From an uncultured Opitutaceae bacterium (GTDB lineage: Bacteria > Verrucomicrobiota > Verrucomicrobiia > Opitutales > Opitutaceae), in assembly GCA_937902925.1 (NCBI GenBank), contig CALFNN010000029.1:1-56381 (forward strand): a stretch of DNA of 56,381 bases, given 5' to 3'. The position numbers and the translations under genes are program-made. The notes below the pieces were generated by a model. The model did not search any database, was not told the DNA's origin, and saw only the letters and a list, made by a program, of their open reading frames with translations. Positions 1 to 56,381 of the stretch are shown piece by piece. Each line of letters begins with the position of its first letter. Within the stretch, counting starts at the first letter, position 1.

Positions 1-1128
1 GCGGAGACGATGGACGGCGGCAAGCCGATCAAGGAGTCGCGCGACTTCGACGTGCCGATGGCGGCGGCGCATTTTTTCTATCACGCGGGCTGGGCCGACA
101 AGCTCGACTACGTGGCGCCGGGCCGAGGGGTCGCGCCGCTCGGTGTGGTCGGCCAGGTGATCCCGTGGAATTTTCCGCTGCTGATGCTGGCGTGGAAGCT
201 CGCCCCGGCGCTGGCGATGGGCAACTGCGTGGTGCTCAAGCCGGCCGAGACGACCTCGGTGACATGCTTGAAGCTGGCGGAGATCTTGCAGGATGCGGGA
301 CTGCCGCCCGGGGTCGTGAACTTTGTCACGGGCGCGGGTGAGACCGGCGCGGCGGTGATGGGGCATCCGGTTGCGGCGAAGGTGGCGTTCACCGGCTCGA
401 CCGAGGTCGGCAAGATCATCATGCGCTCGCTCGCCGGCACGGAGAAGAAGATGACGATGGAACTCGGCGGCAAGGCGGCGAACATCGTGTTCGATGACGC
501 CCCGATCGACCAGGCGGTCGAAGGCATCGTCAACGGGATCTTTTTCAACCAGGGCCACGTGTGCTGCGCGGGTTCGCGGCTGCTCGTGCACGAGCCGGTG
601 GCCGACCGGGTGATCGCGAAGCTCAAGAACCGGATCAGGGTGCTGCGCGTCGGCGACCCGATGGACAAGAACACGGACATCGGCGCGATCAATTCGAAGG
701 AGCAGCTGGGCAAGATCACCGAGCTCGTCGCCGCGGGCATGAAGGAGGGCGCGGAGATGTTCCAGCCCTCGTGCCGGCTGCCGGGCAAGGGATATTATTT
801 CCGGCCGACGATTTTCTCCGGGGTCTCGATGAGCCATCGGATCGCGCGCGAGGAGATCTTCGGGCCGGTGCTGAGCATCCTGACGTTCCGCACGGTCGAC
901 GAGGCGGTCGAGAAGGCCAACAACACCGCCTACGGGCTGAGCGCCGGCGTGTGGACGGACAAGGGTTCGCGCATCCTGAAGATGAGCGTCGAACTCAAGG
1001 CGGGAGTCGTCTGGGCCAACACCTACAACAAATTCGACCCGACGTCGCCCTTCGGCGGCTACAAGGAAAGCGGCTTCGGCCGCGAGGGCGGCCGGCAGGG
1101 GCTGCTGGATTACGCGAAACTCGGGTAA
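1..1128 (+). CDS. NAD(P)-dependent aldehyde dehydrogenase, 5'-truncated by the window edge
   Basis: Oxidises an aldehyde to the acid with NAD(P) in the cytoplasm. The reading frame is open from base 1, so the true start lies to the left and about 100-120 residues are missing compared with the usual 480-500. Visible family motifs in order: the nucleotide-fold segment VVGQVIPWNFPLLM, the NAD-site lysine in VVLKPAE, the glycine motif FTGSTEVGK, the general base Glu in MELGGK, and the catalytic cysteine in FFNQGHVCCAGSR. The C-terminal NPFGG-like motif appears as SPFGGYKESGFGREGG. All catalytic residues are intact. A POT transporter follows after 52 bp, and a catalytically dead ALDH homologue follows that. 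Such ALDH pairs are known next to deoC (deoxyribose-phosphate aldolase); whether deoC lies upstream cannot be seen. Confidence 0.93.
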   Translation, partial: AETMDGGKPIKESRDFDVPMAAAHFFYHAGWADKLDYVAPGRGVAPLGVVGQVIPWNFPLLMLAWKLAPALAMGNCVVLKPAETTSVTCLKLAEILQDAGLPPGVVNFVTGAGETGAAVMGHPVAAKVAFTGSTEVGKIIMRSLAGTEKKMTMELGGKAANIVFDDAPIDQAVEGIVNGIFFNQGHVCCAGSRLLVHEPVADRVIAKLKNRIRVLRVGDPMDKNTDIGAINSKEQLGKITELVAAGMKEGAEMFQPSCRLPGKGYYFRPTIFSGVSMSHRIAREEIFGPVLSILTFRTVDEAVEKANNTAYGLSAGVWTDKGSRILKMSVELKAGVVWANTYNKFDPTSPFGGYKESGFGREGGRQGLLDYAKLG

Positions 1129-1180
1129 GCCGCGAGCAGACCTGACGTCGCGCCGAATCGTGCGCTGATTCCCTTTAGCA

Positions 1181-2554
1181 ATGTCGAAACCCCAATACTA
1201 CACGACCCCGATCAAGACCACCGGCATGGCGCCGGGCATTCCGTTCATCGTCGGCAACGAGGCGGCGGAGCGGTTCAATTTTTACGGGATGCGCGCGGTG
1301 CTCGTCGTGTTCATGACGAAATATCTCGTCGACCGCAGCGGGGCAGCGGCGCCGATGGACGAGAACGACGCCGCCGCGGCTTACCACTGGTTTCAGTTTG
1401 CCAGCTATTTCTTCCCGACGCTCGGGGCGATCGTGTCCGACGCGTTTTGGGGCAAGTATTACACCATCCTGAGAATTTCGCTGGTGTATTGCCTCGGCAG
1501 CGTGGTGCTCGCACTGGATCACACGCGCCTCGGGCTGACACTTGGCCTGACGCTGATCGCGATCGGCACAGGCGGAATCAAAGCGTGCGTGGCTTCACAC
1601 GTTGGCGATCAATTTGGCCCGGACAACCAGCACCTGCTATCGCGGGCGTTTGGCTGGTTCTATTTCTCGGTCAACGCCGGTTCGACCGTTTCGTTTCTGC
1701 TGATTCCCTGGTTGCTGGAACATTACGGGCCGGGGCCCGCCTTCGGTCTGCCGGCGGTCCTGATGCTGGCTGCCACGTATGTGTTCTGGTCGGGCCGCTA
1801 CAAGTTTGCGCACATTCCGCCAGGCGGAAAAAAGCTCCTGCGCGAAACCTTCAGCCGCGATGGACTTTCTGCACTTGGCAAACTCGCCGCAATATTCGTG
1901 TTCATGGCAGTCTTCTGGTCGCTTTATGATCAGAGCGGCGGCGAGTGGGTCTTGCAGGGGCAGAAGATGAACCTGCACTTCCTCGGGATCGACTGGCTCG
2001 CCGCCCAGATTCAGGTGGTGAATGCGATCCTGATCCTCGTGTTCATTCCCCTCTTTCAATTCTGGCTATATCCGCTGATCAGTCGGGTGTTTCCCTTGAC
2101 GCCGCTGCGGAAAATCGGCCTCGGGCTGGTTGTCATCGGTTTGTCATTTCTCGTCAGCGCCTGGATCGAGCGGCAGATTGCAGCTGGATTGAAACCGAGC
2201 ATTGGGTGGCAGATGCCGGCTTACGTCCTGTTGTCAGCGGGTGAGGTGATGGCCTCGATTACCGCACTGGAGTTCGCTTACACGCAGGCGCCAAAATCAA
2301 TCAAGTCGATGGTGCAGGCGCTTTACCTGCTTTCGATATCCGGCGGCAACCTCGTGGCGGCGCTCGTCCACGTGTTCATCAAGAACCCGGACGGCACGGT
2401 GAAACTGCAGGGCGCCGCCTACTACAACTTCTACGCGGCGCTTTCGATCGGATGCGTCGCGGTTTTCGTGTTCGTGGCAAAGGCCTACAAGGAGAAAACC
2501 TACCTGCAGGGTGAGGAACCCGTGGCGCTGGCCGGGGCGGCGGCGGAGACCTGA
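1181..2554 (+). CDS. POT/PTR2 family proton-dependent oligopeptide transporter
   Basis: Proton-coupled uptake of di- and tripeptides across the inner membrane. The 457-residue protein has the family's N-terminal proton-binding motif as NEAAERFNFYG (about residues 26-36; ExxERFxxYG), a GTGGIKACVASHVGDQF segment near residue 130, and the PTR2 signature FYFSVNAGS near residue 160. About a dozen hydrophobic segments are evident, ending in a short Ala-rich tail. Length is a little below the usual 480-500. The gene sits between two aldehyde dehydrogenase genes and, in its middle (about 1440-2340), contains clearly more A/T-ending codons than its neighbours, which could mean a separate origin. Spacing of 52 bp before and 25 bp after is compatible with one operon. 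Confidence 0.93.
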   Translation: MSKPQYYTTPIKTTGMAPGIPFIVGNEAAERFNFYGMRAVLVVFMTKYLVDRSGAAAPMDENDAAAAYHWFQFASYFFPTLGAIVSDAFWGKYYTILRISLVYCLGSVVLALDHTRLGLTLGLTLIAIGTGGIKACVASHVGDQFGPDNQHLLSRAFGWFYFSVNAGSTVSFLLIPWLLEHYGPGPAFGLPAVLMLAATYVFWSGRYKFAHIPPGGKKLLRETFSRDGLSALGKLAAIFVFMAVFWSLYDQSGGEWVLQGQKMNLHFLGIDWLAAQIQVVNAILILVFIPLFQFWLYPLISRVFPLTPLRKIGLGLVVIGLSFLVSAWIERQIAAGLKPSIGWQMPAYVLLSAGEVMASITALEFAYTQAPKSIKSMVQALYLLSISGGNLVAALVHVFIKNPDGTVKLQGAAYYNFYAALSIGCVAVFVFVAKAYKEKTYLQGEEPVALAGAAAET

Positions 2555-2579
2555 GCGCGGCGCCGGACTATTTTTCAAC

Positions 2580-3440
2580 ATGAGCAGACTGCCCATCACC
2601 AAAACCCCGAAGCCCTATGTCGGCGGCGCGTTCATCCGCTCGGAAAGCGGGCGCACGTTTCCCGTCAAGGACGCGGCGGGTAACTTTTTCGCCAACATCC
2701 CGCAGTGCACGCGCAAGGACCTGCGCAACGCCGTCGAGGCCGCCGCGAAGGCCGGCCCGGGCTGGGCGAAGCGCACGGCCTACAACCGTGGCCAGATCCT
2801 TTACCGGCTCGGCGAGATGCTCGAGGCGCGGCGGCAGGAGATGATCGACGTGCACGTCCACCTCGGCGGACCGAAGGGGCCCGCCACGAAGGCGGTCGAT
2901 ACCGCCGTTGACCGGCTGGTTTACTACGCCGGCTGGGCGGACAAATACGAACAGCTCCTCGGCAACGTGAATCCGGTGGCCTCACCGCATTTCAATTTCA
3001 CCGTCACCGAGCCGATGGGCGTCATCGGCGTGATTGCGCCGGACCTGCCGCCGCTGCTGCCGTTGATTTCGCTGATCGCGCCGGCGATCGTGAGCGGCAA
3101 CACGGTCATCGCGCTCGCGTCGGAAAAGGTGCCCTATCCCGCCGTGCTCTTGGGGGAGATGCTCGCGACCTCCGATCTGCCGGGTGGCGTGGTGAACATC
3201 CTCACCGGCTTTCGGAAGGAGCTCGTGCCGACGTTTGCGACGCACACGCACCTCCGCGCGATTGTCGGGGTGGTCGGCGCGGAGGACCGCAAGGCGCTCC
3301 GGCTCGGCGCGGCGGAGAGCGTGAAGCGCACGCATTTCGTCGACGCGGAAACCAACTGGCTCGGCGATTCCGCGCAGAGCCTTTACGCGATCCGCGACAC
3401 GCTCGAGTTCAAGACCACCTGGCACCCGATCGGGGCGTAG
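2580..3440 (+). CDS. short aldehyde-dehydrogenase-like protein lacking the catalytic domain
   Basis: This 286-residue protein resembles the N-terminal coenzyme-binding half of aldehyde dehydrogenases but stops before the catalytic cysteine region. Recognisable segments: TRKDLRNAVEAA (helix near residue 45), the YYAGWADKYEQ helix, the TEPMGVIGVIAPDLPPLLPL strand-turn that in active enzymes reads GQIIPWNFPL, and LPGGVVNILTG. The PWN motif is changed to PDL and the lysine of KPAE is lost (ALASEK), so cofactor binding is doubtful and there is no GQxCxAGSR cysteine. I chose the ATG at 2580 because the longer reading frame would overlap the POT gene and begins with Arg/Pro-rich sequence unlike the family. 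A partner or scaffold role for the active ALDH at 1-1128 is an inference; similar full-length/short ALDH pairs occur in deoxynucleoside catabolic clusters of other phyla. Confidence 0.8.
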   Translation: MSRLPITKTPKPYVGGAFIRSESGRTFPVKDAAGNFFANIPQCTRKDLRNAVEAAAKAGPGWAKRTAYNRGQILYRLGEMLEARRQEMIDVHVHLGGPKGPATKAVDTAVDRLVYYAGWADKYEQLLGNVNPVASPHFNFTVTEPMGVIGVIAPDLPPLLPLISLIAPAIVSGNTVIALASEKVPYPAVLLGEMLATSDLPGGVVNILTGFRKELVPTFATHTHLRAIVGVVGAEDRKALRLGAAESVKRTHFVDAETNWLGDSAQSLYAIRDTLEFKTTWHPIGA

Positions 3441-3523
3441 GCCCGGCAGCGGGCCGGGGCTTGCGCGTCCGGGGCCGGCCGGCCGGAGGGTTATGACCCG
3501 GTTGCCACGGCGATCCGCCGCGT

Positions 3524-5383
3524 TTGGCTTGCCGCCGGCGGGCGGACCCCGGAAATTCGGCGCCCGTGTTGGGCCAATCCTTGCGTTTCCGGGCAGGAGC
3601 GGTGCGGCGCGGTCTGGCGATCGTGGCGCTGCTGGGCGGAGTTGTCGCACTCCGTGGCGACGTGACGCCGACGGCGCCCGACCAGGTGCGGCTGCAGTTG
3701 AAATGGCTGCACCAGTTTCAGTTCGCCGGCCACTATGCGGCGATCGCACAAGGCTACTACCAGGCTGCGGGGTTGGACGTGCAGTTGCTCGAGGCGGAGC
3801 CGGGCCGCGATCCGGTCGATACCGTGCTGCACGGCGGGGCGGAGTTCGGCGTCGGAACCTCGGAACTGATCCTGCGGCGCGATCGGGGCGATCCGGTGGT
3901 CGTGCTGGCCGCGATCTTCCAGCATTCGCCGCTGGTGCTGCTGGCGCGACGCGACAACGGCGCCAACGACCTGCAGGCGCTGCACGACAAGGCGATCATG
4001 ATCGAGCCGCAGTCGGCCGAACTTTTCGCGTATTTCAAATACGAGGGGATCGATCCGGCGAAACTGCGCATCCTGCACCATTCGTTCGAGGTGAAGGACC
4101 TGATCGACGGGCGGGTGGCGGCGATGTCGGCCTACTCGACGGACGAGCCGTTCCAGTTGCAGCGGGCGGGCGTGGAGTTCCTGACGTTCACGCCGCGCGC
4201 GGGCGGCATCGATTTCTACGGCGACAACCTGTTCACGACCGAGGAGCAGGTTCGCGCGCATCCGGAGCGGGTCCGGGCGTTCCGGGCGGCAAGTCTCCAG
4301 GGCTGGGACTATGCGCTGGCGCATCCGACCGAGATCGTGGACCTGATCCTCAAGCAATATGGCGGCCGCAAGAGTCGCGAGCATCTCCTGTTCGAGGCCG
4401 AGCAGACAGCGCTGCTGATGCACCCGGGGCTGATCGAAACCGGGCACATGAATCCGGGACGCTGGCGGCACATGGCGGACACCTATGCCGAGTTCGGGAT
4501 GTTGAAGAATCCCGCCACGGCGCTCGCGGGCCTGCTCTACGATCCGGATCCAAAGCCGAATCTGGCCTGGGTTTATTGGTCGCTGATCGCCGCGGCGGTG
4601 ATCGCGCTCGCGACGCTGGGCTGGGCGCTGCCGCTGGCGCGACTGAACGGCCAGTTGCGGCGCGCGAAGGAGGCGGCCGAGGCGGCGGGGCAGGCGAAGA
4701 GCCGGTATCTCGCGGTGATGGCCCACGAGATCCGCACGCCGATGAACGGCGTGGCGGGCTTTGTCGACCTGCTCAAGACGAGCCCGCTGAACGACGACCA
4801 GCGGGAGAATGTCGAGATGATCGAGCGCTCGACGGGAAACCTGCTGAAGCTGATCGACAACCTGCTCGAGTATTCGCGCCTCGAGGCGGGACGCGTCGAG
4901 GCGGAATACCTGCCGGTGAAGTTGACGGAGTTCATGGAGGACATCACCGAGCTGTTTTCCCCGGCCGCGGCTTCGAAGGGAATCGGCCTCAAACTCACCG
5001 TCGCGCCCGACGTGCCGGCGCTGGTGCTGACCGATCCCACGCGGGTGCGGCAGATTTTGACCAACCTGTTGTCGAACGCGGTGAAGTTCACGTCCTCAGG
5101 CGGGGTCGAGGTGACGGTGGCGCGCGTGGCGGACAAGCCGCGGCTGCGATTCGACGTGTGGGATTCCGGCGGCGGGATTCCGGAGGAGGCGAAGAGCCGG
5201 ATTTTCGAGGTCTACACGCAGGCGGACGCGTCGGTCTCGCGGCGCCACGGCGGCTCCGGTCTCGGTCTGTCCATCGCGCGGCAACTCGCCGAGATGCTCG
5301 GCGGGACGCTGACGGTCGAGAGCGAGCCGGGGAAAGGCTCGAACTTCACGCTGGAGATTCCGTTGCGCGCGGTGGCGGGATGA
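3524..5383 (+). CDS. sensor histidine kinase with NMT1/THI5-type periplasmic binding domain
   Basis: Membrane sensor kinase. An N-terminal hydrophobic leader is followed by an NMT1/THI5-like solute-binding domain (about residues 50-335; opening LQLKWLHQFQFAGHYAA is typical of this family). Then come one membrane segment (about 350-370), a HisKA dimerisation domain with the phospho-acceptor in MAHEIRTPMNG (about residue 400), and an ATPase domain with N box LLSNAVKF (about 513), G1 DSGGGI (about 547) and GSGLGLSIA (about 576). There is no receiver domain and no response regulator beside it, so its partner is unknown. The start is uncertain: TTG at 3524 is the longest option, and GTG at 3566 or 3602 would give a cleaner signal peptide. 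The ligand may be a pyrimidine or sulfonate-like small molecule by family analogy only. It converges on the minus-strand gene ending at 5408. Confidence 0.9.
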   Translation: MACRRRADPGNSAPVLGQSLRFRAGAVRRGLAIVALLGGVVALRGDVTPTAPDQVRLQLKWLHQFQFAGHYAAIAQGYYQAAGLDVQLLEAEPGRDPVDTVLHGGAEFGVGTSELILRRDRGDPVVVLAAIFQHSPLVLLARRDNGANDLQALHDKAIMIEPQSAELFAYFKYEGIDPAKLRILHHSFEVKDLIDGRVAAMSAYSTDEPFQLQRAGVEFLTFTPRAGGIDFYGDNLFTTEEQVRAHPERVRAFRAASLQGWDYALAHPTEIVDLILKQYGGRKSREHLLFEAEQTALLMHPGLIETGHMNPGRWRHMADTYAEFGMLKNPATALAGLLYDPDPKPNLAWVYWSLIAAAVIALATLGWALPLARLNGQLRRAKEAAEAAGQAKSRYLAVMAHEIRTPMNGVAGFVDLLKTSPLNDDQRENVEMIERSTGNLLKLIDNLLEYSRLEAGRVEAEYLPVKLTEFMEDITELFSPAAASKGIGLKLTVAPDVPALVLTDPTRVRQILTNLLSNAVKFTSSGGVEVTVARVADKPRLRFDVWDSGGGIPEEAKSRIFEVYTQADASVSRRHGGSGLGLSIARQLAEMLGGTLTVESEPGKGSNFTLEIPLRAVAG

Positions 5384-5407
5384 TCGTCGGCCTGGAACGG
5401 ATAGGCG

Positions 5408-5896
5408 TCAGATCTTCGTTGCGCGGCCGGCGGTGTTTTCGGCGAGGCGCTCGATGATTTTTTCGAGGCGGCGCTGGCGGGTTTCCGGCGTGCGGGATTG
5501 TTCGAGCAATTCGATCACGATGCGGCGGGTCGAGGGCGAGCCGCGGTGGAACGCGGCGGCGGCCGCGGGGCGGAATTGAAAGGCGCGCCGCAGATCCTCG
5601 GGGAGGATGGCGTGGCGCGGCTGGCGATCGGCGGCTAGCTCGACCGCGAGCAGATCGCCGGCGTCGAGCTGCGCGGGGCGCAGCACGTCCATCTGGAGGA
5701 CGAGCCGGCGTTTTTTTCCGCCGGCCGGGACGAGGGTCGAGACGGTTTTTTCGCCGGCGTAGCGGGCGATCACCGGGATGTGGGTCCCGCCGCCCAGAGC
5801 GGCGACGATGGCGGGTGGCACCACGATGTGGCGGAGGACGCCGATCCGGGCGATGCGGGCGCGAAACGCGGGCAGGGCGGCGAGTCGGGCGGGCAT
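5408..5896 (-). CDS. DUF1905/OmdA (YdeI-like) domain protein
   Basis: A 162-residue protein with two recognisable parts. The N-terminal half (about residues 8-85) resembles the DUF1905 beta-barrel: FRARIARIG, HIVVPPAIVAAL, and a Lys/Arg-rich KKRRLVLQMDVL strand. The C-terminal half is an OmdA/YdeI-type helical segment ending SPSTRRIVIELLEQ-like and RTPETRQRRLEKII, the signature of 'bacteriocin-protection' proteins. The biochemical role of this family is not settled. The ATG at 5896 overlaps the TGA of the upstream aminopeptidase gene by one base (TGATG), which is a strong sign of translational coupling and fixes the start in preference to the longer frame reaching 5932. The two genes therefore form an operon. 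Confidence 0.85.
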   Translation of the reverse strand: MPARLAALPAFRARIARIGVLRHIVVPPAIVAALGGGTHIPVIARYAGEKTVSTLVPAGGKKRRLVLQMDVLRPAQLDAGDLLAVELAADRQPRHAILPEDLRRAFQFRPAAAAAFHRGSPSTRRIVIELLEQSRTPETRQRRLEKIIERLAENTAGRATKI

Positions 5897-8562
5897 CAGT
5901 TTTCGGGCGCCGTGATGCGCGCCTTTACCCACGCATCGATCGCGGGCAGCTCCCGACGCTTCACCGCGGCGAGGTGGCGCATGCCGTCGGCGGTCTTCTC
6001 GGCCTCGGCGAGGGCGTCGGGCGGAAGTTTTTTCCGCACGTAGTCCACGAGTTCGTCGGCGCGGGCGGCGTCGTTGAAGAAGCGCAGGATGTTCGGCACG
6101 TAGAAATTCCGGCCGAAGAAGGCGACCTGCGCGAGCAGTGCGTCCATGTGCTCACGGGCGAAATCCCACGCCAGGGCGGCGTGGTCGTTGGCGGCGATGG
6201 CGGCGACGTTGCGAACGGATTCGTTGACGGACAGCTCATGGCCGAGGCTCAGGGCGAGCGTGTCGCGGGCGAGGGCGGGATCCTCGGCGGCCTGCAGCGC
6301 GGCGTAGGCGCGGCGTTTTTCCTCGGTGGTGAGGGCGGTGCGGGCGAGGGTGTGGAGTTTTTCGTAGGTCTCGCGCGTGGCATAGCGGCCGACGGTGCGC
6401 AGCACGGGGGCGCGGAGGTCGCCGGCGAGGGTCGCGGGATCTTGCAGATACGCCTCGAACCGGCGGGAGCACTCGCGAATGACGGCGGCGTCGCCGCACT
6501 GGCCGAGGAGGTTGATGGTGTCGGCGCGCAGCGACCCATCGAGCGGCGATTCGCCCGGCGCGGCGGTCCAACCGAGCCGGGTGAGCTGGGGCGCGAGCCG
6601 TTTCACGATCCACGCCTGATAGGCGCGGCGGCCGGGCTCGCCGGCCTGGAGGCGATCGATCGCCCACAAGCGGTCGAGGATCTGGGAGACAACGGCGGGG
6701 CTGGTGCTCGCGCCGAGTTTATCCGCGAGGTCGAGCCACGTCGGCGCGGGAACGCGGCCGGCCTCGACGAGCGCCCACGTGTCGGAGAGGAGATTGAGCT
6801 GGTCGCCGACCGGCAGCGTCGCGATTTCGCGGCGCAGCGCGGCGGCGAACGGTTCGTCGTAGAGGGCGCGGTAGTAACCGGTGTCGCCGATATTGACCTT
6901 CGGCGTGCCGCTGCCGGCCGGCCAGGGCACGGTCACGGCGCGGTCCTCGAGAAGGACGACGGCGGGCGTGGCGAGGCGGGCGGTGTTGGCGACCGTGACG
7001 GGGATTTTCCAGGTCAGCGGCGCGGCGGTGGGATCGTCGAAGGTGAAGCGTTGCTGCTCGAGTTCGAGCATCCGGCGCGCGCCGGTGCCGGTTGCCGAGA
7101 CTTGCACGACGGGAAAGCCGGGCTGCTCGGTCCAGCCGGCGGCGAGCGCGACGACGGGTTTGCCGGAGGCTTCGCCGAGCGCGGTCCACAGGTCCGCGGT
7201 CGTGGTGCTGGAATACTGATGCTGCGCGATGTAGCGGCGGATGCCGGCGCGAAACGTGTCCTCGCCGAGATAAGCCTCGAGCATGCGCAGGAAGCACTGG
7301 CCCTTTTGGTAGGAGATGACGTCGAACGCGTCGCCGGCCTGACTCTCGTTGGCGATGGGCCGCTGGATCGGGTGCGTGGTCCGGCGGGCATCGAGATCCA
7401 TGGCGCGATCCTTGTCGGCGCTGGCGCGGAGCCAGAGCTGCCATTCGGGGTTGAGGGCGGCGGAGGATTTGGTGCCCATCCACGAGGCGAAGCCCTCGTT
7501 GAGCCAGATGTTGTCCCACCACGCCATCGTGACGAGGTCGCCGAACCATTGGTGGGCCATCTCATGCGCGATCGTGGTGAAAACCGCCTCGCGGCGCACC
7601 TGCGAGGAGGCGGCGGGATCGAAGAGGATCGCGGTGTCGATGTAAGTGATCGCACCCCAGTTCTCCATCGCGCCGAAACTCGCGAAGGCGTTGGGCACCG
7701 CGATCTGGTCGAGCTTCGGCAGCGGATAGCGGATGCCGAAATACTGGTTGTAGAACGCGAGGATGCGCTTGGTGCATTCGAGCGCGTAAAGGGCGGTCGG
7801 GCGCTTGCCCTCGGTCGTGACGATGCGGAGCTTCACGCCATCCTGCTCGCCCTCGACCGTCTCGAATTCGCCCGCGTAGAGCGCGACGAGGTAGCTCGCC
7901 ATCGCGGGCGTGCGGGCGAACACGACCTCCTTCAGTCCGCCGGCGAGCGGGGTCTCGCGCACGACGGGCATGTTGGCGACGGCCAGGAGTTTCTCGGGCA
8001 CGACGAGCGTGACGTCGTAGGTCGCGCGATAGACGGGCTCGTCCCAGCAGGGGAAAACCCGGCGCGCGTCGGTCGGCTCCATTTGCGTGCCGAGCATGAG
8101 TTTGTCGCCGGACGGAGTGGGGTATTGGTCGACAAAGATTCCCTGGGCCTGCGTGCCGATCCTGCCGCGATAGGCGAGTGCGATGGTGTGCGAACCGGCG
8201 GCGAGTCCCTCGGGCGCGGCGAGCGTGAGCGTCTGCCGGGCGGGGTCGAGTCGCGTCGCGAGCGGCCGTGGATGCGCCGGGTCGTCGAGCAACACGGCGG
8301 AGGTGATGTCGAGCTCGAGGGCGTTGAGGACGAGTTCATGGACCGGTTGCAAAGCCTCGAACTCGATCCGTGCGGTGCCGGTCGTCGTGCGCGCGGCGAG
8401 ATCGGGCTGGATGCGCAGCGCGTAGTGCCGCGGCACGGCGGTCTTCGGGAGCTGGCCGGGCGTGTCGGCGAACGAAAACGGCCTCTCGGCCGCAAGCGTT
8501 GCGGGGAGGGCCAGGGCGAGCGCGAGCGCCCGCCATCCGGGGCCGACGGAGCGTGGGAGCAT
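5896..8562 (-). CDS. M1 family zinc aminopeptidase, exported
   Basis: Removes N-terminal amino acids from peptides, most likely in the periplasm because residues 1-25 form a signal peptide (basic start, Ala/Leu-rich core, cleavage near LAA). The M1 hallmarks are all present: the substrate-recognising GAMEN motif (FGAMENWGAIT, about residue 299), the zinc site HEMAHQWFGD (HExxH, about 331-335) and the third ligand in NEGFASW (about 354). At 888 residues it has the full catalytic part plus the long helical C-terminal domain of the APN/ERAP branch. It is followed directly by the OmdA-like gene with a one-base stop/start overlap. Taken with the POT peptide transporter at 1.2-2.6 kb it fits peptide use, though the two are not in one operon. 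Confidence 0.95.
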   Translation of the reverse strand: MLPRSVGPGWRALALALALPATLAAERPFSFADTPGQLPKTAVPRHYALRIQPDLAARTTTGTARIEFEALQPVHELVLNALELDITSAVLLDDPAHPRPLATRLDPARQTLTLAAPEGLAAGSHTIALAYRGRIGTQAQGIFVDQYPTPSGDKLMLGTQMEPTDARRVFPCWDEPVYRATYDVTLVVPEKLLAVANMPVVRETPLAGGLKEVVFARTPAMASYLVALYAGEFETVEGEQDGVKLRIVTTEGKRPTALYALECTKRILAFYNQYFGIRYPLPKLDQIAVPNAFASFGAMENWGAITYIDTAILFDPAASSQVRREAVFTTIAHEMAHQWFGDLVTMAWWDNIWLNEGFASWMGTKSSAALNPEWQLWLRASADKDRAMDLDARRTTHPIQRPIANESQAGDAFDVISYQKGQCFLRMLEAYLGEDTFRAGIRRYIAQHQYSSTTTADLWTALGEASGKPVVALAAGWTEQPGFPVVQVSATGTGARRMLELEQQRFTFDDPTAAPLTWKIPVTVANTARLATPAVVLLEDRAVTVPWPAGSGTPKVNIGDTGYYRALYDEPFAAALRREIATLPVGDQLNLLSDTWALVEAGRVPAPTWLDLADKLGASTSPAVVSQILDRLWAIDRLQAGEPGRRAYQAWIVKRLAPQLTRLGWTAAPGESPLDGSLRADTINLLGQCGDAAVIRECSRRFEAYLQDPATLAGDLRAPVLRTVGRYATRETYEKLHTLARTALTTEEKRRAYAALQAAEDPALARDTLALSLGHELSVNESVRNVAAIAANDHAALAWDFAREHMDALLAQVAFFGRNFYVPNILRFFNDAARADELVDYVRKKLPPDALAEAEKTADGMRHLAAVKRRELPAIDAWVKARITAPEN

Positions 8563-8681
8563 CGTGCGACAATTCCCGGCCGGCCGGCGGAGTCAACGAC
8601 CGGGCTGTGACGAGGTCGCCCCGAACGGCGATGCGACCTGGCCGCCACGGTTCAGCAACTGCGGCGGCGTGGCGCTTCGCG

Positions 8682-9656
8682 TTAAAAGTTGCCCGTGCGC
8701 CCGGCAGTGCGCCGGCGACTTAGAAAGCGCGCGATTTCTCTCGTGCGGGGCATCGAGGGCGCGGTGCCGGGTTTCGTGACCGAGAGCGCGCCGACTGCGT
8801 TGGCAAACCGCGCGGCGGGCATGATGTCGCCGTCGAACTTCACGAGGCCGGCGGCGAATCCGCCGACGAAACCGTCGCCTGCGCCCGTGGTGTCGACGGC
8901 CCTCACGCGGTGGCCGGCGATCGTGGCGAACCGGTCCGGCTGCGACACGAAACAGCCGCGTGCGCCCAGGGTGACGATCACGGTCGCGACGCCGAGGGCG
9001 CGGCAGTGGCGCTGCAGCGCGTCGGGGGTGAGCGCGGCGAGCTTCGCCGTGGAAAGCGGGGCGCCGCGGCCCGTGCGCAGCCGGTTCGCCAGCGCGACGA
9101 GCTCGCTCTCGTTGGGCGCGAGCACGTCGGTGAGCCCGAGGATCGCCGGGTCGAAGTCGCTGCGCATCGGCGCGGGATTTAGGACGGTCGTGACGCCGGC
9201 GCGACGGGCGAGCCGAAAGACGTGGGCGTTGACGCCGAGGCTGGCCTCGTGCTGGCAGACGACAACGCGTGCGCCACGGATCAGCGCGGGATCGACGTCG
9301 CGCGGCCGGAGCTGCGCACTCGCCCCGAGGGCGACGATGATTTCGTTCTGGCCGGACGCGTTGACGAGAATGCCCGCAGTGGCGGTCGCGTGCCGTGGCT
9401 TCCCGACAAACCGCGCCGCAATGCCCTCGGACCGATAAAACTCCCGGGCGGTGCGGGAGAATGCGTCCCACCCCACGGCGCCAATAAAACACGTGGCGGC
9501 GCCGGCCCGGGCCGCGGCGACGGCCTGGTTCGAGCCCTTGCCGCCCGGACCGCTGACGAAGGAGCCGACGACCGTCTCGCCGGCACGCGGGAACTCCGCG
9601 CAGCGCCACGCGAGATCCTGCACGTAGCTGCCGACGACGACAACGGACGGTTTCAT
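8682..9656 (-). CDS. PfkB/ribokinase family sugar kinase
   Basis: Transfers phosphate from ATP to a sugar; ribose (or deoxyribose) is the best guess. The 324-residue protein opens with VVVVGSYVQDLAW, has the substrate-site glycine motif GPGGKGSNQAVAAARAGA (about residues 37-54; the GGKGxNQA form is typical of ribokinase), and the PfkB signature 2 DTTGAGDGFVGGFA with the catalytic Asp at about residue 259. I placed the start at the ATG at 9656 (MKPSVVVVG), because the extra 18 residues in the longer frame do not match the family. It lies 119 bp downstream of the divergent-spacing aminopeptidase on the same strand. A link with thymidine phosphorylase at 16.3 kb and the ALDH pair at the left edge is inferred from pathway, not from an operon. 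Confidence 0.9.
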   Translation of the reverse strand: MKPSVVVVGSYVQDLAWRCAEFPRAGETVVGSFVSGPGGKGSNQAVAAARAGAATCFIGAVGWDAFSRTAREFYRSEGIAARFVGKPRHATATAGILVNASGQNEIIVALGASAQLRPRDVDPALIRGARVVVCQHEASLGVNAHVFRLARRAGVTTVLNPAPMRSDFDPAILGLTDVLAPNESELVALANRLRTGRGAPLSTAKLAALTPDALQRHCRALGVATVIVTLGARGCFVSQPDRFATIAGHRVRAVDTTGAGDGFVGGFAAGLVKFDGDIMPAARFANAVGALSVTKPGTAPSMPRTREIARFLSRRRTAGRTGNF

Positions 9657-9774
9657 GCCGCGGCACGTTAGCTGGCGCCGCGGGCTCGTGACAAGCAGCG
9701 TGCCGTTCATCCAAGGGAGCGTCCGCTCATCCCGAACCCCGGGCGCCGTCCGTGGGATCGGCTACAATGCGCCC

Positions 9775-9978
9775 ATGAAAACCCGACCGCTCGTCCTCGC
9801 CGCGCTCACCGGTTTGGCCGCGATTGTCTCGTGCGAATTCGGCGTGCTGGCCGAGCGGGTGGCGTCGGCCGGGAAAAATCTATCCGTCCACCTCCGGAGC
9901 GGCCGCGTGGAATCGGCCACGGCACTCGCCGCAAAGGCGGTCGCGCGGTCGTTGCTGCGGTGCCCAGCCAAGTCTTGA
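9775..9978 (+). CDS. small putative lipoprotein
   Basis: A 67-residue ORF starting MKTRPLVLAALTGLAAIVSC, which reads as a lipoprotein signal peptide: two basic residues, a hydrophobic core and a lipobox IVSC with Cys20 as the lipidation site. The remaining 47 residues are Ala/Arg/Ser-rich and I recognise no family. It begins 118 bp from the ribokinase start on the opposite strand and ends 31 bp before the LytS-type kinase. A TACAAT hexamer at 9763-9768 sits so close to the ATG that any transcript from it would be nearly leaderless; no good -35 element is visible. Similar short 'signal plus tail' proteins are common in this kind of genome, but it may be spurious. Confidence 0.5.
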   Translation: MKTRPLVLAALTGLAAIVSCEFGVLAERVASAGKNLSVHLRSGRVESATALAAKAVARSLLRCPAKS

Positions 9979-10009
9979 CGGTTTGTTGCCCTTTGCCGTC
10001 CCATCACCC

Positions 10010-11122
10010 GTGAGCCCCGCTTTTCCCGTGTCCCCGGCCGCTGCCTCCGACGACGCCTCCCGTCACGCCCGGCTCTACGTGCTGTGCCAGACGGCGGGCT
10101 GGACGGCCTGGACGCTGGCGTATGTGGGCCTCGGCCAGTTGCAGCGGCAACTGACGAGCAACGAAATCCTGGTCAGCGTCGCCACGAACCTCATCGGCTG
10201 GCTGCTGACCCACCTCTTCCGGATTTTCATCAATGCCCGGGGGTGGAAGCAACTGGGCTGGTCCGCGCTGCTGTGGCGCATTTCAGTCGCCGCCGTCGTG
10301 CTGGGGACGATGTGGACGGTCGCCGCCGCGCCGCTTTTCCGCTACTGCTACACCGGCACGCTGCCCGTCAATATCACGCTGCCCGTGCTGCTGGTCTACA
10401 GCGTGTTCAACGCCGCGTGCATCGTCTTCATCTGGGCGATTTTTTATTTCGGCTATCACATCTACGATCGCTACCGCCGGTCCGAGGTCGAGCGCGCCCA
10501 GCTGGCCGCGACCGTCAAGGAGGCCGAGCTCCGCGCGCTCAAGTCGCAGGTCAATCCCCACTTCATTTTCAATTCGCTCAACTCGCTGCGGGCGCTGATC
10601 GACGAGGACCCGGCGCGCGCGCGGCAGTCCGTGACGCAGCTCGCGAACCTCCTGCGCTATTCGCTGCAAAGCGGCCAGCTCGAGACCGTGCCGTTCGAGG
10701 AGGAGCTGCGGATCGTCAGCGACTATCTCGCGCTCGAGCAGGTGCGGCACGAGGAGCGCCTTCGCGTGCGGCTCGACGTCGCGCCGGAAACGCTCGGATT
10801 GCCGATCCCGCCGATGCTGTTGCAGACGCTCGTGGAGAACGCGGTGAAATACGGCATCTCGGCGCGGCCCGAAGGCGGCGAGATCGCGATCATCGCGCGC
10901 CGCGTGGGCGGGGCGCTGTCGATCCAGGTCACGAATCCGGGCACGCTCGCGGCGCCGTCGCAGGCGCCGGTGCGGGAATCGTCGACCGGGGTCGGACTGC
11001 GCAATGCCGCCGAGCGGCTGCGGCTGTTGTTTGGGGAACAGGCGACGCTGCGGTTGCGGGCGGAGGCGCCCGCCCTCGTCGTGGCCGAGGCGTCCGTGCC
11101 GTTGATCCTGACCCGCGCGTAA
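10010..11122 (+). CDS. LytS/YehU-type sensor histidine kinase
   Basis: Membrane histidine kinase of the His_kinase (PF06580) class that pairs with LytTR regulators. The first 150 residues hold about four membrane helices (for example the WTLAYVGLG and LIGWLLTHLFRIFI segments and the WTVAAAPLFRYCY region). A short coiled linker follows, then the conserved phospho-acceptor block LKSQVNPHFIFNSLNSL with His near residue 185. The ATPase part has VENAVKYGI and GVGLRNAAERLRLLFG. The GTG at 10010 is chosen because upstream codons encode Arg-rich non-family sequence and overlap the preceding small ORF. The cognate LytTR regulator starts 94 bp downstream, followed by an ABC exporter; together this mirrors the natKR-natAB order of Bacillus subtilis. 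Confidence 0.93.
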   Translation: MSPAFPVSPAAASDDASRHARLYVLCQTAGWTAWTLAYVGLGQLQRQLTSNEILVSVATNLIGWLLTHLFRIFINARGWKQLGWSALLWRISVAAVVLGTMWTVAAAPLFRYCYTGTLPVNITLPVLLVYSVFNAACIVFIWAIFYFGYHIYDRYRRSEVERAQLAATVKEAELRALKSQVNPHFIFNSLNSLRALIDEDPARARQSVTQLANLLRYSLQSGQLETVPFEEELRIVSDYLALEQVRHEERLRVRLDVAPETLGLPIPPMLLQTLVENAVKYGISARPEGGEIAIIARRVGGALSIQVTNPGTLAAPSQAPVRESSTGVGLRNAAERLRLLFGEQATLRLRAEAPALVVAEASVPLILTRA

Positions 11123-11215
11123 CCCGAGCATGAGCCCGCTGGCCGACCATCTCGCCCGTTGCGACCACGCGCCCCGCCGCCTGAAACGCACCGCGCGGCC
11201 GCGGTCCGCCGCCGC

Positions 11216-11959
11216 ATGAACGCGCTGTTGATCGACGACGAGCGGCTCGCGCGCAACGAGCTGCGGCGGCTGCTCGCGATTTTCCCGGACGTCGCGATTG
11301 CCGGCGAGGCGGCGAACGCGAAGCAGGCGCGCGAGCAACTCGCGGCGCTGACACCCGACCTGCTGTTTCTCGACGTGCAGATGCCGGGGGAGACGGGAAT
11401 GGAACTGCTCGAGTCGCTCGAGCCGCCGGTGCCCGACGTGATCTTCACGACGGCTTACGACGAGTTTGCCGTGAAGGCGTTCGAGTTGAACGCGCTCGAC
11501 TACCTCCTGAAGCCGGTCGACCCCTCGCGGCTCGCCGCCGCGATCGAGAAGCTGCGTGCGAAGGCTGGCACCGCCGTCGCCGCAGCGACGGCCGCGGCGG
11601 CCAAGGGGGCCCCGCGCGACCGGCTCGCCGCGGACGACAAGGTCTTCGTGCGCGAGGGCGACCGGTGCTGGTTCGTCGAGGTGAAGACGATCCGGCTCCT
11701 GGAGAGCGAGGGGAACTACACGCGCGTCCATTTCGCCGACGCGCAGCCGCAGCTTTTCCGGTCGTTGAACGCGATGGAGGAGCGGCTCGACGGGAAGTAT
11801 TTCTTCCGGGCGAACCGCCGCCAGATCATCAACCTTGCCTGGATCGACCGGATCGAGCCGTGGTTCAGCGGCGGGCTGCTGGTGCACCTCAAGGGCGGCG
11901 CGAAAGTCGAACTGAGCCGGCGGCAGGCGCAGGAGTTCCGGGAAAAGATGAGCCTGTAG
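11216..11959 (+). CDS. LytTR-family response regulator
   Basis: A 247-residue DNA-binding regulator. The receiver domain (residues 1-120) has the acidic pair in LLIDDERLARNELRRLL, the phosphorylated Asp near residue 52-53 in LLFLDVQMPGETG, the conserved Thr in VIFTTAYDEFAVKAFE and the Lys in YLLKPVD. After an Ala-rich linker comes a LytTR DNA-binding domain (about 135-245) recognised by IRLLESEGNYTRVHF, KYFFRANRRQIINLAWI and the final VELSRRQAQEFR. The start is the ATG at 11216 (MNALLIDDE), since upstream codons are unrelated. It is the evident partner of the LytS-type kinase upstream. Its target is probably the ABC exporter genes that start 114 bp further on; LytTR proteins bind paired short direct repeats, but I could not identify one confidently. 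Confidence 0.94.
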   Translation: MNALLIDDERLARNELRRLLAIFPDVAIAGEAANAKQAREQLAALTPDLLFLDVQMPGETGMELLESLEPPVPDVIFTTAYDEFAVKAFELNALDYLLKPVDPSRLAAAIEKLRAKAGTAVAAATAAAAKGAPRDRLAADDKVFVREGDRCWFVEVKTIRLLESEGNYTRVHFADAQPQLFRSLNAMEERLDGKYFFRANRRQIINLAWIDRIEPWFSGGLLVHLKGGAKVELSRRQAQEFREKMSL

Positions 11960-11978
11960 AAGTCCCGGAACCCGCCCC

Positions 11979-12045
11979 AAGGTGAAAATCGGAAAGCCGG
12001 GAGCGAACACGGGTGCCTTTTTCCCGTTTTCCTGATTTCCACCTT
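11979..12045. terminator. imperfect inverted repeat with nested terminator-like hairpin
   Basis: Between the LytTR gene and the ABC exporter, the left arm AAGGTGAAAATCGGAAA (11979-11995) is nearly complementary to the right arm TTTTCCTGATTTCCACCTT (12027-12045). Inside lies a short stem ACGGG/CCCGT (12009-12013 with 12023-12027) followed directly by TTT. The nested stem plus T run resembles an intrinsic terminator for the two-component operon; the larger repeat could be an alternative fold or an operator region for the exporter. No experimental distinction can be made from sequence. Confidence 0.45.
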
Positions 12046-12072
12046 TGACCGCATCGAGTCACACGCTGCCCC

Positions 12073-12816
12073 ATGATCGAAGCCCGCCATCTCACCAAGA
12101 CGTTTCGTGACAAGAAGCGCGGGGAGATTCGCGCGGTGGACGACGTGTCGTTTCGCGTCCAGCCCGGGCAGATCTACGGGTTGCTCGGCGCGAACGGCGC
12201 GGGCAAGACCACCACGCTGCGGGTCCTCGCCACGCTGTTGCAGCCCACCGGCGGCACCGCCGTGATCGCCGGGCACGACATCGTGCGCGAACCGGAAAAA
12301 GTGCGCGCCAATGTCGGTTTCCTCGCGGCGAGCACCGCGCTCTACGGCCGGCTGACGGCGCGCGAGATGATCGCCTACTTTGGCCGGCTCAACCGGCTGC
12401 CCGAGGCGGAGATTCGAGTCCGGATCAAGCGCCTGGCCGACGAGCTCGACATGCATGAGTTTCTCGACCGGCGGTGCGAGAAATTTTCCACGGGCATGAA
12501 GCAAAAGACCTCCATCGCCCGCACCCTGATCCACGATCCCGCGGTGATGATCTTCGACGAGCCGACCCTCGGCCTCGACGTGATGACGGCGCGGGCCATC
12601 GTGCGCTTCGTGCGCGACTGTCGCACCCGGGGCAAAACCGTGATCTATTCGACGCACCTGATGGGCGAGGTGGAAAAGTTGTGCGACATCGTCGGCATCA
12701 TCCACGACGGCCGCCTGCACGCCGAGGGCTCGCCCGCGGCGTTGATCGCGCGAACCGGCGAGGCGGACATGGAGGACGCCTTCGTCCAGATCGTCGGAGC
12801 CAAGGAGCCCGCATGA
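12073..12816 (+). CDS. ABC transporter ATP-binding protein, NatA/ABC-2 type
   Basis: ATPase subunit of an ABC-2 exporter. Walker A is LLGANGAGKTTT (about residues 37-48), the signature is KFSTGMKQK (about 136-144), and Walker B is VMIFDEPTLGLD with the H-loop at STHL. The KFSTGMKQK form, with Lys/Met instead of the usual LSGGQ, is typical of NatA-like Na+/drug exporters. The gene ends in an ATGA overlap with the permease gene, so the two are translationally coupled. The upstream LytS-type kinase and LytTR regulator give an overall order like B. subtilis natKR-natAB. Substrate is not determinable; sodium extrusion is only an analogy. Confidence 0.93.
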   Translation: MIEARHLTKTFRDKKRGEIRAVDDVSFRVQPGQIYGLLGANGAGKTTTLRVLATLLQPTGGTAVIAGHDIVREPEKVRANVGFLAASTALYGRLTAREMIAYFGRLNRLPEAEIRVRIKRLADELDMHEFLDRRCEKFSTGMKQKTSIARTLIHDPAVMIFDEPTLGLDVMTARAIVRFVRDCRTRGKTVIYSTHLMGEVEKLCDIVGIIHDGRLHAEGSPAALIARTGEADMEDAFVQIVGAKEPA

Positions 12817-14039
12817 ACTGGCACAGCATCGCCACCGTCTACGCCAAGGAGCTGAAGGACCTGTTGCGCGACAAGCGCACCGTGCGCTCGATGATCATCA
12901 TTCCGACGCTGGTGATGCCGGCGCTGACGTTCGGCATCGGCAAGATCGCGGCGGGCGTTTTTTCCAAGGCGCGGGCCGAGACGCCGGTGGTCATGGTGCT
13001 GAGCGACGGCGCGTCGCCGGGTGTCATGGCGCAACTGGAGCAGGACAAGAAACTCCGCCTCGTGCCGGCGCGGGACGACTGGAAGCAGCAGATTTCCGAC
13101 AAGAAGCTCCGCGCCGCGGTGCAGCTCCCCGAGAATTTCGAGGCGGGCCTGAAGGCCGGTGCGGCGCCGGCGGTCACGATCTATCACTACGAGGGCGAGC
13201 TGAAGTCGGGCTTCGCCGTCAATGAACTCGAGGCTTTCTTCCGGGACCTGAGCGCGAGGACGGCACGGGCCCGGCTGGCCGAGCACGGCCTCCCCGAGAC
13301 GCTCGTGCGGCCATTCGAGACGAGGCGTGAAAACGTGGCGGCCCCCGAGAAGGTGGGCGGCAACGCCCTCGGCGGGATCGTGCCCTACATGATCATCATC
13401 CTTTGTTTCATGGGGGCGGTATATCCGGCGCTGGATTTAACGGCGGGGGAAAAGGAGCGCGGGACGATGGAAACGTTGCTGTGCAGCCCGGTCGCACGCG
13501 TGGACATCGTGCTGGGAAAGTTCCTGATGGTTCTCACCAGCTCGCTCGCGGCGATGGTGCTGTCGTTGATCTCGATGAGCGTGAGCGCGGTCGCGGCCGG
13601 TTCGGTGCTGGGCGGGGCGCGCATGGCCGGAGCGGCGCGGGCGGCGGCGGGGGCCGGCGCCCTTCCGACGATCGATCCCGCCGGGGTGCTCGGCGTGCTC
13701 GCGATGGTGCTGCCGGTTGCGGTGCTGTTCTCCGCGGCGATCTTCACCGTCGCGCTCTTTGCCAAGAGCTTCAAGGAGGCGCAGACCTACGTGCAGCCGA
13801 TGGTTTTCATTGTCATCCTGCCCGCGGTCATCGGGATGCTGCCGGGGATCGACCTGAACGCGCGACTCGCGCTCGTGCCCATCCTCAATCTTTCGCTCGT
13901 CTGCAAGGAGATGCTTTCGGGCGTCTGGCACTGGAATTATATCGCGCTGATTTTCGGCTCGACGTGTGTCTATGCGGCGGCGGCGCTCGCGCTCGCGGTG
14001 CGGATGTTCAACCGCGAAGACGTGCTGTTCCGGGTTTGA
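12813..14039 (+). CDS. ABC-2 type permease, NatB-like
   Basis: Membrane subunit of the exporter whose ATPase is encoded immediately upstream (4-bp ATGA overlap). The 408-residue protein starts with the cytosolic KELKDLLRDKRTVRSM motif found in ABC-2 permeases, then a first membrane helix, then a roughly 170-residue external domain. A cluster of five to six membrane helices follows (from IVPYMIIILCFMGAVYP to the C-terminus). The motif AGEKERGTMETLLCSPV after the second helix is characteristic of the NatB/YhaP group. The start is fixed by the overlap with the ATPase gene. Function (ion, peptide or antibiotic export) is open. Confidence 0.92.
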   Translation: MNWHSIATVYAKELKDLLRDKRTVRSMIIIPTLVMPALTFGIGKIAAGVFSKARAETPVVMVLSDGASPGVMAQLEQDKKLRLVPARDDWKQQISDKKLRAAVQLPENFEAGLKAGAAPAVTIYHYEGELKSGFAVNELEAFFRDLSARTARARLAEHGLPETLVRPFETRRENVAAPEKVGGNALGGIVPYMIIILCFMGAVYPALDLTAGEKERGTMETLLCSPVARVDIVLGKFLMVLTSSLAAMVLSLISMSVSAVAAGSVLGGARMAGAARAAAGAGALPTIDPAGVLGVLAMVLPVAVLFSAAIFTVALFAKSFKEAQTYVQPMVFIVILPAVIGMLPGIDLNARLALVPILNLSLVCKEMLSGVWHWNYIALIFGSTCVYAAAALALAVRMFNREDVLFRV

Positions 14040-14191
14040 TCGGCACGATTACACGGGAGTGGGCGTAAAAAATTTCCGAAACCCGGGCGCTCCCGGGTAA
14101 AGCTGGGGTAAAAGCCCCGTCCCCCCGTAGCGCAACGGGTGGGAATTGGTCTATCATGGCGACCGCAGAGCACAGACCATCCCACATCGCC

Positions 14192-14770
14192 ATGAACTCT
14201 CCCATCACCTTTCCGCCCGCGGCGCCCGCGCTCAAACTCACGCGGGCGCCCGCCGAAAAATGGGCCGCCTCGCTCGCCGAGGAGCGCCGCCGCCTGCAAG
14301 AGGACCAGGAAGCGCTGCGCGAACGCGAGGCCAACCTCCGCGACTACGAGGCCCGCTTGCGCGCCCTCCAGATGGAAATCGAAGCGGGCCGCGCCGGCAC
14401 CGTTGCCGCGGTGCGGCCGACGGCCACGCCGTTCGTGCGCCCCTCGAGCAGGGCGCCCTTTGTGGACGACGCCGCCTTGCAGGCCGCGTGGGAAAAACTC
14501 CACCGCGCGCGCGAAATCCTCGAGGCCGAGCAGTCCCACATGCGCGACGAGCGGATCGTCCACCAGGAGCGCGAAACGGTCCTGAAACAGCGCGAGGACG
14601 GCGTGGTCGCCCGTGAGGCCGCCGTCGCCGAGCGTGAGGCGGTGCTGCTGGCCGCCCATGGCGGCGAGCGCGAACCCATTGCATCGGAGCACACGATGTC
14701 GGCCATGACGCGCCTCACCTGCGCGCCATTCAACATCGCCCGCTCCGTTTTTGGCGGGAAGAAGAAATAG
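14192..14770 (+). CDS. coiled-coil protein of unknown function
   Basis: A 192-residue, highly charged protein. Residues about 20-75 and 105-160 are rich in Glu/Arg/Ala heptads (for example EERRRLQEDQEAL and REANLRDYEARLRALQ) and should form two coiled coils, separated by a Pro/Thr/Val linker. The C-terminus ends in a short hydrophobic stretch and GGKKK. No signal peptide and no recognisable domain. I prefer the ATG at 14192; an in-frame ATG at 14156 would add 12 residues. It lies 152 bp after the exporter genes on the same strand, with GC-rich hairpins in between (for example GGGGTAAAAGCCCC near 14104), and is followed by a strong hairpin at 14776-14808. Confidence 0.75.
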   Translation: MNSPITFPPAAPALKLTRAPAEKWAASLAEERRRLQEDQEALREREANLRDYEARLRALQMEIEAGRAGTVAAVRPTATPFVRPSSRAPFVDDAALQAAWEKLHRAREILEAEQSHMRDERIVHQERETVLKQREDGVVAREAAVAEREAVLLAAHGGEREPIASEHTMSAMTRLTCAPFNIARSVFGGKKK

Positions 14771-14775
14771 CGCCA

Positions 14776-14808
14776 CCTCCCGGGCGCCGGTCGCGGCGCC
14801 CGGGGAGG
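14776..14808 (+). terminator. GC-rich hairpin after the coiled-coil gene
   Basis: CCTCCCGGGCGCC (14776-14788) pairs with GGCGCCCGGGGAGG (14795-14808) with one bulged base and a six-base loop, starting five bases after the stop codon. There is no T run after it, so it is a probable transcript-end or 3' stabiliser rather than a textbook intrinsic terminator. Confidence 0.5.
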
Positions 14809-14849
14809 CCGGCGTGAAAAATCCGCTTGCGCCGCGCCCTCGCTTCGCC

Positions 14850-15045
14850 CATCTCATCGCCCGAATGAATTCCATCGCCCAGGTCGTCGCCGTTTCCTCC
14901 GTCAAAATGACGGATGCCAAACGCGCACGCTGGCACGGGTCGGCTTGGCGACGATGGTCACGCGCTAAATGAAGCGCCCGCGGCTGCAACAGGCCGCCGA
15001 CTCCACCGCCAAGCCCGACTCAACCGAGTCGGGCTTTTTGTTTTT
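14850..15045 (+). ncRNA. candidate structured leader or small RNA ending in an intrinsic terminator
   Basis: The stretch 14771-15078 has no convincing gene. From about 14890 it holds a run of hairpins: TCCGTCA-AAA-TGACGGA (14898-14914), GCGCT-AAATGA-AGCGC (14962-14977), GCGGC/GCCGC (14980-14997) and a clear intrinsic terminator at 15011-15045. The segment CCGACTC occurs twice (14997-15003 and 15015-15021) and both copies can pair with GAGTCGG at 15026-15032, so two mutually exclusive folds are possible. That is the layout of an attenuator for the methyltransferase gene whose ATG is at 15079. A 35-codon ORF (14865-14972) overlaps it but has no visible ribosome binding site. I found no match to a riboswitch consensus that I know. 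Confidence 0.4.
15011..15045 (+). terminator. intrinsic (Rho-independent) terminator
   Basis: Perfect 11-bp stem AAGCCCGACTC / GAGTCGGGCTT with an AACC loop (15011-15036), followed by TTTG and TTTTT up to 15045. It is oriented for plus-strand transcription, 34 bp before the methyltransferase start. It either ends the transcript of the coiled-coil gene or acts as an attenuator for the methyltransferase gene. Confidence 0.85.
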
Positions 15046-15078
15046 CCCCGCACCTCCGTCCCAGACCCACTGCTCCCC

Positions 15079-15852
15079 ATGCCAACGCTCACTGCTCCTC
15101 CTCCGCCCGCCGCGCTCGCGCGGCGGTTACCACCGCTTCCGCCTGCGCTCGACCTGCCCGCCGTTTCGTTCTTCGGCCGCTCGCTGGCCGAATACACGCA
15201 GTTCTTCGCGCTCGACGTTGCCGCCCTGCGCAGTCGCGACGTGCTCGACGTCGCCGCCGGTCCCTCGTCCTTCGTCGCCGAGGCGTGCCGCCGCGGAGTC
15301 GCGGCCGTCGCCGTCGACCCGCTCTATGGCGACACCGTCGCCGCCCTCGCCGCGCGCGTGCAGGGCGACTACGATCACATGTTCGCCCAGATGCGTGCCA
15401 AGCGGCGGCTGTTCAAGGTGGGGCTTCGTTTGCCCGCGTTCTTTCCGTCGATCGACGCGGCCGAGGCCGACCGGCGGGCCGCGGCGCAGCGTTTCCTCGC
15501 CGACTACGAGGCGCAGCGACTCTATGGGCGCTACGTCGGGGCGGTGCTGCCGCGGCTGCCGTTTTTCGACGGGACGTTCGACCTGGTGCTGTGCGCGCAC
15601 CTGTTGTTCACCTACGCGCAGCGCTTCGACTTCGACTGGCATCTCGCCGCCTGTCGCGAACTCGTCCGGGTGAGCGCCGGCGAGGTGCGGCTGCACCCGG
15701 TGTGCGGGGTCGACGGCAAGCCCTACGCCGCGCTGGCGCGGCTGCGGCGCGAACTGCGCGAAGCCGGCATTGCGAGCGAACTCGTCCGCGTGAACTACGA
15801 GTTTTTCGTCGGCAGCGACTCGATGCTGGTCTTGAAGAAGGCCGTGTCATGA
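15079..15852 (+). CDS. class I SAM-dependent methyltransferase
   Basis: A 257-residue soluble protein. The glycine-rich SAM motif I appears as DVLDVAAGPSSFVAEA (about residues 53-68), followed by the acidic end of strand 2 in VAAVAVDPLYGD. A later FDLVLCAHLLFTYA (motif IV/post-II region) also fits class I methyltransferases of the 'methylase of unknown specificity' kind. The start is the ATG at 15079; the longer frame runs back through the terminator and is not coding. It overlaps the following ABM-domain gene by 4 bp (ATGA), so they are co-translated. Substrate unknown. The upstream hairpin array and terminator suggest regulation in the leader. Confidence 0.85.
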   Translation: MPTLTAPPPPAALARRLPPLPPALDLPAVSFFGRSLAEYTQFFALDVAALRSRDVLDVAAGPSSFVAEACRRGVAAVAVDPLYGDTVAALAARVQGDYDHMFAQMRAKRRLFKVGLRLPAFFPSIDAAEADRRAAAQRFLADYEAQRLYGRYVGAVLPRLPFFDGTFDLVLCAHLLFTYAQRFDFDWHLAACRELVRVSAGEVRLHPVCGVDGKPYAALARLRRELREAGIASELVRVNYEFFVGSDSMLVLKKAVS

Positions 15853-16184
15853 GCGCCTCCCCCGGCATCGCCCGCACGCCCGAGCCGCCATATTACGCGG
15901 TGATCTTCACCGCGCGGCGAACCGAGGGTGATCATGGTTACACCGCGATGGCCGCGCGGATGGAGGCGCTCGGAGCGACGTATCCGGGGTTCCTCGGAAT
16001 CGAGAGCGCGCGGGGGGCCGACGGCATCGGCATCACCGTGAGCTACTGGCGCGACGAGGCGTCGATCGCGGCGTGGAAGCGTGACACCGAGCACGAGCGA
16101 GCCCAGCGCGGCGGCCGGGAGACATGGTATGCCGACTACCAGGTGCGCATCGCGAAGGTCGAACGCGCCTACGGGAAGCCGTGA
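15849..16184 (+). CDS. antibiotic biosynthesis monooxygenase (ABM) domain protein
   Basis: A 111-residue protein with the dimeric alpha/beta-barrel pattern of ABM proteins: strand YYAVIFTARR, helix YTAMAARMEALG, YPGFLGIESARG, strand IGITVSYWRDEASIAAWK and the following TEHERAQRGGRETWY, which is very close to the YhgC/HmoB-like stress-response subgroup. The start is the ATG at 15849 within the stop of the methyltransferase gene. Family members include heme-degrading or quinol monooxygenases, but many have no known reaction. Context with a methyltransferase gives no clear pathway. Confidence 0.87.
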   Translation: MSASPGIARTPEPPYYAVIFTARRTEGDHGYTAMAARMEALGATYPGFLGIESARGADGIGITVSYWRDEASIAAWKRDTEHERAQRGGRETWYADYQVRIAKVERAYGKP

Positions 16185-16188
16185 CCAT

Positions 16189-16268
16189 TTGTCCTCCATT
16201 GGTTGATGAATTCCTCGTGACTCCTCCGGCCGGAGGAAACCGGTTGTCAACTAATGGTTGACAACCGG
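16189..16268. promoter_or_regulatory. palindrome cluster upstream of thymidine phosphorylase
   Basis: A perfect 12-bp-arm palindrome occupies 16240-16268: CCGGTTGTCAAC, centre TAATG, GTTGACAACCGG. Its 19-bp core TGTCAACTAATGGTTGACA (16245-16263) belongs to the TGTmams-TAWTR-skTKACA family also seen at 19646, 37641 and 43042. Immediately upstream is a perfect 16-bp palindrome TCCTCCGGCCGGAGGA (16222-16237), and a degenerate copy of the right half (ATTGGTTGAT) lies at 16198-16207. The palindrome centre is 77 bp before the deoA ATG, a suitable place for an operator. It is also 56 bp after the ABM stop codon, so a 3' hairpin role is possible. Confidence 0.6.
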
Positions 16269-16330
16269 CCGTGGCGGAGCGGGGCGATTGTGACGTTGCC
16301 CGGGAGCGTTTCGCACGGTTGAGTGCCGGC

Positions 16331-17647
16331 ATGAGCAGCGCGCTTTTCCCGCAGCACGTCATCGCCCGTAAACGCGACGGCCGTTCGCTCACCCGCGACG
16401 AGATTGCGGCGTTCGTCCGCGGGGCGACCGACGGTTCGTGGGCCGACTACCAGCTCAGCGCGATGCTCATGACGATTTTTCTGCGCGGCATGGACACGCC
16501 GGAGACGGCGGCGCTGACCGAGGCGATGATGCGGTCGGGCTTCGTGGCCGACCTCTCGAATGTCGCGCCGCCCCGGGCCGACAAGCATTCGACGGGCGGC
16601 GTGGGCGACAAGGTTTCGCTGCATCTCGCGCCGATGGTCGCGGCCTGCGGCGTCGCCGTGCCGATGATCTCGGGGCGCGGCCTCGGGCACACCGGCGGCA
16701 CGCTCGACAAGCTCGAGTCGATCCCGGGCTTTTGCGTCAACCTGACGTTTGCGGAATACCGCACACAGCTCGAAAAGATCCGGCTCGCGCTCATCGGCCA
16801 GACGGCGGAGCTGGCGCCGGCGGACAAGAAACTCTACGCGTTGCGCGATGTGACAGGAACGGTCGAGAGCATCCCGCTGATCTGCGCGAGCATCCTGGCG
16901 AAAAAACTGGCGGAGGGCACGCAGGTGCTGGTGGGCGACGTGAAGTTTGGCCGCGGAGCGTTCATGAAGGACAAGGCGAAGGCGCGCGAACTCGCACAGA
17001 CGCTCGTGTCGGTCGCCAATGCGATGGGCACGCCGATGCGCGCCGTGTTGACGGCGATGGACGAGCCGCTCGGCCGTGCGGTCGGCAACGCGCTCGAGGT
17101 CGCCGAGTCGATCGACTGCCTGAAAGGCCGCGGTCCCGCCGACACGATGGAAGTCACCTTTGCGCTCGGCGAACAGATGCTACTGCTGTCGAAGGTCGCG
17201 GCGACGAAGGAAGAGGCGCGGCGGAAACTCGAAGCGAGCGTCGCGAGCGGCGCGGCGCTGCAAAAATTCCGTGAGTTGGTCGCCGCGCAGGGCGGGGACG
17301 TGCGCGTGATCGACGATCCGACGCGGCTGCCGCAGGCGAGGCTCAAAGCGGCCGTGGCCGCGCCGCGGGCCGGCTTCGTGGAGGACGTCGACGCGATGGG
17401 CGTGGCACTGGCCGCACTGCGGCTCGGCGCAGGCCGGGCGAAAGCCGAGGACAAGATCGATCACGCCGTTGGCATCGGCGCACTCGTCAAAATCGGCGAG
17501 CGCGTCGAGAACGGCGCTGCGTTGTGCGTGATTCACGCGAGTAACGAGGAGGCGCTGGCCGAGGCAAAAAGAATGCTGACGAAAGCAGTTGTGCTCGGGG
17601 AGACGTCCGTCGCCACGCCGATGCTAATCGACGAGATTGTCGGGTGA
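16331..17647 (+). CDS. deoA: thymidine phosphorylase / pyrimidine-nucleoside phosphorylase
   Basis: Splits (deoxy)thymidine or uridine with phosphate to give the base and (deoxy)ribose 1-phosphate in the cytoplasm. The 438-residue length and full domain order match the family: N-terminal helical domain (RDGRSLTRDEIAAFVRG), phosphate-binding DKHSTGGVGDKVSLHLAP, the family signature SGRGLGHTGGTLDKLES (about residue 113), and the C-terminal PYNP domain with an ARLKAAVAAPRAGFV strand and a lipoyl-like HAVGIGALVKIGERVENG hammerhead. The start is the ATG at 16331. The name deoA is used for the family; the true substrate range (thymidine only, or all pyrimidine nucleosides as for pdp) cannot be read from sequence. 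The palindrome cluster upstream probably controls it. Confidence 0.93.
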   Translation: MSSALFPQHVIARKRDGRSLTRDEIAAFVRGATDGSWADYQLSAMLMTIFLRGMDTPETAALTEAMMRSGFVADLSNVAPPRADKHSTGGVGDKVSLHLAPMVAACGVAVPMISGRGLGHTGGTLDKLESIPGFCVNLTFAEYRTQLEKIRLALIGQTAELAPADKKLYALRDVTGTVESIPLICASILAKKLAEGTQVLVGDVKFGRGAFMKDKAKARELAQTLVSVANAMGTPMRAVLTAMDEPLGRAVGNALEVAESIDCLKGRGPADTMEVTFALGEQMLLLSKVAATKEEARRKLEASVASGAALQKFRELVAAQGGDVRVIDDPTRLPQARLKAAVAAPRAGFVEDVDAMGVALAALRLGAGRAKAEDKIDHAVGIGALVKIGERVENGAALCVIHASNEEALAEAKRMLTKAVVLGETSVATPMLIDEIVG

Positions 17648-17679
17648 CAAGCGACGTCAGCAGCGCGGGAATGCGCGCG

Positions 17680-19569
17680 TCAGGGTTTTTCCATCTCGCC
17701 CAGTTTTGTTGCGGCTTCCTCCCAGGCGGTGGTCGCGGCGGCGATCTGGTCGACGATGGTGCTCAGCTCGCGGTTGAGGTGATGGAATTTCCCCTTGTCG
17801 GCGTAGGTGTCCGGGTCTTCCAGCGCCGCGGTGATCTCGGCCTGCTTGGCCTCGAGGTCGACCACGGCCTTCTCGAGCTGGCCGACATGTTCGCGGAATT
17901 TGCGGAGCTCGTTGGCGCTGGGTTTTTTTGCGGTGATGGTAGCCGGGCTCGCTGAGCCCGGTGCCTTGCGACCGGGGTCAGCGACCCCGGCTACAGCTTG
18001 CACCGGCCGGGCGTCGGTGAAACCGGCGGTCAGCGCGGCCCGCGCGTCACCGGCCCGGGATTTGTCGAGGTAGTAGTCGTAGTTGCCGGCGTAGGGCGTG
18101 AGCCGGCCGCTGTGGACGTGCAGGACGTTTTCCGCGAGCGCGCGAATGAAGTGCACGTCGTGGCTGATGAAGATCAGCGTGCCCTCGTAGTTTTTCAGCG
18201 CGCCGACCAGCGCGTCGATCGAGGCGATGTCGAGGTGCGTCGTCGGCTCGTCCATGAGGAGCAGGTTCGGCGGCTTCACCAGGATGCGGGCGAGGGCGAG
18301 GCGGGACTTCTCGCCGCCCGAGAGGACGGAGACGGGCTTGTGGACGTCGTCCTTGCGGAAGAGAAACGCGCCGAGGATGGCACGAGCCTGCTGCTCGGTG
18401 AGCTGGTTTTCGTTCGTGCGCAGCTCCATCACGTTCTCGAAGACGGTGGCGTCGGCGTGAAGATTTTCCAGACGGTTTTGCGCAAAGTAGCCGGGGACGA
18501 CGTTGCTGCCGAGGTCGCGCTTGCCGCCCTGGATCGGGATGACGTCGGCGAGGATTTTCAGGAGCGTGGACTTGCCGGCGCCATTGGGGCCGACGAGGAC
18601 GATGCGCTGGCCGCGCGCGGCGGTGAAATTGAGGTCGCGGTAGACGACGTGGTCGCCATAGGCCTGCCGGACGTGCTCGAGTTCGATGACCTTGAGGCCG
18701 GAGCGCGGGGGCTGGGGAAACTTGAAGTGGATGCGCTTCAGCTCCTCGGTGGGCTCCTCGACGGCGACTTCCTGGAGGCGCTCGATCTGCTTCTCCTTCG
18801 ATTTGGCGCGGGAGGCCATCGAGGCCTTGGCCCCGAAGCGGTCGACGAATTTCTGCAGATGCGCGATTTCGCGCTGCTGGTTCTTGTAGGCCGCGGCCTG
18901 CTGCTCCTTGCGCGCCTCCTTCTCCTGGAGGAAATTGTCGTAGTTGCCGTGGTAGTAGTGGAGCAGGCCGCCGCGCAGCTCGAGCATGCCGGTGCAGAGG
19001 GCGTTGAGAAACGCGCGATCGTGCGAGATGACGACGAGGCCGCCGGGGTAGCGCGTGAGATAGTCCTGAAACCACAGGAGCGCCTCGAGATCGAGATGAT
19101 TGGTGGGCTCGTCGAGGAGCAGCAGCGAGGGCTCGGCCACGAGGAGCCGGGCAAGATGGGCGCGCATGACCCAGCCGCCGGAGAACGTCTTGGCGACCTT
19201 GTCGGCGTCGCCCTCCTTGAAGCCGAGGCCGGCGAGGATTTTTTTCGCGCGGGGCTCGAGCGTGTAGTCGATGTCGTAGTCGTGCTCGTCGGGCTCGAGC
19301 TTTTTGCCGCTGGTCGCGATATGGAGGATGGTCTCGTCGCCGGCGGGGGCGCTTTCCTGCGGGAGGAAGCCGAAGTCGGCGCCGCGTTCCCACTCGATGG
19401 TGCCGGTGTCGGGCTTCTCCTCGCCGAGGATGAGGTTGAACAGGGTGGATTTGCCCGCGCCGTTGGGGCCGACGAACCCGAGCCGATCCGTGCGCGCGAT
19501 GAAAAGCGACACGTCGTGGAAAAGTTCACGGGTGCCGTAGGACTTGGAAACGTCGGCGATGGTCAACAT
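17680..19569 (-). CDS. ABC-F family ATPase (Uup/EttA-like)
   Basis: Soluble tandem ABC ATPase of the ABC-F type, which acts on ribosomes and not in transport. The 629-residue protein has two ABC domains with identical Walker A motifs (VGPNGAGKSTL), signatures FSGGWVMRAHLARLLV and LSGGEKSRLALARILV, and Walker B/H segments DEPTNHLD and DEPTTHLD. Between them (about 240-320) is the charged P-site tRNA-interaction linker with LQKFVDRFGAKASMAS. A C-terminal coiled coil (about 560-625; FREHVGQLEKAVVDLEAKQAEI) gives the Uup/YdiF arrangement. The start is the ATG at 19569 (MLTIADVSK). It converges with deoA, 32 bp apart, and has a palindrome 77 bp upstream. Antibiotic-resistance versus translation-factor role is not decidable. 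Confidence 0.94.
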   Translation of the reverse strand: MLTIADVSKSYGTRELFHDVSLFIARTDRLGFVGPNGAGKSTLFNLILGEEKPDTGTIEWERGADFGFLPQESAPAGDETILHIATSGKKLEPDEHDYDIDYTLEPRAKKILAGLGFKEGDADKVAKTFSGGWVMRAHLARLLVAEPSLLLLDEPTNHLDLEALLWFQDYLTRYPGGLVVISHDRAFLNALCTGMLELRGGLLHYYHGNYDNFLQEKEARKEQQAAAYKNQQREIAHLQKFVDRFGAKASMASRAKSKEKQIERLQEVAVEEPTEELKRIHFKFPQPPRSGLKVIELEHVRQAYGDHVVYRDLNFTAARGQRIVLVGPNGAGKSTLLKILADVIPIQGGKRDLGSNVVPGYFAQNRLENLHADATVFENVMELRTNENQLTEQQARAILGAFLFRKDDVHKPVSVLSGGEKSRLALARILVKPPNLLLMDEPTTHLDIASIDALVGALKNYEGTLIFISHDVHFIRALAENVLHVHSGRLTPYAGNYDYYLDKSRAGDARAALTAGFTDARPVQAVAGVADPGRKAPGSASPATITAKKPSANELRKFREHVGQLEKAVVDLEAKQAEITAALEDPDTYADKGKFHHLNRELSTIVDQIAAATTAWEEAATKLGEMEKP

Positions 19570-19645
19570 GGGAACCCGCAAGCAAACCGGAGAGCAGGGG
19601 GCCGCGTCAATGACGCGATTTGGCGCCGCCCGGTTGTCGCGGAAG

Positions 19646-19664
19646 TGTCACGTATTGCGTGACA
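19646..19664. promoter_or_regulatory. 19-bp palindrome upstream of the ABC-F gene
   Basis: TGTCACG-TATTG-CGTGACA: seven-base arms and a five-base centre. It has the same geometry, outer TGT/ACA and centre pattern TAWTR as the palindromes at 16245, 37641 and 43042. Its centre is 86 bp upstream of the ABC-F ATG and 29 bp beyond the EamA stop codon. Confidence 0.5.
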
Positions 19665-19692
19665 GTTTTACCGGGCCGCCGGCCTGGGGCGG

Positions 19693-20592
19693 TCAGTGCA
19701 CGGCGGTGAGCGCGATGCAGCCGGCGACGGCCAGGATGCCGCCCACAATCGCGCGGCGCGGCGGGCGGTCGCCCTCGAGCCCAAAAGCGATCGGAATCGA
19801 GAGCAGCGGCGCCGTCGCAGCGATGGGAAGGACGACGCCGCTCGGCGTGGTGGCGAGCGCCCATTGATAGCTGCCGACACCAAGCACGGGTCCGGCGAGC
19901 CCGGCCGCCACCAGCCAGGCGAAGCTGCGCTGGCGCGAGGAGGTGTCCGCGGGCAGCCGGTCGAGTGCACGCATGGCGAGAAACCACAGGGAGGCGAAGG
20001 CGAGTCCGGCGAGGATCCGGTGATAAGCCGCGGTGATGCCGAAGGTGGCGTTGTGCGCCGCCTCGCCGGCCGCGGTGGCGACGAGCACACCTTTGCGACT
20101 GACGAGCGCGCCGAAACCCTGGCCCGCGGCCGCGAGCAGGCCAAAGAGAAAGCCGACCGGTCGGACCTTGACCCGCGGTGGACTCGACTTGCTCGGGGTG
20201 ATCGCGATCGCGACGCCGCCGAGAATGAGGACGCCCCACAGCACCTGTGCGGCGGTCAGCGTCGTGCCGAGCCAAAGCCATTCGCCGACGGCGGCGAGCG
20301 GTGCGGCGAGACACTGGGTCATCAACACCGTGATCCGCGAGCCGAGCAGCGGCAGGGCGGCGTAGACACCGAGGTCGCCGATGCCCATGCCGATCACCCC
20401 GCTGAGGAGAAACCAGGGCAGGCTGGCGCTGGCGAAGCCGGCGCCGACGGTGTGCGCGAAGAGCCCGAGCACGATCGCCGCCACGACCAGCCGGCCCAGA
20501 TTGGCGCGGGCCTGTCCATTCGCCCGCACGCTATGGCTGGCACAGGTGGCGTTGAGCGCGAAGAAGAAGGCGGCGAGGAACGAGGCGAGCAT
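19693..20592 (-). CDS. EamA-family (DMT superfamily) transporter
   Basis: A 299-residue inner-membrane protein with about ten hydrophobic helices in two EamA repeats, typical of drug/metabolite exporters. It starts MLASFLAAFFFALNATCA; the first conserved segments are LVVAAIVLGLFAHTVG and WFLLSGVIGMGIGDLGVYAALPLLG. In the second repeat FAWLVAAGLAGPVLGVGSYQW and GVVLPIAATAPLLSIPIAFG are the best conserved. The ATG at 20592 is chosen over the longer frame, which adds Arg-rich sequence. It is a paralogue of the transporter at 42108-42998 (same residue pattern, for example GVGSYQWALATTPSGVVLP against GVTCFQWALSTTPAGIVQP). Substrate unknown. Confidence 0.9.
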   Translation of the reverse strand: MLASFLAAFFFALNATCASHSVRANGQARANLGRLVVAAIVLGLFAHTVGAGFASASLPWFLLSGVIGMGIGDLGVYAALPLLGSRITVLMTQCLAAPLAAVGEWLWLGTTLTAAQVLWGVLILGGVAIAITPSKSSPPRVKVRPVGFLFGLLAAAGQGFGALVSRKGVLVATAAGEAAHNATFGITAAYHRILAGLAFASLWFLAMRALDRLPADTSSRQRSFAWLVAAGLAGPVLGVGSYQWALATTPSGVVLPIAATAPLLSIPIAFGLEGDRPPRRAIVGGILAVAGCIALTAVH

Positions 20593-20736
20593 CGAGGGGG
20601 CGGCGCGAAGACGACAGCGGGCGCCGGGCAGTGATGCGACGGTATTTTGAATCCGGCCCGACACAGTGGCCGCAAATTATCCGGATCCCTGCAACCGGAG
20701 TTGCGGGCCCGGGGTTTCGCGTGTCGAGTGGCGGCC

Positions 20737-22905
20737 ATGCCCAACGCCCTGACGCGCGAGAAGTCACCGTATCTCTTGCAGCACGCGGACAATCCCGTCG
20801 ACTGGCTGCCGTGGGGCGAGGCGGCGTTTGCGAAGGCGCGGGCGGAGCAGAAGCCGATTTTCCTGAGCATCGGCTACTCGACATGCCACTGGTGCCACGT
20901 GATGGCGCACGAGTCGTTTGAAAATGCGGAGATCGCGGCGCAATTGAACGCGCATTTCGTCCCGATCAAGGTCGACCGCGAGGAGCGGCCCGACGTGGAT
21001 CGCGTCTACATGGCCTACGTGCAGGCGATGACCGGGCACGGCGGCTGGCCGCTGAGCGCGTGGCTGACGCCGGAGTTGAAGCCGTTCTACGGCGGCACGT
21101 ATTTCCCGCCGGAGGACCGCCACGGGCGCGCCGGATTTCCCACGATGCTGAACGCGATCGCGCACGGGTGGCAGCACGACCGCGCGAAGCTGGTCGCCGA
21201 GGGTGAACGCGTCATCGCCGTGCTGCGCCAGCATGCGGACGACAAGAAAGCCGAAGCGCCGGAGCCGCTGGCGGTCGGCGGCGGCCAGGCGTTCGAGAAG
21301 GGCTTCCAGTATTTCTACGAGGCGTTCGACGCGGTGCAGGGGGGATTTGGCGGGGCGCCGAAATTTCCGCGGGCGGCGAACCTGAATTTTCTGTTTCGCG
21401 TGGCGGCGATCCAGGGGCCGGCCAGCGAGCTGGGGGTCGAGGCGATCCGAATGGGGGCGGCGACGCTTCGCGCGATGGCGCGGGGCGGGATGCACGATCA
21501 CGTGGGCGGCGGGTTCCATCGCTACTCGGTCGACGAGGCGTGGTTCGTGCCGCACTTCGAGAAAATGCTCTACGACCAGGCGCAGATCGCGGTGAACTGC
21601 CTCGAGGCCCGCCAGGCGACCGGCGACGAACGGTTCGCGTGGATGGCGCGGGATATTTTCGGCTACGTGGAACGCGACCTGACGGGGCCGTCGGGCGAGT
21701 TTTACACCGCGGAGGACGCCGATTCGGAAGAACCGGGACGGGCCGGCGAGCACGCGGAAGGAGCGTTTTACGTCTGGACGGCGGCGGAATTGCGGGAGGC
21801 GCTGGGCGGCGACTTTGCGCTGGTGGCGGCGCACCTCGGCGTCGAGGAGAACGGCAACGTGCCGGCGCAACTCGATCCGCAGGGCGAGCTGCGCGGGAAA
21901 AACATCCTGGTGCAGCGGCGGACGCTGGCCGAAACCGCGGGGCAGTTTTCACTGGCGCCAGAGGAGGCCAACGACCGGCTGCTGGCGGCGTTCGCGAAGC
22001 TGCGCACGAGGCGCGCCGGCCGGCCGCGACCGTTGCGGGACGACAAGGTGGTGACGGCGAACAACGGGCTGATGATCTCGGCGCTCGCGCGGGGCGCGCA
22101 AATCCTGGGTGGAGTGAACGAGAACGGTCAGCGGGAGGGGGAAGGACTCCTGCGGGCGGCGACGCGCGCGGCGGAGTTTGTCGAGCGCGAGCTGCACGAT
22201 GCGGCGCGCGGGGTGCTGTTTCGCGGCTGGCGCGAAGGGCGGGGCGCGGCGGAGGGCTTCGCGGAGGACTATGCGTTTTTCATCCAGGGACTGCTCGATC
22301 TCCACGAGGCGGGTTTCGAGATCCGCTGGCTGCAATGGGCGGAGCGGCTGCAGACGACGATGGACGCGCGGTTTTGGGACCCGGATCGCGGCGGCTACTT
22401 CAACTCCGCCGCGGACGACGCGAGCATCGTGCTGCGGCTGAAGGAGGACTACGACGGTGCGGAGCCGGCGCCGAGTTCCGTGGCCGCGATGAATTTGCTG
22501 CGCCTCGGCGCGATGTTGCACGACGACGGGCTTCGCCAGCGTGGCCGGGAATGTCTCGAGGCGTTTCGCGCGCAGTGGGGCGGCGCGGCGCACGCGCTGC
22601 CGCAGATGTTGTGTGCGCTGGAACTGGCGCTGGAGTCGCCGCGGCACGTCGTGCTCGCGGGCGACCCACGGTCGGCGGATTTTCAAGCGCTGGCGGCGGT
22701 GATGCACGAGCGCCTCGGCCCGCGTCGCGCGCTGCTGTGCGCGGATGGCGGCGAAGGCCAGCGCTGGCTGGCGGCGCGCGCTCCCTGGCTGGCCGCGATG
22801 CACCCGGTGGATGGACGCGCCACGGCCTACGTGTGTGAGGACTTCTCCTGCCGGGCGCCGGTGTCCCAACCCGGCGAGCTGCGGGGCATACTTAACGGCG
22901 GTTAG
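20737..22905 (+). CDS. DUF255 thioredoxin-domain protein (YyaL/SPATA20-like)
   Basis: A 722-residue cytosolic protein. Residues 1-170 are a thioredoxin-like DUF255 domain with the strongly conserved opening [19 protein letters not shown] and the CxxC site [10 protein letters not shown] (Cys50 and Cys53). The rest (about 190-700) is an (alpha/alpha)-barrel-like region resembling N-acylglucosamine 2-epimerases, with [38 protein letters not shown] and [14 protein letters not shown]. Family members are widely conserved from bacteria to mammals but have no settled activity. The ATG at 20737 starts at the conserved [15 protein letters not shown] block. It is followed 56 bp later by a response regulator gene on the same strand. 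Confidence 0.94.
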
Positions 22906-22961
22906 GTGTTTTTCGGAGTTGCGGGGGGAACGACGGAGCATGACGTTCGTCTACTCCCCCC

Positions 22962-23576
22962 GTGAAGATTCTCACCGTCGAAGATGATGCCGTGGCCCGG
23001 GCCGTCCTGCGCCAGGCGTTGCGCCGGCTCGGCCACGAGACGGTCGAGGCCGCCGATGGCGAAGCTGCGTGGGAACTGCTGCAGACCGAGCCGGTGCGGG
23101 TGGTGGTGAGCGACTGGATGATGCCACGGACGGACGGCCTCGACTTGTGCCGCCGGGTCCGCGGGCGCACGGGGACCGACTACATCTACTTCATCCTGCT
23201 CACCAGCCGCGACGCGACCGAGGAGAACCAGACGGCCGCGGCGGACGCGGGCGTGGACGATTTTCTCACCAAGCCGCTCGACCTGCCCGAACTGTGGACG
23301 CGGCTGCGCGTCGCGGAACGCATCCTGCGTTACACGACGCAGGTCCGCCAGCTCGAGGAGATGCTCCCGATCTGTTCCTACTGCAAAAAAATCCGCGACG
23401 ACCAGAACTACTGGCAGCAACTCGAAGGCTACATCAGCGAGCGGACCGGCAGCGATTTCAGCCACTCGGTCTGCCCCGACTGCTATCAGCGGGTGGTCAT
23501 CCCCGAGCTCGAAAAATTCAAGGCGGCCGCAGCCGCCGGCACCCGATCCCCGATTCCCGTTGCACGAAAGCATTAA
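22962..23576 (+). CDS. response regulator with C-terminal four-cysteine module
   Basis: A 204-residue protein with a receiver domain (residues 1-120: acidic patch Glu7-Asp8-Asp9, phosphorylated Asp51 in VVVSDWMMPRTDG, Thr/Ser at LLTSRD, Lys104 in LTKPLDLPE). After a coiled segment comes a compact module PICSYCKKIRDD...WQQLEGYI...FSHSVCPDCYQ with Cys138/Cys141 and Cys171/Cys174. The four cysteines suggest a metal site. I know this CxxC-KKIRD-W-FSH-CPxC module as a frequent tail on receiver and PAS proteins, without an assigned function. The start is a GTG at 22962. No DNA-binding or enzymatic output domain is present. SlyX overlaps its end by 17 bp. No kinase gene is adjacent. Confidence 0.9.
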   Translation: MKILTVEDDAVARAVLRQALRRLGHETVEAADGEAAWELLQTEPVRVVVSDWMMPRTDGLDLCRRVRGRTGTDYIYFILLTSRDATEENQTAAADAGVDDFLTKPLDLPELWTRLRVAERILRYTTQVRQLEEMLPICSYCKKIRDDQNYWQQLEGYISERTGSDFSHSVCPDCYQRVVIPELEKFKAAAAAGTRSPIPVARKH

Positions 23577-23766
23577 GTGCCTCGAGGAGAAGATCGCCTA
23601 CCTCGAGCGGCATGTGACCGAGCAGGACAAGGCGATGCTCGAATTTGCCGATGAACTCGCGCGCCTGCGCCGGGAGATGAAGACGCTGCGCGAGCGGCTG
23701 GCGGGCGGCGCGGGCGAGGGCGAGGGCGGCGGGGAGGCGGCGGCCGAGCGGCCGCCGCATTATTGA
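23560..23766 (+). CDS. slyX: SlyX family protein
   Basis: A 68-residue coiled-coil protein: CLEEKIAYLERHVTEQDKAM, then ELARLRREMKTLRERL, followed by a Gly/Glu-rich tail ending PPHY, as in proteobacterial SlyX. Its role is unknown. The likely start is the TTG at 23560, inside the end of the response regulator gene (17-bp overlap), because no ATG or GTG occurs at the right place before the conserved LEEK block. The overlap suggests translational coupling. Confidence 0.8.
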   Translation: MHESIKCLEEKIAYLERHVTEQDKAMLEFADELARLRREMKTLRERLAGGAGEGEGGGEAAAERPPHY

Positions 23767-23836
23767 ACCCCGCGGGTTTTCTCGATCTCAAGGACCGGAC
23801 TTCAGCTGACGGCGTAGCCGCGAGCTTCCGGAGGTC

Positions 23837-24208
23837 TCACGGCCGTTCGTTGTTTCCGTGCTTGATGAGAAACTTCGCGCTAGCGTGGCGCTTTTTCTTT
23901 AGATCGATCAGCCGCCAGCCCAGGACCATTGCTCCCACAAGCGCGGTAGCGCCAGGCACCCACGTGACTCGTCTACCCAGCGCAAGCATCAGGAACGGTC
24001 CGAAGAAGATGAGCACAACGACAGCCCAGCCTCCATACCATTGCAGAGTCTTCCGCATGCATTCCGATTCGATTAGTTTTACGTAGCGCTCGTGTTCCTC
24101 TTTTCCATCGGAAAACAAGCGGTTGTCGCATGAGAGGCAGGCCCCTTTTTTTTCAAGATTTGCGAAGCCGCAGGCTGGGCAGATTTCGTAGTAAATGCGC
24201 GAGCCCAT
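23837..24208 (-). CDS. zinc-ribbon membrane protein, unknown function
   Basis: A 123-residue protein starting with a rubredoxin-like zinc ribbon: ICPACGF and LSCDNRLF give a CxxC...CxxC-type pair in residues 9-27 (one knuckle is CPAC, the other CLSC). Then follow a charged helix, two predicted membrane segments (about 60-78 and 84-100), and a basic tail DLKKKRHASAKFLIK. I recognise no family beyond the ribbon. Base composition is markedly more AT-rich than the surrounding genes, with codons such as AGA-free but many A/T third positions (for example the stretch 24060-24200), so recent acquisition is plausible. It converges with slyX. Confidence 0.7.
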   Translation of the reverse strand: MGSRIYYEICPACGFANLEKKGACLSCDNRLFSDGKEEHERYVKLIESECMRKTLQWYGGWAVVVLIFFGPFLMLALGRRVTWVPGATALVGAMVLGWRLIDLKKKRHASAKFLIKHGNNERP

Positions 24209-24291
24209 TTTCTGAAAATTTTGCGTGCGACTTGAATGGGCGGGTGCCTAAAACGCGGGAGGATTCAATCGAAAGCGTTTTGAGCTTTCGT
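24209..24291. other. short gap with a hairpin after the coiled-coil membrane gene
   Basis: CGAAAGC-GTTTTGA-GCTTTCG (about 24269-24289) forms a seven-base stem immediately beyond the stop of the gene at 24292. It lacks a T run in the minus direction, so terminator function is uncertain. Confidence 0.35.
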
Positions 24292-25785
24292 CTAGAACGC
24301 CGCGGTGACTTCCTGCTGGTAGCCGGCGTCGAGCGCCTGGGCGCCGAGGGCGGTGCACTCGACGGCGTCGTTCTTGTAGAGCTTGAACTGCACGGGCGCG
24401 CTGGCCTCGGCCGTTTCCCAGCGCCACTTGCCGATGGAGACAAACTGGAGCGGCACGCCTTTTTCCCAACTGAGGCCGGGGCCGGCGCCGCGGATGAAAA
24501 GGCGGTTGCCGATGCCGATGTAGGCGGTGACGAGGAGACGGGTCGCACCGTCGGAGGTCAGGACGCGCTCGACGAGTTCGGCGGACTGGGCTGCGGGCGT
24601 CTCGTGGAGGTCGAGGGCGGGATCGCCCTGGGGCGCGGACTCGGCGGACGCTTCGGCGGGCGCGTCGACGGGCTTGCGGGCAGCGCGTTTGCGCGGCGGC
24701 TTGGCCGGGGAAGGCACATCGGCCGGAGCGGGCGCGGGGGCGGAAGCAGGCTCCGCGGGCGGAGTGTCGGTCACGTGTCCCGTGAACGGTTCGGCCGTGT
24801 GCGGCGCGACGGGGGCGATCTCGGAGATTTTTTCGACCAGGACCGGCGGGGGTTCTTCCAATTGCGGAGGGGCGATTTCGGATTTCGGGTCGGCGCCGGC
24901 CGGGGCAACGGCGGACGGGGCGGCCGCCGTTGAGGCAGGCGGCGTTTCGGCGGCCGGCTCCTCGGCGGCGGCGTCCTCGCGGCGGGGTTTGCGCGGGCGT
25001 TTCGGCGGATGGGCGGTGGTCAGTTCGACGCCACCGGGCGCGGTTTCGGGCGCGGCTGCGGGAGGAGGAAGAACGGCGCCGGGACTCGCGTGGCTGGCGG
25101 ATTCGAGGGCGCGCTCGACCAGCACGGTGCAGGCGGCGAGCCGGGCATCGAGGGCGGCGAGGCTGGCGGCAAATTTTTCGTCGACGGCGCCGACCGCGCC
25201 GGCCTGCGCCTTCGTGACGGCGTCGGCCGCGGCAACCAGATGCTTTTGCATGGCGGACTCGAGCCGGGCCCACTCGCTGGCGGACTTGGCAACCTTGTCG
25301 GAAATGGACTCGAGGCGCTCGCTTTCACTGGCGCGGAGGGCGACGAGTTCCTTCTCGAGTTCCTCGCGCTCGGTGTCGCTGGCGTTGGCGAGCTGGGCCT
25401 GGAACTCGGCGATCTTGTCCTGGAGCTTGTGCGGGAGCTGCTCGGCGTGGCGGAGATTTTTTTGCGCGAGCTCGGCGACCTGATGGAGGCCGGAGGCGGC
25501 GACGCTGATCTGCTCGGCGGAGGAGGCGACGGTGCGGGCGAGCGCCTCGAGGGCACGCTGCCGGTCGTCGAGAGCCTCGTCCTGCTTGCGCGTGTAGTCG
25601 GCGATGAAGGCCCACGCCGTGACGATGGCGCCGACCGCGACACAGCCGACGATCGAGAAGATGACGGTGTTGGAGAGCGGCGTGGCGCTGTGGCTGGCGA
25701 GGAAGGCGGCGACGCCGACGAGCAGCGCGTCACTCAGCAGGAAAAACCATTTGGGCAGTTTCGGAGTCGAGTCGGGGAGTGTCAT
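24292..25785 (-). CDS. membrane-anchored coiled-coil protein with C-terminal glycan-binding-like domain
   Basis: A 497-residue protein. Residues about 10-60 hold two membrane helices (WFFLLSDALLVGVAAFLA and VIFSIVGCVAVGAIVTA). About 70-250 is a long coiled coil (QDEALDDRQRALEALARTV, EELEKELVALRASESERLES). About 255-400 is a Pro/Ala/Glu-rich low-complexity linker with basic PKRPRKPRRE and PPRKRAARKP patches. The last 90 residues form a globular domain (VTAYIGIGNRLFIRGAGPG, VSIGKWRWET, FKLYKNDAVE) that looks like a starch/glycogen-binding beta-sandwich, but I am not sure. The start is the ATG at 25785. The gene diverges from a small gene at 25985. A structural or surface-organising role is a guess. 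Confidence 0.75.
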   Translation of the reverse strand: MTLPDSTPKLPKWFFLLSDALLVGVAAFLASHSATPLSNTVIFSIVGCVAVGAIVTAWAFIADYTRKQDEALDDRQRALEALARTVASSAEQISVAASGLHQVAELAQKNLRHAEQLPHKLQDKIAEFQAQLANASDTEREELEKELVALRASESERLESISDKVAKSASEWARLESAMQKHLVAAADAVTKAQAGAVGAVDEKFAASLAALDARLAACTVLVERALESASHASPGAVLPPPAAAPETAPGGVELTTAHPPKRPRKPRREDAAAEEPAAETPPASTAAAPSAVAPAGADPKSEIAPPQLEEPPPVLVEKISEIAPVAPHTAEPFTGHVTDTPPAEPASAPAPAPADVPSPAKPPRKRAARKPVDAPAEASAESAPQGDPALDLHETPAAQSAELVERVLTSDGATRLLVTAYIGIGNRLFIRGAGPGLSWEKGVPLQFVSIGKWRWETAEASAPVQFKLYKNDAVECTALGAQALDAGYQQEVTAAF

Positions 25786-25984
25786 GGGGCGGCGTGAGAC
25801 GCGCGGTCGCGGGACGACGGCGGGCGAGGCCACGCGACGAGCTGGCGGCGGCAAGTTTGTGCGGCGCGCGGGCCTGCGGCTCAAGGAGAAAGCGGGTGGT
25901 CCGGTCCGCGGCGGTTCGCAGGATGGCGGCAGCGGCGAAAAGGATTCACTTCCGGGGGCGCGATGCTATCGATGGGGCCGCGCG

Positions 25985-26266
25985 ATGGACTTTCCCCATT
26001 TCCTGCGGATCGAACGCGACCGGCGGGGCCGGTCGAAACACTACGTGGTGCACACGGTGGATCCGAAATTTTCGCTGGAACTCACGCCGGATGGCGCGGC
26101 GCCCGACAAGATCGGGCGGGGCGTGATCAAGCGGGTCTGCGTGCCGAATTCGTGGGCCGGCGACTACGCGCAGTGTGCGAAGTTCATCGGAGTGGCGCAG
26201 GAGTTCTTTGCGCAGTCGTTCGCGCCGCCGGCTTCGCCCGCGGAGTCGCGGCGCTTCGCGCGATAG
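25985..26266 (+). CDS. conserved small protein of unknown function
   Basis: A 93-residue soluble protein with clear globular composition: FPHFLRIERDRRGRSKHYVV, DPKFSLEL, GRGVIKRVCVPNSWAGDY and AQCAKFIGVAQEFFAQS. I do not recognise a family, yet the even codon use and lack of low complexity argue for a real gene. The start at 25985 is the first ATG before the globular part; a longer frame would run back through the divergent promoter region. It converges with the amidase gene (39-bp gap). Confidence 0.65.
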   Translation: MDFPHFLRIERDRRGRSKHYVVHTVDPKFSLELTPDGAAPDKIGRGVIKRVCVPNSWAGDYAQCAKFIGVAQEFFAQSFAPPASPAESRRFAR

Positions 26267-26305
26267 CGCACCGGGCCCCCGGGGGTGGCGCGACGAGCGC
26301 GCCCG

Positions 26306-26884
26306 CTACGGGAATTGGGCGACGATCGCGGCGTGGAGGCGCGACCACTCGGTGGGATTGAGATCGTCCTTGCGGCCGGGTGAGACCTGACGGTGGTCGG
26401 TCAGGCGGGCGATGGTCCAGGCATGGCGCGTCCAGCGGGGCGCGAGCCATTCGAGGGCGCTGGCGATTTGCGCGGCGGTAAGCGGCGCGGCATAGGTGTC
26501 GCCGGCGAAGGCGACGCCGAGGAGGAAATCGTTGCAGCGGGTGCGGCCGAGGAATTCCGAGGCGCCCGCGTGCCACGCGACCTCGGCGTCGGGGACCAGC
26601 GTGCAACGCGTGCCCTCGGGGGCGATGAGGCAATGGTAGCTTACCTTGCTCTCGGGTCGCGCCATCAACGCGATGGTTTCGTCGAAGGGCTGGATGCTGT
26701 GGTGAAACAGCACGCCGAGTTGCTCGTGCGCCGGCGAACGGTCGCGGTTGGGCGAAAGGCGGGTGAGTTCGGCGAAGGGCACGGCGGTCGGCGGGAGGAT
26801 GGGCGGACGCGGGCGGTTGGCAATCCAGTCGCGCCACGCGAGCGCGGGCCGGGTGCCGCGTCGGCGGGCAGACTCGCGGACCAA
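26306..26884 (-). CDS. N-acetylmuramoyl-L-alanine amidase (AmpD/Amidase_2 fold)
   Basis: Cleaves the amide between N-acetylmuramic acid and L-alanine in peptidoglycan fragments. The Amidase_2 motif set is present: zinc His in LGVLFHHSIQP, SYHCLIAPEGTRCTLVPD, AWHAGASEF, NDFLLGVAFAGDT, and the C-terminal TDHRQVSPGRKDDLNP carrying the second His and the Asp ligand (HRxxxPGRKxD form). No signal peptide is evident, so it may be cytosolic like AmpD. The start is uncertain; the TTG at 26884 is the first plausible codon after the EF-hand gene, because the longer frame runs antisense-like through that gene. It is 48 bp downstream of the EF-hand gene on the same strand and probably co-transcribed. Confidence 0.82.
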   Translation of the reverse strand: MVRESARRRGTRPALAWRDWIANRPRPPILPPTAVPFAELTRLSPNRDRSPAHEQLGVLFHHSIQPFDETIALMARPESKVSYHCLIAPEGTRCTLVPDAEVAWHAGASEFLGRTRCNDFLLGVAFAGDTYAAPLTAAQIASALEWLAPRWTRHAWTIARLTDHRQVSPGRKDDLNPTEWSRLHAAIVAQFP

Positions 26885-26931
26885 AGGGGGCGAGGGCCGC
26901 CGTGCGTGATGACGCAAGATGGCCGGCCGGT

Positions 26932-27558
26932 TTACTCGCCGGTGAGGAGCGCGGCGCGGTAGCCGGACGAGAATTCCCCGGCGCTGAGCGTCCCGTCGTG
27001 GTCGGTGTCGAATTTCTTGAACTCGGCCTCCGGCATGTAGGCGGCCTCCGCGGCAGTGAGCTGGCCGTCGTGGTCGGCGTCGAGTTGCGCGAAGGCTTTG
27101 GCGAGTGACTCGCGCAGCTCCGACACCTCGATGCGGCCGTTGTGATTGTGGTCGGTCCAGCCGACGCTCTCCATGACGATGAGCAGCTCGTATTCGACGA
27201 AGATGAGATTGTCGTCCTGGTCGATGTCGGCGATTTCGAAGAGGGCCCGGCGCATCGCCATGAACTCGGCCACGCTCAGGCGGCCGTCGTGGTCGGTGTC
27301 GGCGCGCGAAAAAGTTTCCGGGGCGATGCCGCTGGCGGCGAGTTCGGTGGGATCGATGAAGTTGTCGCCGTTGCGGTCGGCGGCGTGAAAGAGGGCGAAC
27401 GAGGCGCGGTCCCACTCCTCGGGTTTGATCGCGTCGTTTTCGGAGAGGTCGAGCGCGGTGAAGGCGGTGCGAATCTGCGCGGCGGTGGGAAAGGCGCGGG
27501 CCGCCGCCGGCAGCAGGGCGAAGGCGGCGAGGGCGAGCAGGGTGAAACGAGGCCGCAT
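26932..27558 (-). CDS. exported protein with seven EF-hand calcium-binding loops
   Basis: A 208-residue protein. It starts with a signal peptide (residues 1-22, cleavage after ARA). The rest is a regular series of 12-residue EF-hand loops beginning at about Asp37, 61, 87, 111, 136, 160 and 184 (for example DRNGDNFIDPTE, DTDHDGRLSVAE, DTDHDGTLSAGE), spaced 24-26 residues apart. The first loop (DLSENDAIKPEE) and the fourth (DIDQDDNLIFVE) are slightly degenerate. Periplasmic or surface calcium binding is the likely role. It stands 14 bp after a small secreted-protein gene and 48 bp before the amidase gene, all on the same strand, so the three form a probable operon. Confidence 0.88.
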   Translation of the reverse strand: MRPRFTLLALAAFALLPAAARAFPTAAQIRTAFTALDLSENDAIKPEEWDRASFALFHAADRNGDNFIDPTELAASGIAPETFSRADTDHDGRLSVAEFMAMRRALFEIADIDQDDNLIFVEYELLIVMESVGWTDHNHNGRIEVSELRESLAKAFAQLDADHDGQLTAAEAAYMPEAEFKKFDTDHDGTLSAGEFSSGYRAALLTGE

Positions 27559-27572
27559 CGGACCGCGGGAGC

Positions 27573-27857
27573 TCAGGACTTGAGCGAGCTCTTCCAGATC
27601 AGGTAGGTGCGCTGGTCGAGGACGGCGCGGGTCGTCCGGGCGAAGGTGGACTTCGTCGCGACCGGCGCGACGGTCGGCGTGGCGATGGTCGACGCCGCGA
27701 GGCCGAGGCTGCCACCGAGGGGATCGGGGCTGACGGCTTGCAGGGCGGCGACCAGCGCGGCAGTGCGACTGTCATCCTTCCTCGTGGCGGCCTGCGCGGG
27801 CAGGGAGGCGGCGAGGAGGGCGGCGGTCAAAAGCGGGAGGGCGAAGTCGCGTTTCAT
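27573..27857 (-). CDS. small secreted protein of unknown function
   Basis: A 94-residue protein with an N-terminal signal peptide (MKRDFALPLLTAALLAASL, cleavage near AQA) and a mature part of about 70 residues rich in Ala, Thr and Val, ending in the tail RAVLDQRTYLIWKSSLKS. I recognise no family. The ATG at 27857 gives the compact signal peptide; the longer frame would add 12 residues of Pro-rich sequence. It is the first gene of the EF-hand operon and follows the repeat-containing region at 27915-27953. Confidence 0.6.
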   Translation of the reverse strand: MKRDFALPLLTAALLAASLPAQAATRKDDSRTAALVAALQAVSPDPLGGSLGLAASTIATPTVAPVATKSTFARTTRAVLDQRTYLIWKSSLKS

Positions 27858-27914
27858 GTGGATGGGGGGTTGAACTGGCCACGACGGTAGCACCGCGGGG
27901 ATTTTCCCGCATCG

Positions 27915-27953
27915 GTAGTGCTACGCGGACTGCTACGCAGGGAGATGCGTAGC
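27915..27953. repeat. short direct/inverted repeats upstream of the EF-hand operon
   Basis: The octamer-like unit GCTACGCA/G occurs in direct orientation at about 27920 (TGCTACGCGG) and 27931 (TGCTACGCAG), 11 bp apart. The second copy also pairs with TGCGTAGC at 27946-27953 (stem GCTACGCA, loop GGGAGA). The block is 58-96 bp upstream of the start at 27857 and so is well placed to be an operator with two to three half-sites one helical turn apart. It lies also 13-51 bp past the stop codon of the upstream minus-strand gene. Confidence 0.4.
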
Positions 27954-27965
27954 TTTACCCGGCGC

Positions 27966-28334
27966 TCAGAGGCGCCGCCAGACCATCGCGCAAAGCGAAA
28001 AAAGCAGGCCGACGCGGATCGCGCCCTCGAACGTCAGGATGACAAGCACCCACTTCAACGGGCTGCCGCGCCGGAGCGAAAAGCCCACGGTGGAAACGGC
28101 GAGCAGGCTGATGCCGTGAATCCGGCCGAGAGACGGGACGAGCAGCGCGAGCATCCAGAACCAGTAGCCGACGATCGTGACGCTCCAGCAGAACGCGGTG
28201 AACTCGCCGAGCCCGAGCGTGCGCGGGTCGGTGCCACGGGCGATCTGCTTGATGCCGAGGTAGCGTTCACTGAGGACGAGCTGCCAGATCTCGAACCCGA
28301 GAAACAGGGGCGCGAACAGGATGAGGGTTTCCAT
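27966..28334 (-). CDS. small integral membrane protein, unknown function
   Basis: A 122-residue protein with four predicted membrane segments (LILFAPLFLGFEIWQLVL, FTAFCWSVTIVGYWFWMLAL, GISLLAVSTVGFSL and VLVILTFEGAIRVGLLFSL). A charged loop RYLGIKQIARGTDPRTLGLG sits between the first and second. I recognise no family. The ATG at 28334 is preferred to a longer frame. It follows the MFS gene by 61 bp on the same strand and may be co-transcribed. Confidence 0.65.
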   Translation of the reverse strand: METLILFAPLFLGFEIWQLVLSERYLGIKQIARGTDPRTLGLGEFTAFCWSVTIVGYWFWMLALLVPSLGRIHGISLLAVSTVGFSLRRGSPLKWVLVILTFEGAIRVGLLFSLCAMVWRRL

Positions 28335-28395
28335 CGGCGCGGGGAGCGTCGCGCATTCGCGCGGCGGGGCCAAGCGGGATCTGCGCCGGCGGCGG

Positions 28396-29655
28396 CTACG
28401 CGGGCGCCGTCCCGGGAGCCGGTGTCACCGGCAGCGCGGCGGTCCGGCGGAAGGAGCGCATGGCGAGCAGGAGCGAGACGAGGGTCAGCGCGGCGCCCTC
28501 GAAAAATGCGATGCCGGGAAGGTGGAATCCGCGTCCCGGAGCGATCGCCCAGCCGAAACTGTGCGAGGCGATGAACGGTCCGGGGATCGAGGCGAGGCTG
28601 GCGAGGCCGCTGAACACGCCTTGCACGGTGCCCTGCTCGTTCGGCGGGACGTGCTTCGTGATGTATGATTGCAGCGCGGGCTGCGCGATGCCGGCGAAGC
28701 AACCGACGCAAATCACCGCGTAGATGAGCCCGCCGTAGGGGGCGAGGCCGTAGCCGACCTGGGCGACGAGGGAGATGCAGAGGCCGACGATGGTGGCGCG
28801 CGTGTCGCCGAGCGCCGGCACGATTTTTTTCACGAGGGTTGCCTGCACGAGTCCGGATGAGGCGCCGACGAACATCAGCGACAGGCCGACCTGGAGCGGC
28901 GACCAGTGATAGCGGTAGTCCGTGTAGAGCGCCCAGGTGACCTGGAGCATCACCTGCGCGAGCGAGAGCAGGAAAAAGCTCTCGACGAGCCCGAGCACCG
29001 CGGGAAAGCGTTTCAAGGCGAGCAGCGCCCCGACGGGGTTCGCGCGCGTCCAGGAAAACTCCCGGCGGTTTTCCGGCTTCAGCGACTCGGGCAGCACGAA
29101 GAAGCCGTAGAGCCAGTTTGCGGCCGAGCAGCCCGCGGCGAACCAGAACGGCAGGCGCAGGCTGTAGTCGCCGAGAAAGCCGCCCAGCACCGGCCCGATG
29201 ATGAAGCCGATCCCGAACGCCGCGCCGAGCAGCCCGAACGCCTGCGCACGCTTCTCCGGCGGCGTGACGTCCGCGATGTAGGCATTGGCGGTCGAGAGCA
29301 CGCCCGCGGTGGCACCCGCGATGATGCGCGCCACGAAAAACCACGCCAGCGTCGGGGCGTTGGCCATGATCAGGTAGTCGAGCGCCGATCCGGCCGTCGC
29401 AATGAGGATGATGCGCCGGCGCCCGAAACGGTCGGAGAGCGCCCCCAGGAACGGCGAACAGACAAACTGCAACAGCGCATAGGCGCTCATGATCCAGCCG
29501 TAGGAGCCCGAACCCTCCGCGTAGCTGCCGCCCTGAAACTGCACGATGAGCTTCGGCAGCACGGGAATCAGCAGGCCAAAACCCATGACCGCGAGCACCA
29601 GGGTCACGAAAATGAACATGACGGCGGGTTGGCGGGTGGGCGTGGGAGCGCTCAT
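28396..29655 (-). CDS. MFS transporter, TetA/TCR-like drug efflux family
   Basis: A 419-residue, twelve-helix inner-membrane antiporter. The diagnostic MFS motif A between helices 2 and 3 is [14 protein letters not shown], and helix 1 has [18 protein letters not shown], the pattern of tetracycline/multidrug MFS proteins of the TetA type. Helix 5 carries the motif C-like [18 protein letters not shown]. The second half is well conserved ([20 protein letters not shown], also typical of TetA). The start is the ATG at 29655. Neighbours give no substrate hint. It diverges from the ADOP permease gene. Confidence 0.92.
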
Positions 29656-29815
29656 GGGGCGGCATGGTTGGAAGAATTCGACGGCTGGCGAGCTTTCGCG
29701 GGAGGAGCGGCGCCCCGGGGCGCCGCGGGTGGAAAGTTTTTGCTGACGGGCGGCCCGGGTTCCTTCACGAGTGCTGGGCGTGGGGGGAGCCGGCCGGCGG
29801 TTTCCCCTGCCGTCC

Positions 29816-32251
29816 ATGCTTTCCGACCTACGCCTCACGCTGCGCTCGCTCGCGAAGAGCCCGGGCTTCGTCGCCGTGGCCGTTTTCACGCTCACGCTCG
29901 GCATCGGCGTGAACGCGGCGATGTTCGGCATCGTCAACGCCCTCCTCCTCCGCGGGCTGCCCTTTCCGGAGCAGGGGAGGCTTTATCACCTCGCGAGCCA
30001 GAATCTGCCCGACGGCATCGACCGGATGGGGATGTCGCACCTCGATTTCGAGGACATGCGCGGGCAGCAGCACTCGTTCGAGGATCTCGCCGGCTACGAC
30101 GGAGCGACGTTCAACGTGGCCTCGCCCGGCGCCGACCCCGAGCGGGTGACCGGGGCGCGCCTCTCGGCGCAGGCGCCGGGCCTGCTGCGCGCCGGGACGA
30201 CGGCGGGCCGGTGGTTCCAGCCGGACGAAGGCCGGCCGGGGGCGGCGCCGGTGGTCGTGCTCGGCTACGCGCTCTGGCAAAACCGGTTCAAGGGCGATCC
30301 GGCGATCGTGGGCCAGAGCGTGAAGGTCGACGAGGTCTGGGCGACGATCGTGGGCGTCGCGCCGAAAGGCTTTCGTTTTCCCGAGGTGGCCGATGCGTGG
30401 ATGCCGCTGCCGGACCGGCCGAACGAAAAGCGGGATGACCGGGGATTCAATGTCTTCGGGCGCCTGAAGCCCGGCGCGACGCCGGAGCAGGCGGGTGCCG
30501 AATTCACCGCGATCGCGAGCCGGCTGGCCGCCGATCATCCGGACACCAACAAGAACGTGACCGTCGTGCTCACCCCGCTGTTTCAACGCTTCCTGGCGAA
30601 CGACACGCGGCGGATCGTCCAGATCATGTTCGGCGCCGTCGGGCTGGTGCTGCTGATCGCGTGTGCGAATGTCGCCAACCTGCTGCTCGCGCGGGCGGCG
30701 GTGCGGCAGAAGGAACTCGCGATCCGGAGTGCGCTCGGGGCGAGCCGGGCGCAGGTGATGCGTTTGCTGTTCACGGAGACGTTCCTGCTCTCGCTGGGCG
30801 GCGCGGCGTTCGGGCTGCCGCTGGCCTACGGGCTGATGGCGGCGCTCAACCTCCACCTGCGCACGAAGATCATTCCCTACTGGATGGTGTTCGACATCGA
30901 CCGGTCGGGTCTCGGCTACGTCGTGGTGCTCGCCGTGGTCACCTGTCTGGTGGCGGGCTTGTGGCCGGCGTGGCGGATGTCGCACACGGACCTCAATGCC
31001 GTGCTGAAGGACGGCGGGCGCGGATCGACGGGATTCTCGCTGAGCAAGTTCACGCGCGTGATGGTCATCGGCGAAGTGATCCTGTCCGCGGTGCTGCTCG
31101 TGCTGTCGGCGCTGACGATCCGCTCGGTGATCAACGCGCAGTCGGCGGCGCTCGGCTACCGGACGGATGGCGTGTTCACGAACCGGCTGGTGCTGAGCGG
31201 CGCCGCCTATGCGTCGGGGGCCAAGCAGGCGGATTTTTTCCGCGAGCTCATGCGCCGGCTCGGAAGCAAGGCGGAGATCGAGCAGGCGGCGATCAGCTCG
31301 CTGCAGCCGACGTGGGGCGATCGCACGCAGGTCGAGTTCGAGGGCAAGCCGCGCGGCGGGCCGAACGGCTCGCACGAGCCGGTGTCGTATGCCTCGCACG
31401 CGGTGGTCTCCGGTAATTATTTCGCAACGCTCGGCATCAAGCTGGTGGCGGGGCGGACGTTCGACGAGCGCGACACAATCGACGCACCCGCGGTGGCGCT
31501 CGTGAGCACGGCGTTTGCGGACAAGCACTGGCCCGGCGAAAGCCCGCTCGGCCGGCGCTTCGTCTACGGCTGGGGTTTGAACGTGAAGCCGGGCGACTGG
31601 ATTTCGGTCATTGGCGTGGTCACGCCGACGCTCCAGGGCGAGTTTCAACGCGAGATGGTCGATGTGCCGCAGACCTACCTTGCCTACACGCAGCGCCGCG
31701 ACACGCGCACCATGACGCTGTTCACGCGCGTGCGCGGGAGCGGCGATCCGGCGGCACTCGCGAACGTGGTGCGGCTGACGGTGCACGAACTCGACGCGGA
31801 CCAGCCGATCTTCTGGCCGCAGACGCTCGAGGCGATGGTGGCTGACGCGCGTTTTTACAAGGGGCTCATCGCCTGGATTTTTGGGATCTTCGGCGGCGTG
31901 GCGTTGGTGCTTGCGGCGGTGGGCCTCTATGGCGTGATGAGTTATTCGGTGAGCCAGCGCACGCAGGAGATCGGCGTGCGGATGGCGCTCGGCGCGGAGC
32001 CGCGCGACGTGCTGCTGATGATCCTGGGCGAGGGCGGGACGCGGCTGGTCATCGGGCTCGCGCTCGGTCTGGTCGTGGCGTATTTTGCCGGGAAGCTGCT
32101 GGCGTTTATTCTCTACGGCGTGGCGCCGAACGACGTGGTGGCGTTCGGGGGCACGTTGCTCACGCTCGGGGCCGCAGGGGTGGTGGCCTGCCTGGTGCCG
32201 GCGCTGCGTGCGGTCCGGGTCAATCCCACGGAGGCCTTGCGCTGGGAATAG
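29816..32251 (+). CDS. MacB-like ABC permease with two FtsX modules (ADOP family)
   Basis: An 811-residue membrane protein of the 'acidobacterial duplicated orphan permease' type. The start MLSDLRLTLRSLAKSPGF followed by a first membrane helix (VAVAVFTLTLGIGVNAAMFGIV) is typical. Then come a MacB periplasmic core (about 60-250), three FtsX helices (about 275-410), a linker with PAWRMSHTDLNAVLKDGGRG, a second periplasmic core and a second FtsX set (from GIFGGVALVLAAVGLYGVM to the end, with SQRTQEIGVRMALGAE). No ATPase gene is adjacent, as is usual for this family. The start is the ATG at 29816. A GC palindrome GCGGCGCCCCGGGGCGCCGC lies upstream at 29707-29726. Confidence 0.92.
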   Translation: MLSDLRLTLRSLAKSPGFVAVAVFTLTLGIGVNAAMFGIVNALLLRGLPFPEQGRLYHLASQNLPDGIDRMGMSHLDFEDMRGQQHSFEDLAGYDGATFNVASPGADPERVTGARLSAQAPGLLRAGTTAGRWFQPDEGRPGAAPVVVLGYALWQNRFKGDPAIVGQSVKVDEVWATIVGVAPKGFRFPEVADAWMPLPDRPNEKRDDRGFNVFGRLKPGATPEQAGAEFTAIASRLAADHPDTNKNVTVVLTPLFQRFLANDTRRIVQIMFGAVGLVLLIACANVANLLLARAAVRQKELAIRSALGASRAQVMRLLFTETFLLSLGGAAFGLPLAYGLMAALNLHLRTKIIPYWMVFDIDRSGLGYVVVLAVVTCLVAGLWPAWRMSHTDLNAVLKDGGRGSTGFSLSKFTRVMVIGEVILSAVLLVLSALTIRSVINAQSAALGYRTDGVFTNRLVLSGAAYASGAKQADFFRELMRRLGSKAEIEQAAISSLQPTWGDRTQVEFEGKPRGGPNGSHEPVSYASHAVVSGNYFATLGIKLVAGRTFDERDTIDAPAVALVSTAFADKHWPGESPLGRRFVYGWGLNVKPGDWISVIGVVTPTLQGEFQREMVDVPQTYLAYTQRRDTRTMTLFTRVRGSGDPAALANVVRLTVHELDADQPIFWPQTLEAMVADARFYKGLIAWIFGIFGGVALVLAAVGLYGVMSYSVSQRTQEIGVRMALGAEPRDVLLMILGEGGTRLVIGLALGLVVAYFAGKLLAFILYGVAPNDVVAFGGTLLTLGAAGVVACLVPALRAVRVNPTEALRWE

Positions 32252-32306
32252 GTTGGGGCGGCCAACTCCGACGGTTCAGGCCCGCGTCCGTCGATTGTTG
32301 GATTTT

Positions 32307-32338
32307 GCGGAGAACGGACCTCCCGGTCCGTTCTCCGC
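32307..32338. terminator. perfect 14-bp hairpin between convergent genes
   Basis: GCGGAGAACGGACC (32307-32320), loop TCCC, GGTCCGTTCTCCGC (32325-32338). It lies between the ADOP gene (+) and the bacteriohemerythrin gene (-), which converge. It is flanked by TTTT on the left and AAAA on the right, the reverse of an intrinsic terminator's U run on either strand, but the stem is exceptionally stable and probably marks transcript ends in both directions. Confidence 0.6.
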
Positions 32339-32368
32339 GAAAAGTTCAAACGCGACGGGACGCCGAGA

Positions 32369-32764
32369 TCAGGCTGGCTGGGATTGGCGCAGGTTCGAAT
32401 CGATCTGCAGCAGATGCTGTTGAATCCACCGGCAGCTTTCGGCGTGAACCTGTTGGGCGACGTCCACCGGCATGTCGGGAATCGTCAGCACCTCCAGCCA
32501 GCGTTCGAGGCGGGCGGAGAACCTGGCGTGGGCCGCACAATTGTCATCGTGGCGTGGGCATTTCGCGCAGGCCATCGCCGTCTCCTCACGGCGAAAGTGA
32601 ACGTGCGTGTAGCGCTGCAGGATCGAGACCATCCCGGCGATCTGGTCGCGGTCGACGCCCGTTTCCAGCGCGACCTCGATCTCATTCAGGCGTTCGCAGA
32701 TCTCCCGATGTTCGCGATCGATATCGGGATGACCGGTTTCGAAGTTGGGGTTCCAGACTATCAT
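32369..32764 (-). CDS. bacteriohemerythrin
   Basis: A 131-residue four-helix-bundle protein that binds O2 at a di-iron site. The ligand motifs are all visible: GHPDIDREHREI (first His and HxxxE-type helix), HVHFRREETAM (HxxxE), CAAHARFSARLERW (His plus HxxxF) and WIQQHLLQID (WxxxHI-like). The single-domain length is typical of bacteriohemerythrins, used for oxygen sensing, storage or delivery. It stands alone, with 172 bp to the next gene on the same strand. Confidence 0.92.
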   Translation of the reverse strand: MIVWNPNFETGHPDIDREHREICERLNEIEVALETGVDRDQIAGMVSILQRYTHVHFRREETAMACAKCPRHDDNCAAHARFSARLERWLEVLTIPDMPVDVAQQVHAESCRWIQQHLLQIDSNLRQSQPA

Positions 32765-32936
32765 TTCGCCCTTAATTCGGCTCGGGCGGGAGCGAAAGAA
32801 GCGGCGTCGCGATTCGGCGATGGATTATTAGCACCGCCGTCCGTGTCTCCAAAATATGCGCAGTGGGCGCTCCCCGAGGTCATGACCGGGCGGTCGCTTC
32901 CCCGGGCGGCATTCCGGGCTCGCCCGGCCCGCCGCA

Positions 32937-33947
32937 TTACCAGCGGTGCGGATGCGGGCCGAAGTCGGCCTCGTAGTAGGGCGAAGTGTGCGTGCCGGGC
33001 GGGACGATCTCGTCGATCCGCTTCAACTCGGCCTCGGAGAGTTTCAGGTCGAGCGCCTTCAGGTTGTCCTCGAGCTGCTCGTAGGTGCGCGGGCCGACGA
33101 TGGGGCTCGTGACGCCAGGCTGGTGCATGACCCACGCCAGCGCGTATTGTGAGAGCGGGACGTGGCGCGCGTCGGCCAGCAGGAGAAGTTTCTCGACGAT
33201 GGCGAGCGAGGCGTCGGTCCAGCGTTTCGCGAGGAGCGGGTTTTCGCTGGTGTTGGCGTAACGCGTGCCGGCGGCGGGCGCGGAGCCAACGCGATACTTG
33301 CCGGAGAGCAGGCCGCCGCCGATGGGGCTCCAGGGAATCGTCGCGATGCCGTAGGTGCGGCACATCGGCAGGAGTTCGCGCTCGACGCGGCGGTCGAGGA
33401 GATTGTAGGGCGGCTGCTCGCAGACGAAGCGGTTGAGGTGGTGGCGGTCGGCGCACCAGAGCGCCTCGGTGACCTGCCATGCGGCCCACGTGCTCGTGCC
33501 GAGGTAGCGGACCTTGCCGGCGCGGACGAGGTCGTCGAGCGCGCGGAGCGTATCGTCGATCGCAGTGTCGGTCTGCTGGCGGTGCAACTGGTAGAGGTCG
33601 ATGTAGTCGGTCTGCAGCCGGCGCAGGCTCGCCTCGCACTCGGCGATGATGTGGCGGCGCGAAAGACCGGCGGCGTTGGGGTCGGTCGGATCCATCGGCC
33701 GGTGGACCTTGGTGGCGAGGAAGACGCGGGCGCGCTTGCCGTTGCGCTTGAGCGCGGCGCCGGTGGCTTCCTCGCTGCGGCCGTCGTTGTAGACGTTGGC
33801 GGTGTCGAGGCTGTTGATGCCGGCGTCGAGGGCGCGGTCGATGATGCGGGCGGAATCCTCGGGCGAGGTTTTGCCGCCGAACATCATGCAGCCGAGGGTG
33901 AGCGGGGAGACTTTGACGCCGGTGCGGCCGAAGGGGACGTAGTGCAT
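32937..33947 (-). CDS. aldo/keto reductase
   Basis: A 336-residue NADPH-dependent oxidoreductase with a TIM-barrel fold. The catalytic tetrad is present: Asp in NSLDTANVYN (the Tyr of the tetrad is in NVYN), Lys in FLATKVH and His in DLYQLHR. Cofactor motifs near the C-terminus fit the family (SPIVGPRTYEQLEDNLKAL). It resembles the YajO/Gcy-type AKR group with long loops (AGLSRRHIIAECEASLRRL). The start at the ATG 33947 fits the family N-terminus MHYVPFGRTGVKVSPLTLG. Substrate not determinable. It diverges from the transglutaminase-like gene with a 209-bp intergenic region that shows no clear operator. Confidence 0.93.
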   Translation of the reverse strand: MHYVPFGRTGVKVSPLTLGCMMFGGKTSPEDSARIIDRALDAGINSLDTANVYNDGRSEEATGAALKRNGKRARVFLATKVHRPMDPTDPNAAGLSRRHIIAECEASLRRLQTDYIDLYQLHRQQTDTAIDDTLRALDDLVRAGKVRYLGTSTWAAWQVTEALWCADRHHLNRFVCEQPPYNLLDRRVERELLPMCRTYGIATIPWSPIGGGLLSGKYRVGSAPAAGTRYANTSENPLLAKRWTDASLAIVEKLLLLADARHVPLSQYALAWVMHQPGVTSPIVGPRTYEQLEDNLKALDLKLSEAELKRIDEIVPPGTHTSPYYEADFGPHPHRW

Positions 33948-34156
33948 GGGAGCGGGAATTTCTGGAGGAAAAGGAGGAAACCCGGAAGGCAGGAATCCAA
34001 AACGGCGGACGAGCGAGCAACCGCCGCATTTGGGTGGACGCTGCCACGGCGGACGTTGGAGGAGGCATCGGGCGATTGCAAACGTGCGCCGGACGCCGGC
34101 GCCGGATGTTACGTTCGGGTTGCGGAGGAGCCGAACGCCGCCACACTCCGGCGGCC

Positions 34157-34975
34157 ATGAACCTCTCCGTCGGCTGCACGCTGGGCTACCAAATCGCCAC
34201 GCCCACGGCCGCTTTCACGTTCAATGTCCTGGCCAACACCGATGCGCAGCAGCGCCTCGTGGGCGAGCGCATCGTGTGCGCGCCGGAGGTGCCGACGGAG
34301 GTCGTGGAGAACTCGAAGGGCGGGCGCGTGCTGCGGTGCGAGGTGCCGACCGGGCCGTTCGAGTTTCGCTACGCGGCGACGGTCGAGGTGACGCGTCCGC
34401 CGCTGCCGGACATCGTAAAGGCCGACAATCCGGGCCGGCTGCCGCTGGCGATCCTGACCTACATGCTGCCGAGCCGCTACTGCGAGAGCGACCGGTTTGC
34501 GCCGGTTGCGTGGGAGCTGTTTGGCAAGACCGAGGACCGGGCCGAGCAGGTGCGGGCGATCTGCGCGTGGCTCGACACCAACCTGACCTACGCGCCGAAC
34601 GCGACGGATTCGCGCACGTCGGCGTGGAACGTGTGGGAGTCGCGCAAAGGGGTGTGTCGCGACTACACGCACCTCGCGATCGCGTTCTGCCGCGCGCTGA
34701 GCATCCCGGCGCGGTATGTCGGCGGCTACGCGGCGGGGCTGGAGCCGATGGATTTTCACGCCTGCTTCGAGGCGTGGCTGGGCGGGGAATGGCGGCTGTT
34801 CGACCCGACGGACCATATTCCCGCCGAGCACATGGCGGTCATCTCGCGCGGGCGCGATGCGGCGAGCGCCGCACTCACGACGATTTTCGGCAAGATCACC
34901 GCCGCGCCGGTGAAGGTGACTTGCGTGGTGGATCAGTCCGGGGGCACGGCGACCGTGCCGGTGGCGACGACTTGA
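34157..34975 (+). CDS. transglutaminase-like cysteine peptidase domain protein
   Basis: A 272-residue protein with a transglutaminase-core fold. The catalytic triad is recognisable: Cys in SRKGVCRDYTHLAIAFCRA (about residue 166), His in MDFHACFEAWLGGEWRLF (about 201) and Asp in FDPTDHIPAEH (about 216). The first 110 residues are a beta-rich N-terminal domain typical of the 'transglutaminase family with N-terminal bacterial domain' proteins. There is no signal peptide, so it is probably cytosolic. The ATG at 34157 begins this domain. Cleaving or cross-linking of peptides is possible; no substrate is known. It converges with the sugar dehydrogenase at 35000. Confidence 0.88.
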   Translation: MNLSVGCTLGYQIATPTAAFTFNVLANTDAQQRLVGERIVCAPEVPTEVVENSKGGRVLRCEVPTGPFEFRYAATVEVTRPPLPDIVKADNPGRLPLAILTYMLPSRYCESDRFAPVAWELFGKTEDRAEQVRAICAWLDTNLTYAPNATDSRTSAWNVWESRKGVCRDYTHLAIAFCRALSIPARYVGGYAAGLEPMDFHACFEAWLGGEWRLFDPTDHIPAEHMAVISRGRDAASAALTTIFGKITAAPVKVTCVVDQSGGTATVPVATT

Positions 34976-34999
34976 GCGGCCGGCCCGGGCGGAGCGCCG

Positions 35000-36262
35000 C
35001 TATCTCGAGCGGGAATTGCGCACCAGGCGAAGAATCTGGCCGGTGGAGAGGCTGGTGAGGAGCACCTCCCCGTTGTGCGGGTCCTGCGTGAGGGCGACGA
35101 TGGACTGGGCGGTGGCGATTTGCTTCACGCGGTCCGGGCCGACGGGTTTGTCGCCATCGGGATCGAGCGCCCAGACCTTGCCCAGGTTGTAGTCGGCGAA
35201 AAGATATTTTCCCTCGAGCTCAGGGAACGTTTTGCCGTGGTAGATGAAGCCGCCGACGATGCAAAGGCCCTGGCTGTGCTCGTAGTCCCACACGGGTTCG
35301 ACGAAATGGACCCCGGCCGGTGGGCGACCCGCCGGACCGGCGATCGCGCCTTCGCGGTAGTTCCAGCCATAGTTCCCGCCGCGCACGATCACGTCGACCT
35401 CCTCGCGCAAATGCAGGCCGACATCGCCGCACCAAAGGCGGCCGGTCGCGGGGTCGAATGCCATCCGCCACGGATTGCGCAGGCCGACGGCCCAAAACTC
35501 GGTCCGCACGTGCGCGGGGTCGACCGGCCGGCCGTTGAAACTCGTGGCGCCGACGAACGGGTTGTCGGCGGGCACGGCGTAGGAGCCGGCGTGAACCGAC
35601 GGGTGGGGATTCGGGGCGAGGCTGCCGGGCTGGCGATCGACGTCGAGACGGAGGATGGCGCCGAAAAAACTGCGGTCGATCCGCTGGTGGCTGATGACGG
35701 GCTCGTTGTAGTGCTCGTCGCCGTCGCCGACGGAAACGTAGAGGTAGCCATCGGGGCCGAAGAGAAGAGTGCAGCCGTCGTGACCGCCGGGACCGGTGGA
35801 CTGCGTGAGGAGGGGTGTGCCCGACGCGGGGTCGGCTACGGCGGGATTGGCCGTCGAGCAGTGGAACCGTGAGAGGCGGTTGGAACGCTGGCCGCCGGTG
35901 GAGATGGACGACCACACGTAGAGAAACCCGTTCTCGGCAAACCGGGGGTGAAACGCGGCCGAGAGCGGACCATGTTGGTCGTGTTGCGGCCCGATGCTCC
36001 GGGTGAGATCGAGGAACACCTCGCGCTTCGGCGCGGCGGGATCGCGCACGACCGCGATGCAGCCGGTGAGCTCGACGACAAACGTGCGCGGCGTGGCATC
36101 CGGCGCGAACACGACCTGCACGGGCTGGTTGAACCGGAGGCTGCCGAACGCCGGCTCGGTCGCGAACGGCAACGGCGCGGCGGCGCGGGCGGGGAAAAGC
36201 ACAAGACCGGGGAGCGTGCCCAGCAGGATCAGCCGGAGATGAAACGATCGGGAAAGAAACAC
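35000..36262 (-). CDS. secreted glucose/sorbosone dehydrogenase-like beta-propeller (downstream copy)
   Basis: A 420-residue exported protein with a GSDH-type six-bladed propeller, as in PQQ-dependent soluble sugar dehydrogenases. A signal peptide (residues 1-28, starting from the GTG at 36262) precedes LPFATEPAFGSLRFNQPV. Propeller motifs: GPLSAAFHPRFAENGFLYVW, LLFGPDGYLYVSVGDGD, AVGLRNPWRMAFDPATGRLW, VIVRGGNYGWNYREGA and YLFADYNLGKVWALDPDGD. The paralogue at 36309 is nearly identical in these blocks, so this is a tandem duplication. Whether PQQ is bound cannot be told: the usual catalytic His region HDGCTLLFG is kept. It is 47 bp from the upstream copy and likely co-transcribed. Confidence 0.88.
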   Translation of the reverse strand: MFLSRSFHLRLILLGTLPGLVLFPARAAAPLPFATEPAFGSLRFNQPVQVVFAPDATPRTFVVELTGCIAVVRDPAAPKREVFLDLTRSIGPQHDQHGPLSAAFHPRFAENGFLYVWSSISTGGQRSNRLSRFHCSTANPAVADPASGTPLLTQSTGPGGHDGCTLLFGPDGYLYVSVGDGDEHYNEPVISHQRIDRSFFGAILRLDVDRQPGSLAPNPHPSVHAGSYAVPADNPFVGATSFNGRPVDPAHVRTEFWAVGLRNPWRMAFDPATGRLWCGDVGLHLREEVDVIVRGGNYGWNYREGAIAGPAGRPPAGVHFVEPVWDYEHSQGLCIVGGFIYHGKTFPELEGKYLFADYNLGKVWALDPDGDKPVGPDRVKQIATAQSIVALTQDPHNGEVLLTSLSTGQILRLVRNSRSR

Positions 36263-36308
36263 GGCGCGGGCAGACTCCGGCAATTTGTGGCTTGGGTCGG
36301 GAAGACGA

Positions 36309-37547
36309 TCACCGCGCGGCAGAATTGCGGACGAGCCGGAGCACCTCGCCGCTGGCGATGTTGGCGAGAAGAACGTCGCCGTTGCGCGGGTCGCGGGCAA
36401 ACGAGACGATGCCGATCGACTGGGCGACCTGTTTCACGCGTTCCGGGCCGACGATCTTGTCGCCATCGGGGTCGAGCGCCCAAACCCGGCCGAAGGCGTA
36501 GTCGGCGAAAAGATATTTTCCCGCGAGGTCGGGATAGCGCGAGCCATGGGAGACGAGGCCGCCAGTGATGCAGATGCCCTCCGTATGTGGGTAGTCCCAG
36601 ATCGGCTCGGTGAACTTCGCCGCGGCCGGCGGGCGGCCGCGGAAAGGGAACGCGCCCTCGCGGTAATTCCAGCCGTAGTTGCCGCCGCGCACGATCAGGT
36701 CGACCTCCTCGTGCAAACCTTGGCCGACGTCGCCGCACCAGAGCTTGCCCGTCGCGGGATCGAAGGACATCCGCCACGGGTTGCGCAGGCCGACGGCCCA
36801 GAATTCGGTGCGGACGCGCGCCGGATCGACCGGGCGGCCGTTGAAGCTGGTGGCGCCGACGAACGGATTGTCGTGTGGGATCGAGTAGCTGCCGGGGTGG
36901 ACAGCGGGGTGGGGGTTGGGCGTCAGGCTGCCGGGGCGCCGGTCGACATCGAGGCGGTGGATGCCGGAGAAGAAATCCTTGTCGATGCGCTGGCTGTTTT
37001 GAAACTGGTCGTTGGCGCCGCCCTCGTCGCCAATCGAGAGATAGAGATAGCCGTCGGGGCCGAAGAGGAGTTCGCCGCCGTTGTGGTTGCGGGCCTCGTC
37101 GGGTTGCGCGATGAGTTGCTGCTCGGAGGCGGGATCGGCGACGTTCGGATTGCCGGCCGAGGCGAGAAAGCGCGAGAGCCGGTCCTCGCGTTCGCTCCGG
37201 AAGCCGGGCGGATCGCTCGTATACCAGACGTAGAACTGGCGGTTGTGCGCGTAGTCGGGATGAAACGCGAGGGCAAGGACGCCCTGTTCGCTTTCGTCGC
37301 TGCCGACCCGCTCGCGGAGATCGAGGAAGACGCTCTTCCGCGGGTGCGCGAGGTCGTCGATCACGAGGATGCGGCCGGGTTTCTCGATGACGAAGACACG
37401 GTCGGTCTCGCCCGGCGGCGTGACGACGGCGAGCGGCTGGTTGAACTTCAGGTCACCGAATGCGGACTCCGTGGCATAGGGCAGTTCCGCGGCCATGACG
37501 AACGATGGGAGAAGAACGGCGGCAAACAGGTGGAGGGGCAGTCGCAT
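36309..37547 (-). CDS. secreted glucose/sorbosone dehydrogenase-like beta-propeller (upstream copy)
   Basis: A 412-residue exported protein, paralogue of the neighbour at 35000. A signal peptide (MRLPLHLFAAVLLPSFVM, cleavage near AA) precedes LPYATESAFGDLKFNQPL. Propeller blocks: GVLALAFHPDYAHNRQFYVW, NHNGGELLFGPDGYLYLSIG, AVGLRNPWRMSFDPATGKLW, IVRGGNYGWNYREGA and KYLFADYAFGRVWALDPDGD. Compared with the other copy it has a longer N-terminal insertion (RDLRERVGSDESEQ-like region) and keeps the NHNGG His motif typical of active-site loops. The ATG at 37547 gives a standard signal peptide. The adjacent palindromes at 37626-37659 are about 100 bp upstream and may control both genes. Confidence 0.9.
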   Translation of the reverse strand: MRLPLHLFAAVLLPSFVMAAELPYATESAFGDLKFNQPLAVVTPPGETDRVFVIEKPGRILVIDDLAHPRKSVFLDLRERVGSDESEQGVLALAFHPDYAHNRQFYVWYTSDPPGFRSEREDRLSRFLASAGNPNVADPASEQQLIAQPDEARNHNGGELLFGPDGYLYLSIGDEGGANDQFQNSQRIDKDFFSGIHRLDVDRRPGSLTPNPHPAVHPGSYSIPHDNPFVGATSFNGRPVDPARVRTEFWAVGLRNPWRMSFDPATGKLWCGDVGQGLHEEVDLIVRGGNYGWNYREGAFPFRGRPPAAAKFTEPIWDYPHTEGICITGGLVSHGSRYPDLAGKYLFADYAFGRVWALDPDGDKIVGPERVKQVAQSIGIVSFARDPRNGDVLLANIASGEVLRLVRNSAAR

Positions 37548-37625
37548 GGGACGGCGGACGCTACCGACCGGCCGCCACCGGGCAACTCGCGAATCGCGTA
37601 TGGTCCGAGAGGGGGAAGCGACAAG

Positions 37626-37659
37626 TTGGCGATGCGCCAATGTAAACTATTAGTTTACA
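37626..37659. promoter_or_regulatory. two abutting palindromes upstream of the sugar dehydrogenase pair
   Basis: TTGGCG-ATG-CGCCAA (37626-37640) directly abuts the 19-bp palindrome TGTAAACTATTAGTTTACA (37641-37659). The latter is identical to the core of the palindrome at 43042-43060. A half-site echo, CCAATGGTAAAC, lies at 37675-37686. Centre of the 19-mer is 103 bp upstream of the ATG at 37547, and 55 bp beyond the stop of the gene at 37714. Confidence 0.55.
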
Positions 37660-37713
37660 AATGCACGAGCGAGGACCAATGGTAAACGAGGGCTGCCAAC
37701 GGTGGCGCCGCGG

Positions 37714-39138
37714 TCAGTTTTTTTCGGAAAAGAGTTTGTTCACCATTTCGTCGGGCCAGCTCGAGCTCAGGACTCTTTCCTTGTAGTTGCCGTCCTTGTC
37801 GGCGGTGGCGAGCACGACCTCGACGGAGCGCGCCGGCTTCTTGCCATCCTTGGCCTCGGTGCGACGGGCGTAGGTGAATTCGCCGTCTTTCCGCCAGACG
37901 GGCGCGCCTTGCACGGAGTTTTCCCCGGCTTCCTGCACTTTATTCAATTCGCCGGTAGCGAGTGTGACGACGTCTACGGTGCCATCGATCCACCCGCAGA
38001 GCACCTGCCGTTCGTCGGGGCTCACCTCGAAGAAGGCGAGCGATTGGGGCAGTTTACTCTCGTGCTTGCGCGGGATCAGGCGGACCAGCGTGGACTGGCG
38101 GGCGAGGTCGAGGGCAAAGAGCTGCTCGCGTTGGTCGCCGAGATCCCCGGCGGCGACGGGCAGGGTGATTTCGGCGGCATTGAACAGGATGCGACCGTCG
38201 CGGAGGCAGCGAATGCGCCAGAGCGAAGAAAACATCCCTCCGCCGAGTTCTTTCCGGTCGGGGCTGACCTCGATCTTGGCGTCGGTGTTGAGCACCACGC
38301 GTTGCACGAGCGTGCCCAGCCGCACATCGTCCTTGGCCGAGGCGCCGGAGGATTGGAGGTAAACGAGCGAGCGGGCATCGGCGGTCCAGTCGGGAAAAAA
38401 CGCGACGCGCTCGGCGACGAGCTGCGGGGTGGACGTGTTCACTTGCACGACCCAGAGCCGCCCATCCTCATCCTTGTCCTCCGCGATCTGGGTCACGAAG
38501 GCGACGGCCTTGTCGCCGGGAGAAACGCGGCAATCGGCGATCTCGTCGATGCCTTCGTAGAGCTGCGTGCCGGTGACGATCTTGTCGCCGTCGATCTTGG
38601 CCATCACGAGTTCGTAGATGTCGGCGTTGCGGCCGGCCACTTCGGCCCATTCGCCAGTGTTGAGCTTGGTGTGCAACGCTTCGCCGTGGCGGTCGCGCAG
38701 GTAGATTTCGATCAGGGTTTCGCCGCGGTCCCGCCCTTCGAACATCGAGCGGGCACGCCACAGACTGCCCCATTGGGCGCCGGTCTGAAGTTTCTGCCAG
38801 AGGGCGTCGGCCTCCGCGACGAGCGCTTCGGCGCGCGGCCGGCCCATCGCCCGGGCAATAGGCAGCCACTGGGTTTCACTGTGCTTGCGGGCGAGGACGA
38901 GTTGTTGCGAATCGCCCAGCCAGGCCACGCGAAAAACATCCGGCACGAGCGGTGGCGAAAGTGTCCCATCGGCGGTGCAGAGATAAAGGCCGTGATCCTT
39001 GTCGATCACGGCGGCGCGCCGGCCATCGGGCGACCAGAGCAGGTGTTGCTCGAGGCATCCGGTCAGGAGCAGGAGCGCGGCGGCGAGCGGCGCGAGTGCG
39101 ACACGGAACCAGCGGCGGTGGTGCGATGTGGTGGTCAT
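37714..39138 (-). CDS. lipoprotein with TolB/WD40-like beta-propeller
   Basis: A 474-residue outer-surface or periplasmic lipoprotein: basic start, hydrophobic core LAAALLLLTGC with Cys28 in a good lipobox (LTGC), then a beta-propeller-like repeat protein (LLWSPDGRRAAVIDKDHGLY, FRVAWLGDSQQLVLAR, ISPDRKELGG-like and FFEVSPDERQVLCGWIDG repeats), i.e. PD40/TolB-type 'SPDGR' blades. It overlaps the anti-sigma factor gene by 4 bp (ATGA) and the sigma factor gene overlaps that in the same way, so the three are one tightly coupled operon. A role in sensing or in the stress response controlled by the sigma factor is inferred. The start is the ATG at 39138. Confidence 0.82.
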   Translation of the reverse strand: MTTTSHHRRWFRVALAPLAAALLLLTGCLEQHLLWSPDGRRAAVIDKDHGLYLCTADGTLSPPLVPDVFRVAWLGDSQQLVLARKHSETQWLPIARAMGRPRAEALVAEADALWQKLQTGAQWGSLWRARSMFEGRDRGETLIEIYLRDRHGEALHTKLNTGEWAEVAGRNADIYELVMAKIDGDKIVTGTQLYEGIDEIADCRVSPGDKAVAFVTQIAEDKDEDGRLWVVQVNTSTPQLVAERVAFFPDWTADARSLVYLQSSGASAKDDVRLGTLVQRVVLNTDAKIEVSPDRKELGGGMFSSLWRIRCLRDGRILFNAAEITLPVAAGDLGDQREQLFALDLARQSTLVRLIPRKHESKLPQSLAFFEVSPDERQVLCGWIDGTVDVVTLATGELNKVQEAGENSVQGAPVWRKDGEFTYARRTEAKDGKKPARSVEVVLATADKDGNYKERVLSSSWPDEMVNKLFSEKN

Positions 39139-39653
39139 GGTTTTTCCTCCAGGCGCGGTTGTTTCGTCGGGGACTCCCAACGCAGGGCATAACGGGTTTC
39201 GTTGCGATCGTTGGTGCCGCGTCGCGCCTGCTCCTCGGCGACAATCCGCGCGACCGACCAAAATCCCGCCGGCGAGACAGCGGGTAGCGGCGTGGCGCGG
39301 TGTGGCGTGGCGGCGGCGATTTCCAGGCGCGGCTGGGGAGCGTGCGCCAGCCAGCCGAGGCCGAGGCCAAGCGCGAGACAGGCGGCGAGGCGGAAAATCT
39401 CGACGCGACGGGCGGCGGACCGCTGGGTGCGCTGGGCGCGGCGGAGACGGCCGACGTCGAGCGGGTGTGGCGCGGATGCGACGGGCGCGGCGGTGGCGGC
39501 GCGGGCCAGTTGGAGCGTGCCAGCGAGTTCGGCGGCGCGGCGGGCGGCGTCGGGGTTTTGCGCGAGGTGGGCGTCGAGGAGTGCGGCGACCTCGGGCGAG
39601 AGTTCACCGAGCGCGCGGTCGAGCAGAAGGGTTTCGAGCATTTCGGATTTCAT
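39135..39653 (-). CDS. anti-sigma factor, single-pass membrane protein
   Basis: A 172-residue protein with an N-terminal cytosolic helix bundle (LLLDRALGELSPEVAALLDAH, the anti-sigma-type pattern), one membrane helix at about 87-106 (FRLAACLALGLGLGWLAHA) and a short periplasmic tail. No zinc-binding HxxxCxxC motif is visible, so it belongs to a non-ZAS group. Overlaps with the ECF sigma gene (4 bp) and the lipoprotein gene (4 bp) mark it as the anti-sigma factor of the operon. Confidence 0.85.
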   Translation of the reverse strand: MKSEMLETLLLDRALGELSPEVAALLDAHLAQNPDAARRAAELAGTLQLARAATAAPVASAPHPLDVGRLRRAQRTQRSAARRVEIFRLAACLALGLGLGWLAHAPQPRLEIAAATPHRATPLPAVSPAGFWSVARIVAEEQARRGTNDRNETRYALRWESPTKQPRLEEKP

Positions 39654-40138
39654 GGAGTGGAGTTGCCAGAGGTGAGCGCGGCGCGGAGTTGGCTTACGGC
39701 GTGGTGCAGTCGCGAGCGGACGGTGCCGACGGGGATGCCGAGCACTTCGGCAATTTCCTCGTAGGAGAGTTCGTGGTGGAGTTTGAGATGGAGGGTTTCG
39801 CGCTGGGCGTCGGGCAGCGCGGCGATGGCTTGGCGCATCGACTCGATCCGCGCATCCTCGGGCGCGGCGGCGGGTGCGGCGGGTTCGGAGACGAGTTCGC
39901 CGGTCGGCGGCAAAGAGCGGAGCGCGTCGAGGCCGACGTGGCGGGCGATGCCAAAAAGGTAGGCGCGCGGGGAGATCGAGGCGTGCAGCCGGCCGAAGCC
40001 GCGGATCGCGCGGACGAAGGTGTCCTGGAGCAAATCCTCCGCAGAGCCGGCGAGCGCGCGCTGGCGGCGGAAGTAGGCGAGCAGGGCCGGTGAAAGATCG
40101 CGGTAAAGCGATTCGAGTTGCAGGACGGCGTCATCCAT
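39650..40138 (-). CDS. ECF-type RNA polymerase sigma factor
   Basis: A 162-residue sigma-70 family protein with region 2 (LLAYFRRQRALAGSAEDLLQ, then DTFVRAIRGFGRLHA and ISPRAYLFGIARHVGLDALR) and region 4 (ALPDAQRETLHLKLHHELSY, then EEIAEVLGIPVGTVRSRLHH). The absence of regions 1 and 3 and of extra domains marks it as an ECF factor. The ATG at 40138 is preferred, with GGGAG eight bases upstream; the ATG at 40174 has no visible ribosome binding site. It overlaps the anti-sigma factor gene by 4 bp. Sequence TGAAC at 40210-40206 (minus) with GTCT at 40182-40179 resembles ECF promoter elements, but the spacing is longer than usual. Confidence 0.92.
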   Translation of the reverse strand: MDDAVLQLESLYRDLSPALLAYFRRQRALAGSAEDLLQDTFVRAIRGFGRLHASISPRAYLFGIARHVGLDALRSLPPTGELVSEPAAPAAAPEDARIESMRQAIAALPDAQRETLHLKLHHELSYEEIAEVLGIPVGTVRSRLHHAVSQLRAALTSGNSTP

Positions 40139-40248
40139 GGAGCCGTCTCCCGCTGGAGGGAGACGAGGTGTCATTATCAGACAAGTCGGCGAAAGGCGCG
40201 GAAAAGTTCAAAACGCCGCGCGATCCGGCCGAGGGACCGGCGGCGCGG

Positions 40249-42036
40249 TTACTTTCCGGCGCGGGCCGACTGGATGAAGTCGTCGACCACGGGGTCGAGC
40301 ACGGCGAGCGGGACGTTGCCGGCGCGGAGGATGGCGTTGTGAAATTCCTTCAGCGAAAACTTGGCGCCGAGCGCCGCCCGGGCCTTCGCGCGCAGCTCGA
40401 GGATTTTCAACTGGCCGATCTTGTAGGAGCACGCCTGGCCGGGCCAGACGACATAGCGCTCCACCTCGGCCGGGCTGATGCCGTAGTCGATCGCCTCCTG
40501 GCGGGTCCAGTGCATCGCGTGGAGGCCGGTGTCGACGACGAGCCGGCGGGCGCGGAAAAGTTCGTCGCCGAGCTGGCCGAGATGGCCCGGGATGTCGCCA
40601 TCATACCAGCCGTTCTCGGCGGCGAGCTGCTCGGCGTAGAGCGCCCAACCCTCGGCATGGGCGGAGATGACGCCGAAGACCCGGTCGCGGCGGAAGCGGG
40701 GCAGGTCCGTCAACTCCTCCTGGAGAGCGATCTGGAAATGGTGGCCGGGGACGGCTTCGTGATAGACCAGCGTGCGCATCTCGGGAATCTCGAAAGTCGG
40801 TCCCGGCAAGGGCGCCCAGAAGGTGCCGGGGCGCGAGCCGTCGCGGGCGGGGAACGTATAGTGGGCGGCGGCGCTTTTCTCGGTGAACGGCGGCTCGCGT
40901 TTCACGATCACGGGCGCCTTGGGCCGGAGGTCGAAGATGAGCGCGGCGCGGCGTTCGGCGTCGCGCAGGATGCTCTCGTATTTCGCGAGGAGCATTGGGC
41001 GGGGATCGGGCGTGGCGGGTGGCTGCGAGTCGGCGTCGAGTTTTTCCATCCGCTCCTTGATCGTGCCGTTCGCGTAGCCGATCTGCCGGAGGAGGCCGTC
41101 CATCTCCCTTTCGATGCGGGCGACCTCCTTCAGGCCGAGTTCGTGGACTTGCGCGGCGGTGTAGTCGGTGGTCGTGAGATGGTGCAGCGCCTGCGCGTAG
41201 ATCGCGGCGCCATCGGGAAAACGGTCGACGCCGGCGTCGTCGGTGGCGCGGGGCAACTGCTCCTGCAACAGGTCGCGGGCGCGGCGGAAGGCGGGGATGA
41301 TCGCGGCGGCGACGGTCTGCTCGGCGGCGGCCACGAGGGCGGCGCGCTCATCCGCGGGCAGGCCGGCGATCCTGGCGGCGCGCTCGTCGAGCGAGGCGAC
41401 GAGGACGTTCTGCCGCGGCGCGTCGCCGAGGAACCGGTCGAACTGCTGAATCGTGGATGCGAGGATGAATTTCGGCGGGAGGATGCCGCGGCTGGCGCGT
41501 TCGCGGGCCTGCGCGATGCCCTCGTCGATCTGGCCGGCGACGAGATCGAGGCGGGCGAGATAATTCTCGATGTCGCGGCGGTTGCGGATCGGATGGGTCT
41601 GGCTGAGGAAGTTGACGAGATTCACCTGGAGCCCGCTGAACTGCTGGAAGACGAAACTGTAGTCGGCGAACGGCTCGTTGCGCACGATATCGTCGAGCTG
41701 CCACTCGAGCATCGCGGCGGAAATGCGCTCGGTGGAGTCGAGTTTCGCGCGATCGAATTGTTGCAGCGCGCCGAGGCCGAACCGGGCCCGGGTCACCCGG
41801 GCGGCGCGGGCTTCCGCGGTGATCGGTGTCAACTGGCGGTCGAGGGCGTCCTGCTCGGCGCCGGCGAAGTATTGATGCGCGGTGGCCGACTCCGGGTCGG
41901 CGCGGACCCAGTCGGCGGCAAAGTCGTCGACGAAGCGATCGAAGTCGGCATCGGCGGCGCGGACTCCCGGGAGCAAACCCAGCGCGGGCGCGAGCAGGAG
42001 AACGGACAACACGGCGCGGACGCGGGGAGTTTTCAT
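40249..42036 (-). CDS. DUF885 family protein, putative exported metallopeptidase
   Basis: A 595-residue protein with a signal peptide (residues 1-27) and the DUF885 helical fold. The zinc-type motif HEAVPGHHFQ (HExxxGHH, about residue 421) and a downstream glutamate in HAEGWALYAEQLA (about 465) match predicted metallopeptidases of this family, which resemble carboxypeptidase-like enzymes. Other conserved segments include PPKFILASTIQQ and WPGQACSYKIGQLKI near the C-terminus. The start is the ATG at 42036; the long frame beyond it is a shadow of the neighbour. Enzymatic activity has been suggested for the family but is unproven here. The EamA gene lies 71 bp upstream on the same strand. Confidence 0.87.
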   Translation of the reverse strand: MKTPRVRAVLSVLLLAPALGLLPGVRAADADFDRFVDDFAADWVRADPESATAHQYFAGAEQDALDRQLTPITAEARAARVTRARFGLGALQQFDRAKLDSTERISAAMLEWQLDDIVRNEPFADYSFVFQQFSGLQVNLVNFLSQTHPIRNRRDIENYLARLDLVAGQIDEGIAQARERASRGILPPKFILASTIQQFDRFLGDAPRQNVLVASLDERAARIAGLPADERAALVAAAEQTVAAAIIPAFRRARDLLQEQLPRATDDAGVDRFPDGAAIYAQALHHLTTTDYTAAQVHELGLKEVARIEREMDGLLRQIGYANGTIKERMEKLDADSQPPATPDPRPMLLAKYESILRDAERRAALIFDLRPKAPVIVKREPPFTEKSAAAHYTFPARDGSRPGTFWAPLPGPTFEIPEMRTLVYHEAVPGHHFQIALQEELTDLPRFRRDRVFGVISAHAEGWALYAEQLAAENGWYDGDIPGHLGQLGDELFRARRLVVDTGLHAMHWTRQEAIDYGISPAEVERYVVWPGQACSYKIGQLKILELRAKARAALGAKFSLKEFHNAILRAGNVPLAVLDPVVDDFIQSARAGK

Positions 42037-42107
42037 AGGCGGAAAACGACACGCGAGCCTACCGCGCCCGCGGGCGATGTCGAGTTCGGGCACCGCCGCC
42101 GCCGTGA

Positions 42108-42998
42108 TCAACGAGCGCAGAAGAGGCCGATGACCCCGGCGACGGCGAGCAGCGCGCCCGCATAGTAGAGCGGGCGGGGGCGGAGGTGCTCGAACCACAT
42201 CGCGAAGGGAATCGTGGCGAGGGGCGCGGTGGCGACGACGGGTTGCACGATGCCGGCGGGCGTCGTGCTGAGCGCCCACTGAAAACACGTGACGCCAAGG
42301 ACCGGACCGGTGAGGGCATTGGCGAGAACCCACGGCCAGGCGCGGGGCGAATTGCAGGTCGCTTCCCTCGGGCGCGGCGCCGCTCCCGACGCGACGACGA
42401 CAACGAGCAGCGCGACAAACAAGCCGCCAAGAGCGCGTTGATAGGCGGTCGTGGCGGCGTCGGGGTGTTCGTGCGCCGCGGCGGCGACCTGGAAGGCCTT
42501 GCGGCTGAGGACGGCGCCGAGGCCCTGGCCGCACGCGGACAACGCCGCCCAGGCCACGCCGGCGCGCAGCACGACGGGAGGCAGGCCCGGCCGGCCGCGC
42601 GGGAGCAGGCCGGCGACGACGCCGAGCAGGGTGACGACGACAAAGGCGGCCTGCGACAGCGTCAGGTGCGAGTGGAGCCACCCCCACTCGACGGCGACGG
42701 CGACGAGCGAAGAACCGCATTGCACGATGAGCATGGCCAGCGCCGAGCCGAGGCGCGGCAGCGCCTGAAACATCGCGACGCCGCCGAGGCCGAAGCCGGC
42801 GAGTCCGCTGAGAAAAAACCAGCCCAGCGAGGCGCCCCGCAAGCCCTGACCGCCGAGATGCGCCCAAGCGCCGAGGATGAGGACCGCGGCGAGAAGCCGG
42901 AGGAGGTTCGCCAGATTGCCGCCGAGAATCTTGGCGGAGCGGTTGGCGAAGATCGCGTTGAACGCGAAAAGGAAAGTGGTGCCGAGGGCGCCGATCAT
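42108..42998 (-). CDS. EamA-family (DMT superfamily) transporter, paralogue
   Basis: A 296-residue, ten-helix membrane protein in two EamA repeats. It begins MIGALGTTFLFAFNAIFANRSAK-like (residues 1-20 MIGALGTTFLFAFNAIFANR); the second repeat contains WVLANALTGPVLGVTCFQWA and PLATIPFAMWFEHLRPRPL. Compared with the transporter at 19693-20592 it shares a layout in which an unusual basic first loop and the 'QWA..TTPxGxV' block are both conserved. The start is the ATG at 42998, 44 bp from the 23-bp palindrome at 43040-43062. The DUF885 gene is co-directional, 71 bp downstream. Confidence 0.9.
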   Translation of the reverse strand: MIGALGTTFLFAFNAIFANRSAKILGGNLANLLRLLAAVLILGAWAHLGGQGLRGASLGWFFLSGLAGFGLGGVAMFQALPRLGSALAMLIVQCGSSLVAVAVEWGWLHSHLTLSQAAFVVVTLLGVVAGLLPRGRPGLPPVVLRAGVAWAALSACGQGLGAVLSRKAFQVAAAAHEHPDAATTAYQRALGGLFVALLVVVVASGAAPRPREATCNSPRAWPWVLANALTGPVLGVTCFQWALSTTPAGIVQPVVATAPLATIPFAMWFEHLRPRPLYYAGALLAVAGVIGLFCAR

Positions 42999-43039
42999 GT
43001 TCCCTTCCGATCTCCCGGGCGCGGGGCCGGGCCCGGGAG

Positions 43040-43062
43040 GTTGTAAACTATTAGTTTACAAC
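43040..43062. promoter_or_regulatory. perfect 23-bp palindrome upstream of the second EamA gene
   Basis: Eleven-base arms around the centre T: core TGTAAACTATTAGTTTACA (43042-43060), extended by TT/AA and G/C on both sides. The core is identical to that at 37641-37659, 5.4 kb away. Its centre is 53 bp upstream of the EamA ATG (42998) and 49 bp after the TonB-receptor stop codon. The neighbouring CCGGGCCCGG at 43027-43036 forms a second, GC-rich palindrome. Confidence 0.6.
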
Positions 43063-43110
43063 AAGCGCGCGTCGAGGCGGGGAGGTGACGGGATTGGTTC
43101 AGGCGGGCGA

Positions 43111-45189
43111 TCAGCGGTGCCATTCGAGGCCGAGGGTGAACGCGCGGCCGACGCCGGGGAGAAAGACCGAGGTGGCGGCGGGATTGCGGACGAGGTCGAG
43201 CACGCCGGCCGTGCTCGCGATGTGCTGGCGATCGAGGAGATTTTTCACCTCCGCGAAGGCGGTCCATTGCTTGTCGTGGCGCCACCCGACGCGGAGATTG
43301 GTGAGCACGTGGCCGGGATAGGACAGGCGATTGCCGTGGTCGACGGGGGTCGGGCCGGCGGTCCAGTCGAGCATGGTGGCGGCGAAAAATCCGGACGGGT
43401 GCTCGTAGCTGAGCTTGGCGGAGCCCTGGTGCGGCGGGGCGCCGGCGAGGCGGTTGCGGCCGTAGACCGGATCGTGGTCGAAATAAAAACGGCTCCACGC
43501 GGCGGTGGCGACGAGCTTGAGACGGTGGTGGCCGTCGAGGATGCGCCAGTAGGCCGAAGTCTCGAGGCCGAGGTGGCGCGTGGGGCCGGCGTTGACGGCG
43601 CCGCGCGGGAGGCCGGAGGCATCCGCAAGGCGGAGGATTTCGTTCGTCCAGTCGCCGTGGTAGGCGACGACGTCCCAGCCGAGCGGACCGCGCGTGCCCA
43701 TGCTGCCGATTTCCCAGGTGGTGGAGCGCTGGTTGGCGAGGGTTTGGCTGCGGCGCGCGAGGTTCGGGTAGGAGCCGGCGACGACAAACATGTCGTCGAA
43801 GGTGGGCGGTTCGATCGCGCGCGAGAAGCCGACGAAAAAGGCGACGTCGGAGCGTGCGCCCCACAGCAGGCGCACGTGCGGCTGCACGGCCGACGAGTGG
43901 AGCGCTTCGGTGGTGTTCGCCGGCCCGGCGTCGGACGGGAGCCGGTCCGCGATGTCGCGGCGGACGACGAGTGCGCTGACGCCGGCGGTCATCGCGAGAT
44001 TGTCGCGCAGGCGGATGATATCCTCGGCCTCGACGGCCGCCGTCGTGGCCGCGAGGCCGTCGTGACCGAAGAGCGCGCCGGTGGCGCCGGAGTCGTTGAC
44101 AAACCGGCGCAGGTCGCGCCAGCCGCGGGAGGCCGTGGTCGCCAACTGGAGAAAATGTTCACCGCCGCCGATCTCGAAGCGGCGGCCGGCTGACGCGCGG
44201 AACGTGAGATCGTCGCTGGCGGAGTCGCTGGTGCCGTTGGCCCGGAGCTGGCGGAACCAGTCGTCGGTGTGCAGCCAGGAGACGCCGCCGTCGAACAGCA
44301 GCGTCGAGGTCTGGCGCATCAGTTGCGCGTTGACCTGCGTGGTGTCGGATTCGCGCCGTGGCTGGTCGCGCAGGACATCGCTGGTCACGGTGCGCGGGGC
44401 CGCCTGCGCCACGGCCAGCGTCAGCGGCCCCGGCACGTCGTAGACCGGCCGGGTGTGATAGAGGGAGACCGTGGCCTCGGGGCCGCCGGGGAACGGGTAG
44501 CGGGCGCTGGCGAAAAACGTCGAGCGTTCCTGGCTGCTGTGTTCGCGGTAGCCGTCCTGTCGCGTGAAGGCCGCGGTGCCGCGCAGGACGGTGTCGGCCC
44601 GGGTCACGTCGCCGGTGGCGAGGAGGCGAAAGGCCCCGAACGAACCGGCCTCGGCGCGCAGCGCGGTGACGGAAGGTCCCGGCGCCGGCGTGGTGATGAG
44701 GCTGAACGCGCCGCCGAGGGCGGCGGGGGCGTAGCGGCTGCTGGCGTTGCCGAGGTAGACCTCGATGCGGTCGGCGATCTGCGGCTCGACCAGCGCGCTG
44801 TTGAACGAGCCGTCGGCAAGGCCGAGCGGGTAACCGTCGAGCAGGAGCGCGACGCCGCGGCTCGAGGGCGCGCTCTGCAAACCGGAGCCGCGGATGGAGA
44901 GGCGCGGCGGTTCGAAGCCGCCGAAGCTTTCCTGCATGATCACGCCCGGCGCGCGGCCGATGGCATCCATCAACGTCGTGACGGAATGGCCGTCGCGGCT
45001 GGCGCGCGTGATGGCGAAGGGCAAACGCGTGACGTCGTCGGCGCGCGGCGCGTTTTCCTCGACGGAGAAGACCGGCAGGCGGGTGGGAAGGTCGGAGGCC
45101 GGCTGCGCCGAGGCGCGCCCGGGAGTCAGAAGGGCGACGGCGCACCACAGGGCGGCCGAGGGAGGAAGGGTCGATCGGAGCGTAGACAT
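43111..45189 (-). CDS. TonB-dependent outer-membrane receptor
   Basis: A 692-residue outer-membrane receptor: signal peptide (about 1-29), a plug domain (about 50-165: MDAIGRAPGVIMQESFGGFE, PRLSIRGSGLQSAPSSRGVA, LLLDGYPLGLADGS, DRIEVYLGNASSRYAPAALG) and a 22-strand-type barrel ending in the C-terminal aromatic strand VGRAFTLGLEWHR. The final residues (FTLGLEW with aromatic end) and TonB-dependent receptor blocks TFDDMFVVAGSYPNLA and NLRVGWRHDKQWTAFAEVKN support the call. No TonB box was identified for certain. Likely substrate is an iron chelate, cobalamin or a glycan; not determinable. It lies 19 bp from the small ORF after hydA. Confidence 0.93.
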   Translation of the reverse strand: MSTLRSTLPPSAALWCAVALLTPGRASAQPASDLPTRLPVFSVEENAPRADDVTRLPFAITRASRDGHSVTTLMDAIGRAPGVIMQESFGGFEPPRLSIRGSGLQSAPSSRGVALLLDGYPLGLADGSFNSALVEPQIADRIEVYLGNASSRYAPAALGGAFSLITTPAPGPSVTALRAEAGSFGAFRLLATGDVTRADTVLRGTAAFTRQDGYREHSSQERSTFFASARYPFPGGPEATVSLYHTRPVYDVPGPLTLAVAQAAPRTVTSDVLRDQPRRESDTTQVNAQLMRQTSTLLFDGGVSWLHTDDWFRQLRANGTSDSASDDLTFRASAGRRFEIGGGEHFLQLATTASRGWRDLRRFVNDSGATGALFGHDGLAATTAAVEAEDIIRLRDNLAMTAGVSALVVRRDIADRLPSDAGPANTTEALHSSAVQPHVRLLWGARSDVAFFVGFSRAIEPPTFDDMFVVAGSYPNLARRSQTLANQRSTTWEIGSMGTRGPLGWDVVAYHGDWTNEILRLADASGLPRGAVNAGPTRHLGLETSAYWRILDGHHRLKLVATAAWSRFYFDHDPVYGRNRLAGAPPHQGSAKLSYEHPSGFFAATMLDWTAGPTPVDHGNRLSYPGHVLTNLRVGWRHDKQWTAFAEVKNLLDRQHIASTAGVLDLVRNPAATSVFLPGVGRAFTLGLEWHR

Positions 45190-45207
45190 GACCGGGGACT
45201 GCGGCGG

Positions 45208-45411
45208 TCAGCCGCAGTGGTTGCGCCGGACCAGCAGGCTGGCCGCGTAGAGGCGTTGCCGCAGCTCGTTGTCGCGCGCGCATTGGGCGCGCACCTCGGG
45301 CGGCGGTGGGTTGTAGATGAGCGGCCCCGGGTCGACGGGAGTCGGGCGGCGCGGCCGCCGGCCACCGGTCGAAGCGGGGTGCTTGACGGGTGCGGGAGAC
45401 TTCGGGGGCAT
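45208..45411 (-). CDS. small conserved-position ORF behind hydA, unknown function
   Basis: A 67-residue ORF, Pro/Arg-rich in its first half (PPKSPAPVKHPASTGGRRPR) and more regular in the second (VRAQCARDNELRQRLYAASL, ending VRRNHCG). The ATG at 45411 is 13 bp after the hydA stop. I see no ribosome binding site on the minus strand and no known family, so it may be a small hydrogenase-associated protein or a chance frame. The two terminal Cys/His-containing pieces (AQCAR and NHCG) are the only notable feature. Confidence 0.4.
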   Translation of the reverse strand: MPPKSPAPVKHPASTGGRRPRRPTPVDPGPLIYNPPPPEVRAQCARDNELRQRLYAASLLVRRNHCG

Positions 45412-45424
45412 GAGGAGGGCGCCG

Positions 45425-47164
45425 TCACGAGACGGCGCGGTTGACGTAGTGCGTGTGCAGCAACTGGTGGGCTTTCTTGCCACCGATCTCGCCCAGGTGG
45501 CGCGAGTAGATCTCGGTGACGAAGTGGTTCTCCTGCGACTTGTGGAGGTCGAGGTTCTTGTCGACGTCGTAGATGCCACGGGTGCGGAGCTGCCGCACGC
45601 TGCGGTCGCGCGACACCGGCTGGCCCGCGCCACCGATGCAGCCGCCCGGGCAGGCCATGACCTCGATGAGGTCGAGGTCGGTTTTGCCCTTGCGGACCTT
45701 GTCGGCGAGCGCACGGGCGTTTTTCAAGCCGTGGACGACGGCCAGCTTCAGGACGGTGCCGTCGATCACGATCGTGGCGAGGCGCATGCCGTCCTCGCCG
45801 CGGACGGCGTGGAAGTCGGGGCTGCGGAGTTTTTCGCCGCTGATTTTTTCCGCGGCGTAACGCAGCACGGCCTCGCTCACACCGCCGGAGTTGCCGAAGA
45901 GCACACCGGCGCCGGTCTTGAAGCCCATCGGCATGTCGTAGGATTCGGGTGCGAGTTTCCGATAACGCAGCCCGGCCTCCTCGATCATGCGCGCGAGTTC
46001 CTGCGTGGTGAGCACGTGGTCGACATCGGGCGAGCCGTCGCGCGCGAGCTCCGGGCGCTTGGCCTCGAACTTTTTCGCGGTGCACGGCATGATCGCGACG
46101 ACGACGATGTCCCGGCGCTCGCGGCCGAGTTCGCCGGGGAGGAATTCCTTGCAGAGCGCGCCGAGCATCTGCTGCGGCGACTTGCAGGTGGAAAGGTTCG
46201 GCAGCAGGTCGGGAAAATATTGCTCGGCGAATTTCACCCAGCCGGGGCAGCAACTCGTGAACTGCGGGAGTTTTTCGCCCCTGGCCTTGCGCTTGAGGAA
46301 CTCGTTGGCCTCCTCGATGACGGTGAGGTCGGCGGCAAACGACGTGTCGTAGACACGGTCGAACCCGAGGCGCTTGAGCGCGGCGACCATCTGGCCGCTG
46401 GTGGCGGTGCCCGGTTCGAGGCCGAACTCCTCGCCGATCGCGACGCGGACGGCGGGCGCGACCTGGGCGACGACGAATTTCGTGGGATCGTTGAGCGCCT
46501 GCCAGACCGGCTCGATTTCGGGCCGCGGCGTGAGTGCGCCGGTGGTGCAGACCGCGGCGCACTGGCCGCAGTTGACGCACTCGCCCGCGCCGATCCCGTC
46601 GCCGAACGCGGGCAGCACCGCGGCATCGTGGCCGCGATACGCGAAGTCGATGGCGCCGACGCTCTGGACCTCCGCGCAAAAGCGGACGCAGTCCCCGCAG
46701 AGGATGCATTTGTTCGGATCCCGGATGAGGGCGACCGACGAAAGATCGAGCGGCCGGGGCTCGTGGACACGCTTGAAGCGCACCTGGCCGACGCCGAGCT
46801 GGCGGGCCACGGCCTTGAGCTGGCACGCGGCGCTCTTGAGGCAGGTCGGGCACTGCTGGTCGTGATTCGCGAGGAGGAGCTCGAGCGTGATCTTGCGGAT
46901 CTCCCGGATTTCCTCGGTGTGCGTGCGGACCTTGAGGCCGGGTTCGGGCGGCGTGGAGCACGCGCCCTGGATGCCGCGGCCCTCGATGTCGACGAGGCAG
47001 AGCCGGCAGGCGCCGTAGACGCTCAGGTCGGAATGATAGCAGAACGTGGGCAGTTCGATGTCGGCCTTGCGGATCAACTCGAGCAGGTTGCGCTCGCCGT
47101 TGATCGCGACGTCGAGGCCGTCGATATTCAGCGTTTTCGTGGCGGGTGAAACCAAAGTGGTCAT
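45425..47164 (-). CDS. hydA: [FeFe] hydrogenase, catalytic subunit (electron-bifurcating type)
   Basis: Reversible H2 production from reduced ferredoxin and NADH with subunits B and C. The 579-residue protein has an N-terminal plant-type [2Fe-2S] domain (about 15-75, Cys in FCYHSDLSVYGACRLC), a His-Cys3 [4Fe-4S] site (NHDQQCPTCLKSAAC), two ferredoxin [4Fe-4S] sites (CILCGDCVRFC and CVNCGQCAAVC) and the H-cluster motifs L1 TSCCPGWVKFAE (about 300), L2 MPCTAKKFEA (about 357) and L3 MACPGGCIGGAGQP (about 501). L1-L3 are intact. The L3 ending GGAGQP and the trimeric operon point to group A3. hydB and hydC are immediately upstream on the same strand. The maturases HydE, HydF and HydG are not in the window. 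Confidence 0.95.
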   Translation of the reverse strand: MTTLVSPATKTLNIDGLDVAINGERNLLELIRKADIELPTFCYHSDLSVYGACRLCLVDIEGRGIQGACSTPPEPGLKVRTHTEEIREIRKITLELLLANHDQQCPTCLKSAACQLKAVARQLGVGQVRFKRVHEPRPLDLSSVALIRDPNKCILCGDCVRFCAEVQSVGAIDFAYRGHDAAVLPAFGDGIGAGECVNCGQCAAVCTTGALTPRPEIEPVWQALNDPTKFVVAQVAPAVRVAIGEEFGLEPGTATSGQMVAALKRLGFDRVYDTSFAADLTVIEEANEFLKRKARGEKLPQFTSCCPGWVKFAEQYFPDLLPNLSTCKSPQQMLGALCKEFLPGELGRERRDIVVVAIMPCTAKKFEAKRPELARDGSPDVDHVLTTQELARMIEEAGLRYRKLAPESYDMPMGFKTGAGVLFGNSGGVSEAVLRYAAEKISGEKLRSPDFHAVRGEDGMRLATIVIDGTVLKLAVVHGLKNARALADKVRKGKTDLDLIEVMACPGGCIGGAGQPVSRDRSVRQLRTRGIYDVDKNLDLHKSQENHFVTEIYSRHLGEIGGKKAHQLLHTHYVNRAVS

Positions 47165-47198
47165 TGAAATTGCGACGGAAGATGGTGAACGGGGCGCG

Positions 47199-49082
47199 TT
47201 ACACGCCGACGACGGCGTCGAGTTTGCAGGTGTCGGCGCAGACGCCGCACGCGGTGCATTTCAGCGGGTCGACGACGTGCGGCTGCTTGCGCTCGCCGCT
47301 GATCGCGCCCACGGGGCATTTTTTCGCGCAGGCCATGCAGCCCTTGCACTTGGCCGGATCGATGGACGCCTTGGCGAGCGCCTTGCACTGGCCGGTCGGG
47401 CAGCACTTGTGGAAGACGTGCGCGTCGTATTCCTCGCGGAAGTAACGCAGCGTCGTGAGCACGGGGTTCGGCGCGGACTTGCCGAGACCGCAGAGCGAAC
47501 CCTTCTGGACGGCATGCGCGAGTTTCTCGAGGACGACGAGCGTCTCGCCGGTGGCGCGGCCCTCGATGATGTCGTCGAGGAGCGAGAGCATCTGGCGCGT
47601 GCCCTCGCGGCAGAGGACGCACTTGCCGCAGCTTTCGCGCTGCGTGAAGTCCATGAAGAAACGCGCGATGCCGACCATGCACGTCTTCTGGTTCATGGCG
47701 ACGAGTCCGCCGGAGCCGATCATCGCGCCGACGCTGCGGAGCGAATCGTAGTCGAGCGGGAGATCGAGGTGGTCCCGGGTGAGGCAGCCACCCGACGGAC
47801 CGCCGATCTGGACGGCCTTGAAATTGTTCGGGCCGATCTTGCCGCGGCGGTCGGTGATGCCGCCGCCGATGTTGATCACGACCTCGCGGAGCGTGGCGCC
47901 GAACGGCACCTCGATGAGCCCGGTATTCGCGACGTGACCGGTGAGGGCGAACGTCTTGGTGCCGGGCGAGGCGGTGGTGCCGAGCCGGCGGAAGTTTTCC
48001 GCGCCGTCGTTGATCACGCGGACGGCATGCGCGAGCGTCTCGACGTTGTTGATGATGGTCGGCTTGCTCCAGAGGCCACTCTGCGCCGGAAAAGGCGGCT
48101 TCGGCCGCGGCATGCCGCGGTGGCCCTCGATCGAGGCGATCATCGCGGTCTCCTCACCGCAAACGAACGCGCCCGCGCCCTCCATGACCTCGCAGGTGAG
48201 TGTCTGGCCGGAGCCGAAGACGTTCGAGCCGAGGAAGCCGAGACGCTGGGCGTCCTTGACCGCCTGCTTCATGCGCTGGACGGCGAGCGGATACTCGGTG
48301 CGGACGTAGATGAACGTCTCGTCGGCGCCGATGCCGCGCGCGGCGATCATGAGACCCTCGAGGACGGAGTGCGGGTTGCCCTCCATCACGCTGCGGTTCA
48401 TGAACGCGCCGGGGTCGCCCTCGTCGGCGTTGCAGATGACGTATTTTTTCGCGCCCTTCTGGGTGCGCGCGGCCTCCCACTTGCGGCCGGTCGGGAAACC
48501 GCCGCCGCCGCGACCGCGCAGGCCGGACTGCAGGATTTCCTGGCAGATGCCCTCGGGCGTCATCGCGGTGACGGCCTTGCGCGCGGCGGCGTAGCCGCCA
48601 TGCGCGAGATATTCCTCGATGCTCTCGGGATCGATCGTGCCGCACTCGCGGAGGACGAAGCGCTGCTGGCGCTGGTAGAACGGAATCTCGGCGACACCCC
48701 GGCAGGGCTTGCGCGTGGCCGGATCGACGTAGAGCAACCGCTGCACGACGTCGCGGGCGACGAGCGTGGTCGCGACGATCTCGGCGACGTCCCCGGCCTT
48801 CACTTTCGTGTAGAGGATGTTCTCCGGCAGGATCGTGACGAGCGGGCCCATCTGGCAGAAGCCCTGGCAGCCGCTCTTGTTCAGGCGCAGCGAATCGCCG
48901 TGGTCGTGTTCCCCGGCCTTGAACTCGGTCGTGACGGCGATGCCGGCGGCCTTGATCTGCCCGGCGAACGCCTGGAAGACCTGGTCGGCGCCGTTGGCGA
49001 CGCAGCCGGTGCCGGCGCAGACGATGACGCGGCGCTGGGCGACGACGGCGCCGCTGGTGGAGTCGGTGGCGGGCCCGGTCAT
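47199..49082 (-). CDS. hydB: electron-bifurcating hydrogenase subunit B (NuoF-like flavoprotein)
   Basis: The flavin-containing subunit that binds NAD(H) and FMN. The 627-residue protein has an N-terminal thioredoxin-like [2Fe-2S] domain (Cys in CAGTGCVANG and SGCQGFCQMGP), the NuoF FMN/NADH fold (LRGRGGGGFPTGRKWEAA and YVICNADEGDPGAFMNR), the [4Fe-4S] site ESCGKCVLCREGT with a further Cys at SLCGLGKSAPNP, and two C-terminal ferredoxin sites (CKGCMACAKKCPVGAI and CTACGVCADTCKLDAV). This is the HydB layout of Thermotoga-type bifurcating hydrogenases. It overlaps hydC by 4 bp and is 34 bp ahead of hydA. The start at 49082 fits that overlap. Confidence 0.95.
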   Translation of the reverse strand: MTGPATDSTSGAVVAQRRVIVCAGTGCVANGADQVFQAFAGQIKAAGIAVTTEFKAGEHDHGDSLRLNKSGCQGFCQMGPLVTILPENILYTKVKAGDVAEIVATTLVARDVVQRLLYVDPATRKPCRGVAEIPFYQRQQRFVLRECGTIDPESIEEYLAHGGYAAARKAVTAMTPEGICQEILQSGLRGRGGGGFPTGRKWEAARTQKGAKKYVICNADEGDPGAFMNRSVMEGNPHSVLEGLMIAARGIGADETFIYVRTEYPLAVQRMKQAVKDAQRLGFLGSNVFGSGQTLTCEVMEGAGAFVCGEETAMIASIEGHRGMPRPKPPFPAQSGLWSKPTIINNVETLAHAVRVINDGAENFRRLGTTASPGTKTFALTGHVANTGLIEVPFGATLREVVINIGGGITDRRGKIGPNNFKAVQIGGPSGGCLTRDHLDLPLDYDSLRSVGAMIGSGGLVAMNQKTCMVGIARFFMDFTQRESCGKCVLCREGTRQMLSLLDDIIEGRATGETLVVLEKLAHAVQKGSLCGLGKSAPNPVLTTLRYFREEYDAHVFHKCCPTGQCKALAKASIDPAKCKGCMACAKKCPVGAISGERKQPHVVDPLKCTACGVCADTCKLDAVVGV

Positions 49083-49630
49083 GCGGCAGCCTCCTTCGCG
49101 ACGATCGCGTCGATGAGCGCGACGCCCTTGTCGGGCGTCATGCCGCCGTAGACCTGGTCATCGACGACGACGACCGGCGCGAGGCCGCACGCGCCGAGGC
49201 ACGCGACAGTCTCGACCGTGAACAAGAGGTCGCGCGAGGTCGGGTTCTTCGCATCGACGCCGAGTTTTTTCCGGATCGCGTCGAGGATCGGAACGGAGTC
49301 CTTCACATGGCATGCGGTGCCGTCGCAGAGGCGGACGAGGTGCCGGCCCTTGGGCTTGATCGCGAAGTGCGCATAGAACGTCGCCACGCCGAAAACGCGC
49401 GCGGGCGCGACGTTCAGCGCGCGCGCGACGTAGCTCAGCACGTCGGCCGGGAGGTAGCGATACTCGGCCTGCACATCCTGCAGAATGGGCACCAGGCGCG
49501 AGGCGCGGCGGCCGTGCCTCTCGACGATCCGTGCCACGATGGCGTTGCACTCCGTCGATGGGCCGGCGGCCGCGAGTGGCGGCGTGACGGCATCAGGTCC
49601 GTGGCTGTCCTGGTTGAGGTCGGAGATCAT
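49079..49630 (-). CDS. hydC: electron-bifurcating hydrogenase subunit C (NuoE-like)
   Basis: A 183-residue thioredoxin-fold [2Fe-2S] subunit. The NuoE-type cluster ligands are visible as CDGTACHVKDS and VACLGACGLAPVVVVDD, preceded by the helical domain ERHGRRASRLVPILQDVQAE and YLPADVLSYVARALNVAPAR. It overlaps hydB by 4 bp and is the first gene of the hydCBA operon. The Asn/Asp-rich N-terminal 18 residues are extra. The start at the ATG 49630 is the longest in frame. Confidence 0.93.
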   Translation of the reverse strand: MISDLNQDSHGPDAVTPPLAAAGPSTECNAIVARIVERHGRRASRLVPILQDVQAEYRYLPADVLSYVARALNVAPARVFGVATFYAHFAIKPKGRHLVRLCDGTACHVKDSVPILDAIRKKLGVDAKNPTSRDLLFTVETVACLGACGLAPVVVVDDQVYGGMTPDKGVALIDAIVAKEAAA

Positions 49631-49960
49631 GAAAGTGAGGTGGCCGAAATGCCGGCGGGGTTACCCAGCGTTCGATGGGCCGGTGCGAAACGGCCGCGCA
49701 ACGCTCCGGGGCGCCCCGCGGGAGTGCCGAGACGGGCTGTGGGTGAATGAGCGGCAGTGGCGTGCATGACGGCGTTCTCCCGGCGCATCGCGGGCAGAGC
49801 CCCGATGAACCGCCGTGACGATGCACGAAATCATCGAGCCGGGCTGCGCATCACTTGGTCGATGAGCCGCACGGATTGACGGTGCATTTTTTGCACCGGA
49901 AAATCTCGCACTGGCGTGAGCGCCGGGTTGGTGCCGCCGCGCCTCAGCGAATCGTTCGAT
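49631..49960. other. intergenic region before hydC
   Basis: 330 bp with no convincing gene; the 77-codon frame on the minus strand at 49593-49826 has poor composition and overlaps hydC. It presumably carries the hyd promoter and the 3' end of the N-acetyltransferase transcript. The only distinct element is the palindrome at 49880-49898. Confidence 0.6.
49880..49898. promoter_or_regulatory. 19-bp palindrome between the acetyltransferase and hydC
   Basis: CGGTGCA-TTTTT-TGCACCG: seven-base arms and a five-base centre. It lies 250 bp upstream of hydC and 63 bp past the acetyltransferase stop. It does not match the Rex consensus (TTGTGA-N6-TCACAA) well, so redox control by Rex is not supported; a hairpin at the end of the acetyltransferase transcript is equally likely. 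Confidence 0.4.
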
Positions 49961-50773
49961 TTACCGCGGCCACGGCGCGCCGGGCGGGCCGAAACGGGTG
50001 CCGGGCGGGAAATGCAAGCCGAAGAATTCCGCCAGCACGTCGAGGAGTTCGTCCGGGGTGGCGAGCGTGCGCGACTCGGTGCGGCCGCCCGCATAGCGGG
50101 TGACGAATTCGCGATTCAGGAGCGCGTGGCGACAGCCGTCGCCGGCGCGGGCGAGCGTCAGGTTCTGCCGGAACCGCGACTGCGGATGCGTCGACGTGAA
50201 CCAATTGCCGAGCTCGAAGTCGATGGCGGGCGCCGCATCGAGCGTAAATTGATAAACATCGGTCCAGGCGTCGTCGGCGCGATTCTGGTAGACGACGAGC
50301 CGGTCGCGTTGCACGAGGCGCCGCGGTTCGATCGACCCGCCCTGTTCGCGATCGAACTCCAGCGCCAGCGGGGTGAACAGCGCGCGGCTGCCAAACCCGA
50401 CGTCGGCGAGAAACGAGCGGGCATCGACGTCCACGCGCAGCAGCATGTGCGTGAGCGCAGTGTCGACCTCGGGCGGCACCTGCCAGCGCACGCGGGCGAT
50501 GAGCGGCGTGACCTGGAAACCCAGCGCCCGGAGGACCGCGGCGAGGAGATTGTTTTGCTCGAAGCAGTAGCCGCCGCGTTTTTCCCGGACGAGTTTTTGC
50601 TCGATCGCGGCCAGTTCGAGGTTGATCGGCCGGCCGAGGAGAACGTCGAGATTTTCGAACGGAATCGCCCGGGCATGATGCTGATGGATGGCGGTGAGCA
50701 CCTCCGCGGTCGCAGCGCGCGCGCCGGCGTAGCGGATGCGGACGAAATAGGCGTCGAGGTCGGGGGCGGGCAT
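49961..50773 (-). CDS. arylamine N-acetyltransferase
   Basis: Transfers acetyl from acetyl-CoA to aromatic amines. The 270-residue protein carries the Cys-His-Asp triad of NAT enzymes: Cys70 in EKRGGYCFEQN, His109 in TALTHMLLRV and Asp124 in FLADVGFGSR. It also has the conserved N-terminal HARAIPFENLDVLLGR and the third-domain region FTSTHPQSRFRQNLT. The start is the ATG at 50773. It lies between the hydrogenase promoter region and the pyrophosphatase gene, all on the minus strand. The natural substrate is unknown. Confidence 0.93.
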   Translation of the reverse strand: MPAPDLDAYFVRIRYAGARAATAEVLTAIHQHHARAIPFENLDVLLGRPINLELAAIEQKLVREKRGGYCFEQNNLLAAVLRALGFQVTPLIARVRWQVPPEVDTALTHMLLRVDVDARSFLADVGFGSRALFTPLALEFDREQGGSIEPRRLVQRDRLVVYQNRADDAWTDVYQFTLDAAPAIDFELGNWFTSTHPQSRFRQNLTLARAGDGCRHALLNREFVTRYAGGRTESRTLATPDELLDVLAEFFGLHFPPGTRFGPPGAPWPR

Positions 50774-50830
50774 GCGCGACTGTTCGTCCGGCACGGTGGC
50801 AGCGCAAGCGGATCGATTCCGTGTCGACAC

Positions 50831-50859
50831 AAAAAGAGCGGAGCTGTGCGGCTCCGCTC
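50831..50859 (-). terminator. intrinsic terminator of the pyrophosphatase gene
   Basis: On the minus strand: GAGCGGAGC, a six-base loop, GCTCCGCTC (50859-50836), followed by TTTTT (50835-50831). It begins 25 bases after the pyrophosphatase stop codon, with the correct orientation for that gene. Confidence 0.85.
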
Positions 50860-50883
50860 CGAAGGAAGGCGTGACGGACGCGC

Positions 50884-53373
<2,490 letters not shown>

Positions 53374-53584
53374 AGGGATTTTGTAACCGAGTTGAAGGGG
53401 CGGAGATAGTGCCTGACGGGAGGTTTGGTCGCGAGTCGTTTTTTGGCGGGTGAGGGGCATTTCTTGTTGCATTTTCCGAACGCGGGCACGGTGGGTGGCG
53501 GTGGCACGTCCGGCTGCGATCGAGTGGGGTTAAATTTCAGTCTGGCGCCGCCGGGTCGATAAGACATCGATTACGCTTTCTTCC

Positions 53585-56104
53585 GTGAGTCCATCGCGGT
53601 TTTCGCCCTCCAGTCAGGCTGCCGGTCGCTGGCGCGTGGCCAGGGCCTTGCTGTGGATATCGCTCGCCGGTGCGGTTGCGCGTGCGGAAGACGCGGCGTC
53701 GCCGGCGCCGGATTTTACCCGGCGCCTGGCGGATCGACAACCGCTGGTCGTCGGCGTGACGAGCGACAGTTACCCCTATGGCTACAGCGACGCCGCCGGC
53801 CGGACGCAGGGCTTTGCGGTGGAGCTGCTCGACGCCGTGGCCCGGGTGATGAATCTCCGTATCCGGCGCGAGGCGGCCCCCGGGAAGATTCTCCACGAGC
53901 GTTTCCGGCAGGGCGCCTACGATCTGCTGCAGGCTTACAGCCAGGCGCCCGACCGCGAGAGTTACGTCGATTTTTCCGTGCCCTATCTCACGCTGGAGGG
54001 GACGATTTTTGTGCAGAAGCAGGGGAGCCCGATCCGCACGCTCGCCGATTTCAACAATCACGATTTTGCGATCATCGGCGCCGGCAGCATGGGCGAGACC
54101 TTCCTGCGGGATCACGGGCTGCATCCGAAACTGACCCACGTGAGTTCCTCGGAGGAGGGGCTGAGCCTGGTGGACCAAGGCGTGTGCGCCGGGGTGTTCG
54201 TCTCGCGGCTCACGGCGTTTTCGGTGATCGGGCGCATCAAGCTGAAAAACGTGAAGTTGTTCGGCCAGCCGTTTGCCGACTACGAGATACGGCATTGCAT
54301 CGCGGTGCACAAAGGCGACGCCCAGTTGCTGGCGCGGTTGAATGAGGGACTGGCGATCCTGCATCGGACGGGTGAGTTCGACCAGATTTACCGCCGGTGG
54401 TTCGGTCAGTTCGATTCACCAAGGTTCACGCGCGAGCAACTCGCGGTCTATGTCGTCGCCATGCTCGCCGTCGCGCTGATCGTGGCGACGTGGGGCATGC
54501 TGCGGCAGCGGGCGCTGCGACACCGCATCGCAGGGCAGGCGGCGCAACTGGCGGAAAAGGAGGCGCTGCTCCAGGCGCTCTACGATAACATTCCGATGGC
54601 CATGTGCGTGCTCGAGCGGGGCGCGGGCGGCGATCGCGTGCTGGCGCTGAACCGGCAGGCCGGGGTGCTGTGTGGCGTGTCCGCCCGCAGCGCGGTTGGG
54701 TCCCGGCTGGAAGACCTCAACGTGGAACGGGAGTGGGCCGGGCATCTCGCGGATCTGCTGGCCCGGTGGCCGGTGGCGGGCGGACTCATGCGCGAGGAGC
54801 GCCGGCTCGAGGGAACGCGCAAGCATCATGTGTTCACGCTTGTGCCGCTCGCGCCGGGCGCCAGCGGGCACGCGCGGCTGTGCGTGCTGGCGGAGGATAT
54901 TTCCGAGCGCCGGCAGCTCGATGAGGAAATCGCGCAGACCCGCAAGCTGCGTGCCGTCGGCGAGCTCGTCGGCGGCATCGCGCATGAGTTCAACAACCTC
55001 CTCACGCCGGTCATGCTCAAGGCGGGTGAGATCCAGCTGGACTGGGCGGGCGATGCGCGCCTGCAACAGGAGGTCACCGTCATCATCCAGGCGGTGCAGC
55101 GGGCCGCCGAGCTCACGCGCCGGCTGCTGACGTTCGGCCGCAAGGGCGACAGTCGCATCGGCGAGGTGCATCTGGAGGCGCTGGTGGCGGGCTGTTTCGC
55201 CCTGTTGCGCCAGACCGTCGACCGCCGGATTCTCTGGGAGAATGCCGTGCCCGCGGACCTGCCGCCGCTGTGGTTCAACGCCACCGATCTCAACCAGGTG
55301 CTCCTCAATCTCCTGATCAACGCGCGCGACACGTTGCTGGAGAAGCTCGCGCGGCAACCCGCGGGTTGGGCGCCGTGCATCCGGGTCGAGGCGACGGAGC
55401 TGCCCGCCGGGCTGGTGGAGCCGCCGGGTGCCACGGAGCGTCGCCGGGTGCTCGGATGGCAGCAGCTTTCGGTTCGCGACAACGGCCTCGGGATCACACC
55501 GACGGTGCGCGAGCGTATTTTCGAGCCGTTTTATACCACCAAGGAAGTAGGCAAGGGCACCGGCCTGGGACTCGCGACGGTGTGGCACATCGTGACGGAA
55601 GCCGGCGGCCGGGTCGAACTGGATTCGGTGCCGGGCGAGGGTTCGGTGTTTCGGATCGTGCTGCCGGTCTGGCCGCCGCCGGAAACCCCGCGGATCCCGG
55701 TCGCGGTCGCTTCGGTCGCGTCAGAGGGCACGGTGCGCGTGTTTCTGGCCGAGGATGAATCGCTGGTTTCGGAGGCGCTGACCGCGGTGCTTCGCCGGGC
55801 GGGGCATCAAGTCACGCAATCGGACAACGGCGCCCGCGCGTGGGCGCATCTCGAAGGACACCTCGGCGACTACGATCTGCTGGTGTTCGACGTCAACATG
55901 CCGGGGCTGGATGGCATCGAGCTGGCGCGTCGCTCGCGCACGTCGCATTACACGGGCCGCATCATGATTGTGAGCGGCCGGCTGTCGGTGCCGGAGCTGC
56001 GGGAAATCGACCGCGTGCGCGTCGATCGGGTGCTGGCGAAACCTTTTTCGACGGCGGAATTCCTGGACGCCGTGCGAACCTGCCTGCGCCCGCCAGTGGC
56101 GTGA
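53585..56104 (+). CDS. hybrid sensor histidine kinase with periplasmic solute-binding domain, PAS and receiver
   Basis: An 839-residue membrane sensor. Order of parts: leader peptide (1-37); a periplasmic amino-acid-type solute-binding domain (about 45-285: LVVGVTSDSYPYGYSD, ELLDAVARVMNLRIRR, FNNHDFAIIGAGSMGETFL); a membrane helix (about 285-310); a PAS domain (about 330-440); an NtrB-like HisKA with phospho-His in VGGIAHEFNNLLTPV (about 467); an ATPase domain (LNQVLLNLLINARDTL, RDNGLGI, GKGTGLGLATV); and a C-terminal receiver (about 720-835) with Asp in LLVFDVNMPGLDG (about 767). The start is the GTG at 53585; no ATG precedes the leader. It diverges from the pyrophosphatase gene. The final response-regulator partner is unknown. 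Confidence 0.93.
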   Translation: MSPSRFSPSSQAAGRWRVARALLWISLAGAVARAEDAASPAPDFTRRLADRQPLVVGVTSDSYPYGYSDAAGRTQGFAVELLDAVARVMNLRIRREAAPGKILHERFRQGAYDLLQAYSQAPDRESYVDFSVPYLTLEGTIFVQKQGSPIRTLADFNNHDFAIIGAGSMGETFLRDHGLHPKLTHVSSSEEGLSLVDQGVCAGVFVSRLTAFSVIGRIKLKNVKLFGQPFADYEIRHCIAVHKGDAQLLARLNEGLAILHRTGEFDQIYRRWFGQFDSPRFTREQLAVYVVAMLAVALIVATWGMLRQRALRHRIAGQAAQLAEKEALLQALYDNIPMAMCVLERGAGGDRVLALNRQAGVLCGVSARSAVGSRLEDLNVEREWAGHLADLLARWPVAGGLMREERRLEGTRKHHVFTLVPLAPGASGHARLCVLAEDISERRQLDEEIAQTRKLRAVGELVGGIAHEFNNLLTPVMLKAGEIQLDWAGDARLQQEVTVIIQAVQRAAELTRRLLTFGRKGDSRIGEVHLEALVAGCFALLRQTVDRRILWENAVPADLPPLWFNATDLNQVLLNLLINARDTLLEKLARQPAGWAPCIRVEATELPAGLVEPPGATERRRVLGWQQLSVRDNGLGITPTVRERIFEPFYTTKEVGKGTGLGLATVWHIVTEAGGRVELDSVPGEGSVFRIVLPVWPPPETPRIPVAVASVASEGTVRVFLAEDESLVSEALTAVLRRAGHQVTQSDNGARAWAHLEGHLGDYDLLVFDVNMPGLDGIELARRSRTSHYTGRIMIVSGRLSVPELREIDRVRVDRVLAKPFSTAEFLDAVRTCLRPPVA

Positions 56105-56113
56105 GCGGAGGGG

Positions 56114-56381
56114 TCAGGCGCGGACGGGACGGGCGCGGCGGGAGCGGCGCAGGCCGAGGAGGGCGAGGCAGGCGGAGAGGAAGACGGCGCCGTAGGTCGA
56201 CGGCTCGGGCACGGGGCGGATCTCGTGGTCGTTATACTGGCCGCCCTGGGTCGTCACCCAGGAGGTGTTCGCCGCGGTGAAGCCGGTGAAGGTGATCTGG
56301 TTTTCCGGGGCCGCGTTGCGCGCATCGAGGACGGCGGCGGGGCCGGACTGCTGGGTGAAGCTGGAGGTGGCATACCAGGCG
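56114..56381 (-). CDS. C-terminal part of a PEP-CTERM exported protein (cut by the window edge)
   Basis: Only the last 89 codons are present; the gene runs off the right edge. The visible end carries a PEP-CTERM sorting tail: PVPEPSTYGAVFLSACLALL, a hydrophobic helix, then the basic ending GLRRSRRARPVRA before the stop (TGA at 56114-56116). Before it are Thr/Ser/Ala-rich segments (AWYATSSFTQQSGPAAV, GFTAANTSWVTTQGGQYN). Such proteins are exported and processed by exosortase, and are common in Verrucomicrobia. It converges with the kinase gene at 56104. Confidence 0.88.
   Translation of the reverse strand, partial: AWYATSSFTQQSGPAAVLDARNAAPENQITFTGFTAANTSWVTTQGGQYNDHEIRPVPEPSTYGAVFLSACLALLGLRRSRRARPVRA

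Follow-up and report, generated by a model that had tools for sequence, protein, structure and literature searches.

The window analysed in this study, the whole stretch of 56,381 nucleotides taken from the 6.0 Mb genome of an uncultured Opitutaceae bacterium, contains a gene for a class I SAM-dependent methyltransferase of 257 amino acids (15079-15852), assigned from Pfam and from the predicted structure of the protein. Directly in front of this gene, and on the forward strand, as are the promoter, leader, switch and ABM-gene features described below, lie a short open reading frame with three tryptophan codons (14865-14972) and an intrinsic terminator (15011-15045). The stop codon of the methyltransferase gene overlaps, as ATGA, the start of a gene encoding a protein with an antibiotic biosynthesis monooxygenase (ABM) domain (15849-16184; Pfam PF03992, E 1.2e-06), with which it is probably co-transcribed. 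Gene neighbourhoods varied among the 13 loci listed: a coiled-coil protein gene upstream and the ABM and thymidine phosphorylase genes downstream were found in many of them, not in all. The coiled-coil gene of the window occupies positions 14156-14770; many relatives have it in the same place, upstream of the leader, the matching protein being longer at two loci (L013 and L015). It is followed by a G+C-rich perfect 11-bp hairpin that has no T run (14779-14804); short matches to this segment occur at many places in the genome, and it is perhaps a repeated extragenic palindrome.

When the methyltransferase was compared with Pfam, Methyltransf_11 scored just above its cut-off and Methyltransf_25 just below it, together with one weak unrelated match, and nothing in NCBIfam exceeded the cut-off; no Erm model of either collection matched the protein, which gives no ground for placing it in the Erm family. 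An AlphaFold model computed from 46 sequences showed a class I methyltransferase fold with a pLDDT of 91.2, a first model from 8 sequences (pLDDT 56.5) having been discarded. Among the best 50 matches listed by the fold search (Z 10.9-12.2) were many class I methyltransferases with tied scores, some of them natural-product methyltransferases, and these ties pointed to no substrate, while a PDB sequence search with the methyltransferase returned weak PRMT6 matches only.

The 196-nt segment that ends with the terminator (14850-15045) is strongly structured, with a folding energy of -82.5 kcal/mol against -65.8 (sd 4.35) after shuffling (z = -3.83), a value that 0 of 200 shuffles equalled. The terminator, which the initial annotation of this DNA had described as a perfect 11-bp one, consists of a perfect 11-bp stem (15011-15021/15026-15036), a 4-nt loop and a T-rich tail that runs to 15045, and the two copies of CCGACTC (14997-15003 and 15015-15021) and the GAGTCGG at 15026-15032 were also found where that annotation had placed them. 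Its distance of 34 bp before the ATG agrees with the 33 bases that lie between the end of the tail and the methyltransferase ATG at 15079. Four terminator-like sites were counted in 14000-16400, against 1.8 (sd 1.5) in shuffled sequences, and the one at 15011-15036 has the longest stem.

None of the 4227 Rfam families scanned over the window reached its gathering score, in keeping with the earlier statement that no known riboswitch could be recognised. A local search by E-value gave nine sub-threshold matches, the best being Yfr1 (22.5 bits against a cut-off of 38), and SAM/SAH riboswitch families were absent from these nine; the Trp_leader family (RF00513) scored 15.6 bits against a cut-off of 41 (E 2.1), below the level of family membership. 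A riboswitch responding to SAM or another ligand would suit the SAM dependence of the target enzyme, but with no family at cut-off and no conserved aptamer-like core seen among the leaders we regard this explanation as extremely improbable.

Homologous loci were obtained in two ways. Searching with the DNA of the element in 57 genomes (its own and 56 others) returned seven clear homologues in other genera (L009-L015; 71-84% identity), 7 of 7 preceding the same methyltransferase gene; an eighth match with E < 1e-5 (L016, 44 nt), at which the neighbouring genes were all absent, was set aside. Besides, loci were gathered by the methyltransferase gene, so that its presence at all of them is by construction: 54 came from named records (40 of these, L038-L077, forming the close set), to which matches in 85 of 252 family genomes were added, and 125 loci were reduced to 85 distinct ones by treating as duplicates those that agree exactly over 150 nt of the gene. 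The named relatives are mostly Opitutaceae/Opitutae, many of them metagenome-assembled.

A short open reading frame with at least one Trp codon was recognised upstream of the methyltransferase in 79 of the 85 distinct loci. The six loci at which no leader was recognised (L077, L169, L170, L171, L172 and L176) were set aside; L169 lies at the edge of its contig, and the matches at L077 and L176 cover part of the gene only. The leader of the window (MNSIAQVVAVSSVKMTDAKRARWHGSAWRRWSRAK*; 14865-14972) starts with ATG and comprises 35 codons plus the stop, with Trp codons at 14931-14933 (W1, the proposed regulatory codon), 14946-14948 and 14955-14957; several homologous leaders begin with GTG instead. 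Counted from W1 itself to the stop, 69 of the 79 leaders have at least two Trp codons, a WW tandem is present in 36 of the 79, and diverged members have leader peptides of the same kind (...GYGWWRPARRW in Geminisphaera, L071; ...GAWWRCSKVWRWRS in L156; ...AAWWWQFKVRRWRS in L155). W1 was picked with a score that rewards Trp, and its presence in 79 of 79 leaders is therefore by construction (in L102, where the script had chosen the wrong frame, it was placed by hand). This does not apply to the start codons, since an in-frame ATG, GTG or TTG precedes the first Trp by 19-25 codons in 73 of 79 leaders, compared with 17 of 158 cases for the two remaining frames, nor to the blind promoter test.

The leader is preceded by a promoter-like box (14827-14855), putative and proposed on the strength of its conservation, which is made up of a putative -35 box TTGCGC (14827-14832) and, 17 nt after it, a putative -10 box CATCTC (14850-14855) that ends 9 nt 5' of the leader ATG; the letters CTTGC at 14826-14830 are invariant in an 8-row alignment. 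The box departs from the E. coli consensus, and a promoter scan based on that consensus did not call it. In the blind test, TTGC-N17-[CT]AT was searched for in the 85 upstream regions and an ATG or GTG was required 4-13 nt further on. Both were found at 45 loci, and all 45 of the reading frames defined in this way were at most 60 codons long and contained Trp, which accounted for 6.2% of their residues and appeared first at codon index 21-24 in 44 of them. The -10-like box ended 5-11 nt before the start codon in the 45 loci and 7-9 nt before it in 41, a spacing from which the 5' end of the mRNA is predicted to lie at or very near the leader start codon, making the transcript near-leaderless. 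On sequence evidence, this conserved box upstream of the hairpins and the covariation described below speak against both grounds on which, according to the initial annotation, the terminator would only end the preceding gene: no covariation in homologues, or a transcript start downstream of 15045.

Purifying selection was not seen on the 12 codons that precede the first Trp, where pN/pS was 0.92 in the leader frame against 1.01 and 0.75 in the other two, and in this comparison the leader frame was without the codon-substitution signature of translation, so that codon substitutions give no positive evidence that the leader is translated. Selection on the leader as a peptide was rejected on the same value. 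The absence of N-terminal selection agrees with an attenuator leader, where nothing but the regulatory codons counts, and is an argument against a peptide that has a function of its own or arrests the ribosome; arrest peptides depend on their own sequence. This bears on the proposal that the leader peptide, working through the same antiterminator, senses something other than Trp supply, either free Trp as an arrest peptide like TnaC or a translation inhibitor as in erm genes. Leader reading frames in front of methyltransferases are classic in erm genes (PMC5118997, PMC6851288), and Arg and Lys are common around the leader Trp codons. The erm leaders resemble the proposed system of the window in that a leader reading frame attenuates a methyltransferase gene; their signal is a macrolide, whereas what stays constant among the Opitutaceae leaders is a Trp codon and the spacing between it and the antiterminator, and the enzyme is without a match to the Erm models of Pfam and NCBIfam. 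We therefore consider the sensing of another signal improbable, and a response to Trp supply the better reading of the leader.

The terminator arm has an alternative partner within the leader reading frame, which was identified by inverted-repeat search and covariation. The 5' strand of this antiterminator (region 2, GGCTTGGCG, 14942-14950) contains the second Trp codon and, in the window, has its first base 11 nt downstream of that of W1, and its 3' strand (region 3, CGCCAAGCC, 15007-15015) overlaps the first five bases of the terminator stem (15011-15015). At the DNA level the two segments (GGCUUGGCG and CGCCAAGCC) are a perfect 9-nt inverted repeat, which, like the in-frame Trp leader at 14865-14972, goes beyond the features of the initial annotation. 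An upstream GGGUCGG alone was also considered as the partner of the terminator arm; not every leader preserves that pairing, and the 9-bp core was adopted instead.

Several comparisons support this pairing. A 9-bp frame anchored on the terminator arm and on the codons of the leader was paired in 597 of 675 cells in 75 of the 79 leaders (L062, L063, L065 and L161 being out), and sliding one side by 1-3 bases left 20-51% paired. The 40 distinct combinations gave a paired fraction of 0.822, against 0.771 (sd 0.010) after re-dealing the partners, with 0.814 as the best of 2000 re-deals. Free duplex energy, computed for 74 of the 79 leaders, was better than that of shuffled partners (z < -1.64) in 60 and better with the leader's own partner than with those of other loci on average in 62. 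Seven loci fitted the fixed frame poorly, with 2-5 of 9 pairs (L047, L057, L064, L068, L131, L147 and L148), and a free search found another duplex for most of them. Diverged leaders with other terminator sequences retain the pairing as GGUUUGGCG/CGCCAAACC and similar, and the most diverged ones preserve the Trp codons, the 2:3 pairing and a terminator, with little other sequence.

Covariation, which the initial annotation had suggested looking for among homologous leaders, was indeed seen in the antiterminator. It was assessed in an alignment of 39 leaders drawn from 67 usable ones and selected for the GCCCGACT-type terminator; L040, L046 and L114, for which the terminator call was too long, were excluded from this selection and from the linker analysis below. 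The antiterminator was paired in 93.4% of cells, and two-sided changes numbered 22 compared with 7.6 in shuffles (0 of 500 as high; 0-2 in slid versions), although these cells are not independent events, because related sequences share changes that are thus counted repeatedly. One pair was C-G in 22 and U-A in 17 of the 39 leaders with zero exceptions; the outer two pairs failed in 11 and 9 of the 39 rows, and further pair types numbered 3, under the 5.4 of the shuffles. A hairpin internal to the leader reading frame (CCGTC-AAAAT-GACGG, 14899-14913) had two-sided changes at 5 of 5 pairs in the same alignment, with 89.7% of cells paired.

The terminator stem was paired in 99.8% of cells of these 39 leaders, and 7 of its 11 pairs were invariant. 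Across the whole set a terminator was called by script in 77 of the 79 leaders, at least two of these calls (L047 and L064) being wrong and none having been made for L065 and L161. The stem at 15011-15036 is nearly identical in sequence across genera, which is unusual for an intrinsic terminator; such near-invariance is to be expected if the attenuation model is right, because the 5' arm must then pair with two partners.

The general proposal of the initial annotation, an attenuator that chooses between terminator and antiterminator in front of the methyltransferase, is thus upheld, but not the switch that it had drawn, in which the first CCGACTC overlaps a GCGGC/GCCGC hairpin whose folding would decide the outcome. 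In the linker analysis, which covered 72 of the 79 leaders, a second copy of the arm core was present in one, that of the window, and the linker formed some hairpin in 36. A classical 1:2 hairpin, of the pause or protector kind that competes with the 2:3 pairing, was also considered; the own partner of the candidate beat those of other loci in 40 of 74 leaders, a comparison that gives it no clear support.

The element is closely tied to one gene. A covariance model trained on the 39 leaders and run on the 252 family genomes gave 60 matches at E<=1e-6, all 60 of them immediately upstream of the methyltransferase; at E<=0.01, 64 of 83 matches preceded the gene, ending 12-196 nt from its aligned start, and in 21 of the 85 methyltransferase-bearing genomes the model found no match of this kind. 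The other 19 of the 83 matches lie elsewhere, and none of the nine strongest of these, which were inspected, resembles a Trp leader. One weak match (L192, G235:C187, approximately 517-679), unrelated in sequence, shows a terminator preceded by a reading frame that carries two Trp codons, in a genome that gave no methyltransferase match at E<=1e-20. The terminator sequence pattern was found once each in 7 of 38 genomes, always at the methyltransferase, and zero times in the other 31. No such leader was seen among the upstream reading frames with at least two Trp codons at the 14 outgroup methyltransferase loci (L078-L091; for L087, 257 nt of upstream sequence were available), nor was a leader of this pattern found upstream of the main trpE of the window genome, where there is one 40-codon reading frame with two scattered Trp; besides this trpE the genome has a weaker trpE-like match.

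The same data bear on whether the segment could be a stand-alone sRNA, made from a promoter of its own and ended by its own terminator, or else a leader RNA or peptide that acts in trans like rnTrpL/peTrpL of Sinorhizobium, in both cases without cis control. A promoter-like box and a terminator of its own would suit such an RNA, and the predicted transcript would begin much as S. meliloti rnTrpL does (PMC7298713), at the start codon or close to it. Against this stand the 60 of 60 strong covariance matches directly before one gene, the 33 nt between tail and ATG in the window, within which a second promoter would need to yield a leaderless mRNA, and a covarying antiterminator for which a plain sRNA has no obvious use. 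Control of the adjacent methyltransferase gene in cis is therefore our preferred reading, and an RNA with no such role seems rather less probable even than the sensing of another signal by the leader peptide.

That this site attenuates the methyltransferase gene is very probable, and comparative sequence data give good reason to believe that it does so at the level of transcription, through the ribosome and in the manner of the trp operon. Features by which amino-acid attenuators are recognised have their counterparts in the sequence, namely a Trp-codon reading frame, an intrinsic terminator and a putative antiterminator that shares the 5' strand of the terminator. Because the terminator arm has its conserved second partner inside the Trp-codon leader, the sensor is most likely the translating ribosome and not a ligand such as SAM. 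That the methyltransferase has no known link to Trp counts against the model, as does the failure to see a leader of this pattern at the main trpE.

For this attenuator we infer translation of the leader, stalling, Trp as the signal, a kinetic choice of structure and the start site. Transcription would begin at about the leader start codon, as the conserved promoter-like box suggests, and a ribosome would trail the RNA polymerase into the 35-codon leader. With plentiful charged tRNA-Trp, the ribosome would reach the leader stop codon and block pairing of 14942-14950, whereupon the terminator (15011-15036) could form and transcription would stop about 35-40 nt before the methyltransferase gene. 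When charged tRNA-Trp is scarce, the ribosome would wait with the first Trp codon (14931) in the A site and leave 14942-14950 largely free to pair with 15007-15015 before the 3' arm of the terminator exists, which would allow read-through.

Folding of the window RNA was examined with an assumed reach of the ribosome over downstream RNA. What a ribosome at the stop codon leaves uncovered folded into the terminator; with the ribosome at W1 and RNA made only as far as the 5' arm, the antiterminator formed; with the ribosome at W1 and the whole terminator made, the terminator stem won. Over all leaders compared, even when a ribosome occupied W1, the minimum-energy fold at equilibrium included the antiterminator in 19 of 74, and the model therefore needs a kinetic choice. 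The choice in E. coli trp attenuation is likewise regarded as kinetic.

Enterobacterial trp attenuation, whose leaders carry a WWR motif, offers a close likeness: trpL (RF00513) also has a Trp-codon leader reading frame, a terminator before the gene and a competing fold that takes up the 5' side of the terminator, and WWR is found in many Opitutaceae leaders. The two differ in that a methyltransferase is predicted to be controlled here instead of trpE, that the antiterminator strand itself contains Trp codons, and that comparison does not clearly support the 1:2 hairpin. Chlamydia, which belongs to the same superphylum as Verrucomicrobiota, offers a further comparison. There the protein YtgR attenuates trpRBA in a Trp-dependent manner (PMC7755916), while a leader reading frame and an RNA switch before a methyltransferase gene are proposed here. 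The S. meliloti trpL/rnTrpL/peTrpL system has a Trp leader peptide and an RNA that begins at the ATG of the leader reading frame, a start that is predicted at or near the same point in Opitutaceae; it controls trpE(G) and belongs to another phylum (PMC7298713).

A survey of 2010 stated that leader-peptide systems were then known only in Proteobacteria and Actinobacteria, to which it added its own case in Firmicutes (PMC2965389), and a leucine-rich attenuator peptide was later described in Staphylococcus (PMC5794164). Within the open-licence literature, outside which most subscription journals fall, no paper was found that joins Verrucomicrobia, leader peptide and transcription attenuation. What would be new is the phylum, the methyltransferase target and the near-leaderless start predicted in such a setting; the parts appear to be those of a trp-type attenuator. 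The finding would extend leader-peptide attenuation by amino acids to Verrucomicrobiota, and Trp supply would be a concrete physiological clue to an uncharacterised methyltransferase.

The composition of the proteins was also considered in this regard. Leader-bearing methyltransferases contained 0.88 Trp per 249 aa (33 proteins), compared with 2.15 per 248 in the outgroup without leader (13 proteins), a difference with p = 0.002 in a Mann-Whitney test that ignores relatedness; a Trp-poor enzyme fits a protein that is made when Trp is short. The ABM protein, with 3 Trp in 111 residues, does not fit production under Trp shortage. As a tentative proposal, in which we have less trust than doubt, Opitutaceae may run a methyltransferase-based response to starvation for Trp or tryptophanyl-tRNA, in which a near-leaderless trp-type attenuator detached from Trp synthesis has been kept family-wide for one enzyme and the terminated leader RNA or its peptide may also act in trans. 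If true, such a response could be aimed, for instance, at competitors or hosts that use up Trp or block tryptophanyl-tRNA synthetase.

Downstream of the ABM gene, a perfect 12-bp inverted repeat (CCGGTTGTCAAC-TAATG-GTTGACAACCGG; 16240-16268) lies shortly 5' of the thymidine phosphorylase gene (ATG at 16331) and could be a repressor operator.
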